Below are positions 1 through 34,338 of a stretch of DNA of 34,338 nucleotides, piece by piece; positions within the stretch are counted from its first letter, which is position 1; each line of letters starts with the position of its first letter. A program made the translations under genes and the position numbers. The notes beneath the pieces are model-generated. The model had not been told where the DNA came from and did not search any database. It saw only the letters and a program-made list of their open reading frames with translations. Source of the DNA: a virus; the IMG/VR virus record IMGVR_UViG_3300038558_000030, positions 1 to 34,338 of that record; one strand, given 5' to 3'.

Positions 1-55
1 GCTGAGCAGCGAGGCGATCACTCCGGCGTGGCGTGTGTACTACGAGGCGATCGCT
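1..55. repeat. Inverted copy of 34217-34271 (left arm)
   Basis: The first 55 bases are the exact reverse complement of positions 34217-34271, and similarity continues through the following 33-bp repeats. Both arms lie inside copies of the hendecad-repeat gene, which are in opposite orientation at the two ends of the window. This most likely reflects two divergent paralogues with the window ending inside them, not a phage terminal inverted repeat. Confidence 0.85.
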
Positions 56-205
56 ACGGCGCGGCGTGCGCGCAGCGAGGCGATCACTCCGGCGTGGCGC
101 GCGTACGACGAGGCGAACGCTACGGCGGAGCGTGCGTACGGGGAGGCGATCCGGGCAGCGATCCCGTGGGGGCGCGTGGCGGCGAAACTGGAGGGCGTGC
201 GATGA
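2..205 (+). CDS. Hendecad-repeat (Imm5-like) protein, 5' end missing
   Basis: This open frame runs in from the left edge with no start codon and ends at TGA 203-205. It encodes five 11-residue units of the type YDEAIATARRA (33 bp each, positions 5-169), then the tail GRVAAKLEGVR. The units are rich in Ala, Arg and Glu with a regular Tyr/Trp, which suggests a helical 11-residue coiled coil. Two complete relatives in the window show what is missing: a domain with CDEAVAW and CERGDW motifs. From memory, those motifs and the Ala-rich tail resemble a phage family often labelled putative immunity protein (Imm-5-like), and that assignment is inference. The stop overlaps the next start (ATGA), so the two genes are translationally coupled. 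Its function is unknown. Confidence 0.7.
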   Translation: MSSEAITPAWRVYYEAIATARRARSEAITPAWRAYDEANATAERAYGEAIRAAIPWGRVAAKLEGVR

Positions 206-405
206 GTGACGATGCGAACGCGGGCGGCTGGGTGTCCCCAATCTACCCCAAGGAGCGTCTGGTCATTTTCCTGTCCGACGGGCGGCACGTGGAGGTGTCG
301 GAGGAGCGCGCATGGGCCTGCATTCGCGCGTGCGTGGGGGTGTCGACCGAGGGGTTGATGGAGATCGCGCCCGGGGAGTTGGGCAAGAGAGCGGGGGTGA
401 AGTGA
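202..405 (+). CDS. Small hypothetical protein, 67 aa
   Basis: The ATG at 202 overlaps the stop of the repeat protein (ATGA), and its own TGA shares one base with the ATG of the RNA ligase, so it sits in a coupled operon. The protein begins MSDDANAGGWVSP and contains a short segment, LVIFLSDGRHVEVSEERAW, that looks like a compact beta-beta-helix unit. There is no signal peptide, membrane segment or Cys cluster. I do not recognise the family. The longer frame starting at 28 is a shadow of the repeat gene and is not used. Confidence 0.65.
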   Translation: MSDDANAGGWVSPIYPKERLVIFLSDGRHVEVSEERAWACIRACVGVSTEGLMEIAPGELGKRAGVK

Positions 406-1034
406 TGGAATTCTCCGGATTTGGGAAGATCGCCAGGCTGTCCCGGGGCTGCGTCGTGACCGAGAAGATCGACGGCACGAACGCCCAGGTGAGGGTCGTT
501 CGGTTCCCTCGCAGCAACGGGGACTCCGAGCCGACGGGCGACGGGATGGGGGTGTGCGTGTTCCGGGAAACGGACGGGGCGTGGTACGCACTCTATGCCG
601 GATCCAGGACCAGGTGGATCACCCCGGCACAGGACAACTACGGATTCGCTGCCTGGGCGTGGCTTCATCGGCGGGAGTTGGTGAACGGGCTTGGTGAGGG
701 GGAGCATTTCGGGGAATGGTGGGGGCTGGGCATTCAGCGCGGGTATGGGGTCCAGGACAAGCGGTTCAGCCTATTCAACACCGGGGTCTGGGGGGCCGGT
801 GGTGCCCGGGAGAAGGAGAGGCCCGAGTGTTGCGGCGTGGTGCCCGTGCTGTGGCAGGGGGGGGTCGACACGGGGCGCATCTCGGAGGTGCTGGCCGATC
901 TGGCGGGTGGGGGCAGCGTTGCCGCGCCCGGGTACATGCGCCCCGAGGGAGTTGTCGTCTATCACGTGGCAGGCGGGCACCTGTACAAGAAGACGATCGA
1001 GCGGGACGAGGAGCCCAAGGGGAAGCGGGGGTGA
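405..1034 (+). CDS. RNA ligase (T4 Rnl2-like nucleotidyltransferase)
   Basis: The 209-aa protein has the ordered motifs of ATP-dependent RNA ligases. Motif I is EKIDGTN with candidate nucleophile Lys21. An SRTRW segment lies near residue 67, a motif III-like EHFGEWWG at 100-107, motif IV EGVVVYH at 181-187, and motif V YKKTIE at 194-199. Members adenylylate a lysine and seal RNA 3'-OH/5'-phosphate ends; in phages they often repair tRNAs cut by host defence. The length is close to a minimal catalytic domain with no large C-terminal domain. The ATG at 405 overlaps the previous stop and is preferred to the ATG at 312, which lies inside the upstream gene. Its 3' end overlaps the GTG of the RusA gene. 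Confidence 0.88.
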   Translation: MEFSGFGKIARLSRGCVVTEKIDGTNAQVRVVRFPRSNGDSEPTGDGMGVCVFRETDGAWYALYAGSRTRWITPAQDNYGFAAWAWLHRRELVNGLGEGEHFGEWWGLGIQRGYGVQDKRFSLFNTGVWGAGGAREKERPECCGVVPVLWQGGVDTGRISEVLADLAGGGSVAAPGYMRPEGVVVYHVAGGHLYKKTIERDEEPKGKRG

Positions 1035-1393
1035 CCGGCGCGTGGAGGCTGGCGTTTTGCGTCCCCGGCAACCCGGTCCCCAAGGGCCGACCACGCTTCT
1101 TCCGTGGCCACGCGGTCACGCCCAGGGAAACCCGCGCGGCGGAGGAGGTGGTCAAGCTCTGCGCCCGCCGGGCCGGGTCCAGGCCCCGGGACGGAGAGGT
1201 TGCGCTCAGCCTGGTTTTCTATCGGAGAACGCGCCAGGCGTGCGACCTGGACAACCTGGTCAAGTTGGTAAGTGATGCGCTAAACGGCGTGGCGTTTGCT
1301 GACGATCGGCAGATCGTGCTGCTGCGCGCCGAGAAGCGGATCGACGCAGAGCACCCGAGAACGGAGGTGGAAGTGTATGGCGTCGCGGAATGA
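1031..1393 (+). CDS. rusA: RusA-family Holliday junction resolvase
   Basis: The 120-aa protein opens with VPGNPVPKGRPRF, typical of RusA. It carries the acidic signature CDLDNLVKLVSDALNG followed by ADDRQI, with Asp72, Asp74, Asp91 and Asp92 as candidate metal or catalytic residues and Lys78 conserved. RusA cuts four-way junctions, removing branches from replicating or recombining phage DNA before packaging. The GTG start at 1031 overlaps the RNA ligase stop (GTGA), and the length matches the family at about 120 aa. The 3' end overlaps the next gene by 17 bases. The motif set makes this assignment firm. Confidence 0.92.
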   Translation: MTGAWRLAFCVPGNPVPKGRPRFFRGHAVTPRETRAAEEVVKLCARRAGSRPRDGEVALSLVFYRRTRQACDLDNLVKLVSDALNGVAFADDRQIVLLRAEKRIDAEHPRTEVEVYGVAE

Positions 1394-1715
1394 CTCAATG
1401 AACACCGCCAACCCGCTGCCGGGTGCACCGGGCCGCAAAAATGACTCCGGGAAAGAGCGTTGGGATTTGCTTCCCTGGGATCAGGTCACGGATGTCGTGG
1501 GGGTGCTGACGTTCGGGGCCGGCAAGTACGCTGACGACAACTGGAAGGTCGTGCTTGAGCCGCGCAAGCGCTACTCAGCCGCAGCGCTGCGACACATCAC
1601 ATCCAGGCTCCGCGGCGAGCGCCTGGACCCGGAGACGGGCAGGCCACACCTGGCGCACGCGGTGTGCTGCCTGCTGTTCTGGATGTGGTTTGATGCCCAG
1701 GAGGGAGTGCCGTGA
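1377..1715 (+). CDS. dATP/dGTP diphosphohydrolase-domain protein (DUF5664-like)
   Basis: The 112-aa protein has a conserved core running from KNDSGKERWDLLPWD through LTFGAGKYADDNW, RYSAAALRHITSR and ETGRPHLAHAVCCLLF. I recognise this as the DUF5664 family, named after the N-terminal domain of dATP/dGTP diphosphohydrolase. Its His and Asp residues (RHITS, HLAHA) fit an all-helical metal-dependent NTP pyrophosphohydrolase. A role in trimming the dNTP pool fits the neighbouring dUTPase, but no purZ-like gene is visible to suggest base replacement. The ATG at 1377 is chosen because GGAGG lies 9 bases upstream. An in-frame ATG at 1398 is the alternative start. Confidence 0.8.
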   Translation: MASRNDSMNTANPLPGAPGRKNDSGKERWDLLPWDQVTDVVGVLTFGAGKYADDNWKVVLEPRKRYSAAALRHITSRLRGERLDPETGRPHLAHAVCCLLFWMWFDAQEGVP

Positions 1716-2044
1716 GACCACTTGGCATGGGTAAGGGTCCGTGGATTGAGGTTGACACGGGCCGCGGGATCGATCTGGTCAAGACGCCCAGCTCGTCGGT
1801 AGATCGAGGGTGGTGGAGGACCAAACTCCGGCGATGGATGCAGAGGGACAGGTGTGCGTGCTCCAACGTCCTTATGGAGTCCTGGTGCGGAATGCGGAGC
1901 AACCACTACGACGGAGGAGTGGTGAATCATACGCGTGGCCGCTGCTGGGTCTCTCCATCCATGTGCAGCAGGTGTGGATGCGAGACGGTGGAGTGTGCTG
2001 GGTGCGGGGCGGTGCGTGGGCACGCGCCGCATGACTCGCGCTGA
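1712..2044 (+). CDS. Cys-rich, putative zinc-ribbon protein, 110 aa
   Basis: This frame starts with GTG at 1712, overlapping the previous stop (GTGA) with GGAGGGA just upstream. The N-terminal half has Trp and Arg residues (WWRTKLRRWMQRD). The middle has scattered Cys, and the C-terminus has paired CxxC motifs in CSRCGCETVECAGCG, a likely zinc-binding knuckle. I do not recognise the family. The 3' end runs into the promoter of the dUTPase gene. A shorter overlapping frame at 1810-2034 looks like a shadow. Confidence 0.55.
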   Translation: MRPLGMGKGPWIEVDTGRGIDLVKTPSSSVDRGWWRTKLRRWMQRDRCACSNVLMESWCGMRSNHYDGGVVNHTRGRCWVSPSMCSRCGCETVECAGCGAVRGHAPHDSR

Positions 2045-2069
2045 CGCGGGGATCGGTACATGCTAGAAT
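2041..2069 (+). promoter_or_regulatory. Sigma70-type promoter for the dUTPase gene
   Basis: CTGACG at 2041-2046 (-35) is separated by exactly 17 bases from TAGAAT at 2064-2069 (-10), with an extended TG at 2061-2062. The start site would be near 2076, about 24 bases before the dUTPase ATG and just upstream of GGAGG at 2086-2090. This allows dut to be transcribed separately from the upstream operon. Confidence 0.6.
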
Positions 2070-2099
2070 CCCTCAACACCGCAATGGAGGACGCACGCC

Positions 2100-2540
2100 A
2101 TGTCGATCGTTGAGGTCAAGATCAAGCGGATCGGGAACACCGGGCACGATCTGCCGGAGTACCTGACGGGGGGGTGCTCGGGCATGGACCTCCGGGCAGT
2201 GGGCGGGGCGGTGCTGGAGCCCGGAGAGCGGGCCCTTGTCGAGACGGGGATCGCAGTCGCCATCCCCGAGGGGTACGAGGGGCAGATCCGCCCCCGATCG
2301 GGCGTGGCTCGCAAGGAGGGGCTGACGGTCCTTAACTCCCCGGGGACGATTGACTCGGACTATCGGGGAGAGGTGAAGGTGCTGGTGGTCAATCTGGGAC
2401 AGCGCGAGATCGACATCTGCGACGGCGACCGGATCGCACAGCTCGTGATCTGCCCTGTCGTGCAGGCGCATCTGGTCGAGGTCGAGGAGTTGGACGACAC
2501 AGATCGGGGTAGCGGAGGGTTCGGATCGACGGGCCGTTGA
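2100..2540 (+). CDS. dut: dUTP diphosphatase (dUTPase)
   Basis: All five trimeric dUTPase motifs are present in order in 146 aa: SGMDLRA (27-33), RPRSGVA (64-70), [11 protein letters not shown] (82-92, with catalytic Asp85 and the uracil-side Tyr88), GDRIAQLVI (109-117) and [10 protein letters not shown] (136-145). The enzyme hydrolyses dUTP to dUMP and pyrophosphate, keeping uracil out of phage DNA and feeding dTMP synthesis. The length is normal for the family. GGAGG lies 9 bases before the ATG. The gene has its own likely promoter and is followed about 90 bases later by a strong terminator, so it closes the left-hand plus-strand block. Confidence 0.96.
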
Positions 2541-2627
2541 CGTCTGGGGTCTCGGCCGTCTATCTGCCCCGGGTGGTTGTCCCGACACTGCCGGCAGCAC
2601 GGGCATCCAAAAGAATGACGGTTACCG

Positions 2628-2664
2628 CCCCTCCGCCAGGAAACTGACGGAGGGGTTTTCTTTT
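2628..2664 (+). terminator. Rho-independent terminator after dut
   Basis: A perfect 8-bp stem (CCCCTCCG at 2628-2635 with CGGAGGGG at 2648-2655) closes a 12-base loop. TTTTCTTTT follows at 2656-2664. The T-tract is on the plus side only, so it ends plus-strand transcription before the convergent minus-strand genes. The stretch 2541-2627 between dut and the hairpin shows no gene. Confidence 0.9.
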
Positions 2665-2728
2665 GCACCCAACGGGAATCTAGACGGGCCGGAGCACCGG
2701 GCATATGTTCGCGGCCGTGGAGGCGAAC

Positions 2729-2869
2729 ATGATGACCGGCGTGATCACCCTGCGGCACGTGATTCTGCACCCTCTCCTAGTCGTGGACCTCGTCGGATGG
2801 CGGGGCCTCCTGCGCGCGCTGACGTGGCGCGGGACGTTCCTCGCTCTCGTGGTCGCCTGCCACCGCTAG
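2729..2869 (+). CDS. Possible small hydrophobic protein, 46 aa
   Basis: This frame starts at ATG 2729 with GGAGG at 2719-2723 and a 5-base spacer, an excellent ribosome site. An in-frame ATG at 2705 would give 54 aa. The product has hydrophobic stretches (VILHPLLVVDLVGW, TFLALVVAC) that could be one or two short membrane segments. It lies just after the dut terminator and its stop overlaps the stop of the minus-strand tail spike, so it is not clear that it is transcribed. Short length and position keep confidence low. Confidence 0.35.
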   Translation: MMTGVITLRHVILHPLLVVDLVGWRGLLRALTWRGTFLALVVACHR

Positions 2870-4854
2870 GCCGTGCGCAGGACCGCGCCGTTGACCAGCT
2901 CGTTGGTAGCATCCCAGGCGCGGGCGTTGTCGTCCTGCTGCATAAGCCAGACCTGGCCGCCGTCCACCCGGTTGCGATAGCAGCGGTTGCCGTACTGGGT
3001 CCGCGTGCCGTAGTAGTGGGCCACCCGGATCGCTCCCCGGGTGCCGTTCTCGGCCGTCGCGATCTGGTGACAGCGCATCAGCACGTTGTCATGCACGCTC
3101 GTATGCAGCGCTGGCGCCTCGCAGATGCCGAACAGGTGACCGCCGATCACCGATATTCCGTTGGCACAGGAGATTCGGTTATGGGCGATCTCGGTATTGA
3201 ACACATCCAGGTAGGCGGAGATCCCCACGGGATAAGCCCTGTCCGTGGTCTGGTAGGCCATAGTCGAGTGGACGCGGTTGTCCCGGATCACGGTGCCCCA
3301 GAACCCGCCATGCACGGAGAACATGCCGCCGAGCGTCACGGCCGACGCGGGGGTGTGCGTGTCCAGGGTGAGGGTCCCAGCATCCGCATCATGGCTCAGA
3401 ATCTTGGCATAGGCTCCAGGGATCCCCGACCCCTGCATAAAGACGCCATAGAATCGCGACCACGAGTCATCGGCGGAGATCGGTAGAGGGTCGTTGGTGC
3501 CGCCCAGGGTCCGATAGTAGAGCGCTGGTTGGATCACCAGGCGGCCGGACGCGTCGTTGCTGGCCGCCGTTATCGTGCCATCTCCGATGACCGAGCACAA
3601 GCCAGCGTTGTTACCCATGCCGTCGAGGGTAATCCCCTCCTCCCGGAAGTTCTCAACCCGGTTGTTCTCTATGATGACGTTTTCTACCGGATACAGCCTA
3701 TTCGCTGGGAGAAAGATCCCGGTAGTCATTCCGATCGACGCGTTGCCGCGGATCAGGCTGTCGGCGACCCGCGTGGTACCGCCGGGCCGGATATTCTCCA
3801 GGCGGATCGCATGGGACCAGTTGCCACCGTCCATCGTCAGGCGTCGGATATCCGTATGCCTAGCCCCGTACACCCAGAGCCCAACATATCCGTTGGGAGC
3901 CACGATCTCCACGTCGTGAATGACAGCCGTGCCGCCCTCGGAGGGAGAGGCGATCGCCTGGTAGGTAGATCCCCAGTCCCGCCCTGCGCCAAAGATCATC
4001 TTGACCTGATTCCAGTGGACCTCTGGCGGCGAGCGCCAACCCTGGCGTATCACGTTCTCTAGCGTGATGTTATCTAGATGATCCAGGCCCGACGCAATGA
4101 ATGGGTTCGATGGGTCCCTGCAAACCAGTTTGCAGGTGTCCCGGTTGGTCCCGCATATCTCTACGTAGTGGAACCAGCCCCCCGCCAGCGAGGATGGGAG
4201 CACGTATTCCCCGGGGCGAAAGCGCAACCGGAAGCGGTTTGCGTTTGGGTTATTGATGTATGGCCCGCTCAGCGACGACTGGAACTTCGCCGCCAGTCGC
4301 GACAGACCCTCTGTCTCCACCGTCACGCCGTCACCAACGAACCCCAGATCTTTCGCATCCAGCTCGGTCGGCCCCGGGATGCCCTGGTAGCCCATCACCC
4401 CCCGTTCGCCCTGGTTGCCCGGGTACCCCCGCTCGCCCCGCTCCCCCTGATCCCCCTTGTCCCCGGGCAGCCCCCTGGGGCCCTGAAGGTAGGTCGTGCC
4501 GTCGGGTCGAGCCAGGCGGGGAAGTTCGGAGGCGTCGACCGTGGGCGAGCCGGACGGGATCGAGATCCGCTCGGGCGCGGAGTCGAATGGGCGCCCAGCA
4601 GAGTCGACCATGGTCCAGGCCAGCACCCAGTGCGTCCCTGGCGGGGAGATCAGGTCGTTAGGGATCAGGGAGATCGACACCGCGTCCCCGCCCGTAAACC
4701 TAACGCGCGGTCCATCCGACACGGGGAGCCAGTCATCGCCATCGCGGGCGCGGCCGGGCTGGGACAGGCGAGCCACGAGGTGGCCACGCGCATAAAACAA
4801 CCCGTCCCCCCGAGCGGGAGGACGGGCCAGGACCGTGACGGTCTGGATCGGCAT
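2866..4854 (-). CDS. Tail spike/fibre with collagen-like and beta-helix domains
   Basis: The 662-aa protein has three parts. The N-terminal ~120 residues look like a virion-binding beta domain. A collagen-like stretch of about 12 Gly-X-Y triplets spans residues 125-162 (GPRGLPGDKGDQGERGERG and onward). Then DAKDLGFVGDGVTVETEG opens a pectate-lyase-type right-handed beta-helix with repeated strand patterns (ITLENV, VENVIIENNRVENF, IRDNRVHS). Such spikes bind and often cut host surface polysaccharide; the trimeric collagen rod would act as a shaft. The ATG at 4854, three bases after the upstream stop, is preferred to the in-frame TTG at 4863. It is the last gene of the minus-strand block. Whether it is an enzyme cannot be told from sequence. 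Confidence 0.82.
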   Translation of the reverse strand: MPIQTVTVLARPPARGDGLFYARGHLVARLSQPGRARDGDDWLPVSDGPRVRFTGGDAVSISLIPNDLISPPGTHWVLAWTMVDSAGRPFDSAPERISIPSGSPTVDASELPRLARPDGTTYLQGPRGLPGDKGDQGERGERGYPGNQGERGVMGYQGIPGPTELDAKDLGFVGDGVTVETEGLSRLAAKFQSSLSGPYINNPNANRFRLRFRPGEYVLPSSLAGGWFHYVEICGTNRDTCKLVCRDPSNPFIASGLDHLDNITLENVIRQGWRSPPEVHWNQVKMIFGAGRDWGSTYQAIASPSEGGTAVIHDVEIVAPNGYVGLWVYGARHTDIRRLTMDGGNWSHAIRLENIRPGGTTRVADSLIRGNASIGMTTGIFLPANRLYPVENVIIENNRVENFREEGITLDGMGNNAGLCSVIGDGTITAASNDASGRLVIQPALYYRTLGGTNDPLPISADDSWSRFYGVFMQGSGIPGAYAKILSHDADAGTLTLDTHTPASAVTLGGMFSVHGGFWGTVIRDNRVHSTMAYQTTDRAYPVGISAYLDVFNTEIAHNRISCANGISVIGGHLFGICEAPALHTSVHDNVLMRCHQIATAENGTRGAIRVAHYYGTRTQYGNRCYRNRVDGGQVWLMQQDDNARAWDATNELVNGAVLRTA

Positions 4855-4856
4855 GG

Positions 4857-5825
4857 CTACCAACTCGCCCCGGATCGCGCCTTGACCTGGTTGGCTATCG
4901 CAGCGCAGTTGGCTGCGCTAGCGGCCGTGGACGTGTAATAGACCTCCAGCACGGTGCCACCGAACGCACTGGAGGAGTAGCCCACCCTGGCGTCCGTCGA
5001 CGATGCCGGAGGCCACATGGATACAGTGGTCGTCTGAGTGGTGCCCAGGTTCATGCGCGACACCTGCTGCGTCCCAGAGTACCCGCCGCATACCACATTC
5101 ACGGCCCCCACCACGTATGCGGTGACCGTCTGCCTGGTCAGAGCGGGACTCCATGTGTCCAGAAACGCCGCCCCGGAAAACAACAGCAGCCGCCATCCGC
5201 TGGTGCCGTTGACGAAATCCCCGACCAGGTCGGCCGTGGGCGACCCGCTGGGGCCGACAAACGCCACCGCAACCATGTGCGCGCCAGACGGGTCCCACCC
5301 TCCGGTGTCGCGATAGTAGTTGGCGGACGAGAATGGGCCCGCTCCGGCGGGGGTGTATGGTGGAGCGCCCAGGGTACCGCTGCTGGCAACCTGGGGAACC
5401 GTCCCCACCATGGATGGCGAACAGGCTCCGGTTTTCTGCATGGCGGACCCGTCCCACCACATGTGGCACTGCACGTTGGCATCGTCCGTGATGAGCCACG
5501 GACCCGTCAGCGTGATCGCCGCCTGAGCGGTAGAGACCTTTCCTTTGCTGCTCGTGGCGGTCAGGGTGTACGTGACGGCGCTGGTTATGTCCGCAACCGT
5601 CGTGCTGGACCCGGTGACCGCGCCAACGCCCTGGTCGATCGACAGGCCGGAGGCGCCCGAAACCGACCAAGACAGCGTAGTGGATCCACCATACGGTACG
5701 GCGGCCGGGGACGCGGAGAACGATCCGATGACTGGAGCCCGGGAACTCACCTTGAGCCACGACAGATCCTCTCGGGCGTGGGCGGATCCGGCAACCAGCA
5801 GAAGCAGAGGGATCAGCTTGCGCAT
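4857..5825 (-). CDS. Secreted Ig-like domain protein, 322 aa
   Basis: The N-terminus is a textbook Sec signal peptide (MRKLIPLLLLVAGSAHA, cleavage before RED). Residues about 31-107 form an Ig/Big-like beta sandwich (PVIGSFSASPAAVPYGGS, TTLSWSVSGASG, TYTLTATS). The C-terminal ~210 residues resemble a LamG/concanavalin-type jellyroll (WWDGSAMQKTGA, YYRDTGGWDPSG, WRLLLFSGAAFLD, GTVLEVYYTS), with several Cys that could form disulphides. Such lectin-like folds bind glycans. Export of a phage adhesin-like protein is unusual, and its role may be at the host surface or periplasm. It lies directly upstream of the tail spike. Function is inferred only. Confidence 0.75.
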   Translation of the reverse strand: MRKLIPLLLLVAGSAHAREDLSWLKVSSRAPVIGSFSASPAAVPYGGSTTLSWSVSGASGLSIDQGVGAVTGSSTTVADITSAVTYTLTATSSKGKVSTAQAAITLTGPWLITDDANVQCHMWWDGSAMQKTGACSPSMVGTVPQVASSGTLGAPPYTPAGAGPFSSANYYRDTGGWDPSGAHMVAVAFVGPSGSPTADLVGDFVNGTSGWRLLLFSGAAFLDTWSPALTRQTVTAYVVGAVNVVCGGYSGTQQVSRMNLGTTQTTTVSMWPPASSTDARVGYSSSAFGGTVLEVYYTSTAASAANCAAIANQVKARSGASW

Positions 5826-5831
5826 ATGTTC

Positions 5832-7061
5832 CTATTCTCCGGGCCAGGTCACCCAGGATGACGCCTGGCGACGCTTCTTGGGGGGGTCAAGAATCACGGG
5901 CATGGAGAAAGTAATCCCGTGCGTGGGGTGGGTGATCCACAGCGGTTGGCGTGGCGGCTCATAGGGCACGTTCAGCGAGTACGCGTACTCGTCATAGCCC
6001 TTGAGCGTGCCGCCGATGATCAGTCGCTGCATTTGGATCAGCTGGTGCCAGTGCCCGAGCAAAAGGGTATCGTAGTCCTGCCCGATCTGCCCGTTGCGGG
6101 ACCGCTTTTTATGGTCGCCCCGAATCACAGGGCCCAGCGCCCCGATCATGCCGTCGCCCCCGCGGAACTGATCCCCGTGGGTGAGCAGGTAACGCGTGCC
6201 GTAGAGTTGGAACGAGGCATCCGGGCCGGATGGCACGTTAAATCGCACCCGTTGGTCACCCTCGAAGCGCTTGCGCAGGAACTGGTAGATCAGCCAGTCG
6301 TAATTGCCGAACGCGCGCCCCTTGGCCACCGGCTTGTGCGTGGTGCGCCCGTGGTTGCCGGCCACCCCGACGACGTAGACGTTGCCGAACGCCTCCCGGA
6401 GCGACGCGATCCCGGACGCCAGAAGCGACCACACCTCAAGCACGGCGGGCATGGTCTCCAGATCGTTGGTGGCCGCCAGCTCCGGATGGATCTCGCCGGC
6501 CACCATGTCTCCACCCAGCACCAGGACGATCCCGGGGTACTTGGGGCACACCATGTGGTTCTTGAGCAGATCGACCGTGGTGCGGAAAAGCGTCTGAGCC
6601 CTGGCCCGGAGGATCTCCGAGTTGAACTCGTTCATGCCGCCGATCTGAGACGGGTCCACGACCTCCCCGCCGTGCCAGTCGGTAGCCATGACGGCCGGGA
6701 CCCCGGGGCCCCGGCTGGTGCGCTGAGTCTCGATGAGCCACTCGGGCGGATCGGGCAGGTTGTCGCGCAGCCCGATCACCTCGGACAGCACCCGATCCTC
6801 GGTAATCCCCGCCTGCTCCAAGCGGCGGATCCGAGCCTGCAACTCCTTAACTACCTGGGCGTGAGTCTGGGCCGGAGCGACCTCCAGCGGGGGGACTTTC
6901 CGTGGCAGTTTGATGCCACGGTCACGCAGCAGGGACCGCAGAATGGACGGCTTCAGGGACAGTCGCCCCGCGGCCTCCGAGACGGATCCTCCGCAGGACT
7001 CCAGGATCCCAACCGCCTGCGCCACGCGCTCGTCAGTCCAGACGATTCGGCGCCCGCTCAC
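5832..7061 (-). CDS. HTH-coiled coil-metallophosphoesterase
   Basis: The 409-aa protein has the full calcineurin-like phosphoesterase motif series: ATDWHGGE (Asp128, His130), LVLGGDMVAGE (Asp185), VAGNHGRT (Asn236, His237), LLTHGDQ (His295) and LLLGHWHQ (His337, His339). The first ~50 residues look like a helix-turn-helix (SEAAGRLSLKPSILRSLLRD), followed by a coiled coil (VVKELQARIRRLEQAG). The family hydrolyses phosphodiesters with two metal ions, and substrates range from nucleic acids to nucleotides. The GTG at 7061 overlaps the GNAT stop (GTGA), which rejects the much longer upstream extension. A DNA-directed nuclease role is suggested by the HTH but not proven. Confidence 0.85.
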   Translation of the reverse strand: MSGRRIVWTDERVAQAVGILESCGGSVSEAAGRLSLKPSILRSLLRDRGIKLPRKVPPLEVAPAQTHAQVVKELQARIRRLEQAGITEDRVLSEVIGLRDNLPDPPEWLIETQRTSRGPGVPAVMATDWHGGEVVDPSQIGGMNEFNSEILRARAQTLFRTTVDLLKNHMVCPKYPGIVLVLGGDMVAGEIHPELAATNDLETMPAVLEVWSLLASGIASLREAFGNVYVVGVAGNHGRTTHKPVAKGRAFGNYDWLIYQFLRKRFEGDQRVRFNVPSGPDASFQLYGTRYLLTHGDQFRGGDGMIGALGPVIRGDHKKRSRNGQIGQDYDTLLLGHWHQLIQMQRLIIGGTLKGYDEYAYSLNVPYEPPRQPLWITHPTHGITFSMPVILDPPKKRRQASSWVTWPGE

Positions 7062-7483
7062 TTGGCCCCCCGCTTGCCCGCAGGGCGGGGTACGGACATC
7101 CCCAGTCCCAAGTACAGCCCCCGTCCGGCGTCGTCCACGGGAAACGTCGCGTGGCGGAGCCCCGGCCACCGTTTGCGGGCCGCGTGGCGAATGGCGGCTA
7201 CCAGCAATGAGCCGATTCCGCGTCTCCGATCCCCGGCCCTGACATAAACGCCAAGCGCTACCTCGGCAGGCTCCGCCTCGTCGATCCAGGCAGCCGACCA
7301 GCCCAGCACATGCCCGGCGGGCGCGAGACTCTCGACCGCAACCATGACGGCATCCACCGGCCCGTCTCCGGCCGCCATCAGGATCGTCCTCAGGTGGGAG
7401 TTGCGCCGACGCGTTAGCCTGCCGAACCGCTCCAGGTCCACCGGCTCGATCTCGCGAGCACCGCAAACAATCACATCCCGCAT
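7058..7483 (-). CDS. GNAT-family N-acetyltransferase, 141 aa
   Basis: The GNAT acetyl-CoA-binding motif A is clear: GVYVRAGDRRRGIGSLLVAA, with the RRRGIG pyrophosphate loop. It is followed by a helix and a motif B-like YLGLGMS. Length is typical. The enzyme would transfer an acyl group from CoA to an amine; the acceptor is unknown. The start is ATG at 7483. The 3' end overlaps the GTG of the metallophosphoesterase, so the two are coupled. It is one of two GNATs in the window and sits at the end of the lysis cluster. Confidence 0.85.
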   Translation of the reverse strand: MRDVIVCGAREIEPVDLERFGRLTRRRNSHLRTILMAAGDGPVDAVMVAVESLAPAGHVLGWSAAWIDEAEPAEVALGVYVRAGDRRRGIGSLLVAAIRHAARKRWPGLRHATFPVDDAGRGLYLGLGMSVPRPAGKRGAK

Positions 7484-7518
7484 GCACCGCCTCCCTGTGG
7501 CTCCGGCGGCGGGACCCT

Positions 7519-7845
7519 CTACCTACGAGCGTCCCCCAGCCTCCGACCGCCGGAGTAGGTGCCAGGGTACATGTGGGAGGGGGCAGAACGCAACTCGATG
7601 ATGCGGTCCAGCTTGGAGTCCTGGGAGGACAGGCGATCCTCGATGCGGCGCAACTGGTCCTTGATCTCATCCCGCTGGGACTTGAGCACCGCGACCTCGG
7701 TACGCGTGTCTGCCAGCGCTGCGCGGACGTACAGGGCAATTGCACCCGCAGTGAGAGTGTAGACCAGACCCATCACACCGATGTTTTCCCGGAGCCACTG
7801 CATCAGCGGATTCTCCGGAGCACCACGGCGCCGCTTGCTTGCCAT
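7519..7845 (-). CDS. Membrane-anchored coiled-coil protein, 108 aa (spanin or holin accessory candidate)
   Basis: The ATG at 7845 (MASKRRRGAPENPLMQW) follows a G-rich ribosome site and is preferred to the longer frame from 7896. Residues about 20-42 form one membrane span (IGVMGLVYTLTAGAIALYV). Residues 45-85 are a coiled coil (TEVAVLKSQRDEIKDQLRRI, LSSQDSKLDRII). Positively charged residues precede the span, so the coil probably lies outside the cytoplasm. The shape fits small phage membrane proteins of lysis modules. It overlaps the 3' end of the preceding gene by 43 bases. The exact role is uncertain. Confidence 0.65.
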   Translation of the reverse strand: MASKRRRGAPENPLMQWLRENIGVMGLVYTLTAGAIALYVRAALADTRTEVAVLKSQRDEIKDQLRRIEDRLSSQDSKLDRIIELRSAPSHMYPGTYSGGRRLGDARR

Positions 7846-8555
7846 GAGCCCCCCCCTAGATAGAGAGCCGCGGACGGCTCGGCCTGCACCAGCCACAGCC
7901 GGATCGGCGGGGCCGACACCACGGGCCCGAAACGCAACCCATCACGCCCGGCCAGCGCCCCGGCGCCCACGCCCCAGCCCGGACCGCGCTGGATGGACGG
8001 CTGGACCGCCAGGCGCGCGTCGATATGGAGAGTGCCGCCGAACAGGCGCCGCTCAGGCTCCAGTCCGTAGGCCCATGCCTCGCCGTCGAGGGCGACATTG
8101 CCCGCGTCCGTAAGGGCCGCAGCCCCGGACACGCGGATCTCGCCCGACTCGCCAGCCCGGAGGATGCAAACCGGTCCCCCGGCCCCGGCGGGAGGGAGCG
8201 CCGGGGCGGGGGGGGCCGGGACGGGTCCAGCGGCGGAGGAGGGGGCCGCCGCGGCGCCGTCTACACGCACGGGACCGGTCGAGCCGGCCACCGTCGCAAC
8301 AGGGAAACTATCGACCCCGGCGGCGGACAGGGCCTTGCCCAGCCGACGCTGCACCAGGGACTGCTCCGCCCGGAGGTCGCGAACCTCGACCAGGTGCGCC
8401 TGCTGGATGCCGGCGACCTCCAGGCGGTACGACTCACCTGCACGCACCGCCTCCCGGCGCTCCACCGCGGCACGCTGCCACCCTAGGATCGCGACATACA
8501 CCGCGACCACGGCGGCGACAGCCAGGCCAACGATGATGGGCCAGGAACGGCTCAA
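7803..8555 (-). CDS. Membrane-anchored protein with coiled coil, i-spanin-like, 250 aa
   Basis: The start is taken as TTG at 8555 because it overlaps the previous stop (TTGA) and has GGAG about 6 bases upstream. A TTG at 8573 would add six residues. An N-terminal anchor (WPIIVGLAVAAVVAVYVAIL) is followed by a helical coil (AAVERREAVRAGESYRLEV through SLVQRRLGKAL), then a Pro/Ala-rich linker and a beta-rich C-terminal domain. The membrane anchor plus periplasmic coil resembles Rz-type inner-membrane spanins, and a candidate lipoprotein partner lies at 9511-9837. The long C-terminal domain is not typical of Rz, so this is a proposal. Confidence 0.6.
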   Translation of the reverse strand: MSRSWPIIVGLAVAAVVAVYVAILGWQRAAVERREAVRAGESYRLEVAGIQQAHLVEVRDLRAEQSLVQRRLGKALSAAGVDSFPVATVAGSTGPVRVDGAAAAPSSAAGPVPAPPAPALPPAGAGGPVCILRAGESGEIRVSGAAALTDAGNVALDGEAWAYGLEPERRLFGGTLHIDARLAVQPSIQRGPGWGVGAGALAGRDGLRFGPVVSAPPIRLWLVQAEPSAALYLGGGSWQASGAVVLRRIR

Positions 8556-8737
8556 TGCGCTCTCCGCATGCAACCCTTACTACACACCCAGCCCTCGCGC
8601 AGTTTGTCCCAGTACCAGTTACGCGGAGTCGGGTCTTCCTCGTACACCGTGGTTGTGTGGCCGCACCAGCACACCAGCGTCTTCATCCGCTTCGGGAGCG
8701 GAGGGCGAAGACCGGGGCACCGATATCCATCGCTCAC
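8552..8737 (-). CDS. Small Cys-rich protein, 61 aa
   Basis: The GTG at 8737 overlaps the stop of the upstream 40-aa membrane protein (GTGA). An internal ATG (MKTLVCWCGHTT) is an alternative start. Cys residues occur as CWCGH near the middle and CSKGC near the C-terminus, spaced like a four-ligand zinc site, with an aromatic-rich linker (RNWYWDKLREGW). The stop is coupled to the TTG of the spanin-like gene. Family and function are not recognised. Confidence 0.55.
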   Translation of the reverse strand: MSDGYRCPGLRPPLPKRMKTLVCWCGHTTTVYEEDPTPRNWYWDKLREGWVCSKGCMRRAH

Positions 8738-8856
8738 CGCTTGCCCCGCGGGAAGAGCCCCCGAACGAACTCCCACGCCCGCCACAGCCAATAGCGCTCA
8801 TAGAACGCCAGCACCGCACCCGCTCCGATCGCAGCGCCAACCGCAAACGTCACCAT
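8734..8856 (-). CDS. Single-span membrane peptide, 40 aa
   Basis: The ATG at 8856 overlaps the tail of the preceding multi-span gene, and the TGA is shared with the GTG of the next gene. The product begins MVTFAVGAAIGAGAVLAF (one membrane span) and continues with a basic/aromatic tail (YERYWLWRAWEF, then PRGKR). GAGGAG lies about 9 bases upstream. Its small size, single span, cationic end and position inside the lysis cluster fit a holin accessory or other small lysis peptide, but nothing proves this. Confidence 0.55.
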   Translation of the reverse strand: MVTFAVGAAIGAGAVLAFYERYWLWRAWEFVRGLFPRGKR

Positions 8857-9263
8857 GTCCACACGCTCCTCTGAGGGAACAGCAGCCACGCCGACACACC
8901 GCCGACGATGGCCGCGACCAAGGGGTGACGGATCCAGATCCTAGCCTCCGGGGTGATGGCATCAAAAAACAGGTACGCCGCCAGCCCCGCCCACCACGCG
9001 ATCGCAGCCACGGTCTCGGGTGTACCAGACCACGGCAGGCGACGCCAAGTGATAAACCAGTGGGCACACATTCCGGTGAGAAGATACGCCACGGATGGCA
9101 TCCCGCGTGACGCGATCGACTTAACCTCTTGGGAGATCGTCCTCACCTCGGGGTACCGCGTCCGGAGGGCCAGCACCGTCACCTCCCAGACGCCGAGCAG
9201 AAGGATCCACCCCAGGACGATCCAGGCGGTGACGCGGTTGACCGTGTGCGGGTTGACCGTCAC
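8850..9263 (-). CDS. Multi-span membrane protein, holin candidate, 137 aa
   Basis: The GTG start at 9263 overlaps the previous stop (GTGA). Four hydrophobic stretches are visible: AWIVLGWILLLGVWEVTVLA, PSVAYLLTGMCAHWFI, AAIAWWAGLAAYLFF and HPLVAAIVGGVSAWLLF, separated by short charged loops. The position two genes after the muramidase and its multi-span topology make it a holin candidate. No named family is recognised. Confidence 0.6.
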   Translation of the reverse strand: MTVNPHTVNRVTAWIVLGWILLLGVWEVTVLALRTRYPEVRTISQEVKSIASRGMPSVAYLLTGMCAHWFITWRRLPWSGTPETVAAIAWWAGLAAYLFFDAITPEARIWIRHPLVAAIVGGVSAWLLFPQRSVWTW

Positions 9264-9514
9264 CCCTTCTGCTCCTCGCCCGGCTGCGCGCTGGTGGTCA
9301 GGACCGCCTTCGCGCCAGACGTCCCGGTTCCCTTGGCCAGCACACCAACCGAGCCCTTGGCCGCCAGGGAGCCGATCACCCCCACCACCGCCAGGGAGAA
9401 CGCCCCGTAAGCCGCGCCTCGCTGGTCGACCGCCAGCAGTGCGAGCCCGCCCAGCAGGGCGGCGATAGCCACCAGCACCCCCACCAGCGTCCGGTACTTC
9501 TCTAGCGAGATCAC
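9260..9514 (-). CDS. Two-span small membrane protein, holin-like, 84 aa
   Basis: The GTG at 9514 overlaps the lipoprotein stop (GTGA); the longer frame from 9583 is a shadow of the lipoprotein gene. Two hydrophobic helices (LVGVLVAIAALLGGLALLAV and YGAFSLAVVGVIGSLAA) are joined by a short loop, and the C-terminus is hydrophilic (TSAQPGEEQKG). Size, two spans and the neighbouring muramidase fit a class II-type holin. Two holin-like genes in a row leave it unclear which one forms the lesion. Confidence 0.6.
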   Translation of the reverse strand: MISLEKYRTLVGVLVAIAALLGGLALLAVDQRGAAYGAFSLAVVGVIGSLAAKGSVGVLAKGTGTSGAKAVLTTSAQPGEEQKG

Positions 9515-9837
9515 AGGCTCACCCCCGGAGGCGCGGACTCCTCCGCCTCCACGTCTTCCTCGGTCGGACGGGCGGCAGCGCACGCACGCGTGGCCGCATC
9601 GACCTCGGCGGAGGTGATCTGCCCCACGGGATCCGGCGAGGCGCGCATCACCTCAGGGATGTAGCAGTTGCACCACCGGGCCCGCGCTTCAGCGGTCAGC
9701 GTTCCATACGCCTCAAGGCATCGAGCGACATTCAGCCCGAACCCGACGGCGGTCCAGGTAAGCGGGATCGCCGCGGGCCCCGAGACCCGAGGGGCGGCAC
9801 ACCCAACAAACAGCGCCAGCACGATCGCGTAACGCAT
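9511..9837 (-). CDS. Putative lipoprotein, o-spanin candidate, 108 aa
   Basis: The protein starts MRYAIVLALFVGCAAP, a short signal with a lipobox-like FVGC, so Cys13 would be lipidated after signal peptidase II cleavage. The mature part has further Cys residues (ARCLEAYG, RWCNCYI, TRACAAARP). The ATG at 9837 directly follows the muramidase stop, with GGAGGGTGA as ribosome site. In Gram-negative phages an outer-membrane lipoprotein here usually serves as o-spanin, pairing with a membrane-anchored coiled-coil partner such as the products of 7803-8555 or 7519-7845. Phe at lipobox position -3 is less usual. Confidence 0.65.
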   Translation of the reverse strand: MRYAIVLALFVGCAAPRVSGPAAIPLTWTAVGFGLNVARCLEAYGTLTAEARARWCNCYIPEVMRASPDPVGQITSAEVDAATRACAAARPTEEDVEAEESAPPGVSL

Positions 9838-10371
9838 TCACCCTCCATCCCACCGCGCCCGCCTCATCCACCCACCCAGAAACTTCGCGAGTCGCGGTTT
9901 CAGCTCGGCCAAGGTCCGGTAAAAATTCGCCTGCTCCCGGATCAACTCGACCACCAATGTAGCAGGCTCGGCGCGGTTCGTCGCCGCGATGGTCTTCGGC
10001 CCAAGCACGCCATCCGTCGCCACTGGGCACCCGACCGCACACAGGGCGCGCTGAAGGAAGCGGTGAGCGCGTATCGGCCCGACATTGACGCAGGTATCGA
10101 ACACCTTGGCCGCGATCCGCTGGTCGGCGATCTGCTCGTACCCGTGGCGCTCCCAGAACCGCTCCCGGTACACCTCGCCGGCTTGCGCCTGAGTCAGTCC
10201 CCGGACGTCGTCCGCGTCAACATCCCCGTCGCCGTCGAAATCCAGCCCCTCGCCCTTGGCGAACCGGAGAGAGATCCCGTAGTTCGTGGCCCCCCCGGGA
10301 TCATCCGGGTCATCGACCCAACCGCCTTCGTGGCGCAGCACATGCGGGATGGCCAGAGCGAAGGAGGACAT
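9838..10371 (-). CDS. Endolysin, GH108 N-acetylmuramidase
   Basis: The 177-aa protein has the GH108 signature LRHEGGWVDDPDDPGGATNYG, with Glu15 as the catalytic acid. A C-terminal peptidoglycan-binding region is marked by DTCVNVGPIRAHRFLQRAL, ATDGVLGPKT and the ELIREQANFYRTL helix. It would cut the glycan backbone of murein at lysis. Residues 44-55 (DFDGDGDVDADD) form an EF-hand or dockerin-like calcium loop between the halves. There is no signal peptide, so export depends on a holin, and holin-like genes follow directly. Length matches the family. It starts with ATG at 10371. Confidence 0.92.
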   Translation of the reverse strand: MSSFALAIPHVLRHEGGWVDDPDDPGGATNYGISLRFAKGEGLDFDGDGDVDADDVRGLTQAQAGEVYRERFWERHGYEQIADQRIAAKVFDTCVNVGPIRAHRFLQRALCAVGCPVATDGVLGPKTIAATNRAEPATLVVELIREQANFYRTLAELKPRLAKFLGGWMRRARWDGG

Positions 10372-10373
10372 GG

Positions 10374-10853
10374 CTAGAGAATGTTGTCGTTCTTGTCGGT
10401 GGCGTACAGGTAGACGGTGACCGCGCCCGAGCTAACCGCGACGGCGGTCGGGACCACGGCGATGCGCCCCCGGCGCGAAAGCATCGGGATCCCGTGCCCC
10501 GGCGAGTCGCCCTCCAGCACGTAGCAGCGGGCGCCCGTTTTCGTCGTGGACAGGGACGAGCTGGACCACTGAGCCCAAACCCCGTCGATGTAGTCGTAGA
10601 AATAGACGTCAAACGACTGTGCGTCGGTGATGGTCTGGCCAGAATCGGCGCACACCTTGACCACCACATAGGCCACACCGGACAACTGCATGCCGTCCGT
10701 CGCGGCAGACGGAGCGTCGCAGGTGGTCCCGGCGGCGCAAACCCCGTAGACCGAAACGGCCTTCGATGCAACCGGATTCCACGTGACGGCCGCGGCAAAT
10801 GCCGATCCCGGGACCAGCAGCGACGCGACAATGAGACCCTTGAGCCAGCGCAT
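10374..10853 (-). CDS. Secreted protein, 159 aa, unknown
   Basis: The ATG at 10853 has AGGAG upstream and gives an N-terminal Sec signal (MRWLKGLIVASLLVPGSAFA, cleavage before AAV). The mature ~139 residues look like a small beta sandwich (SVYGVCAAGTTCDAP, VAYVVVKVCADSG, FDVYFYDYIDGVWAQW, GAVTVYLYATDK), with four Cys able to form two disulphides. It lies between a secreted fibre-like gene and the endolysin. No family is recognised; a receptor-binding or host-surface role is a guess. Confidence 0.65.
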   Translation of the reverse strand: MRWLKGLIVASLLVPGSAFAAAVTWNPVASKAVSVYGVCAAGTTCDAPSAATDGMQLSGVAYVVVKVCADSGQTITDAQSFDVYFYDYIDGVWAQWSSSSLSTTKTGARCYVLEGDSPGHGIPMLSRRGRIAVVPTAVAVSSGAVTVYLYATDKNDNIL

Positions 10854-10861
10854 TTCTACTC

Positions 10862-12118
10862 CTAGGTGTTCGTGAAGACGCAATAGGACCCGGATCCGAT
10901 CGACACCGCGTCGCCAGATCCGCACCCGTGGTACCCCTGAACCGAGATGGTCCCACCGGATCCGAGATACATTGATCCCGATAGCCGCCCGAAGGTGTTG
11001 CCGTAGTTCGTGCAGAGGGTCCAGACGCCCCACGCGATCGCCCCGGCGTCGGCGGTGATCATCGTGGAGGCCGGGCCCGTGACGGAACCGCTCCCGCACC
11101 CGGTGCCGGACCGGAGAACCGTGCTGATGTATCGGACCCCCGTGGGCGAGGTGGAGGCATCCGCCCTGATATCCAGCGTCGCGGTGGTGGCAGAGTCACC
11201 AGTGAACGCATACAACTGGCAGTCAAACGACACGTGCGTTCCGGAAGCGTAGGACGGGGAAGCCGCGATGGTCTCCCAATTGCCGCAGGGGGCAAGGCTC
11301 TGGTCGGCGCTCAGCCCCACAAGATACGCCTTCCTGGTCACGAGCCCGTCAACGTAGCTCTTGATCGCCACGTCCGTGGTGGCAGACGGCGTGCCAAAGT
11401 TCTGCTTGGCATTGGTGATGGTGCTGTTTGCGATCTGCGACGCCGTGATCGTGGTGTTCGCGATCTGCGACGCCGTGATCGTGGTGTTCGCGATCTGGGT
11501 GGCGGTGATGGTCGCGTTGGCGATCTTGGCCGCCGTCACGGCCTGGTCCGCAATCTGGTCGGTCGCCATCTGGGCGGCCGACAGCACGCCTCCGCTCGAC
11601 ATGGACAAGGGCAGGGTCGACGCCGGGGCAGCAGCGGGCGTGGTAATCGTGTAGCTGGCGGCCAACGCTGGAGCAGCGAGGTTGACGCCGTAGGCGTTGG
11701 CGCCGCTGGTCTGGTCGATCAGCCGAAAGCCGGCACCATTCCACCCGGAGCGCGCCGCCGCGCCGTTCACGCTCATGCGCACGTCAGACGATCCGGCCCT
11801 CCACAGCCCGGACCCCGTCTCGCTGGTGAAGGAGTGCGACGGGGCGGTTGCTGAGCCATCCGGAACCCGGATCGGGGCCAACATTCCCCCCTTACCGCTT
11901 CGGCTCAGGCTGTCCGTCATCTCGGTGGAGAGGTCCGAAAACAGCCCATTCATGGTCGAGCTGGAGATCGTCGTGCCCGAGACGAACGGATACGTCCCCG
12001 TCGTGGTCGGGGTGTACGTGCCGGACGAGTTACGCGACGCCAGGGCCCATCCGTTGACGAGCATGCCGCCCGCCGCGCCGGCCCCAACCACCAGAAGTGC
12101 CACAATCGCTCTCTTCAT
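10862..12118 (-). CDS. Fibre-like protein with N-terminal signal and decapeptide repeats, 418 aa
   Basis: The ATG at 12118 (AAGGAACGGG upstream) gives a hydrophobic leader (AIVALLVVGAGAAGGMLV, then NGWALA). Residues about 90-150 resemble a phage fibre beta domain (SETGSGLWRAGSSDVRMSVN). The middle has 10-residue repeats of the ITASQIANTT type, common in trimeric phage fibre shafts. The C-terminal ~130 residues are beta-rich with Cys (ISVQGYHGCGSGD) and probably form the tip. A Sec-type leader on a fibre-like protein is unexpected. It could be an anchored or exported adhesin or a virion protein whose hydrophobic N-terminus has another use. Confidence 0.7.
   Translation of the reverse strand: MKRAIVALLVVGAGAAGGMLVNGWALASRNSSGTYTPTTTGTYPFVSGTTISSSTMNGLFSDLSTEMTDSLSRSGKGGMLAPIRVPDGSATAPSHSFTSETGSGLWRAGSSDVRMSVNGAAARSGWNGAGFRLIDQTSGANAYGVNLAAPALAASYTITTPAAAPASTLPLSMSSGGVLSAAQMATDQIADQAVTAAKIANATITATQIANTTITASQIANTTITASQIANSTITNAKQNFGTPSATTDVAIKSYVDGLVTRKAYLVGLSADQSLAPCGNWETIAASPSYASGTHVSFDCQLYAFTGDSATTATLDIRADASTSPTGVRYISTVLRSGTGCGSGSVTGPASTMITADAGAIAWGVWTLCTNYGNTFGRLSGSMYLGSGGTISVQGYHGCGSGDAVSIGSGSYCVFTNT
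11431..11490 (-). repeat. Two perfect 30-bp tandem repeats in the fibre-like gene
   Basis: Positions 11431-11460 and 11461-11490 are identical, and diverged copies continue to about 11550. Each encodes one ten-residue step of the fibre shaft. Such in-frame repeats can expand or contract by recombination and alter shaft length. Confidence 0.9.
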
Positions 12119-12245
12119 CCCGTTCCTTCCCCTCGCGCGTCCCGCTACCATTGGTCCGTGCCAAACATCATAAGATCGCACCCGTGGCGCCTTGCGCTGC
12201 GGGCGATCATCGTGTTTCACCTGCTCGTCATGGACTGGCGCGGGT

Positions 12246-13943
12246 TCACTTCTGGGGATCCTCGTCCGCCGCAGCAGGCGAGAGGCCGAAGGGCCACCGC
12301 AACTCTGCCGAACCGGCCCTAGACGCCAGAGCGCGCTCCAGAGCAGCCCTGTCCGACGCCGAAAGACCACGCGCCAGGGCGCCCAGCGCCTTCTCGGCCT
12401 GTGCCGCCGACCATGCCCCGGTGGACGCTAGCCGGGAGTCCACCACGCCATGCCCAATCGCGCCCAGGAGCCCCAGAAGGGGACTGCCGGTGGCGCCAGC
12501 AAACCCCGCCCCAGCGACCGTGCTGGATAGGGAGAACGGCTTGCGACGGGCCGCCCTAGCCGCCCCCTCTTCGGCCGCACGCAGCGCCTCCAGGGTGCGC
12601 GCCTCACGCGCCTTGACGGGACGGAACGCCGCCGCGGCCTCCGGGGCCTTGGATGCCTGCTCCTCGATCGCGTCCTCAATGCCACGCCGCATATGGCCCG
12701 CCAGCTCCATCTTGGTCTCGCCAGCCGTGGTCATTTGCCGCGCGATCTTATCGTACTCCTTACGCGCCTCCTGCTGTAGGCCGCGCTTGATCTGCTCGGC
12801 CTGCATAAGTCCCAACCGCTTGTCGGCGAACGGGACATCAGACACCTTGGATGGCAGCTCCCGGGACGCCCGAAGCAACATTGCCGGACGCGCGCTGCCA
12901 AGTGACGTTGACTTGGCAGCCGCAGCCTCGTCCGCCAACCGGCGCGCGAGCAGGACAGCGTTGGGCCCCTTGACTCCGGCCCTCTCCAACTCAGCAAGAA
13001 TGGCCCCGTAGTCCGCCCCGTGCTTCTCGGCGAGATCCATCAGGCGCGACTCAATCCCCTTGATGGTCGAAAGCGGGCGAATTGCCCCCTCCTCCACGGC
13101 CTGACGCACCGCCCCCTCGCTGATCGGCTTGCGGGCGGCCAACGGGGTGCCGACTCCGGACAGCGCCTTGCGACCCAACTCGACCATCTTGTCCCCCGCC
13201 GCCGACGCAAGCCGAGCCGCACCGCGCCGGAGCCCCTCTCCGGCGGCCGGCAGGGCCCCGCCCACCACGCCGCCAGCCGCAGCCCCGAGCGCCGTGTCCC
13301 CAGCCAGCCCAGAAAGCGTGCCCGCCTCAGATGCGCCAGCCCCCGACGCCGCCCCCAGGGCCCCCGCGGCCTTCATGCCCTGCACCACGCGCGGCAGCAG
13401 GGTCGCGCCCTTGACCGGGGCCGCCAGCCACGACAGGGGGTTCACCAGACCCCCCCCGATCTCGCCCGCCAGCGACCAGCGCGGGTGCGCATCTCGGGCC
13501 GCTCGGTTGGCCTCGCGGTCCTCGTCCCGACCGCGCCGATAGTCGGACCCAAAAGACTCGGGGGCATCGCCACGGACCAGTCCGGACAGGGACGGATCGC
13601 GCCGCAGTCCCCGGATACCGGTCACGATCTGCTGGCCGGTGGTCTGCCCCCCGGCTCGCTCGGCCATCTCCCGGATCGTCTCCGGATCAGGCAGCATCCC
13701 GGCTGCACCGAGCGCGACGAGGCCAGGCAACCCGCTACGCCCGGCGGCGCGGCGGAGCCCCTGGATCTCATCGCCGAACCCGAAGGAGGCTCCCTGCCCA
13801 AGGCCCCGGCCCGTGGCCTCCACGGCCCCAGGGCCATTCAGCGCCGCCAGAACCGCGGGATCCGCCACCCTGCGCGAGTCGGGCCGCTCATCCGGCGCGT
13901 CGAGAGCCGCCAGCAGACCGGGATCGGTGACCTTGCCAGCCAT
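12246..13943 (-). CDS. Putative internal virion/DNA ejection protein, 565 aa
   Basis: The ATG at 13943 overlaps the upstream stop (TGATG). The N-terminus has a repeated motif, VTDPGLLAALDAP and VADPAVLAALNGP, seen from memory in podovirus ejection proteins. Gly/Ala-rich, amphipathic helical segments follow (GALGAASGAGASEAGTLSGL, GDTALGAAAGGVVGGALP), then long charged helices (KRGLQQEARKEYDKIARQ). Glycine-rich, membrane-active internal proteins in this position behind the tail hub usually form the DNA-transfer channel. No enzymatic motif is seen. The 127-base gap after it (12119-12245) holds no convincing gene. Confidence 0.6.
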   Translation of the reverse strand: MAGKVTDPGLLAALDAPDERPDSRRVADPAVLAALNGPGAVEATGRGLGQGASFGFGDEIQGLRRAAGRSGLPGLVALGAAGMLPDPETIREMAERAGGQTTGQQIVTGIRGLRRDPSLSGLVRGDAPESFGSDYRRGRDEDREANRAARDAHPRWSLAGEIGGGLVNPLSWLAAPVKGATLLPRVVQGMKAAGALGAASGAGASEAGTLSGLAGDTALGAAAGGVVGGALPAAGEGLRRGAARLASAAGDKMVELGRKALSGVGTPLAARKPISEGAVRQAVEEGAIRPLSTIKGIESRLMDLAEKHGADYGAILAELERAGVKGPNAVLLARRLADEAAAAKSTSLGSARPAMLLRASRELPSKVSDVPFADKRLGLMQAEQIKRGLQQEARKEYDKIARQMTTAGETKMELAGHMRRGIEDAIEEQASKAPEAAAAFRPVKAREARTLEALRAAEEGAARAARRKPFSLSSTVAGAGFAGATGSPLLGLLGAIGHGVVDSRLASTGAWSAAQAEKALGALARGLSASDRAALERALASRAGSAELRWPFGLSPAAADEDPQK

Positions 13944-15082
13944 CAGTCCACCTCGTACCAACCGTCAGCGCGCTTCTCGTAGGTCTTCCCGCCCACCGCC
14001 TTGCGGGGCAGGGCCGGGGGCTCGGCATCTGCCCGCTTGCGGGGCGACGGCTCCGGGACCAGCCCTCCGCCCTGTGCCCGATAGGACTCGACCTCGGAGT
14101 CGCGCAGGTCTTTCAACTTCTGGAGGGCCTGGTCGTGAGAGTCGTAGTCCTGCGGCAGGAACTTCTGGCGAAGCTCCTCACGATAGGTGACGTTAGCTCC
14201 GGCGCGCTCATTGATGATGGCAGAGACCACGTTGCTGATCTGGTTCTTTGCCCGAAGCTCGTCCGGCGAGTAGCGGCGCGACAACAGTGACTGTGCGGGG
14301 GTACCGAACACCCCCTCGGTCATCGCGGCAGCAAAGTTTCCCGCCCCCCCATACGCCCCCGGCGCCCGAGACAGGGCGTCGATGGCTAGATCGAGCTTTG
14401 CCACGCTTTCGCTTTTCCCGAGCACGGCCTTTCGCTGGGACTCGGTGGGCTTACCCGGAACCCCGGGCAGCGGACGCGTCCCGGGTGCTCCCGTCCCCTG
14501 GCCCCCGGGGGTTTGGACGGGCGGCAACTGACGCTCCTCTCCCGTCTTCTTGTTGTACACGACCACGCGGCCAGTCACCGGGTCCGCAACGGCCGCGTAA
14601 GCATCCTGCTGCACACGCTCGCGCTCCAAGCCCAACCGAGCCCGGTCCAACTCTGCCCGCTCGGCGTCCAGCCTGGCGCGGCGCGCAGTCTCTGCCCGCT
14701 CAACCTCGCGCTCCTCGGCCTTCTGGGAGAACGGAACCAGCAGCCTCAGCGCCTGCGTGGGCGTGGACTCATCAGCGAGGCCCGGAGCCCCGCGGCTCAC
14801 GGCGCCCAGCAGCGCGCGCCGGTAGGCGGGATCCTGCTCGGCCTGGATCTCGGAGGCCGCACGGCGGGCCCCCAGTAGCCGGGTAGCGCGCTCCGGAGCG
14901 TCGAGCCCAATCTCTCGACGCTTGTCCGCCTCGCCCAGGAGACGCGCGCCAGCGTCCGAGATCCCGCGGGCCCCGGACATCACGAACATGGTCCCGAGGC
15001 GCCGCATCGCCTCGGCGCGCTTGTCCGGGCCCGGGTCGACCGACCCCAGCAGCGCGTTCAGGTCGAGGGTGTTGTCGGGCAT
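13943..15082 (-). CDS. Putative internal virion protein with coiled coil, 379 aa
   Basis: The protein starts MPDNTLDLNALLGSVDPG. Residues about 120-160 form a long Arg/Glu-rich coiled coil (REVERAETARRARLDAERAE). A short beta segment follows (GRVVVYNKKTGEERQLPP), then a low-complexity Pro/Gly linker, a helical domain and a C-terminal YEKRADGWYEV motif. Its place between two other suspected ejection proteins suggests it is packed inside the capsid or tail. The start ATG at 15082 lies 8 bases after the upstream stop. No named family is recognised. Confidence 0.55.
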   Translation of the reverse strand: MPDNTLDLNALLGSVDPGPDKRAEAMRRLGTMFVMSGARGISDAGARLLGEADKRREIGLDAPERATRLLGARRAASEIQAEQDPAYRRALLGAVSRGAPGLADESTPTQALRLLVPFSQKAEEREVERAETARRARLDAERAELDRARLGLERERVQQDAYAAVADPVTGRVVVYNKKTGEERQLPPVQTPGGQGTGAPGTRPLPGVPGKPTESQRKAVLGKSESVAKLDLAIDALSRAPGAYGGAGNFAAAMTEGVFGTPAQSLLSRRYSPDELRAKNQISNVVSAIINERAGANVTYREELRQKFLPQDYDSHDQALQKLKDLRDSEVESYRAQGGGLVPEPSPRKRADAEPPALPRKAVGGKTYEKRADGWYEVD

Positions 15083-15090
15083 GCTGTCCC

Positions 15091-15471
15091 CTATCGGACC
15101 AACTCAGGCACCGAGCCCGCGTAGGGCCCAGCCCCAGACTCATCTTCGCTCGTCGCCAGAAGGCCATATCGGCGCATGGCGTTGGCCCGAGCAGACCGCT
15201 CGTTGCCGAGCGTGGCCCGGTAATCGCTCACCGCCCGACGCTCCTTGGCCTGGCCCAGGCCCGAAGTCAGGGCAGCCGCCAAGTGCTCCAGCGGACTGGC
15301 GGCGATGTACGTGCCGCCCACCGAATACCCCTTGGGCTGCTCGGTGGCGCCGGCCTGGCGACCGGACTCCATGAGCCGCGCCAAGAGGCCACGCTCCTCC
15401 GGGAGCACGGCCAGACCAGAGAGGTCGACCTCAAGGGAGGGATCGAAGACGTTGTCGTAATCGCGAGGCAT
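15091..15471 (-). CDS. Hypothetical virion-module protein, 126 aa
   Basis: The ATG at 15471 (MPRDYDNVFDPSLEVDLSGL) follows the upstream stop by ten bases, with a GGGTGA ribosome-like site. An in-frame GTG three codons earlier is possible. The protein is mostly helical (EERGLLARLMESGRQAG, LEHLAAALTSGLGQAKERR), with a small central YSVGGTYIAASP segment. There is no Cys, signal or membrane span. It lies between two ejection-protein candidates and is probably structural, but the family is unknown. Confidence 0.55.
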   Translation of the reverse strand: MPRDYDNVFDPSLEVDLSGLAVLPEERGLLARLMESGRQAGATEQPKGYSVGGTYIAASPLEHLAAALTSGLGQAKERRAVSDYRATLGNERSARANAMRRYGLLATSEDESGAGPYAGSVPELVR

Positions 15472-15481
15472 CCGTGTCACC

Positions 15482-16279
15482 CTATCCAGCGCCGCCGCCG
15501 ATGGCGCCGCCAAGCTTCGCCCCGAGCCCGGCGCCCAGGGGACCGCCCAGCGCGAACCCGCCCGCGGCTCCGGCTAGGGACCCGATCCCACTCATCATCG
15601 AGTTCTTGCCGGCGCCCTTCTGTGCCTGCGCGTTGAGTGCGGCCTGATACTGCTGCTGGGCCGCGCCCATCAGGTCCGGAGTCTGAGCCTGCCCGGCCAT
15701 GCTGTAATTGCTCTGCTGCCCCAGCCCCTGAAGCGCCTGAAGCTGCTGCCAGGGCAGCTGCTGCGACGTTACGCCCTGATTGAAAATGGCCTGCCCGGCC
15801 GCCGTCCCCTGGCCGATCGCAGAGTTCATGGCCGAGGTTTCGGCATCCGTGCGCGCCCGCCCGAGGTTCGCCATCTCATTGGTCGCAGCCTCGGATCCCG
15901 GGTCCAGCCCCATGGCGGCCAGCCGGGATCGGGTGGCCTGCTCGCGCTGGTCCCACTCCGGCCGCAGGCGACTCATCGCCTGAGAGTAGGCACTATCAAT
16001 GGCCTGATCCCGGGCCTCCTGGCCGGTCGGCAGCGCGCCCTGGTTGGCGACCTGGCCCGTCAGCCCCTGGAGAGCCCGCCCAAGGTCGCCACCAAAGCCC
16101 GAACTCTGGGTCCACTGACCATCCGGCCCCTGGGTCCACTGGCTGGACGCGCCAAACGCATTGGTCTGGTTCGCGCGGTTGGCCAGGGTCTGATCGGCCA
16201 CGTTCTGGCGGGAAATGTCCGCCTGTTCCCTGGCGATCTTGGTGAAGTCCGGCGCCTTGACGCTACCGCCCTTGGCCAT
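15482..16279 (-). CDS. Putative internal virion protein, 265 aa
   Basis: The ATG at 16279 lies one base after the GNAT stop and gives MAKGGSVKAPDFTKIAREQA; an ATG at 16306 is a less likely alternative. The N-terminal region resembles podovirus virion proteins with FTKIAREQADISRQN and NRANQTNAFGASSQW segments. The centre is Gln/Ala-rich and helical. The C-terminus ends in a Gly/Ala hydrophobic tail (GSLAGAAGGFALGGPLGAGL) that could insert in a membrane. Together with the next genes it forms a likely DNA-ejection set. No catalytic motif is visible. Confidence 0.6.
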   Translation of the reverse strand: MAKGGSVKAPDFTKIAREQADISRQNVADQTLANRANQTNAFGASSQWTQGPDGQWTQSSGFGGDLGRALQGLTGQVANQGALPTGQEARDQAIDSAYSQAMSRLRPEWDQREQATRSRLAAMGLDPGSEAATNEMANLGRARTDAETSAMNSAIGQGTAAGQAIFNQGVTSQQLPWQQLQALQGLGQQSNYSMAGQAQTPDLMGAAQQQYQAALNAQAQKGAGKNSMMSGIGSLAGAAGGFALGGPLGAGLGAKLGGAIGGGAG

Positions 16280-16280
16280 C

Positions 16281-16703
16281 CTAAGCCCCAATCCAGCGGC
16301 AATCATCGCGCCGCATCTCGAACCAACACAAGTCTACACCCGGCGCCCACCACCCTTGACCCCGGAACACCTCGCGGAAGCCAACGTGCCGCACCAATTC
16401 AAGGGATCGCGCGTTCGTGGACAGCACCTGACATACGGCCACCTGCTTCCCGGCCCCCCGCGGATCGTCCAGAAACAGCCACTCGAAGGCGGGGCGAATC
16501 AGGGCCCGGAAGGCCCCGGGGAACCCTAGGGCGATGTGCATGCACGCCGCCGTGTCGGTCCATCCGTCGTACCCGACCATCCCCAGGATACGGCCCGAGG
16601 GATCAATGGACTCGATGGCGCGCAGCCGCGGGGTGATCTCCAGATCGGCCCGCTCTGCCAACCACGGGTAGTGCTCTGGTGGAGCCACCCGGATCATCGC
16701 CAT
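16281..16703 (-). CDS. GNAT-like acyltransferase in the tail module, 140 aa
   Basis: The protein begins MAMIRVAPPEHYPWLAERA. Segments RILGMVGYDGW, IALGFPGAFRALIRPAFEWLF, QVLSTNARSLELVRHVGFRE and GVDLCWFEM match the order of a GNAT fold. The Asn-containing helix before LVRHVGF is typical of motif B; motif A is degenerate (no RxxGxG). The ATG at 16703 overlaps the hub gene by ten bases, and an ATG at 16697 (MIRV) would overlap exactly as ATGA. It sits between hub and ejection genes, so it may modify a virion protein, but the acceptor is unknown. Confidence 0.7.
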   Translation of the reverse strand: MAMIRVAPPEHYPWLAERADLEITPRLRAIESIDPSGRILGMVGYDGWTDTAACMHIALGFPGAFRALIRPAFEWLFLDDPRGAGKQVAVCQVLSTNARSLELVRHVGFREVFRGQGWWAPGVDLCWFEMRRDDCRWIGA

Positions 16704-18316
16704 TCGCCCTCGTCAAACACCAGATCGAGCCCGATCAGGGTGGCACGGGAGGTGATGGACATTCTCACGGCGACCGCGACATCCTGCCCGCTTCCCCACG
16801 CGCCGAATACCCGGATCTCGGGCTGGTACTCTCCCGCCCAAACGGACGTGTCCCAGATTGCGGCGTCCCAGACGCTAGACCCCACCGCGATGGCGCTCGC
16901 GCCCGGCACGGCAGCCTCGCTCATGTCGAAGCCGTACCGGGCCTCGGCTTGGACCGGGATCGACCCGCCCTGCGACATGACCTTCACGCGGATCTGCTGG
17001 ATCCGCTTGCGCATGTTCGATCCACCGTTGCCGAACGCAGTCAGCAGCGAGCAATCGATCGCGGAGTAGGCGTTGGGATCGGCCAGTGTTACGCCGTCCA
17101 CGTAGCCCTCATTGACGCAGACCCGCCCATCCAGCGTGCCAAAGTAGAGCGTATTACCCCACGGGGCCGCGCACAGGCCGATCGGCAGGCCGCGGTACCT
17201 GTGCCACCCGCGCGTGGTCATGGACATGACCAGTTGTAGCGACGCCGCCCCGGTGGCCTGTGGCACCAGCACCATCAGGGCCGCGTCCATCGGATGCAGC
17301 ACCATCGACCAACCGCGAAGCGTCTGGCCAACGGCCTGGTACTGGTTCCACAGGTTCGCGATCTGGGTGGTCTCGTACTGCGATCGGTCCACGATCGGCT
17401 TGCCCACCACCAGCCTGGACAGTGACAGGATGCCCAGGGACGACATCAGCAGGAGATCGCCGCCCGTGTCCGTGGTAATCCTGCGACCAAACGGCACGGC
17501 GCCGATCTGCCACACGCCCGCAATCCCGAACGTGTCGGCCGACGACGGGTCCGTGCCCTGATAGATCACCACGTCGCCGCCGCCGGACACAGCCACGAGG
17601 CGGTCATCCGGCCCGCTGCCAGCATCCATGGTCCAACTGGCCAGGGTGCGCAGTTCCCCGCCGGCCCGGAACCGGGCGCCGAAGGAAAAGGCAGTTGCCG
17701 TGCCGTAGAGTTGGTAAAGCGGGAGATACCATGCACGCTGAGTACCGCGCTCGATAAACCAGAGGCGGTTTTTCCACGGAATCACTGCCGCCAGGTGCGC
17801 AGGGTCGACGCCGTTGATCTGGGTCGCGCCCGCGCCCATCGTGACCTTGGTCCAGACCGCGCCCGACTCGGCGTAGGTGTAGTAGCCGTTTTCCTCGTCG
17901 CAGTAGAGGAGCCAGTGCCCGCCGGACGCATCCGTGAAGGCCGAGCAGATCCCGTAACCGCTGTCAGCGCCCTGGGTCGGGAACGTCACGACCTGGCTGG
18001 GCGCCGCGGATGACGCCGTGACGTCCCAGATCCCGGTCTGAGTGCAGGCGAACAGTCTCGACGTGGCGCCGGCGGCGGTCGATCCGGTGAACGGCAGGAT
18101 GGTGCGCACCTCGCCGTCCAGGTTGGTCGCCCACTCCCGATAGCCCAGCCGGGAGCGCAGGCCGAACTCGCCTCCGATCATGTTCCACGAGTAGATCGAG
18201 CGCCCCGCGGGCATCTCGGTCGCCGGGCTGACTGAGTCGTCCCCGCCGATGGGTGCCGCAACAGAAGCCGTACGGTTGCGGACGGGTCTACCGGGCCTCT
18301 TGAGTGCGAGGGGCAT
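16694..18316 (-). CDS. Tail hub / packaged-DNA stabilisation-like protein (P22 gp10-like)
   Basis: The 540-aa protein has repeating beta blades (SRLFACTQTGIWDVTA, HWLLYCDEENGYYTY, DRLVAVSGGGDVVIYQG, TTDTGGDLLLMSS, NTLYFGTLDGRVCVNEG), consistent with a beta-propeller. The N-terminal motif SIYSWNMIGGEFGLRSRLG is typical of podovirus hub or DNA-stabilisation proteins. In P22 such proteins close the portal-adaptor tube and hold the packaged genome. Its stop overlaps the GNAT start, and its ATG overlaps the adaptor stop (TAATG). Gene order adaptor-hub supports the call. Family membership is judged from pattern, not from a search. Confidence 0.75.
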   Translation of the reverse strand: MPLALKRPGRPVRNRTASVAAPIGGDDSVSPATEMPAGRSIYSWNMIGGEFGLRSRLGYREWATNLDGEVRTILPFTGSTAAGATSRLFACTQTGIWDVTASSAAPSQVVTFPTQGADSGYGICSAFTDASGGHWLLYCDEENGYYTYAESGAVWTKVTMGAGATQINGVDPAHLAAVIPWKNRLWFIERGTQRAWYLPLYQLYGTATAFSFGARFRAGGELRTLASWTMDAGSGPDDRLVAVSGGGDVVIYQGTDPSSADTFGIAGVWQIGAVPFGRRITTDTGGDLLLMSSLGILSLSRLVVGKPIVDRSQYETTQIANLWNQYQAVGQTLRGWSMVLHPMDAALMVLVPQATGAASLQLVMSMTTRGWHRYRGLPIGLCAAPWGNTLYFGTLDGRVCVNEGYVDGVTLADPNAYSAIDCSLLTAFGNGGSNMRKRIQQIRVKVMSQGGSIPVQAEARYGFDMSEAAVPGASAIAVGSSVWDAAIWDTSVWAGEYQPEIRVFGAWGSGQDVAVAVRMSITSRATLIGLDLVFDEGEWR

Positions 18317-19356
18317 TAGGATGGCCAGAAACCAAGCGGAATGTTGCTGCCGTCAAGGATGCGGTCGAAGGTGTTGCGCGAGCCACCGCCCAGGGAGGAG
18401 ATGCCGGCCCCCGTGTTGCGGTAGATCGCGTCCTCAAGGAGCGAATCGAACCGGGCCTTGCTCGCGTCCGTATCGAACCCCCTCTGCTCGTCAAACCTGA
18501 ACTTGAGACCCGCGACCAGCATCTCCTCGTCGAACAGGAGGATGTCGGTGGCGGCCGTGGCCCGATCCTTGTCCGGGGCGGGCGAGCCGGACGAGGCGAC
18601 CCAGTAGTTCGTATAGATGTCGAACGCGACGATCTGCCCGGACTGAGGCACGATCGGGAACGTGAGTAGGTTGCCCTGGATCTGGAACGTGACGTTAAGC
18701 ACGATCTGCACGAGCCGAGCTTGGAGGGCGGCCCGCTGCTGCATGGACAGGGGGCCCACGGCCGGGAGCCTGGTCGAGCGGTTCCACATCGTCCCGTCCA
18801 CCATGCCGCGGAACCCGTCTGGCAGGGCGTACGAGGAGGATACCCCGTCCGTGGTGAACGAGATCGACTGAACAAGGTGTGTCCAGCCCTCGGGCTGAGC
18901 ACGGAACAGGTCTCGGGACAGGGACGTCAGCAGCTCAGCCATCACGGCCCAGTCTGGGTTGCTGGCCGTTAGGGCGTACGGGTCCGCAACCGGAGCCATG
19001 CCGCACTGGACCGCTGCCCGATTCAGCACGGTGGCCGCGGTCGCGTACTGGGTGAGGTTCTGAGACCCGGCCGCCGCCAGGATGGAGAGCATCCCCGAGG
19101 CGCCCGTGTCGACCGTGGGGCGATCGACCGTGGCGCTCAGGGTGGCCCCGTTGACCTCCAACGAGTAGAGGATGGACTCGGTGGGCGCAGCGATCCCGGA
19201 CCAAACAATGTCAAAGTAGTATTGGCCAGGGATCGCCGGGTTCTCGTAAGCGACGGGCTTGGGCTCCAGGTCCGCCGCGGTGTCCGCGTCCTCGAACGTC
19301 ACCCACGACGGGTTGCCGCGGGTCCCAGCACTGCCGTAGTTGAGGACGTAGCGCAC
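18316..19356 (-). CDS. Head-tail adaptor (P22 gp4-like) with extra N-terminal domain
   Basis: The C-terminal ~230 residues fit podovirus gp4-like adaptors: a helical part (MAELLTSLSRDLFRAQPEGW), then SISFTTDGVSSSYALPDGFRGM and WNRSTRLPAVGPLS, a beta region, and a final helix with EEMLVAGLKFRFDEQRG. These bind under the portal and extend the tail tube. The first ~100 residues (VLNYGSAGTRGNPSWVTFED, YYFDIVWSGIAAP) form a separate beta domain not usual in gp4. The start is GTG at 19356 with GGGAG upstream. It lies directly before the hub gene. Confidence 0.75.
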   Translation of the reverse strand: MRYVLNYGSAGTRGNPSWVTFEDADTAADLEPKPVAYENPAIPGQYYFDIVWSGIAAPTESILYSLEVNGATLSATVDRPTVDTGASGMLSILAAAGSQNLTQYATAATVLNRAAVQCGMAPVADPYALTASNPDWAVMAELLTSLSRDLFRAQPEGWTHLVQSISFTTDGVSSSYALPDGFRGMVDGTMWNRSTRLPAVGPLSMQQRAALQARLVQIVLNVTFQIQGNLLTFPIVPQSGQIVAFDIYTNYWVASSGSPAPDKDRATAATDILLFDEEMLVAGLKFRFDEQRGFDTDASKARFDSLLEDAIYRNTGAGISSLGGGSRNTFDRILDGSNIPLGFWPS

Positions 19357-19368
19357 CGAGTCTCTCCC

Positions 19369-20217
19369 TTACTGCTTCTTGCCCTGAGCCTCCTGGAGCG
19401 CCGCGATCTGGCGCCGCAGGTCTTCGATCTGCGCATTCGCCCGCTTGGCCTCGGCGCGCGCCTCCTCGATCGGCTTCATCCCGCGCGACTGGGCCAGCCA
19501 GTCCCGGGCCTTGCCGCGGATCGCCACGTACTGGCCGACGTTGGCGAGGTTGGCATCACTGGTCTGGGCCAGATCCTCGACCGTGCGCACGCCGAAGTGA
19601 ACCAACTCCTTGACCTGACTCTTGGACACCCCCGGCCACTGCTCCAGCGGCGTCCCGTGCACCACCTGCGACTTGCCGGCCTTATAGGCGTTGTACGCGG
19701 CCCGGTGCTTCTCGATGTCGGCGGGCATCACGGGGCGCACGGGCTGATTCCACATGTCCCCGGGAACCACGATCCGGATGTAGTCGCGATCCAGGTAGAT
19801 CGGGCGACCGGCCGGTGACACCTCGAACAGATCCTTATTCTCCGGGTGGTCCTTGAGCAGTGCTGCGCGGGCCTTCAGGTCCCCGTCGTGCTTGGCCCTA
19901 CGCTCCTCCCACTCGGCATAGGTATCCTTGTAGACGCGCATTGCCGTGAGATCGGAGGTGTTCTTGGGCTGCTTCGGCTCCTCCTCCGCGAACGGCTCCG
20001 TCTGTCGCAGGAGGGCAAGCGCCTCATCCTCCAGCTTGCGGATATCCTTGACCTTGGGGTGAGACTTGGCGATCGTCCCGCCCTCGGTCAGCAATTGGTC
20101 GGGACACGCCTCCGAGAAGAACTCGACCCAGACGCCGCCGCCATCCTGAATCGGCTCGCCCGAGTCCATGTCACAGAACTTGCCCGCGTAGTGGGCAACC
20201 ACGTCGTTATTTGCCAT
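19369..20217 (-). CDS. Hypothetical virion-associated protein with C-terminal coiled coil, 282 aa
   Basis: The protein has a beta-type motif RPIYLDRDYIRIVVPGD followed by PVMPADIEKHRAAYNAYKAG. A helix-hairpin-helix-like stretch comes next (WPGVSKSQVKELVHFGVRTVEDLA), then a terminal coiled coil (EEARAEAKRANAQIEDLRRQ). I recall similar proteins in podovirus head modules without a known role. The hairpin stretch could contact DNA or another virion protein. It lies between the decoration-like and adaptor genes, after a ~100-base gap with two hairpins. Confidence 0.6.
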   Translation of the reverse strand: MANNDVVAHYAGKFCDMDSGEPIQDGGGVWVEFFSEACPDQLLTEGGTIAKSHPKVKDIRKLEDEALALLRQTEPFAEEEPKQPKNTSDLTAMRVYKDTYAEWEERRAKHDGDLKARAALLKDHPENKDLFEVSPAGRPIYLDRDYIRIVVPGDMWNQPVRPVMPADIEKHRAAYNAYKAGKSQVVHGTPLEQWPGVSKSQVKELVHFGVRTVEDLAQTSDANLANVGQYVAIRGKARDWLAQSRGMKPIEEARAEAKRANAQIEDLRRQIAALQEAQGKKQ

Positions 20218-20258
20218 GGGTGTGATACTCCTGGGTTCCCTGGGCGCCTAGGTGAAGT

Positions 20259-20310
20259 GGGGGTGCCCGCCACCCAGGAAACGGGCACCCCCGGACCGCT
20301 CAAGGAGCGG
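20259..20310 (-). other. Two tandem RNA hairpins downstream of the decoration-like gene
   Basis: One hairpin has a perfect 11-bp stem (20259-20269 with 20282-20292, 12-base loop). The other has a 6-bp stem with a 3-base loop (20296-20301 with 20305-20310). Neither is followed by a T-tract on the minus strand, so they are not typical terminators. They may be processing, mRNA-stability or attenuation elements at the end of the capsid gene block. Confidence 0.65.
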
Positions 20311-20318
20311 CCCTGCTG

Positions 20319-20846
20319 CTAGGGCTGCGTGATCGTGTAGCCCGGAACGAACGGACGATCGATCTGGACCTGCGTGAAATTCGCGGAGGGGGTGTCCTGC
20401 GCTGCCTTACACACGGCCCCGAGAATGCAGGTCGCGCCGGTCGCCGCAACGGTGGCACGGCCAGCCGTCGCGGTGATGATCAGGTTGGGGTTGGCCGCGC
20501 CGGTGCCGGCCGCGGTGGTCGAGACGATCGCCTCACCACTGATCTGATACCAGCCATACTGACTGGCCACGTTGGCGCTCATCGCCACCGCGACCCGGCC
20601 GCGGGAGGCGGCGACGGTACGGGTGGTGGTGCCGGCCTTGGCGTCGTAGACCACGAGATCGCCGGCCGCGGTCGAGGCAACGCCCGCGAGGTAGATAAAC
20701 TCGCCCTCGCCGTAGCCGGCGCCGTACTCCTCGGCCCGGACGATGGTGCCAAGGGGATGGTTCTTGGTGGTCGAGGTCTCAGTGATGGGCTGCGCGCCCA
20801 CCAGCGGGACAACGATTCGGTACTTCAGGTTCGTAGGGTAAGCCAT
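20319..20846 (-). CDS. Probable capsid decoration or minor head protein, 175 aa
   Basis: The protein directly follows the major capsid gene, with GGAG upstream of ATG 20846. It is a small, Ala/Thr-rich beta protein with repeated short strands (GDLVVYDAKAGTTTRTVA, VASQYGWYQISGEAIVSTT, GRATVAATGATCILGAV). The form and position resemble the small head-decoration proteins found after HK97-fold capsid genes. No catalytic motif or signal is seen. The function is inferred mainly from position. Confidence 0.6.
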   Translation of the reverse strand: MAYPTNLKYRIVVPLVGAQPITETSTTKNHPLGTIVRAEEYGAGYGEGEFIYLAGVASTAAGDLVVYDAKAGTTTRTVAASRGRVAVAMSANVASQYGWYQISGEAIVSTTAAGTGAANPNLIITATAGRATVAATGATCILGAVCKAAQDTPSANFTQVQIDRPFVPGYTITQP

Positions 20847-20864
20847 GGTCGCTGTTCTCCGGGA

Positions 20865-21836
20865 TTAGCTGTGGATCATGCGGCCCTGGAACTTGGCGCC
20901 CTTGCACGTCAGGTTGCCCATCCAGCCGATCAGGACCACAGTCGCATCCTGGTTGACCGCGTTGCGCTTCTCCGGGTTGAGGGCGGTGAACTGCCGGTCA
21001 ACGTGCGGGCGAAGCTTGAGGTACTTGGTGTTGAGGAAGTAGCCGGTGCCGTTGGTGTCGGTCGCGGAGCCGCCGATACCACCGCCGTTGACGACGGAGG
21101 CGCCCATGTAGTCGATGGTCCGAAAGCCCAGCTCGGCCTTGCTCGCCGTGGTGAAGCGCTGGATGGCCTGGAGGCTGCCCAGGAATGTCGCCCAGTAGGT
21201 CTGACCGAACAGGATCAGGTCGGGAACGTCGCCGCCGCGGGTGCACTTGGCAAACAGGCTGTTCATGCGAGCCTGAATCGTGGTCGTGGTGGGGGCGCCA
21301 GCATCGGTCTGGAGCTGCGAGCGCCAGAACGTGAAATTGGCCCGGTTGATCCCGCCGTAGGTGCCGGTGGTAGGATCGATCGGCACCGCCAGGTCGAGGC
21401 CGGTGAGCTGCTTGCCGGCAAACCCGGTTCCATCAGAATAGGCACCAACCTCCATGTAGTTCTTGAGGGTGTTCTCGGCCACCTCGGTCCGCGCGTCGAT
21501 CAGATCGATGATCTTCGCCTCGCCGCGGTTCTTCATCTGGTCCAGGCCAGAAATGACAACGGCCGCGGCCAGCTGCTTCCACTGGAACTGAGCGGAGCTG
21601 AGAACCTCGGCCTGCTGGATCGGCAGGGTGTCCATGCCGCTATACCACCCGGCATTGGGGTTCTCGGTGAAGCTCAGCTCCTCAAGGATGGTATCGCCGC
21701 CGTCGACCGTCTTGATGTTCCCGTTCTCGGACAGGAACCGGAAGAGGGGGTTGTTGTTCGTGACGTTGTCGGCCACGACGCCCGAGCGGGCATCGATCGT
21801 GGTCGTGACGATCTCAGAAAGATTGGGACTGGCCAT
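20865..21836 (-). CDS. Major capsid protein (HK97-fold, podovirus type)
   Basis: The 323-aa protein starts MASPNLSEIVTTTIDARSG and contains VADNVTNNNPLFRFLSENG, TVDGGDTILEELSFTEN, GWYSGMDTLPIQQAEVLSS and WKQLAAAVVISGLDQ. I recognise this pattern from major capsid proteins of BPP-1-like podoviruses. It would form the icosahedral shell, assembled on the scaffold protein encoded directly upstream. The TAA stop is 18 bases before the next gene start. A 132-base gap upstream (21837-21968) separates it from the scaffold gene and holds no gene, only GC-rich spacer and a GAGG ribosome site. Confidence 0.92.
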   Translation of the reverse strand: MASPNLSEIVTTTIDARSGVVADNVTNNNPLFRFLSENGNIKTVDGGDTILEELSFTENPNAGWYSGMDTLPIQQAEVLSSAQFQWKQLAAAVVISGLDQMKNRGEAKIIDLIDARTEVAENTLKNYMEVGAYSDGTGFAGKQLTGLDLAVPIDPTTGTYGGINRANFTFWRSQLQTDAGAPTTTTIQARMNSLFAKCTRGGDVPDLILFGQTYWATFLGSLQAIQRFTTASKAELGFRTIDYMGASVVNGGGIGGSATDTNGTGYFLNTKYLKLRPHVDRQFTALNPEKRNAVNQDATVVLIGWMGNLTCKGAKFQGRMIHS

Positions 21837-21968
21837 TACAGCCTCACTGCGAAAAGGGATTCACTGCGACCTTTGCGCGTCAACGGGCCAATCCCGTTCG
21901 CCACGCCCCGTCGCAGGGGCCACCTCGCAGCGAGTCGGCCAGTCCCCCGGCTCTCGCGTCCTGCGGAA

Positions 21969-23138
21969 CTACTTGGAGCGGGCGCGCTGCATTGCCCGCT
22001 CAATCATTGCCCGCCGGTCGTTCGGGTCAACCGCCGGAGCACCACCCCCAGGCGAAGACCTCGGTTTCGACGTCGCGGCAGCAACCCTGGCCCGCTGTGC
22101 CGGTGCAGCACTCGGCGAGGTGGTTGCTGCCGCCGCGGCGGCCCGCTGAACAAGGATAGACTGCACATCCTCATTCAGCTTACAGGCACGATCATACGCC
22201 TGCGCAAAGGTGAGTTTGCGGCCCTGGCGCTGCGCGGCCTGAAACAGCATCTCCATCTCCGGGGCAACGTCCCGGATAAACTCCGGTTCACCGCCATTGG
22301 CCGAGCGCATGAACTCGTCCAATTCGGCGTCCGCCTGCTGAACCTCGGCCTCCCGGCGGGCGGCGGCCATCTCCTGGCGAACGATCTCGCGTGGATCAGC
22401 CTGGGTAGCCTGCGGCGCGGCGCGCTGGGGCTGCTGGGGGCGACCAGCGTCCGGGTCGGGCTTGCCCTCAAGGAAGGCGTTGATCCCCTCGATGCTCCCG
22501 TACTGCTGGATCATGCCCGCCAGCACCTCGTTGGCCCGGGGGCCGCGGAGCGCCGCGTAGGTGTTCACCAGGGACACCAGCCCCTGTGCCGGGTTCATGC
22601 CCTCGGTCGCAAAAAACGAGGACACGGGCGCAACCAGTTGCTCCACCCCCTGTCGGAACGCCTGGGACTCGCCAACAGACTTGCGCAGCCCCGCGTTCTC
22701 CGACAGCACGCGCTTGGTCTCCACCTCGACCCGCGCGACATCCTCCAGCAAGGGCCGGGCGTCCGGGTTGGCGGATAGCTTCGCCCACGCCTCGCGTGCG
22801 GCGGGCCTCAGTGACTGTGGGGCCCGGACCTCGAGGGCGGCGGGCTTGGCGGGCTCAACCTTTGGCGCGGCGGCCGGGGCGGCCCGCTGTTCCGCCCCGA
22901 CGGGCGTCGACTTGACGGGCTTGTCCTTCTCGCCCGTGGCAAATCGCCCCTTGTCATCGCGGGACTTGGCCGGAGCGGGCTCCTCGCCTCCCTCCGCGGC
23001 GTCGTCCGATGCGGCCCCGTCCTCGGGCTGCTCCGGCTCGGGCGCCTCTTCGGCCTCCTCGACCACTTCCTCGGCATCGCCCGCGAGCGAGCGCATGGCC
23101 TCGCGGATGGTCTCTCTGCGGTCAACGGTCTCTGCCAT
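21969..23138 (-). CDS. Scaffolding protein, 389 aa
   Basis: The position immediately before the capsid gene and the composition identify it. The N-terminal third is acidic and disordered (DAEEVVEEAEEAPEPEQPED). The centre is helical (LLEDVARVEVETKRVLSENA). The C-terminus is a Gln/Ala-rich helix region ending in a basic tail (RRAMIERAMQRARSK) that would bind the inner face of the capsid. Scaffold proteins guide procapsid assembly and leave before or during packaging. The ATG at 23138 has AGGAG upstream. Sequence similarity to named scaffolds is weak, as is normal. Confidence 0.8.
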   Translation of the reverse strand: MAETVDRRETIREAMRSLAGDAEEVVEEAEEAPEPEQPEDGAASDDAAEGGEEPAPAKSRDDKGRFATGEKDKPVKSTPVGAEQRAAPAAAPKVEPAKPAALEVRAPQSLRPAAREAWAKLSANPDARPLLEDVARVEVETKRVLSENAGLRKSVGESQAFRQGVEQLVAPVSSFFATEGMNPAQGLVSLVNTYAALRGPRANEVLAGMIQQYGSIEGINAFLEGKPDPDAGRPQQPQRAAPQATQADPREIVRQEMAAARREAEVQQADAELDEFMRSANGGEPEFIRDVAPEMEMLFQAAQRQGRKLTFAQAYDRACKLNEDVQSILVQRAAAAAATTSPSAAPAQRARVAAATSKPRSSPGGGAPAVDPNDRRAMIERAMQRARSK

Positions 23139-23167
23139 CTGGGTTCTCCTGGGTGGAGTGCTGCGTG

Positions 23168-23677
23168 CTACTCGTCCTGCGTCCTGGCCGCGCGGCGGCG
23201 GCGGGCCTCCTCGACCTGCCGGTCATACTGCTTCTGCGGCATCTTCTCGATCTCGTACAGCCGCCGGCCGATGAGTTCCTGACGGGCCCGACGATGCTCG
23301 GCCGAGCTGAACCCCTCGGCGCGCTTCGCTTCGGCCCGGTCCCAGTGCCCGCCCGGGCGGTCGTAGTCGGAGGCGATAGCCAGGCCACGGGCCTTCATGT
23401 ACTCCTGGTGGTCCCGGCGGGAGCGGAACACGTGACCGTCGATCGGGCTCGGCACATTCTCGTAGTGCCGATCGCAGTTGATAGGGGCGTGCCTGGCCTC
23501 GGGAGTCTCGTCCACGCCCTTCTCCCAGGGACGGACCATCTTCCCCAACTTGTCGTCCCAGACAAAGACGCCACGCTCCTTGGAGCGCTCCGTTCCGAAG
23601 GTGCGATCATACCCCTCGTCAAACTCGCGAGTCTGAGCCTGGGACTGGACCCGCTCGCCAACCACCATCCCTCTCAT
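23168..23677 (-). CDS. Hypothetical head-module protein, 169 aa
   Basis: The ATG at 23677 has a strong GGAGGGGAGC ribosome site. The protein is charged, with a central APINCDRHYENVPSPIDGHVFRSRRDHQEYMKARG segment (positions about 64-98). That segment looks like a small zinc or DNA-linked fold with conserved Cys/His (CDRHY, DGHVFRSRRDH), followed by helical, Arg-rich segments. I recall proteins like this next to portal and scaffold genes in related phages, but the role is unknown. There is no signal or membrane span. Confidence 0.6.
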   Translation of the reverse strand: MRGMVVGERVQSQAQTREFDEGYDRTFGTERSKERGVFVWDDKLGKMVRPWEKGVDETPEARHAPINCDRHYENVPSPIDGHVFRSRRDHQEYMKARGLAIASDYDRPGGHWDRAEAKRAEGFSSAEHRRARQELIGRRLYEIEKMPQKQYDRQVEEARRRRAARTQDE

Positions 23678-23686
23678 GCTCCCCTC

Positions 23687-23902
23687 CTACCGGGAATCTT
23701 CCAGCATCGCATCAATGCCGGCGAGCTGCGCCCGCTTGCGCCGGACAGCATCCAGCGGCATCACCTCGGGGGGCAACTCCTGCGCGATCAACTCGGAGCC
23801 CTCTCTGGCGCCCGCGGCCTCCTCATCCAGCCCTTCGCCGCCGAACCGGCGACGGAGAGCCTCGATCATGGCGGAGAAAAAACCCGGGGAAACGTCGGCC
23901 AT
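23687..23902 (-). CDS. Small hypothetical protein, 71 aa
   Basis: The ATG at 23902 shares its last base with the TAG of the upstream 74-aa gene. The protein is helical (SAMIEALRRRFGGEGLDEEA, PLDAVRRKRAQLAGIDAML) with no Cys or membrane segment. It sits in a run of short head-module genes between the structural beta protein and the scaffold. The family is not recognised. Confidence 0.6.
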   Translation of the reverse strand: MADVSPGFFSAMIEALRRRFGGEGLDEEAAGAREGSELIAQELPPEVMPLDAVRRKRAQLAGIDAMLEDSR

Positions 23903-24126
23903 TAGAACTTACCTCGCACGATCAGGGTTGCGCCGCCCTTACGCGGCCGGATGTCCACGGGCAGACCCTTGCGCCACTCCTGGAGCCTCTTGATCCTGGC
24001 GCCCAGGAGGTCGATCGGACTGTCGCGCACCACTTGCGGCATCGGCGCCATGTAGTCCAGGGCGTCAAACCCGCCGCCGTCCTCGCGTCGCCTCATCGCC
24101 GCCACGTATGGAGACTCGTCCGCCAT
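23902..24126 (-). CDS. Small hypothetical protein, 74 aa
   Basis: Its ATG overlaps the upstream stop at 24126 and its stop overlaps the next ATG, so it is coupled on both sides. It starts MADESPYVAAMRRREDGGGF; the same MAD...SP opening is found in the downstream neighbour, which may hint at a shared origin. A basic tail (RLQEWRKGLP, RPRKGGATLIV) follows. No known family. Confidence 0.6.
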   Translation of the reverse strand: MADESPYVAAMRRREDGGGFDALDYMAPMPQVVRDSPIDLLGARIKRLQEWRKGLPVDIRPRKGGATLIVRGKF

Positions 24127-24725
24127 CAGGTAGCCCCAGGGTACTCATTGAGCGTACCCATCTTGTTGCGTTGGATGTGCAGGTCCATCGACACCATGCC
24201 AATCGGGTGGCCGTAGGAGTCGTGAGGGTTGGTCACGTCCCGCTTGATGTAGACTAGTAGGATGCTGCTCTCCAGGAGCGTTGCCGGGGGCGTGGAGGAG
24301 AACAGCGGTACCACGTCCAAGCAGAACGCCTCGCACTCGTCCGCGATCTCCCACGTCGAGCTAAAGGCGGTCCAGCCAGACAGCTCCGGAATGATGCTCT
24401 CGGTGCCCACCCAGACATAGTAGCCAGAGAACTGCACCGTTTCGCCCGCGGCGGGCGAAACGAGCGGAGTCGCATGAATGTGAAATTTGCACTCCGTTCC
24501 CGGGTCCCAGGAGTGCGGCAACTGATAGGCAACATGCAACTCGTCGCTCTGGTTCTTGACGAACGACAGCATCTTGTACGGCGTGTCGCGGAAATTGCTA
24601 TACGTGAGCGCCGCTCCACCCGTGCCCTGCATCGGGGAGATCACCAGGTCGTCCCAGTGACCTTCCGTCTTCCATTCCCAGCCCGGCGACAGGTTCCCGA
24701 TGTACGCGTTATGTCTGCTGGCCAC
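24126..24725 (-). CDS. Structural beta protein with HIHATP-type motif, 199 aa
   Basis: The protein starts with GTG at 24725 (GGAGTAGGC upstream). It carries DELHVAYQLPHSWDPGTECKFHIHATP (about residues 61-87), which I associate with uncharacterised virion proteins of podo- and siphoviruses that have PHxW..G...HIHW patterns. The rest is beta-rich (VQFSGYYVWVG, SSILLVYIKRDV, VSMDLHIQRN). It may be a head-fibre or decoration protein. It lies between the DUF5856-like gene and small head genes. Confidence 0.65.
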   Translation of the reverse strand: MASRHNAYIGNLSPGWEWKTEGHWDDLVISPMQGTGGAALTYSNFRDTPYKMLSFVKNQSDELHVAYQLPHSWDPGTECKFHIHATPLVSPAAGETVQFSGYYVWVGTESIIPELSGWTAFSSTWEIADECEAFCLDVVPLFSSTPPATLLESSILLVYIKRDVTNPHDSYGHPIGMVSMDLHIQRNKMGTLNEYPGAT

Positions 24726-24727
24726 GC

Positions 24728-25093
24728 CTACTCCAGGAAGGCCAGCTTGTAGTGGGCCGAATTGACCAGGCCCTGGATCTCATCCACCTGGTTCTGGATC
24801 TCGGAGTCGTCGGGGAGCGCCTTGCGGCCCTCCTGCACGAACCGGGACAGCTCCTTGAGCCAGGCCAGGGGCTCCTTGTCCGGCATGGCGAACGACGCCG
24901 GGTAGTCATCGATCAGGCCGTAGGCGCCCTGGTAGGACTCAGCCAGCGAGTCCGTCAGGTCGCCAAGACCATCGTACAGGTCCCCGAGCGCCATGTGCCG
25001 AGCATAGGAGCCCGGCCCGGTCGCCTTCAGGTGCATCACATGGGCCACCGTAACCGCATGCAGCAGCCCGCCAACAAACTCACCACAGGTCAT
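24728..25093 (-). CDS. DUF5856-like helical protein, 121 aa
   Basis: The sequence LLHAVTVAHVMHLKATGPGS, then ARHMALGDLYDGLGDLTDSLAESYQGAYG (residues about 31-59), matches my memory of DUF5856, a ferritin/Dps-like four-helix family encoded by many phages. Conserved His and Glu residues (HVMHLK, RHMALGDLY, LAESYQG) could bind metal. The ATG overlaps the portal stop (ATGA). Its position beside the portal gene is also typical of this family. Biochemical function is unknown. Confidence 0.75.
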   Translation of the reverse strand: MTCGEFVGGLLHAVTVAHVMHLKATGPGSYARHMALGDLYDGLGDLTDSLAESYQGAYGLIDDYPASFAMPDKEPLAWLKELSRFVQEGRKALPDDSEIQNQVDEIQGLVNSAHYKLAFLE

Positions 25094-27318
25094 TCGATCA
25101 CTCTCCCGGTAACGGCCTCGGTCGCAGTGATGGCGTCTGCCCGCATGCGGGCTGCGCCCTTCGCCTGGTCCTCAGCGATGTTCATTTGTGCGTCATGCTG
25201 GCGGCGCACCATCTCCGCCCTGGTCTCTGCCTGGATCTCCACCACGCGGCCCTGAGTCTTGGCCTGAGTCTTGGCCAGGTCACCCTGCATGCGCATTTGC
25301 GCGGCCTGGACCTTGGGATCCGGGGGCGGCGGAGACGGTGGCTGCTTTGCGGCCTGTTCGTCGATGCGCTCCAGGTCCGCGAGGAACGAGTCAAACGCGG
25401 ACTCGACCCCGGACGACCCCGGCATGCCGGCCACCAGCCACTGCGCATTGCCCATGATCAGTTTGATCGCCGCCTTTGCGGCCTCGGGTCCGCCGCTCTG
25501 AGCCATCATTTGCACCAGCGGCATGGACTGACCCACATACTGCCCGAGCGCGGAGAGCACCTCGGAACGCTGCTGCTTGAGTTGAGCCCAGTCCTGGAGG
25601 CTCACCTGCTCCGGTTTGATCGCTACCCGGAAGTCGAGGTGCCGATCCTTGATCAGTTGTGCGGCGCGCAGAATCCGGGCCTGCCCCTCGGGCGTCTGGG
25701 CCTCGGCCGAGTGCATGATGCCCGAGCGCTCGATGATGGTCCGGACCGACCAGTGCTTGGCAATGACCTCCTTACGCAGCCGCTGGAGCCCGGTGGCATA
25801 CCGGGCCACGTCGCGCTGGAGATCCTGGAGCCGCACGGACGCATACCGGGCCTTGATGCTACTGGTGGTCGCTGTCTCAACCTGAGTCTGCTGGCCCCGG
25901 AGGATGTCGGACAGGCCCGTAACCTGATAGATGGACTCGATCACGATGTTGCGCTGAGCCACCAACTCGCGCACCGTGTTGACCATCTCTTGCGTGGGCA
26001 GCAACTGGAACGCCCCGGCAACTCCGCCCTTCTGGAGGTATTCACCCCAGTTCTGCGCGGGGATCAGCTCCAACTCGCAGGCCTCATCAAGGAGCCGGGA
26101 CAGGGCCTTGTTGGACCCGTCGCGCACGCCAGCGACCTTGATGGCGGCCACGATGTTGCGAATGCGGCCCGTCAGCTCGTCTGCCTCGTCGTACAGGTGC
26201 TTCGCGTACTCGTAGTCGGGCGTCGGCAGGTACGCGTCCGACACCGCATTGGCCATCATCGGGGGCTCGAACGGCCAGAACCCCTCAAGGCCCAGGGGGT
26301 CCTCGCCCTCGGGGTTGTCCACACGCCACAGGATCCGGGGGAAGCCCTCGGCCAGGTAGAACAGCCGCCGATGCTCCTTGCTCCAGATCTCCCAGACGCG
26401 GGCGCGACTCCACGGGGTTTCCTTGCGCGCATCCTTGCTCGCCCGGTTCTTGCTCGATCCGGCGCTAACGGGGATCTTGGCCCCATCGTCCTCGCCGAAG
26501 GCAGACCTGAGATCCTCCCTACTCATGTCCGAGGCGAACGCCCACCACCGGACCTCTTCGAACGTCCGAGCGCAACTCCACAGTTGGTCGCGCCACTGCC
26601 AGTAATCGACGGGGGCCTGCTCGTTGACCGGCTCCTCCCGCTCAGGCAGCGCCGGGGCCCGCTCGATCTGCCCGCTGCCGGAGCACGCGGCACAGGGGGT
26701 CGCCTCAACGGGCGGGGCCATGGCGGGATCAAGCAGCGGCATCGCCGGGGGCGCGATGGAGCCCGACCCCTGGCACTCGGGGCAGGGTGCGGTGATCGCC
26801 GGGGTCCCGGGCACCACGCGGAACTCGGCCTCAAACCGAACCTTGGCCCCGCACATGCCCGGCAGTAGGCGATCCTCAACGCACTTGTTCAGCGCGGCCG
26901 GGAATCCCCGGGCCTCGTCCTCGTTGCCGTGATCCAGCACGCGCTCAAGGATATCCGCCGCAATCCGGGCATCGTCGTCCGCCGAGTCCTCGTTGCGCCG
27001 GGTGACGATCGTCTTCGGCACCTGGCCGAGCAGGATCGCGCGCAAGGTCTGGACGTTGGCCGGGAACAGGTTGAGCCGCGCGTCGTTCAGCCGCTTGGGA
27101 CCACGCCCTCGGCCGCGGTAGCGCCGGACAACCTTATTGCCCGTCTCCACGAACGCGTCAATGCCGGTCCAGTCCTCGGAGCCGGCCTCTCGCGACGCCC
27201 GGAACTCCTGGGTCCAGTAGCGATACCAGTCCTTGGGGTCCCGGGGGTCAAACTGCCCCTCGACCTTCCGGGGCCGCGCGTCGCACGCGTTGTCGCCAGT
27301 CACGTCCTGCGAATCCAT
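25090..27318 (-). CDS. Portal protein with two CxxCxGxG motifs
   Basis: The 742-aa protein has the organisation of P22/BPP-1-type portals. An N-terminal clip/stem region is seen (DWYRYWTQEFRASREA, LNDARLNLFPANVQTLRAIL). A long central helix precedes IESIYQVTGLSDILRGQQT and TTSSIKARYASVRLQDLQRD, and a C-terminal coiled barrel is rich in Gln/Ala (QAETRAEMVRRQHDAQM). It forms the dodecameric channel for DNA. Unusually, residues 179-186 (CPECQGSG) and 209-216 (CAACSGSG) are DnaJ-like zinc motifs in a Pro-rich insertion. It overlaps both the terminase stop and the next start. Confidence 0.88.
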   Translation of the reverse strand: MDSQDVTGDNACDARPRKVEGQFDPRDPKDWYRYWTQEFRASREAGSEDWTGIDAFVETGNKVVRRYRGRGRGPKRLNDARLNLFPANVQTLRAILLGQVPKTIVTRRNEDSADDDARIAADILERVLDHGNEDEARGFPAALNKCVEDRLLPGMCGAKVRFEAEFRVVPGTPAITAPCPECQGSGSIAPPAMPLLDPAMAPPVEATPCAACSGSGQIERAPALPEREEPVNEQAPVDYWQWRDQLWSCARTFEEVRWWAFASDMSREDLRSAFGEDDGAKIPVSAGSSKNRASKDARKETPWSRARVWEIWSKEHRRLFYLAEGFPRILWRVDNPEGEDPLGLEGFWPFEPPMMANAVSDAYLPTPDYEYAKHLYDEADELTGRIRNIVAAIKVAGVRDGSNKALSRLLDEACELELIPAQNWGEYLQKGGVAGAFQLLPTQEMVNTVRELVAQRNIVIESIYQVTGLSDILRGQQTQVETATTSSIKARYASVRLQDLQRDVARYATGLQRLRKEVIAKHWSVRTIIERSGIMHSAEAQTPEGQARILRAAQLIKDRHLDFRVAIKPEQVSLQDWAQLKQQRSEVLSALGQYVGQSMPLVQMMAQSGGPEAAKAAIKLIMGNAQWLVAGMPGSSGVESAFDSFLADLERIDEQAAKQPPSPPPPDPKVQAAQMRMQGDLAKTQAKTQGRVVEIQAETRAEMVRRQHDAQMNIAEDQAKGAARMRADAITATEAVTGRVIE

Positions 27319-28757
27319 CAGTCACGCTCCCAGCGTCGTTGGGCATCCCTCTCCGCCCACGCCTCGTCCATAGTAATCGTCCGGTCCCATGTCGTTGGCG
27401 CCAGGGCCCTCGGCGCCTCCTCTGGCCTCGTCATCTCTTCCGACCGTCGGGCCACCAGGGCTAGCCCGCGGAACGCGTCGGCGGGGTGAGACGACCAGTC
27501 GTGGACGGGCGCGTTGGAGAACGTCTTTCGGTCCTCGTCCCAGTCGTAGTGGTACGCCTTGAGTCCCTCCAGCCCCTCCGAGCACCGCGGGTGGAAGCGC
27601 ACGTCCCGTTGCAGCAGCCAGCGCGCGGCCTGGAGGCCATTCAGGAACGAATCCTCCGGGTAGATCCCCACGTTCTCCATGCCCCAGCGGCGGATGGCCA
27701 TCTCGATCACGGAGGCGCCGGAGAGGTGCTTGGCCCTCGCGTCATGAGGGAACCAGTGTTTGACCACCCGGATCCCGTTCTCGCTGGCCCGACGGTCGCT
27801 CTCATCCGCGTAGAAGTCGAACGTTCGGCCGTGGCCCTCGCAGTAGTCGAGGACATCCACGCCCCCGGCGCGCGCGGACCACTGCCAGAAACACGTGGCG
27901 TCCCCGTGCGCTCCAGCTCCGCCCAGGTCCCAGACCTCGAAGCCGCGATCGCGCTCCGGGTAGAGGTCGCAGATCCGGCCGCCCTTCTCGACCGCCTCAA
28001 GCAGGTCGCCCCAGACCGCGCCCACGTTGGCTGCGGCCCAGTCGCACAGGTACTCCTGCCGGATCAGCGCCTCCGGACGCCCGCGCTCCCGCTCCGACTG
28101 CATCGTTTTGTCGGGGTCATAGGCCCGCGTGTCGTACAGGGTTTTGAGGTCGCAGTAGTAGTGCGCCGGGTCCCGGAGGGCTGCCTCGCGCATCCGGTCA
28201 TACAGCCGCTTGCCGTGATTGTTGCCCCGGGGCGTATAGACGTACGCCTCCCATCCCTCGTTCTCACGCAACATCGGGGCGATCATGTCTGCTGCCCGGG
28301 GCTTGGCGATCGAATACTCACTGTGCAGCACGCCCACCGGCCCGGCGCCCACCGTCTCGATCTTGTCCGTGCCGATCACGCGGTAGATCGAGCCGCATTT
28401 CAGCTCCAGCATCATCTGCTGGTTGTCCCGTCGCCGGATGATCTCCGCCGGAAACACGTTGTCGATGATGCGCTTCCCGTCGCTCCGGAACCCCTCCCAG
28501 ATCGCCTTGCGGCCCTGCTCGAATGTGGGGAACGTGTGCCAGTACGCGCCGATCCGCCGGTGCGCGAGCATGGCGAGCGTGTGCATGCCCACCAGATCCT
28601 TGCCCCCGCGCCGGTGGATCACGCTAACGGCGGCCTTCCCCCGTCCATCGGAGCCGCCGCCCGTGAAGAACCGCATGTAGGGGAGCTGGTATGGGCGCGG
28701 AGCGAACTGGTGCGGCAGCGAGATCCGCCGCGCCGCTGGTCCCAGTTCGCTAATCAC
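27318..28757 (-). CDS. terL: Terminase large subunit
   Basis: The protein has a Walker A-type VIHRRGGKD near residue 46, a Walker B-like VGVLHSEY near 141, and a C-terminal RNase H-like nuclease with Asp in VWDLGGAGAHGDA (~277), PHDARAKH (~339) and VHDWSSHPADAFR (~420). It drives ATP-dependent DNA packaging into the capsid and cuts the concatemer. The GTG at 28757 is chosen because GGGAGGG lies just upstream and it leaves a normal short N-terminus before LPHQFAPRPYQ. An ATG at 28787 would add ten residues but has no clear ribosome site. The stop overlaps the portal ATG. Confidence 0.92.
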   Translation of the reverse strand: MISELGPAARRISLPHQFAPRPYQLPYMRFFTGGGSDGRGKAAVSVIHRRGGKDLVGMHTLAMLAHRRIGAYWHTFPTFEQGRKAIWEGFRSDGKRIIDNVFPAEIIRRRDNQQMMLELKCGSIYRVIGTDKIETVGAGPVGVLHSEYSIAKPRAADMIAPMLRENEGWEAYVYTPRGNNHGKRLYDRMREAALRDPAHYYCDLKTLYDTRAYDPDKTMQSERERGRPEALIRQEYLCDWAAANVGAVWGDLLEAVEKGGRICDLYPERDRGFEVWDLGGAGAHGDATCFWQWSARAGGVDVLDYCEGHGRTFDFYADESDRRASENGIRVVKHWFPHDARAKHLSGASVIEMAIRRWGMENVGIYPEDSFLNGLQAARWLLQRDVRFHPRCSEGLEGLKAYHYDWDEDRKTFSNAPVHDWSSHPADAFRGLALVARRSEEMTRPEEAPRALAPTTWDRTITMDEAWAERDAQRRWERD

Positions 28758-28832
28758 GCGCCCTCCCGGCTCAACACCACAACGCATGGTGCCACGGCCG
28801 GGGGGGCTTGTTGCCGGGATGCTAATCCGCTG

Positions 28833-29114
28833 CTAATCCAGCGGGGCGCGAGGCTCCCACCTCCACGTGACTATGCTCACGTCCGAATCCCGCGACCAGT
28901 CCAGTCGGAACATGCGGCGCATTGGCGCGGCTTGGCCGGTCTTAATCACTCGCCCCTCCTCGTCGAGGGCGAATTCTGGTGGGTAGGCGTTGGGGCACTC
29001 GCGATACGGGCAGCCCCCGGTGCTCGGGCAGACGTGGGGGCGTTCGTAGGTGGTTCCGAGGGACCACCCCAGAGAGAACGCCGCCATGATACCGCGGTCG
29101 CTGTCATCGTCCAT
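28833..29114 (-). CDS. Small Cys-containing hypothetical protein, 93 aa
   Basis: It starts MDDDSDRGIMAAFSLGW. A Cys cluster, CPSTGGCPYRECPNAYPPEF, in the middle could bind zinc, and the C-terminus is Trp-rich (RLDWSRDSDVSIVTWRWEP). It is the last of the tiny genes between the two terminase genes. The gap to terL (28758-28832) has a repeated TTAGCAGCGGATTAGC segment but no clear terminator. The family is unknown. Confidence 0.6.
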   Translation of the reverse strand: MDDDSDRGIMAAFSLGWSLGTTYERPHVCPSTGGCPYRECPNAYPPEFALDEEGRVIKTGQAAPMRRMFRLDWSRDSDVSIVTWRWEPRAPLD

Positions 29115-29166
29115 GGTCGCCCTCCGTCAGCCAGATCCACAGCGCCCGCCAGTCGAGCGCCGTCAC
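29104..29166 (-). CDS. Possible coupled 20-aa peptide
   Basis: The GTG at 29166 overlaps the stop of the preceding gene (GTGA). The TGA at 29104-29106 lies inside the start of the next gene, so this frame exactly bridges two coupled genes. The peptide contains DWRALWIWLTEGD. It could be a real leader-like coupling peptide or chance; only position supports it. Confidence 0.3.
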   Translation of the reverse strand: MTALDWRALWIWLTEGDHGR

Positions 29167-29444
29167 TGGTTGCCCTCCGACACCTCGCGCTCCGCGAGCG
29201 CGATGATCGCGCTCACTTCGTTGGCGGTCATCACTCCGATCCGCCATGCTGCCAGCGCGCTAAAGATGCGCAGGCGGGCCTCCTCCAACCGCAGTCGCCT
29301 ACGCCACGCGGCATCCCTGGCCACCTCCAGCCGCTCCATGGCGGCGTCTGCTCGCGCCTCCAGCTCGCGGATGGCCCCGCTCGGCCCCCGGCGCGGCAGC
29401 CACGGAGAGGGCCGGACGGCCCGCGATCTCCCCCGGCCGCTCAT
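29163..29444 (-). CDS. Helical hypothetical protein, 93 aa
   Basis: The ATG at 29444 overlaps the previous stop (ATGA), which rejects the longer frame from 29729. The N-terminus is basic (MSGRGRSRAVRPSPWLPRRG). Residues 22-60 form a long helix or coiled coil (IRELEARADAAMERLEVARD), and the end (GVMTANEVSAIIALAEREVS) looks like a small helical domain. DNA binding is possible from the basic start but unproven. The gene is part of the tiny-gene block between terS and terL. Confidence 0.6.
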   Translation of the reverse strand: MSGRGRSRAVRPSPWLPRRGPSGAIRELEARADAAMERLEVARDAAWRRRLRLEEARLRIFSALAAWRIGVMTANEVSAIIALAEREVSEGNQ

Positions 29445-29644
29445 GGGGCACCTGCGACGGCGCCCCGGGAGCACTCCTCGCAATCGCGCCAGGCCAGGCC
29501 GGACTGCTCTCCCTCGGCGTCGATGGACACCACGAGGTATCGACCATATCCGCCGCATCGCTGACAGTCGCCGGGTTCGGCGAACGTCCTGTCCCACCCG
29601 GCGTGGCACTCCTGCGCTTCCGGGCGCGCCGCGATCTCGCTCAT
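29441..29644 (-). CDS. Zinc-ribbon-like protein, 67 aa
   Basis: The ATG at 29644 has a near-perfect GGAGGGAGGA ribosome site. The product contains CQRCGGYGRYLVV (a DnaJ-like CxxCxGxG pattern) and a second pair, CEEC, about 28 residues later, so it probably folds around one zinc ion. Such single-domain ribbons are common in early phage genes as regulators or adaptors. Its stop overlaps the next start. Confidence 0.65.
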   Translation of the reverse strand: MSEIAARPEAQECHAGWDRTFAEPGDCQRCGGYGRYLVVSIDAEGEQSGLAWRDCEECSRGAVAGAP

Positions 29645-29844
29645 TCCTCCCTCCTTCGCGCACCCTCGCCCACGCGCGCGAAAATTCCCCGCACCCCGGA
29701 CAGGGTGAGGACCCACACGAAAGCAGCAAGGAACAGCACCAGGCCCACGCTTAGGGACGCCACGGATCGCTTGCCCCCAAAGCAGGGGAATGGCGCCATA
29801 GCCCCCATCCCCCGGAAGCCTCTATCTGCTGAGACTCGACCCAT
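29641..29844 (-). CDS. Single-span membrane protein, 67 aa
   Basis: The ATG at 29844 follows the previous stop by eight bases, with GGGGG as a ribosome-like site. One hydrophobic helix (SVASLSVGLVLFLAAFVWVL) lies in the C-terminal half, followed by a basic tail (RVGEGARRREE). The longer frame from 30117 is a shadow. The function is unknown; it may act at the inner membrane, for example in exclusion of other phages, but nothing shows it. Confidence 0.55.
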   Translation of the reverse strand: MGRVSADRGFRGMGAMAPFPCFGGKRSVASLSVGLVLFLAAFVWVLTLSGVRGIFARVGEGARRREE

Positions 29845-29852
29845 AACGCCCC

Positions 29853-30143
29853 CTACCGGAGGCGCCCGTGGGCGGCCTCGTGCCACCGGGCGAACCCGGA
29901 CGGCACCTCGCCCCCGTCCGCCATCCGCACCATGCAGCCCCGGCCCCCATCCACCCGGTACGCTACCGCGCCGATCTGGCCGGCGAACGAGCCGCACCAC
30001 TCGGCATACGCCCGGACCTGCTCCGCCCGGACCCGCGCGTCGCGCCTGGTGACCAGCGATACCAGCAGCGCGAGCACTAACGCGAGCGCCAGCAGTGTCG
30101 CCAGCGCCACCCACCACTCCGGCGCTCGGTGGTTACTCGCCAT
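29853..30143 (-). CDS. Single-span membrane protein with periplasmic-type domain, 96 aa
   Basis: An N-terminal membrane helix (WWVALATLLALALVLALLVS) is followed by TRRDARVRAEQVRAYAEWC and a small Cys-bearing domain (EWCGSFAGQIGAVAYRV, RGCMVRMADGGE) that could hold one disulphide. The ATG at 30143 overlaps the previous gene by 11 bases. No family is recognised. Confidence 0.6.
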   Translation of the reverse strand: MASNHRAPEWWVALATLLALALVLALLVSLVTRRDARVRAEQVRAYAEWCGSFAGQIGAVAYRVDGGRGCMVRMADGGEVPSGFARWHEAAHGRLR

Positions 30144-30432
30144 GCCACCCTCCCTGGAGGATCACCCTCGCGGGCGACGCTCGCCCCATCTCCCCGAGGT
30201 ACCGCACGATCGCGCGCTCCACTTGCTCGCCCAGCGACTTCGCCAGGTCCGCCGCGCTCCCGGGCTGGCGATTGCGCATCGCGTCCAGCCCGGACATTTC
30301 GGCCACCACCTCGACCCGCTCCAGCACGGGGCCGTACTTGGTCTCCCTGACGGCGCGGCATCGGCAGAGGCACGGGCGGGTTCCGCCAGCACTCTCCCTG
30401 GCGGCGCCACCGACAGCCCACGCACGCCTCAC
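30133..30432 (-). CDS. Hypothetical protein, possibly frameshifted from an upstream Cys-cluster start
   Basis: The C-terminal part (RETKYGPVLERVEVVAEMSG, then LAKSLGEQVERAIVRYLGEM) looks like a genuine protein. The start is uncertain: the GTG at 30432 has no ribosome site and encodes an unlikely Gly/Ala-rich beginning. In another frame, a GTG at 30442, overlapping a short upstream frame, encodes ACVGCRWRRQGECWRNPPVP, a convincing zinc-type N-terminus. A +1 shift near 30370-30385 would join the two. This may be a sequencing error, a recent mutation or programmed frameshifting. The protein is read here in its certain C-terminal frame. Confidence 0.45.
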   Translation of the reverse strand: MRRAWAVGGAARESAGGTRPCLCRCRAVRETKYGPVLERVEVVAEMSGLDAMRNRQPGSAADLAKSLGEQVERAIVRYLGEMGRASPARVILQGGWHGE

Positions 30433-30494
30433 GCGGAGTCACCACCACAGCCACCTCGCGATGCTGTGCGGTCCGACATGCATTCTGCCCATGC

Positions 30495-30737
30495 CTAGCC
30501 CCCCTCGGGGCGCAGGGACACGACGAATCGCCCCCCGACCCGGGGAGCCATCGACGCCTCCTGGTACTCGATGCTCAGTTCGCCGAATGGCCCGCCGTCT
30601 CCGCCCTCGACCTGGAACACGGCTCTGACACCGCCAGGCCGATCGCCCATCGCGAGTGGCCACCAGGAGCGGTTGCGCGCCACGTCATACACCCTAATCA
30701 CCACGGCCCGACCCGAACACAGCGCATCACTGCCCAT
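30495..30737 (-). CDS. Small beta-type hypothetical protein, 80 aa
   Basis: The ATG at 30737 has GGAGG five bases upstream and is preferred to the ATG at 30749. The product has alternating strands (RAVVIRVYDVARNRSWW, GVRAVFQVEGGDGG, GELSIEYQE, GGRFVVSLRPEGG) that suggest a small beta barrel or sandwich. It is the first gene after the terminator hairpin at 30761-30817. No family is recognised. Confidence 0.6.
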   Translation of the reverse strand: MGSDALCSGRAVVIRVYDVARNRSWWPLAMGDRPGGVRAVFQVEGGDGGPFGELSIEYQEASMAPRVGGRFVVSLRPEGG

Positions 30738-30760
30738 GCACACCTCCATTAGGCGCTAGA

Positions 30761-30817
30761 GAAAACCCAGGGCTCGCCGGTGCTAGACAGGCCGGCATTT
30801 TAACGGGCACCCTGGGT
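30761..30817 (-). terminator. Terminator-like hairpin between terS and terL blocks
   Basis: Read on the minus strand, ACCCAGGG (30810-30817) pairs with CCCTGGGT (30765-30772). An inner GCCGG/CCGGC stem completes the structure, and TTTTC follows at 30761-30765. The structure fits a Rho-independent terminator or attenuator that would reduce read-through from the early genes into the small genes and terL. Confidence 0.6.
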
Positions 30818-30828
30818 GGCCCGGTGCA

Positions 30829-30993
30829 TCACTGAGTCAGCAGACAGATCGCAGCAGACACCGCCACGAGGGAGCACCCCACGGCGAGTTGCGCGATCGT
30901 CTCCGACCCGAGCACGATCGCGGACCCGGCGCACAGACACGCCAGCCCAGCGATCGCCCACGCGCTCAGCACCTGCCTGCCGTCACTCGTCAT
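30829..30993 (-). CDS. Two-span membrane peptide, 54 aa
   Basis: The ATG at 30993 has a strong GGAGGGAGCGACC ribosome site. The peptide (starting MTSDGRQVLSAWAIAG) has two hydrophobic stretches, SAWAIAGLACLCAGSAIVL and AVGCSLVAVSAAICLL, joined by a short loop. Its size suits a small inner-membrane phage protein. It ends just before the terminator hairpin, so it is the last gene of the terS transcript. Function unknown. Confidence 0.6.
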   Translation of the reverse strand: MTSDGRQVLSAWAIAGLACLCAGSAIVLGSETIAQLAVGCSLVAVSAAICLLTQ

Positions 30994-31019
30994 GGTCGCT
31001 CCCTCCAGCGACCACCACT

Positions 31020-31226
31020 CTACTCGTCCGAGGACGCGAGATCAATCCGTCGACGGAGGGCCTCGGCCTGGGGCGAGCGGACCGGCACGTCCTTCGGGGT
31101 CTTCTTTTTCCGAACGTTCTCCCCGCGATAGACGGGGAGTTGGTACGACTCGTCCGCGACCTCGGGGAGACCCTGGGTCGGGCGCTTGCGGCCGAGGTCG
31201 GCGTCGGGGTATCTGGTGTCTGCCAC
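31020..31226 (-). CDS. Small hypothetical protein, 68 aa
   Basis: The start is GTG at 31226, preceded by GAGGAG and lying five bases after the terS stop; the longer frame from 31466 is a shadow. The sequence (VADTRYPDADLGRKRPTQGL, then YRGENVRKKKTPKDVPVRSP) is charged and probably partly disordered, with a basic centre that might contact DNA. The position after terS suggests a packaging accessory role, but this is only positional. Confidence 0.55.
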   Translation of the reverse strand: MADTRYPDADLGRKRPTQGLPEVADESYQLPVYRGENVRKKKTPKDVPVRSPQAEALRRRIDLASSDE

Positions 31227-31230
31227 GTGT

Positions 31231-31683
31231 CTACTCCTCTGGGGCGGGGGTGTCGTCGTCCGGCTCCGGGGACTCTGCCCCGAGGTCGACGATGCGGATC
31301 TCGATCGGACCTCCGTCCGGACCCTGATGGGCCGTGCGGTCCACAAACATGGCCAGGTGTTTCCCCAGCAATTCCAGCGCCCGATTCGCGCCGGCCGCGT
31401 CAAAATTCTCGGCGGACGTGCACCGGACCGCGACCCGCCGGAGCCTGCGCAACACCCAGGTCGCATCCACGAGCGCGGTAGCCTCGACCCTCTTCATCTG
31501 CCCGCGTAGGTACTCCTGCACCCGAGGGTGACGGAGCAGGCGCGATGCCGACACCTCGGCCCCGGCTGGCGAGTAGCCCGCCGCGATTGCCGCCCGCTTG
31601 CCGTTGGGCTCCTTCATGTATTCATTGACGAATTTTCGCTGCCTCTCGGTCAGGCCGTCCAGGTGTCTCCCGATCCCGTCCAT
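31231..31683 (-). CDS. terS: Terminase small subunit
   Basis: The 150-aa protein has the Terminase_2-type DNA-binding N-terminus: LTERQRKFVNEYMKEPNGKR, AAIAAGYSPAGAEVSASRLL, RHPRVQEYL. The HTH lies at about residues 28-55. An oligomerisation helix follows, then an acidic tail (SPEPDDDTPAPEE). It recognises phage DNA and delivers it to the large subunit. Its ATG lies within the end of a 31-aa frame. Unlike in most phages, it is separated from terL by about 2.5 kb of tiny genes. Confidence 0.9.
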   Translation of the reverse strand: MDGIGRHLDGLTERQRKFVNEYMKEPNGKRAAIAAGYSPAGAEVSASRLLRHPRVQEYLRGQMKRVEATALVDATWVLRRLRRVAVRCTSAENFDAAGANRALELLGKHLAMFVDRTAHQGPDGGPIEIRIVDLGAESPEPDDDTPAPEE

Positions 31684-31745
31684 GGGTCATAGTATCCGCC
31701 GGGAGCCGCGCCCCGTTGTCGCCCTGGCCCGTCGCCGTCGCTCAT
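31650..31745 (-). CDS. Possible 31-aa peptide between repeat gene and terS
   Basis: The ATG at 31745 overlaps the repeat-gene stop (ATGA) with GAGGAG upstream, and the frame ends inside the terS coding region. The peptide (MSDGDGPGRQRGAAPGGYYD and a short Trp-containing tail) is Gly-rich and probably unstructured. The good ribosome site supports translation, perhaps to couple terS to the upstream gene. Confidence 0.4.
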   Translation of the reverse strand: MSDGDGPGRQRGAAPGGYYDPWTGSGDTWTA

Positions 31746-31990
31746 CGCTCCTCCAGCTTCGCCGCCACGCGCTCCCACGGCACCGCTGCCCGGATCGCCT
31801 CCTGGTACGCACGCCGCGCCGCAGCGGTCGCCTCGTAGCACACACGCCACGCCGGAGTGATCGCCTCGCTGCTCAGCCCGAGCCGGTCGATCAGCCAGCC
31901 CAGCCAGTCACCGCGTTCGCACGCACGGTACGCAGCCTCGGGGTTCCCGTACGCCCGCGACCACGCGACCGCCTCGTCGCACGCACCCAT
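31742..31990 (-). CDS. Hendecad-repeat (Imm5-like) protein, three-repeat copy
   Basis: From ATG 31990 the product is 82 aa. The N-terminal part (MGACDEAVAWSRAYGNPEAA, RACERGDWLGWL) has the C..W and RGDWLxWL pattern of a phage family often named putative immunity protein. Three 11-residue units follow at 31775-31873 (SSEAITPAWRV, CYEATAAARRA, YQEAIRAAVPW), then ERVAAKLEER. A strong ribosome site (CCAGGAGACGCACC) precedes another ATG at 32036 whose frame (MPGSPTQVESLTA) would join this gene if eight bases (GAACTGCT, present in the copy at 33312) were restored. The annotated start may thus be a fallback after a small deletion. Confidence 0.65.
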   Translation of the reverse strand: MGACDEAVAWSRAYGNPEAAYRACERGDWLGWLIDRLGLSSEAITPAWRVCYEATAAARRAYQEAIRAAVPWERVAAKLEER

Positions 31991-32060
31991 CTTCTCCAGC
32001 AGTGAGGGACTCGACCTGGGTGGGGGAGCCGGGCATGGTGCGTCTCCTGGGGTGAGGGGG

Positions 32061-32288
32061 CTACGGGTACAGGCCGCGCTCCGCGAGTCTCCGCTTCATC
32101 TCGGCCATCTCGGACGGCGCGTTGGCCTCCTGCTCGGCGACGAGGGCCGCATGGGCGGCGGCGAACTCCAGGGCGGCGGCCTGGAGGCCAAGGCTAGCGC
32201 GCCGGAGCATCGCGGCCTTGGGCTCGTTGCGGGCGGCGCAGTAGAGCAGGTGAGAGGCGCGCTGGAGGCGGTCTTCTACGGGGGTCAT
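32061..32288 (-). CDS. Helical hypothetical protein, 75 aa
   Basis: ATG 32288 is preceded by GAGGAGG about 9 bases upstream. The product is almost wholly helical (EDRLQRASHLLYCAARNEP, LRRASLGLQAAALEFAAAHA, EMAEMKRRLAERG). Between this gene and the Cys-rich gene upstream lies an 8-bp GC hairpin (32319-32344) without a T-tract. The family is not recognised. Confidence 0.6.
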   Translation of the reverse strand: MTPVEDRLQRASHLLYCAARNEPKAAMLRRASLGLQAAALEFAAAHAALVAEQEANAPSEMAEMKRRLAERGLYP

Positions 32289-32352
32289 GGTCGTTGTCCT
32301 CCTCGGTGCTGCGGGTGAGGGGCGCCCCGTGGTGGCGGCGCCCCGGGGTGGG

Positions 32353-32625
32353 CTAGCGGTACGCCTCGATCCGGTACTCGCCCTCGATGTTCGCGGCCGC
32401 CATCCCGTCGGCCGCGGCGTAGGTGTCGTAGCCGTCGGAGTCCACCTCGGCGGGGATGCTGGTGGCGACGATCCGGAACCGGTACTCGTCGGCCCTGGTC
32501 TCGCAGGTGGCGCGGTCGCAGACGACCAGACCGTTGAACGCCACGCGGCGCGACTGCTGCTGCCTGGGCATCGGGTTACCGCACACCGGGCACCGCCCGC
32601 AGTTGGTCTTGGTCGTGGTGGCCAT
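32353..32625 (-). CDS. Zinc-finger-like protein, first gene after the early promoter, 90 aa
   Basis: The protein starts MATTTKTNCGRCPVCGNPMP. Together with CDRATC about 25 residues later, the Cys pairs form a probable four-Cys zinc ribbon. The C-terminal half has short strands (YRFRIVATSIPAEVDSDG, IEGEYRIEAYR). It lies about 45 bases after the predicted start site of the minus-strand promoter and has GGAG upstream, so it is the first gene expressed from it. A regulatory role would fit both position and fold but is inference. Confidence 0.65.
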   Translation of the reverse strand: MATTTKTNCGRCPVCGNPMPRQQQSRRVAFNGLVVCDRATCETRADEYRFRIVATSIPAEVDSDGYDTYAAADGMAAANIEGEYRIEAYR

Positions 32626-32675
32626 CTCCGCTCTCCTCGCTGGCGTCCGGCTCCATGCCGTCCGTCGATGGTGAG

Positions 32676-32704
32676 AATATACGTCTACGGTAGACGTACG
32701 TCAA
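32676..32704 (-). promoter_or_regulatory. Strong sigma70-type promoter for the minus-strand genes
   Basis: On the minus strand TTGACG (32699-32704) and TATATT (32676-32681) are separated by exactly 17 bases, close to consensus. The start site would be near 32668, about 43 bases before ATG 32625. It is the best promoter seen upstream of the long minus-strand block. Both elements overlap palindromic operators. Confidence 0.8.
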
Positions 32705-32713
32705 CGGTAGACG
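32681..32713. promoter_or_regulatory. Two palindromic operators over the early promoter
   Basis: Positions 32681-32697 form a perfect 17-base palindrome (ACGTCTACGGTAGACGT, centre 32689). Positions 32699-32713 are a near copy (CGTCAACGGTAGACG, centre 32706). Centres are 17 bases apart. The first fills the spacer between -35 and -10 and the second covers the -35, a layout typical of a dimeric repressor blocking RNA polymerase. No repressor gene is found in the window. Confidence 0.75.
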
Positions 32714-32939
32714 CGCGGGCTGGTGGGGTGACCCGGGGGAGGGGATGCGAGGAACGCCCTGGGACGGCCCCTCCCGCTGCGCCAGCGCCCCGCCCTGAGG
32801 CGTGGGGGAGGGTGGCCAGCGGGATGGGCGCTCCAGTGAGTGTGCGTCCTGTGTGCCCCTCAGGCGCGGAAATGGACCCATTCGGGCACACGCGGTGGAC
32901 GCTAACCCCTCGTAACTCCAGGCGTGGCGATCCCCATCC

Positions 32940-32989
32940 CCTGAATGGCATTCAGGAGGTCACCAGTTCGATCCTGGTCGGGTCCACCA
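32940..32989 (+). other. tRNA-Ala(GGC) 3' half, probable attP core
   Basis: The 50 bases fold as the 3' half of a tRNA. The anticodon stem is CCTGA/TCAGG with loop ATGGCAT (anticodon GGC). The variable loop is AGGTC. The T stem is ACCAG/CTGGT with loop TTCGATC. The acceptor 3' strand CGGGTCC is followed by discriminator A and CCA. The 5' half (D arm and GGACCCG acceptor strand) is missing, so it is not a functional gene. A tRNA 3' half beside an integrase gene is the classic attP arrangement, which restores the host tRNA on integration. Confidence 0.85.
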
Positions 32990-32993
32990 GTAA

Positions 32994-33027
32994 ATACGGG
33001 CGCTTAGGGCAACCTAGGCGCCCGTAT
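32994..33027. terminator. Stable hairpin between attP and integrase remnant
   Basis: A 15-bp stem with one G-U pair (32994-33008 with 33013-33027) closes a four-base loop. The stem overlaps the first base of the integrase stop. T-tracts on either side are weak (CATTTC to the right, TTTACT on the minus side). It may terminate integrase transcription or stop host tRNA read-through after integration. Confidence 0.7.
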
Positions 33028-33215
33028 CATTTCGGCGGTGTGCGTCCTGTGTGCCCTATTCCCGGGGCAGACCCGGGCTCTCCGGCCCGGTCGAGGCGGG
33101 CGCGCAGGCTGTCGAGCCGGGCGTGGACGTACCTCTCGGCCATCCGGCTGGAGCTCCACCCGCCCAGGAGCTGCACCTCCGCGACGCTCGCGCCGGCCTC
33201 GGCCGCCCGGCTCGC
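33027..33215 (-). pseudogene. Tyrosine recombinase (integrase) C-terminal remnant
   Basis: The frame encodes ASRAAEAGASVAEVQLLGGW, then SSSRMAERYVHARLD. This is the end of a phage integrase catalytic domain: the region after the HxLR box, the LLG(H/G)W box with its His/Trp position, and the nucleophilic Tyr in AERYVHA. The first catalytic Arg, Lys and HxLR residues are missing, because the sequence upstream of 33215 belongs to the repeat-protein family and is in another frame. No start codon serves the remnant. Its position next to attP is as expected for an integrase. Deletion through a short shared stretch (CGTGCGAGC) or a false assembly join could explain it. Confidence 0.8.
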
Positions 33216-33312
33216 ACGCACGGTACGCAGCCTCGGGGTTCCCGTACGCCCGCGACCACGCGACCGCCTCGTCGCACGCACCCATCTTCTCCAGCAGTTC
33301 AGCAGTCGTCAT
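33211..33312 (-). pseudogene. Truncated hendecad-repeat (Imm5-like) gene, 5' end only
   Basis: The ATG at 33312 overlaps the previous stop (ATGA, GAGGAG upstream) and encodes MTTAELLEKMGACDEAVAWS through RACE. It gives the true N-terminus of the family and is nearly identical to 31916-31998 over about 80 bases. After RACE the sequence switches to integrase DNA out of frame, so the RGDW motif and all repeats are lost; the open frame continues to 33004 as meaningless Arg/Gly-rich sequence. It still has its start signals and could make a short product. Confidence 0.75.
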
Positions 33313-33524
33313 CGCTCCTCCAACTTCGCCAGGTCCACACCCACGGCCTGTAGCGCCGCCTCGTTGTGCTGCCGAACCTCCGCCAGCAGGCGCATGGTCT
33401 CGGCGTTACTCCAGTGGCACTCTCGCGCCGCCAGCACTGCGCGACGCACGCGCGCCGCCTCCCGGGTCGACTCCTCTCCGGCCTCCTCCAGCACAGCCCG
33501 CATGTCCCGATACAGGTCGCGCAT
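33309..33524 (-). CDS. Helical hypothetical protein, 71 aa
   Basis: The ATG at 33524 has GGGGTGA five bases upstream; a GTG at 33533 overlapping the previous stop is the alternative. The product is helical (MRDLYRDMRAVLEEAGEEST, EAARVRRAVLAARECHW, MRLLAEVRQHNEAAL) and ends DLAKLEER. That ending resembles the AAKLEER end of the repeat protein at 31742, so the 3' ends may have been exchanged by recombination. The longer frame from 33764 is a shadow. Confidence 0.6.
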   Translation of the reverse strand: MRDLYRDMRAVLEEAGEESTREAARVRRAVLAARECHWSNAETMRLLAEVRQHNEAALQAVGVDLAKLEER

Positions 33525-33529
33525 GGAGA

Positions 33530-33865
33530 TCACCCCAGCAGCCTGCGGGTGGTTGCCTCGACCTCGCGGACCAGCGCCTTGAGGGTGGGCATGTCCCGGA
33601 CCAGCTTCCGAGCGGCGTCGGCCTGGACGTCCCGGTCCGCGTGCTCCATCAGCACCACGTACGCGAGGTCCACCAGCACGTCCAGCGCCTCGTGGTGGTG
33701 CATCTCCCGCCCCTGCACCTCGATGAGGTCGTCCGCGACCTCGGCACACCCGCACGTTTCGCACCGCCCGCAGCAGCCGCCCGGGTCCGGCTGGCGGCCG
33801 TCATGGTCGCGCTGCACAGCCTGCATCTCCTGGTGTTGCTGGATCACAAGATCAGAGTCATTCAT
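33530..33865 (-). CDS. Cys-cluster helical protein, 111 aa
   Basis: The ATG at 33865 overlaps the preceding 37-aa gene. The protein has a Gln/His-rich start (MNDSDLVIQQHQEMQAVQRD), a compact Cys cluster (CCGRCETCGC) able to bind zinc, and a helical C-terminal half (LDVLVDLAYVVLMEHADRDV, LKALVREVEATTRRLL). The family is not recognised. Its stop is next to the start of the 71-aa gene. Confidence 0.6.
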   Translation of the reverse strand: MNDSDLVIQQHQEMQAVQRDHDGRQPDPGGCCGRCETCGCAEVADDLIEVQGREMHHHEALDVLVDLAYVVLMEHADRDVQADAARKLVRDMPTLKALVREVEATTRRLLG

Positions 33866-33971
33866 GGCCCGCCTCCTGACGCAGTCGATCCTCCGCCCGG
33901 CGCAGCGCCACAACCATCGCCACGCGGAGCATTCGCACCACCACGTCCCGCATCTCTTCGAGCGCACTCAT
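33858..33971 (-). CDS. Small helical protein, 37 aa
   Basis: The ATG at 33971 overlaps the stop of the repeat gene (ATGA). The peptide is a single amphipathic helix (MSALEEMRDVVVRMLRVAMV, then VALRRAEDRLRQEAGHE). Its stop overlaps the next start. Coupled position on both sides is the main support for it being a real gene. Confidence 0.5.
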   Translation of the reverse strand: MSALEEMRDVVVRMLRVAMVVALRRAEDRLRQEAGHE

Positions 33972-34338
33972 CGCACGCCCTCCAGTTTCGCCGCCACGCG
34001 CCCCCACGGGATCGCTGCCCGGATCGCATCCCGGTACGCACGCTCCGCCGGAGCGATCGCCTCCTGGTACGCACGCCGCGCCGTAGCGATCGCCTCGTCG
34101 TACGCGCGCCGTGCCGGAGCGATCGCCTCGCTGCGCGCACGCCGCGCCGTAGCGATCGCCTCGTCGTACGCGCGCCGTGCCGGAGCGGTCGCCTCGTCGT
34201 ACGCGCGCCACGCCGGAGCGATCGCCTCGTAGTACACACGCCACGCCGGAGTGATCGCCTCGCTGCTCAGCCCGAGCCGACAAACCAGCCAGCCCAGCCA
34301 GTCACCGCGTTCGCACGCACGGTACGCAGCCTCGGGGC
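33968..34338 (-). CDS. Hendecad-repeat (Imm5-like) protein, eight-repeat copy, 5' end beyond window
   Basis: The frame enters from the right edge at PEAAYRACERGDWLGWLVCR. It continues through eight 11-residue units (34004-34267; types YDEATAPARRA, YDEAIATARRA, YQEAIAPAERA) and ends GRVAAKLEGVR. Only about 25 N-terminal residues should be missing, by comparison with the copy at 33312. The regular Tyr-Asp-Glu-Ala spacing suggests a helical rod. N-terminal CERGDW resembles a phage family labelled putative immunity protein; a protective role is not shown. It is the longest copy in the window and is divergent from the left-edge copy. Confidence 0.75.
   Translation of the reverse strand, partial: PEAAYRACERGDWLGWLVCRLGLSSEAITPAWRVYYEAIAPAWRAYDEATAPARRAYDEAIATARRARSEAIAPARRAYDEAIATARRAYQEAIAPAERAYRDAIRAAIPWGRVAAKLEGVR
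34004..34267 (-). repeat. Array of eight 33-bp repeats
   Basis: Eight in-frame 33-bp units, each one hendecad, make up most of the right-edge gene. Related arrays with five units (5-169) and three units (31775-31873) occur elsewhere in the window. Units are shared between copies in different order, as expected from unequal recombination. Confidence 0.9.
34217..34271. repeat. Inverted copy of 1-55 (right arm)
   Basis: Exact reverse complement of positions 1-55, inside the right-edge repeat gene. See the left arm for interpretation. Confidence 0.85.

What the first reader, a model, noticed from the sequence alone, without database searches (positions are those of the whole stretch)
33968..34338. 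Multicopy hendecad-repeat gene family with variable repeat number at window ends and control region
Four copies of one gene family are seen: 2-205 (5 units), 33968-34338 (8 units), 31742-31990 (3 units) and a truncated copy at 33211-33312. Each unit is 33 bp or 11 residues, so length can change without loss of frame. Several paralogues with different rod lengths in a ~34-kb phage suggest active recombination and selection for variation. The CERGDW domain recalls a family labelled putative immunity protein, so a role in exclusion or defence evasion is possible but unproven.
Basis: partly seen in the sequence, partly recalled or inferred. Interest (0 to 1): 0.8.

Follow-up and report, generated by a model that had tools for sequence, protein, structure and literature searches.

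The report
Variable-length helical-repeat phage gene family
This phage carries several copies of a small gene whose protein has fixed ends and a helical middle built from 11-residue blocks; whole blocks are gained and lost, a distant phage has ten such copies, and what the proteins do is unknown.

Summary
The window is a whole linear IMG/VR record (67% GC) of an Mx9-like temperate podovirus, probably incomplete. It has four copies of one family: A 31742-31990 (-), B 33212-33312 (-, N-terminal remnant), C 33968-34338 (-) and D 2-205 (+). C and D are cut by the contig ends. No Pfam, PHROG or NCBIfam model describes it. The N-cap (GAC..EA..W...C.RGDWL.W) belongs to a widespread, uncharacterised phage protein group, usually single-copy with an Ala-rich helix. 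A distant relative (IMGVR 3300046509_000002) has ten N-caps, with 6-12 units per gene; two of its copies differ by exactly two units. Caps are conserved (pN/pS 0.43); units are not (1.7-3.3 in five unit sets), mainly at non-core positions. AlphaFold2 predicts a helical cap plus two long helices, probably a hairpin. The 'immunity protein' reading is not supported: PF21805 does not match the window. Most likely: early accessory proteins of adjustable arm length that bind host factors (inferred). Main rival: repeat turnover under relaxed constraint.

The parts
2..205 (+). Copy D: 4 hendecad units (17-148) and the C-cap IRAAIPWGRVAAKLEGVR; N-cap lost beyond the left contig end; stop overlaps the next start (ATGA)
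   Evidence: translation; units; inverted repeat to copy C
31742..31990 (-). Copy A: N-cap MGACDEAVAW...CERGDWLGWL, 2 hendecad units (31796-31861), C-cap IRAAVPWERVAAKLEER; just upstream of the small terminase gene (31231-31683)
33212..33312 (-). Copy B: N-cap remnant MTTAELLEKMGACDEAVAWSRAYGNPEAAYRACE, cut at 33211 and fused to an integrase fragment
   Evidence: 87 nt identical to 31917-32003
33968..34338 (-). Copy C: N-cap part PEAAYRACERGDWLGWL, 7 hendecad units (34025-34255), C-cap IRAAIPWGRVAAKLEGVR; first part of the N-cap lost beyond the right contig end
31917..32003 (-). 87-bp exact direct repeat, copy A side
33212..33298 (-). 87-bp exact direct repeat, copy B side
33027..33211 (-). 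C-terminal piece of a tyrosine integrase fused to copy B; N-terminal part absent
   Evidence: PF00589 E 3.4e-5 at profile positions 126-168 of 172; phrog_1
32676..32713 (-). Sigma-70-like promoter match (32704-32676) within tandem 17-bp repeats (32680-32713); candidate control region upstream of copy A
   Evidence: consensus match only

Best explanation
This is an expandable phage gene family encoding small, soluble, all-helical proteins with three parts: a conserved N-cap (GAC..EA..W...C.RGDWL.W), a run of 11-residue units, and a short C-cap (IRAxIPW..V..L). Each unit has Ala in 3-4-4 spacing plus one Tyr, the hendecad coiled-coil pattern. Shown: the caps are conserved; arm length changes in whole 33-bp units, so the frame is kept; units are shared between copies. 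Predicted: two long helices, most likely packed as a hairpin beside the caps. Inferred: early or early/late-boundary cytoplasmic proteins in which the cap docks to a partner and the arm presents variable residues to host proteins, so unit gain, loss and exchange among paralogues changes what is bound. Host takeover or counter-defence is my most likely function, but nothing here tests it.
For: Repeat and copies. Homologues: IMGVR 3300046509_000002 has ten N-caps; its units number 6-12 and parsed bodies have the same remainder modulo 11 except one; the copies at 45036 and 280 share unit order but differ by two DNA-identical units; neighbouring copies overlap by 13 nt. Two other phages have two copies. 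Caps pN/pS 0.43; units 1.74 there, 1.8 in the window, 2.69, 3.34 and 2.0 in others; 2.76 at non-core against 1.05 at core positions. Model pLDDT 86, pTM 0.73, helices 60-91 and 98-139. Location: between packaging and early replication or nucleotide genes in the window and relatives.
Against: No functional data. Neutral simulation gives a median pN/pS of 0.9-1.6 with a 95th percentile of 1.4-2.4, so the unit values are only borderline, and units are not independent. The hairpin is inferred from secondary structure, pTM and structural alignment; the window's own copy A was modelled poorly (pLDDT 69). No informative fold match. Copies C and D lack part or all of their N-caps because the contig ends inside them.
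Confidence: 0.4

Rival explanations
1. Selfish or neutral repeat turnover: a dispensable accessory protein under weak constraint, whose 33-bp units and gene copies multiply by slippage and recombination without selection for diversity.
For: Neutral simulations reach pN/pS of 1.4-2.4 at the 95th percentile; copy B is broken; copy number varies widely between phages.
Against: Caps under purifying selection (0.43) in the same genes; core Ala, Glu and Tyr kept while other positions vary; nearly all copies keep frame.
Confidence: 0.3
2. A packaging- or virion-related function: genes beside the terminase act as spacer or scaffold proteins, or their repeated DNA serves as a packaging or recombination site.
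For: Copy A lies next to the small terminase gene, and copies lie near terminase in several relatives.
Against: In G004 the genes precede the early replication genes on the opposite strand to terminase; caps evolve as protein; PHROG tape-measure matches fall on the repeats only; terminase lies beside the early region in many phages anyway.
Confidence: 0.12
3. Toxin-immunity (Imm5-like) or superinfection-exclusion proteins.
For: One Ala-rich relative with the same N-cap matches PF21805 Imm5_like at E 0.0014, below cut-off.
Against: The window proteins have no match; they lack the middle domain, where most of that match lies; no toxin partner gene was identified; no obvious signal peptide or membrane helix for an exclusion protein (by eye).
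Confidence: 0.1
4. Assembly artefact: extra copies created by misassembly at the repeats.
For: Both contig ends and the ends of three relatives' contigs fall inside these genes; the 87-bp identity and the integrase fusion could be chimeric.
Against: A, C and D have different downstream genes; a relative carries nine intact, non-identical copies in one contig, and a second contig matches its first copy's region at 100% over 5.4 kb.
Confidence: 0.08

Closest known systems
phrog_18326-like phage proteins (function unknown), e.g. vir526_00023 of Caudoviricetes sp. vir526; at least 176 viral loci by N-cap
   Same: N-cap GACxEA..W...AW..C.RGDWMLW, a helical repetitive middle and a C-cap with IPW..V; 33% identity over 51 residues between the G004 protein and vir526_00023
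   Different: They have an extra ~55-residue domain after the N-cap and a low-complexity Ala-rich helix, and are mostly single-copy. The window and G004 type go straight from N-cap to hendecads and are multicopy
Pfam PF21805 Imm5_like
   Same: One relative with the same N-cap touches it weakly
   Different: The match covers mainly the middle domain, which the window proteins lack; no match for them
Hendecad (right-handed) coiled coils, e.g. ATP synthase subunit b stalk
   Same: 11-residue period with small residues in 3-4-4 spacing; weak sequence match, E 0.025
   Different: Not homologous on this evidence; here predicted as a hairpin with caps, in multicopy phage genes
Periscope proteins (PMC9704523, found; not read in full)
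   Same: As I recall that concept, length variation through near-identical DNA repeats
   Different: Those are bacterial surface proteins; these have no obvious export signal and lie in phage early or boundary regions

Membership tests
PF21805 Imm5_like / 'putative immunity protein' | Significant match to the family profile | tested here: not met
   No match up to E 1 for A, C and D and none up to E 10 for the A/B composite; only an Ala-rich relative scores, at 18.9 bits against a 25-bit cut-off
PF21805 Imm5_like / 'putative immunity protein' | Neutralises a cognate toxin | not testable with these tools
   needs a bench assay
N-cap group (phrog_18326-like) | N-cap motif GACxEA..W...C.RGDW[LM]xW | tested here: met
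   Profile from four sequences finds 128 ORFs in the fetched loci and 176 viral loci; window copy A to G004 copy E 1e-13
N-cap group (phrog_18326-like) | PHROG profile match over the full protein | tested here: not met
   no phrog_18326 match for the window copies or the window N-cap
Hendecad coiled coil | 11-residue period with small residues spaced 3-4-4 | tested here: met
   Ala at unit positions 4, 7 and 11 and Tyr at 8 in the window; period 33 bp
Hendecad coiled coil | Right-handed supercoil or oligomer in three dimensions | not testable with these tools
   only a monomer prediction was available
Diversity by in-frame repeat-unit gain and loss | Copies differ by whole units that are identical in DNA | tested here: met
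   G004 copies at 45036 and 280; window C and D share units at different positions

The most novel reading that the evidence does not exclude
A phage-borne modular recognition system: paralogues with fixed caps and an Ala-packed hendecad arm whose non-core residues are diversified by unit shuffling and selection, giving the phage a pool of binders against changing host targets, comparable in logic to other modular repeat binders but built from 11-residue units.
Probability: 0.18. Interest if true: 0.8.

Novelty: new variant of a known kind. Interest (0 to 1): 0.52.

Why it matters
A family that no Pfam, PHROG or NCBIfam model describes, that reaches ten copies in one phage, keeps its ends fixed and changes its middle in whole units, is a clear case of repeat-driven diversification in phage genomes. 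If the arms bind host proteins it would be a new format of phage counter-host protein. It also warns that contigs tend to end inside these genes, so copy numbers in public phage catalogues may be underestimates.

Tried and rejected
tblastn of copy A against 50,697 phages and 72,556 plasmids: no match, so none in Mx9. Scans of viral and genome contigs with copy A or C alone gave nothing or few. The tape-measure PHROG hits fall on the repeats only and were rejected as compositional. PDB sequence and fold searches returned only generic helical matches (F-BAR, c-ring hairpins, subunit b), and the viral fold library nothing with E below 0.001. Paper searches found no description of the family. L122/L123, picked up with the L013 protein, are not hendecad arrays. 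The genome scan with A2 gave only three distant bacterial loci in MAGs of Planctomycetota and Verrucomicrobia, so the host was not settled. A phylum-wide search could not be centred on a locus.

Full report
What the window is. It is a complete IMG/VR record of 34338 bp, classed linear, 67% GC. It encodes terminase, portal, major head protein and tail proteins, and the closest large terminase is that of Myxococcus phage Mx9 at 50% identity. Mx9 is temperate, short-tailed and 53.5 kb long. No replication helicase, repressor or complete integrase was identified in the window, and both contig ends fall inside copies of the repeat family, so the record is probably incomplete.

The observation. Copies A (31742-31990, -), B (33212-33312, -), C (33968-34338, -) and D (2-205, +) are all present. 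The unit is 33 bp without indels. Identity at lag 33 in C is 0.64, against at most 0.41 in 2000 codon shuffles and at most 0.42 elsewhere in the window. Counted from the C-cap there are 2, 7 and 4 units in A, C and D. D's first two units are DNA-identical to C's first and fourth, which is what deletion or exchange of whole units would leave.

Are they real loci? A, C and D run into different downstream genes, each with an ATGA stop-start overlap, and A and B have different upstream sequence. So at least four loci exist unless the contig is chimeric inside unique sequence. A and B share 87 identical bases that flank a 1208-bp segment carrying an integrase C-terminal piece and a tRNA-3'-end-like sequence; without that segment and one repeat copy, an intact gene would read through. 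This may be a real recombination junction or a chimera; I cannot decide which.

The family. No Pfam, PHROG or NCBIfam model matches apart from low-complexity hits on the repeats. A profile of the N-cap finds 176 viral loci. Most are single-copy: about 40 of 46 matching records in a sample of 50. These carry N-cap, a middle domain, an Ala-rich helix and a C-terminal motif. The window type lacks the middle domain. The nearest like type is IMGVR 3300046509_000002 (G004), with exactly ten N-caps. They lie on one strand in two runs at the two ends of the contig, some separated by other ORFs; many neighbouring copies overlap by 13 nt, and the run at the contig start leads into an HTH gene, a primase-like gene and a DNA ligase (gene names by reading the sequence). 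A second contig, 3300048802_000001, matches G004 at 100% over 5.4 kb and then ends inside the first copy. A minimal form (N-cap, about one unit, C-cap) with a divergent neighbouring copy occurs in 3300025446_000170. Similar hendecads are joined to other N-terminal regions in 3300025645_000179, 3300016484_000462 and 3300009285_002343.

How it changes. In G004 the parsed unit numbers range from 6 to 12, and body lengths leave the same remainder modulo 11 in all but one. Copies at 45036 and 280 share the same order of units, but the second has two extra units identical in DNA. Synonymous divergence is alike in caps (0.111) and units (0.130), yet non-synonymous divergence is 0.048 in caps and 0.227 in units. 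Ratios for units are 1.74 (G004), 1.8 (window), 2.69, 3.34 and 2.0 (others); in G004, 2.76 at non-core against 1.05 at core positions. Core and non-core were assigned from conservation, so that split is partly circular. Simulated neutral evolution gives medians of 0.9-1.6 and 95th percentiles of 1.4-2.4. So the units are clearly less constrained than the caps; positive selection is suggested but not proved.

Structure. AlphaFold2 on a G004 copy gives pLDDT 86 and pTM 0.73, with four N-cap helices, two long helices (60-91 and 98-139) and a short C-terminal helix. I infer an antiparallel hairpin; alignment to hairpin chains such as an ATP synthase c-subunit (rmsd 2.0 over 69 residues) fits, but says nothing about function. 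The window's own copy A is predicted helical with low confidence. Unit Ala positions 4, 7 and 11 with Tyr 8 give the 3-4-4 spacing of hendecad coiled coils.

Function. I could not test it. Location near early genes and terminase, no obvious export signal, conserved caps and variable arms make a host-directed binder the most likely reading; neutral repeat turnover is the main rival.

Limits. No read data, so copy and unit numbers rest on the assembly. The pN/pS values come from pairwise counts of non-independent units. Gene functions in relatives were read from sequence, not searched. The host is inferred only from the Mx9 relationship.

Noticed in passing
window 32004-33211: 1208-bp segment between two 87-bp identical repeats, carrying an integrase C-terminal fragment, a tRNA-3'-end-like sequence (about 32950-32988) followed by an inverted repeat, and two small ORFs; possibly a recombination or attachment-site scar.
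   Followed up: partly
window 32676-32713: Tandem 17-bp repeats (TACGTCAACGGTAGACG) overlapping a sigma-70-like promoter match; looks like an operator region.
   Followed up: no
window 33309-33530: The gene just upstream of copy B ends in LAKLEER and has a 3' end closely similar to copy A's, as if it had exchanged a C-cap with the family.
   Followed up: no
window 400-1715: RNA ligase (phrog_548), RusA-like resolvase (phrog_140) and dATP/dGTP pyrophosphohydrolase (phrog_801) shortly after copy D.
   Followed up: partly
window 11415-11534: A second in-frame repeat, 30 bp (10 residues, ANTTITASQI type), in a gene of the virion module.
   Followed up: no
L045 and L047 (IMGVR 3300022723_000126): This 41.6-kb contig carries identically scoring N-cap gene pairs in inverted orientation near both ends, like a palindromic assembly or inverted terminal repeats.
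   Followed up: no
L016:1775-2350: Beside the G004 genes, a gene with many AEPKK repeats (PKKAEPKKAEPKKAE), another repeat protein in the same early region.
   Followed up: no
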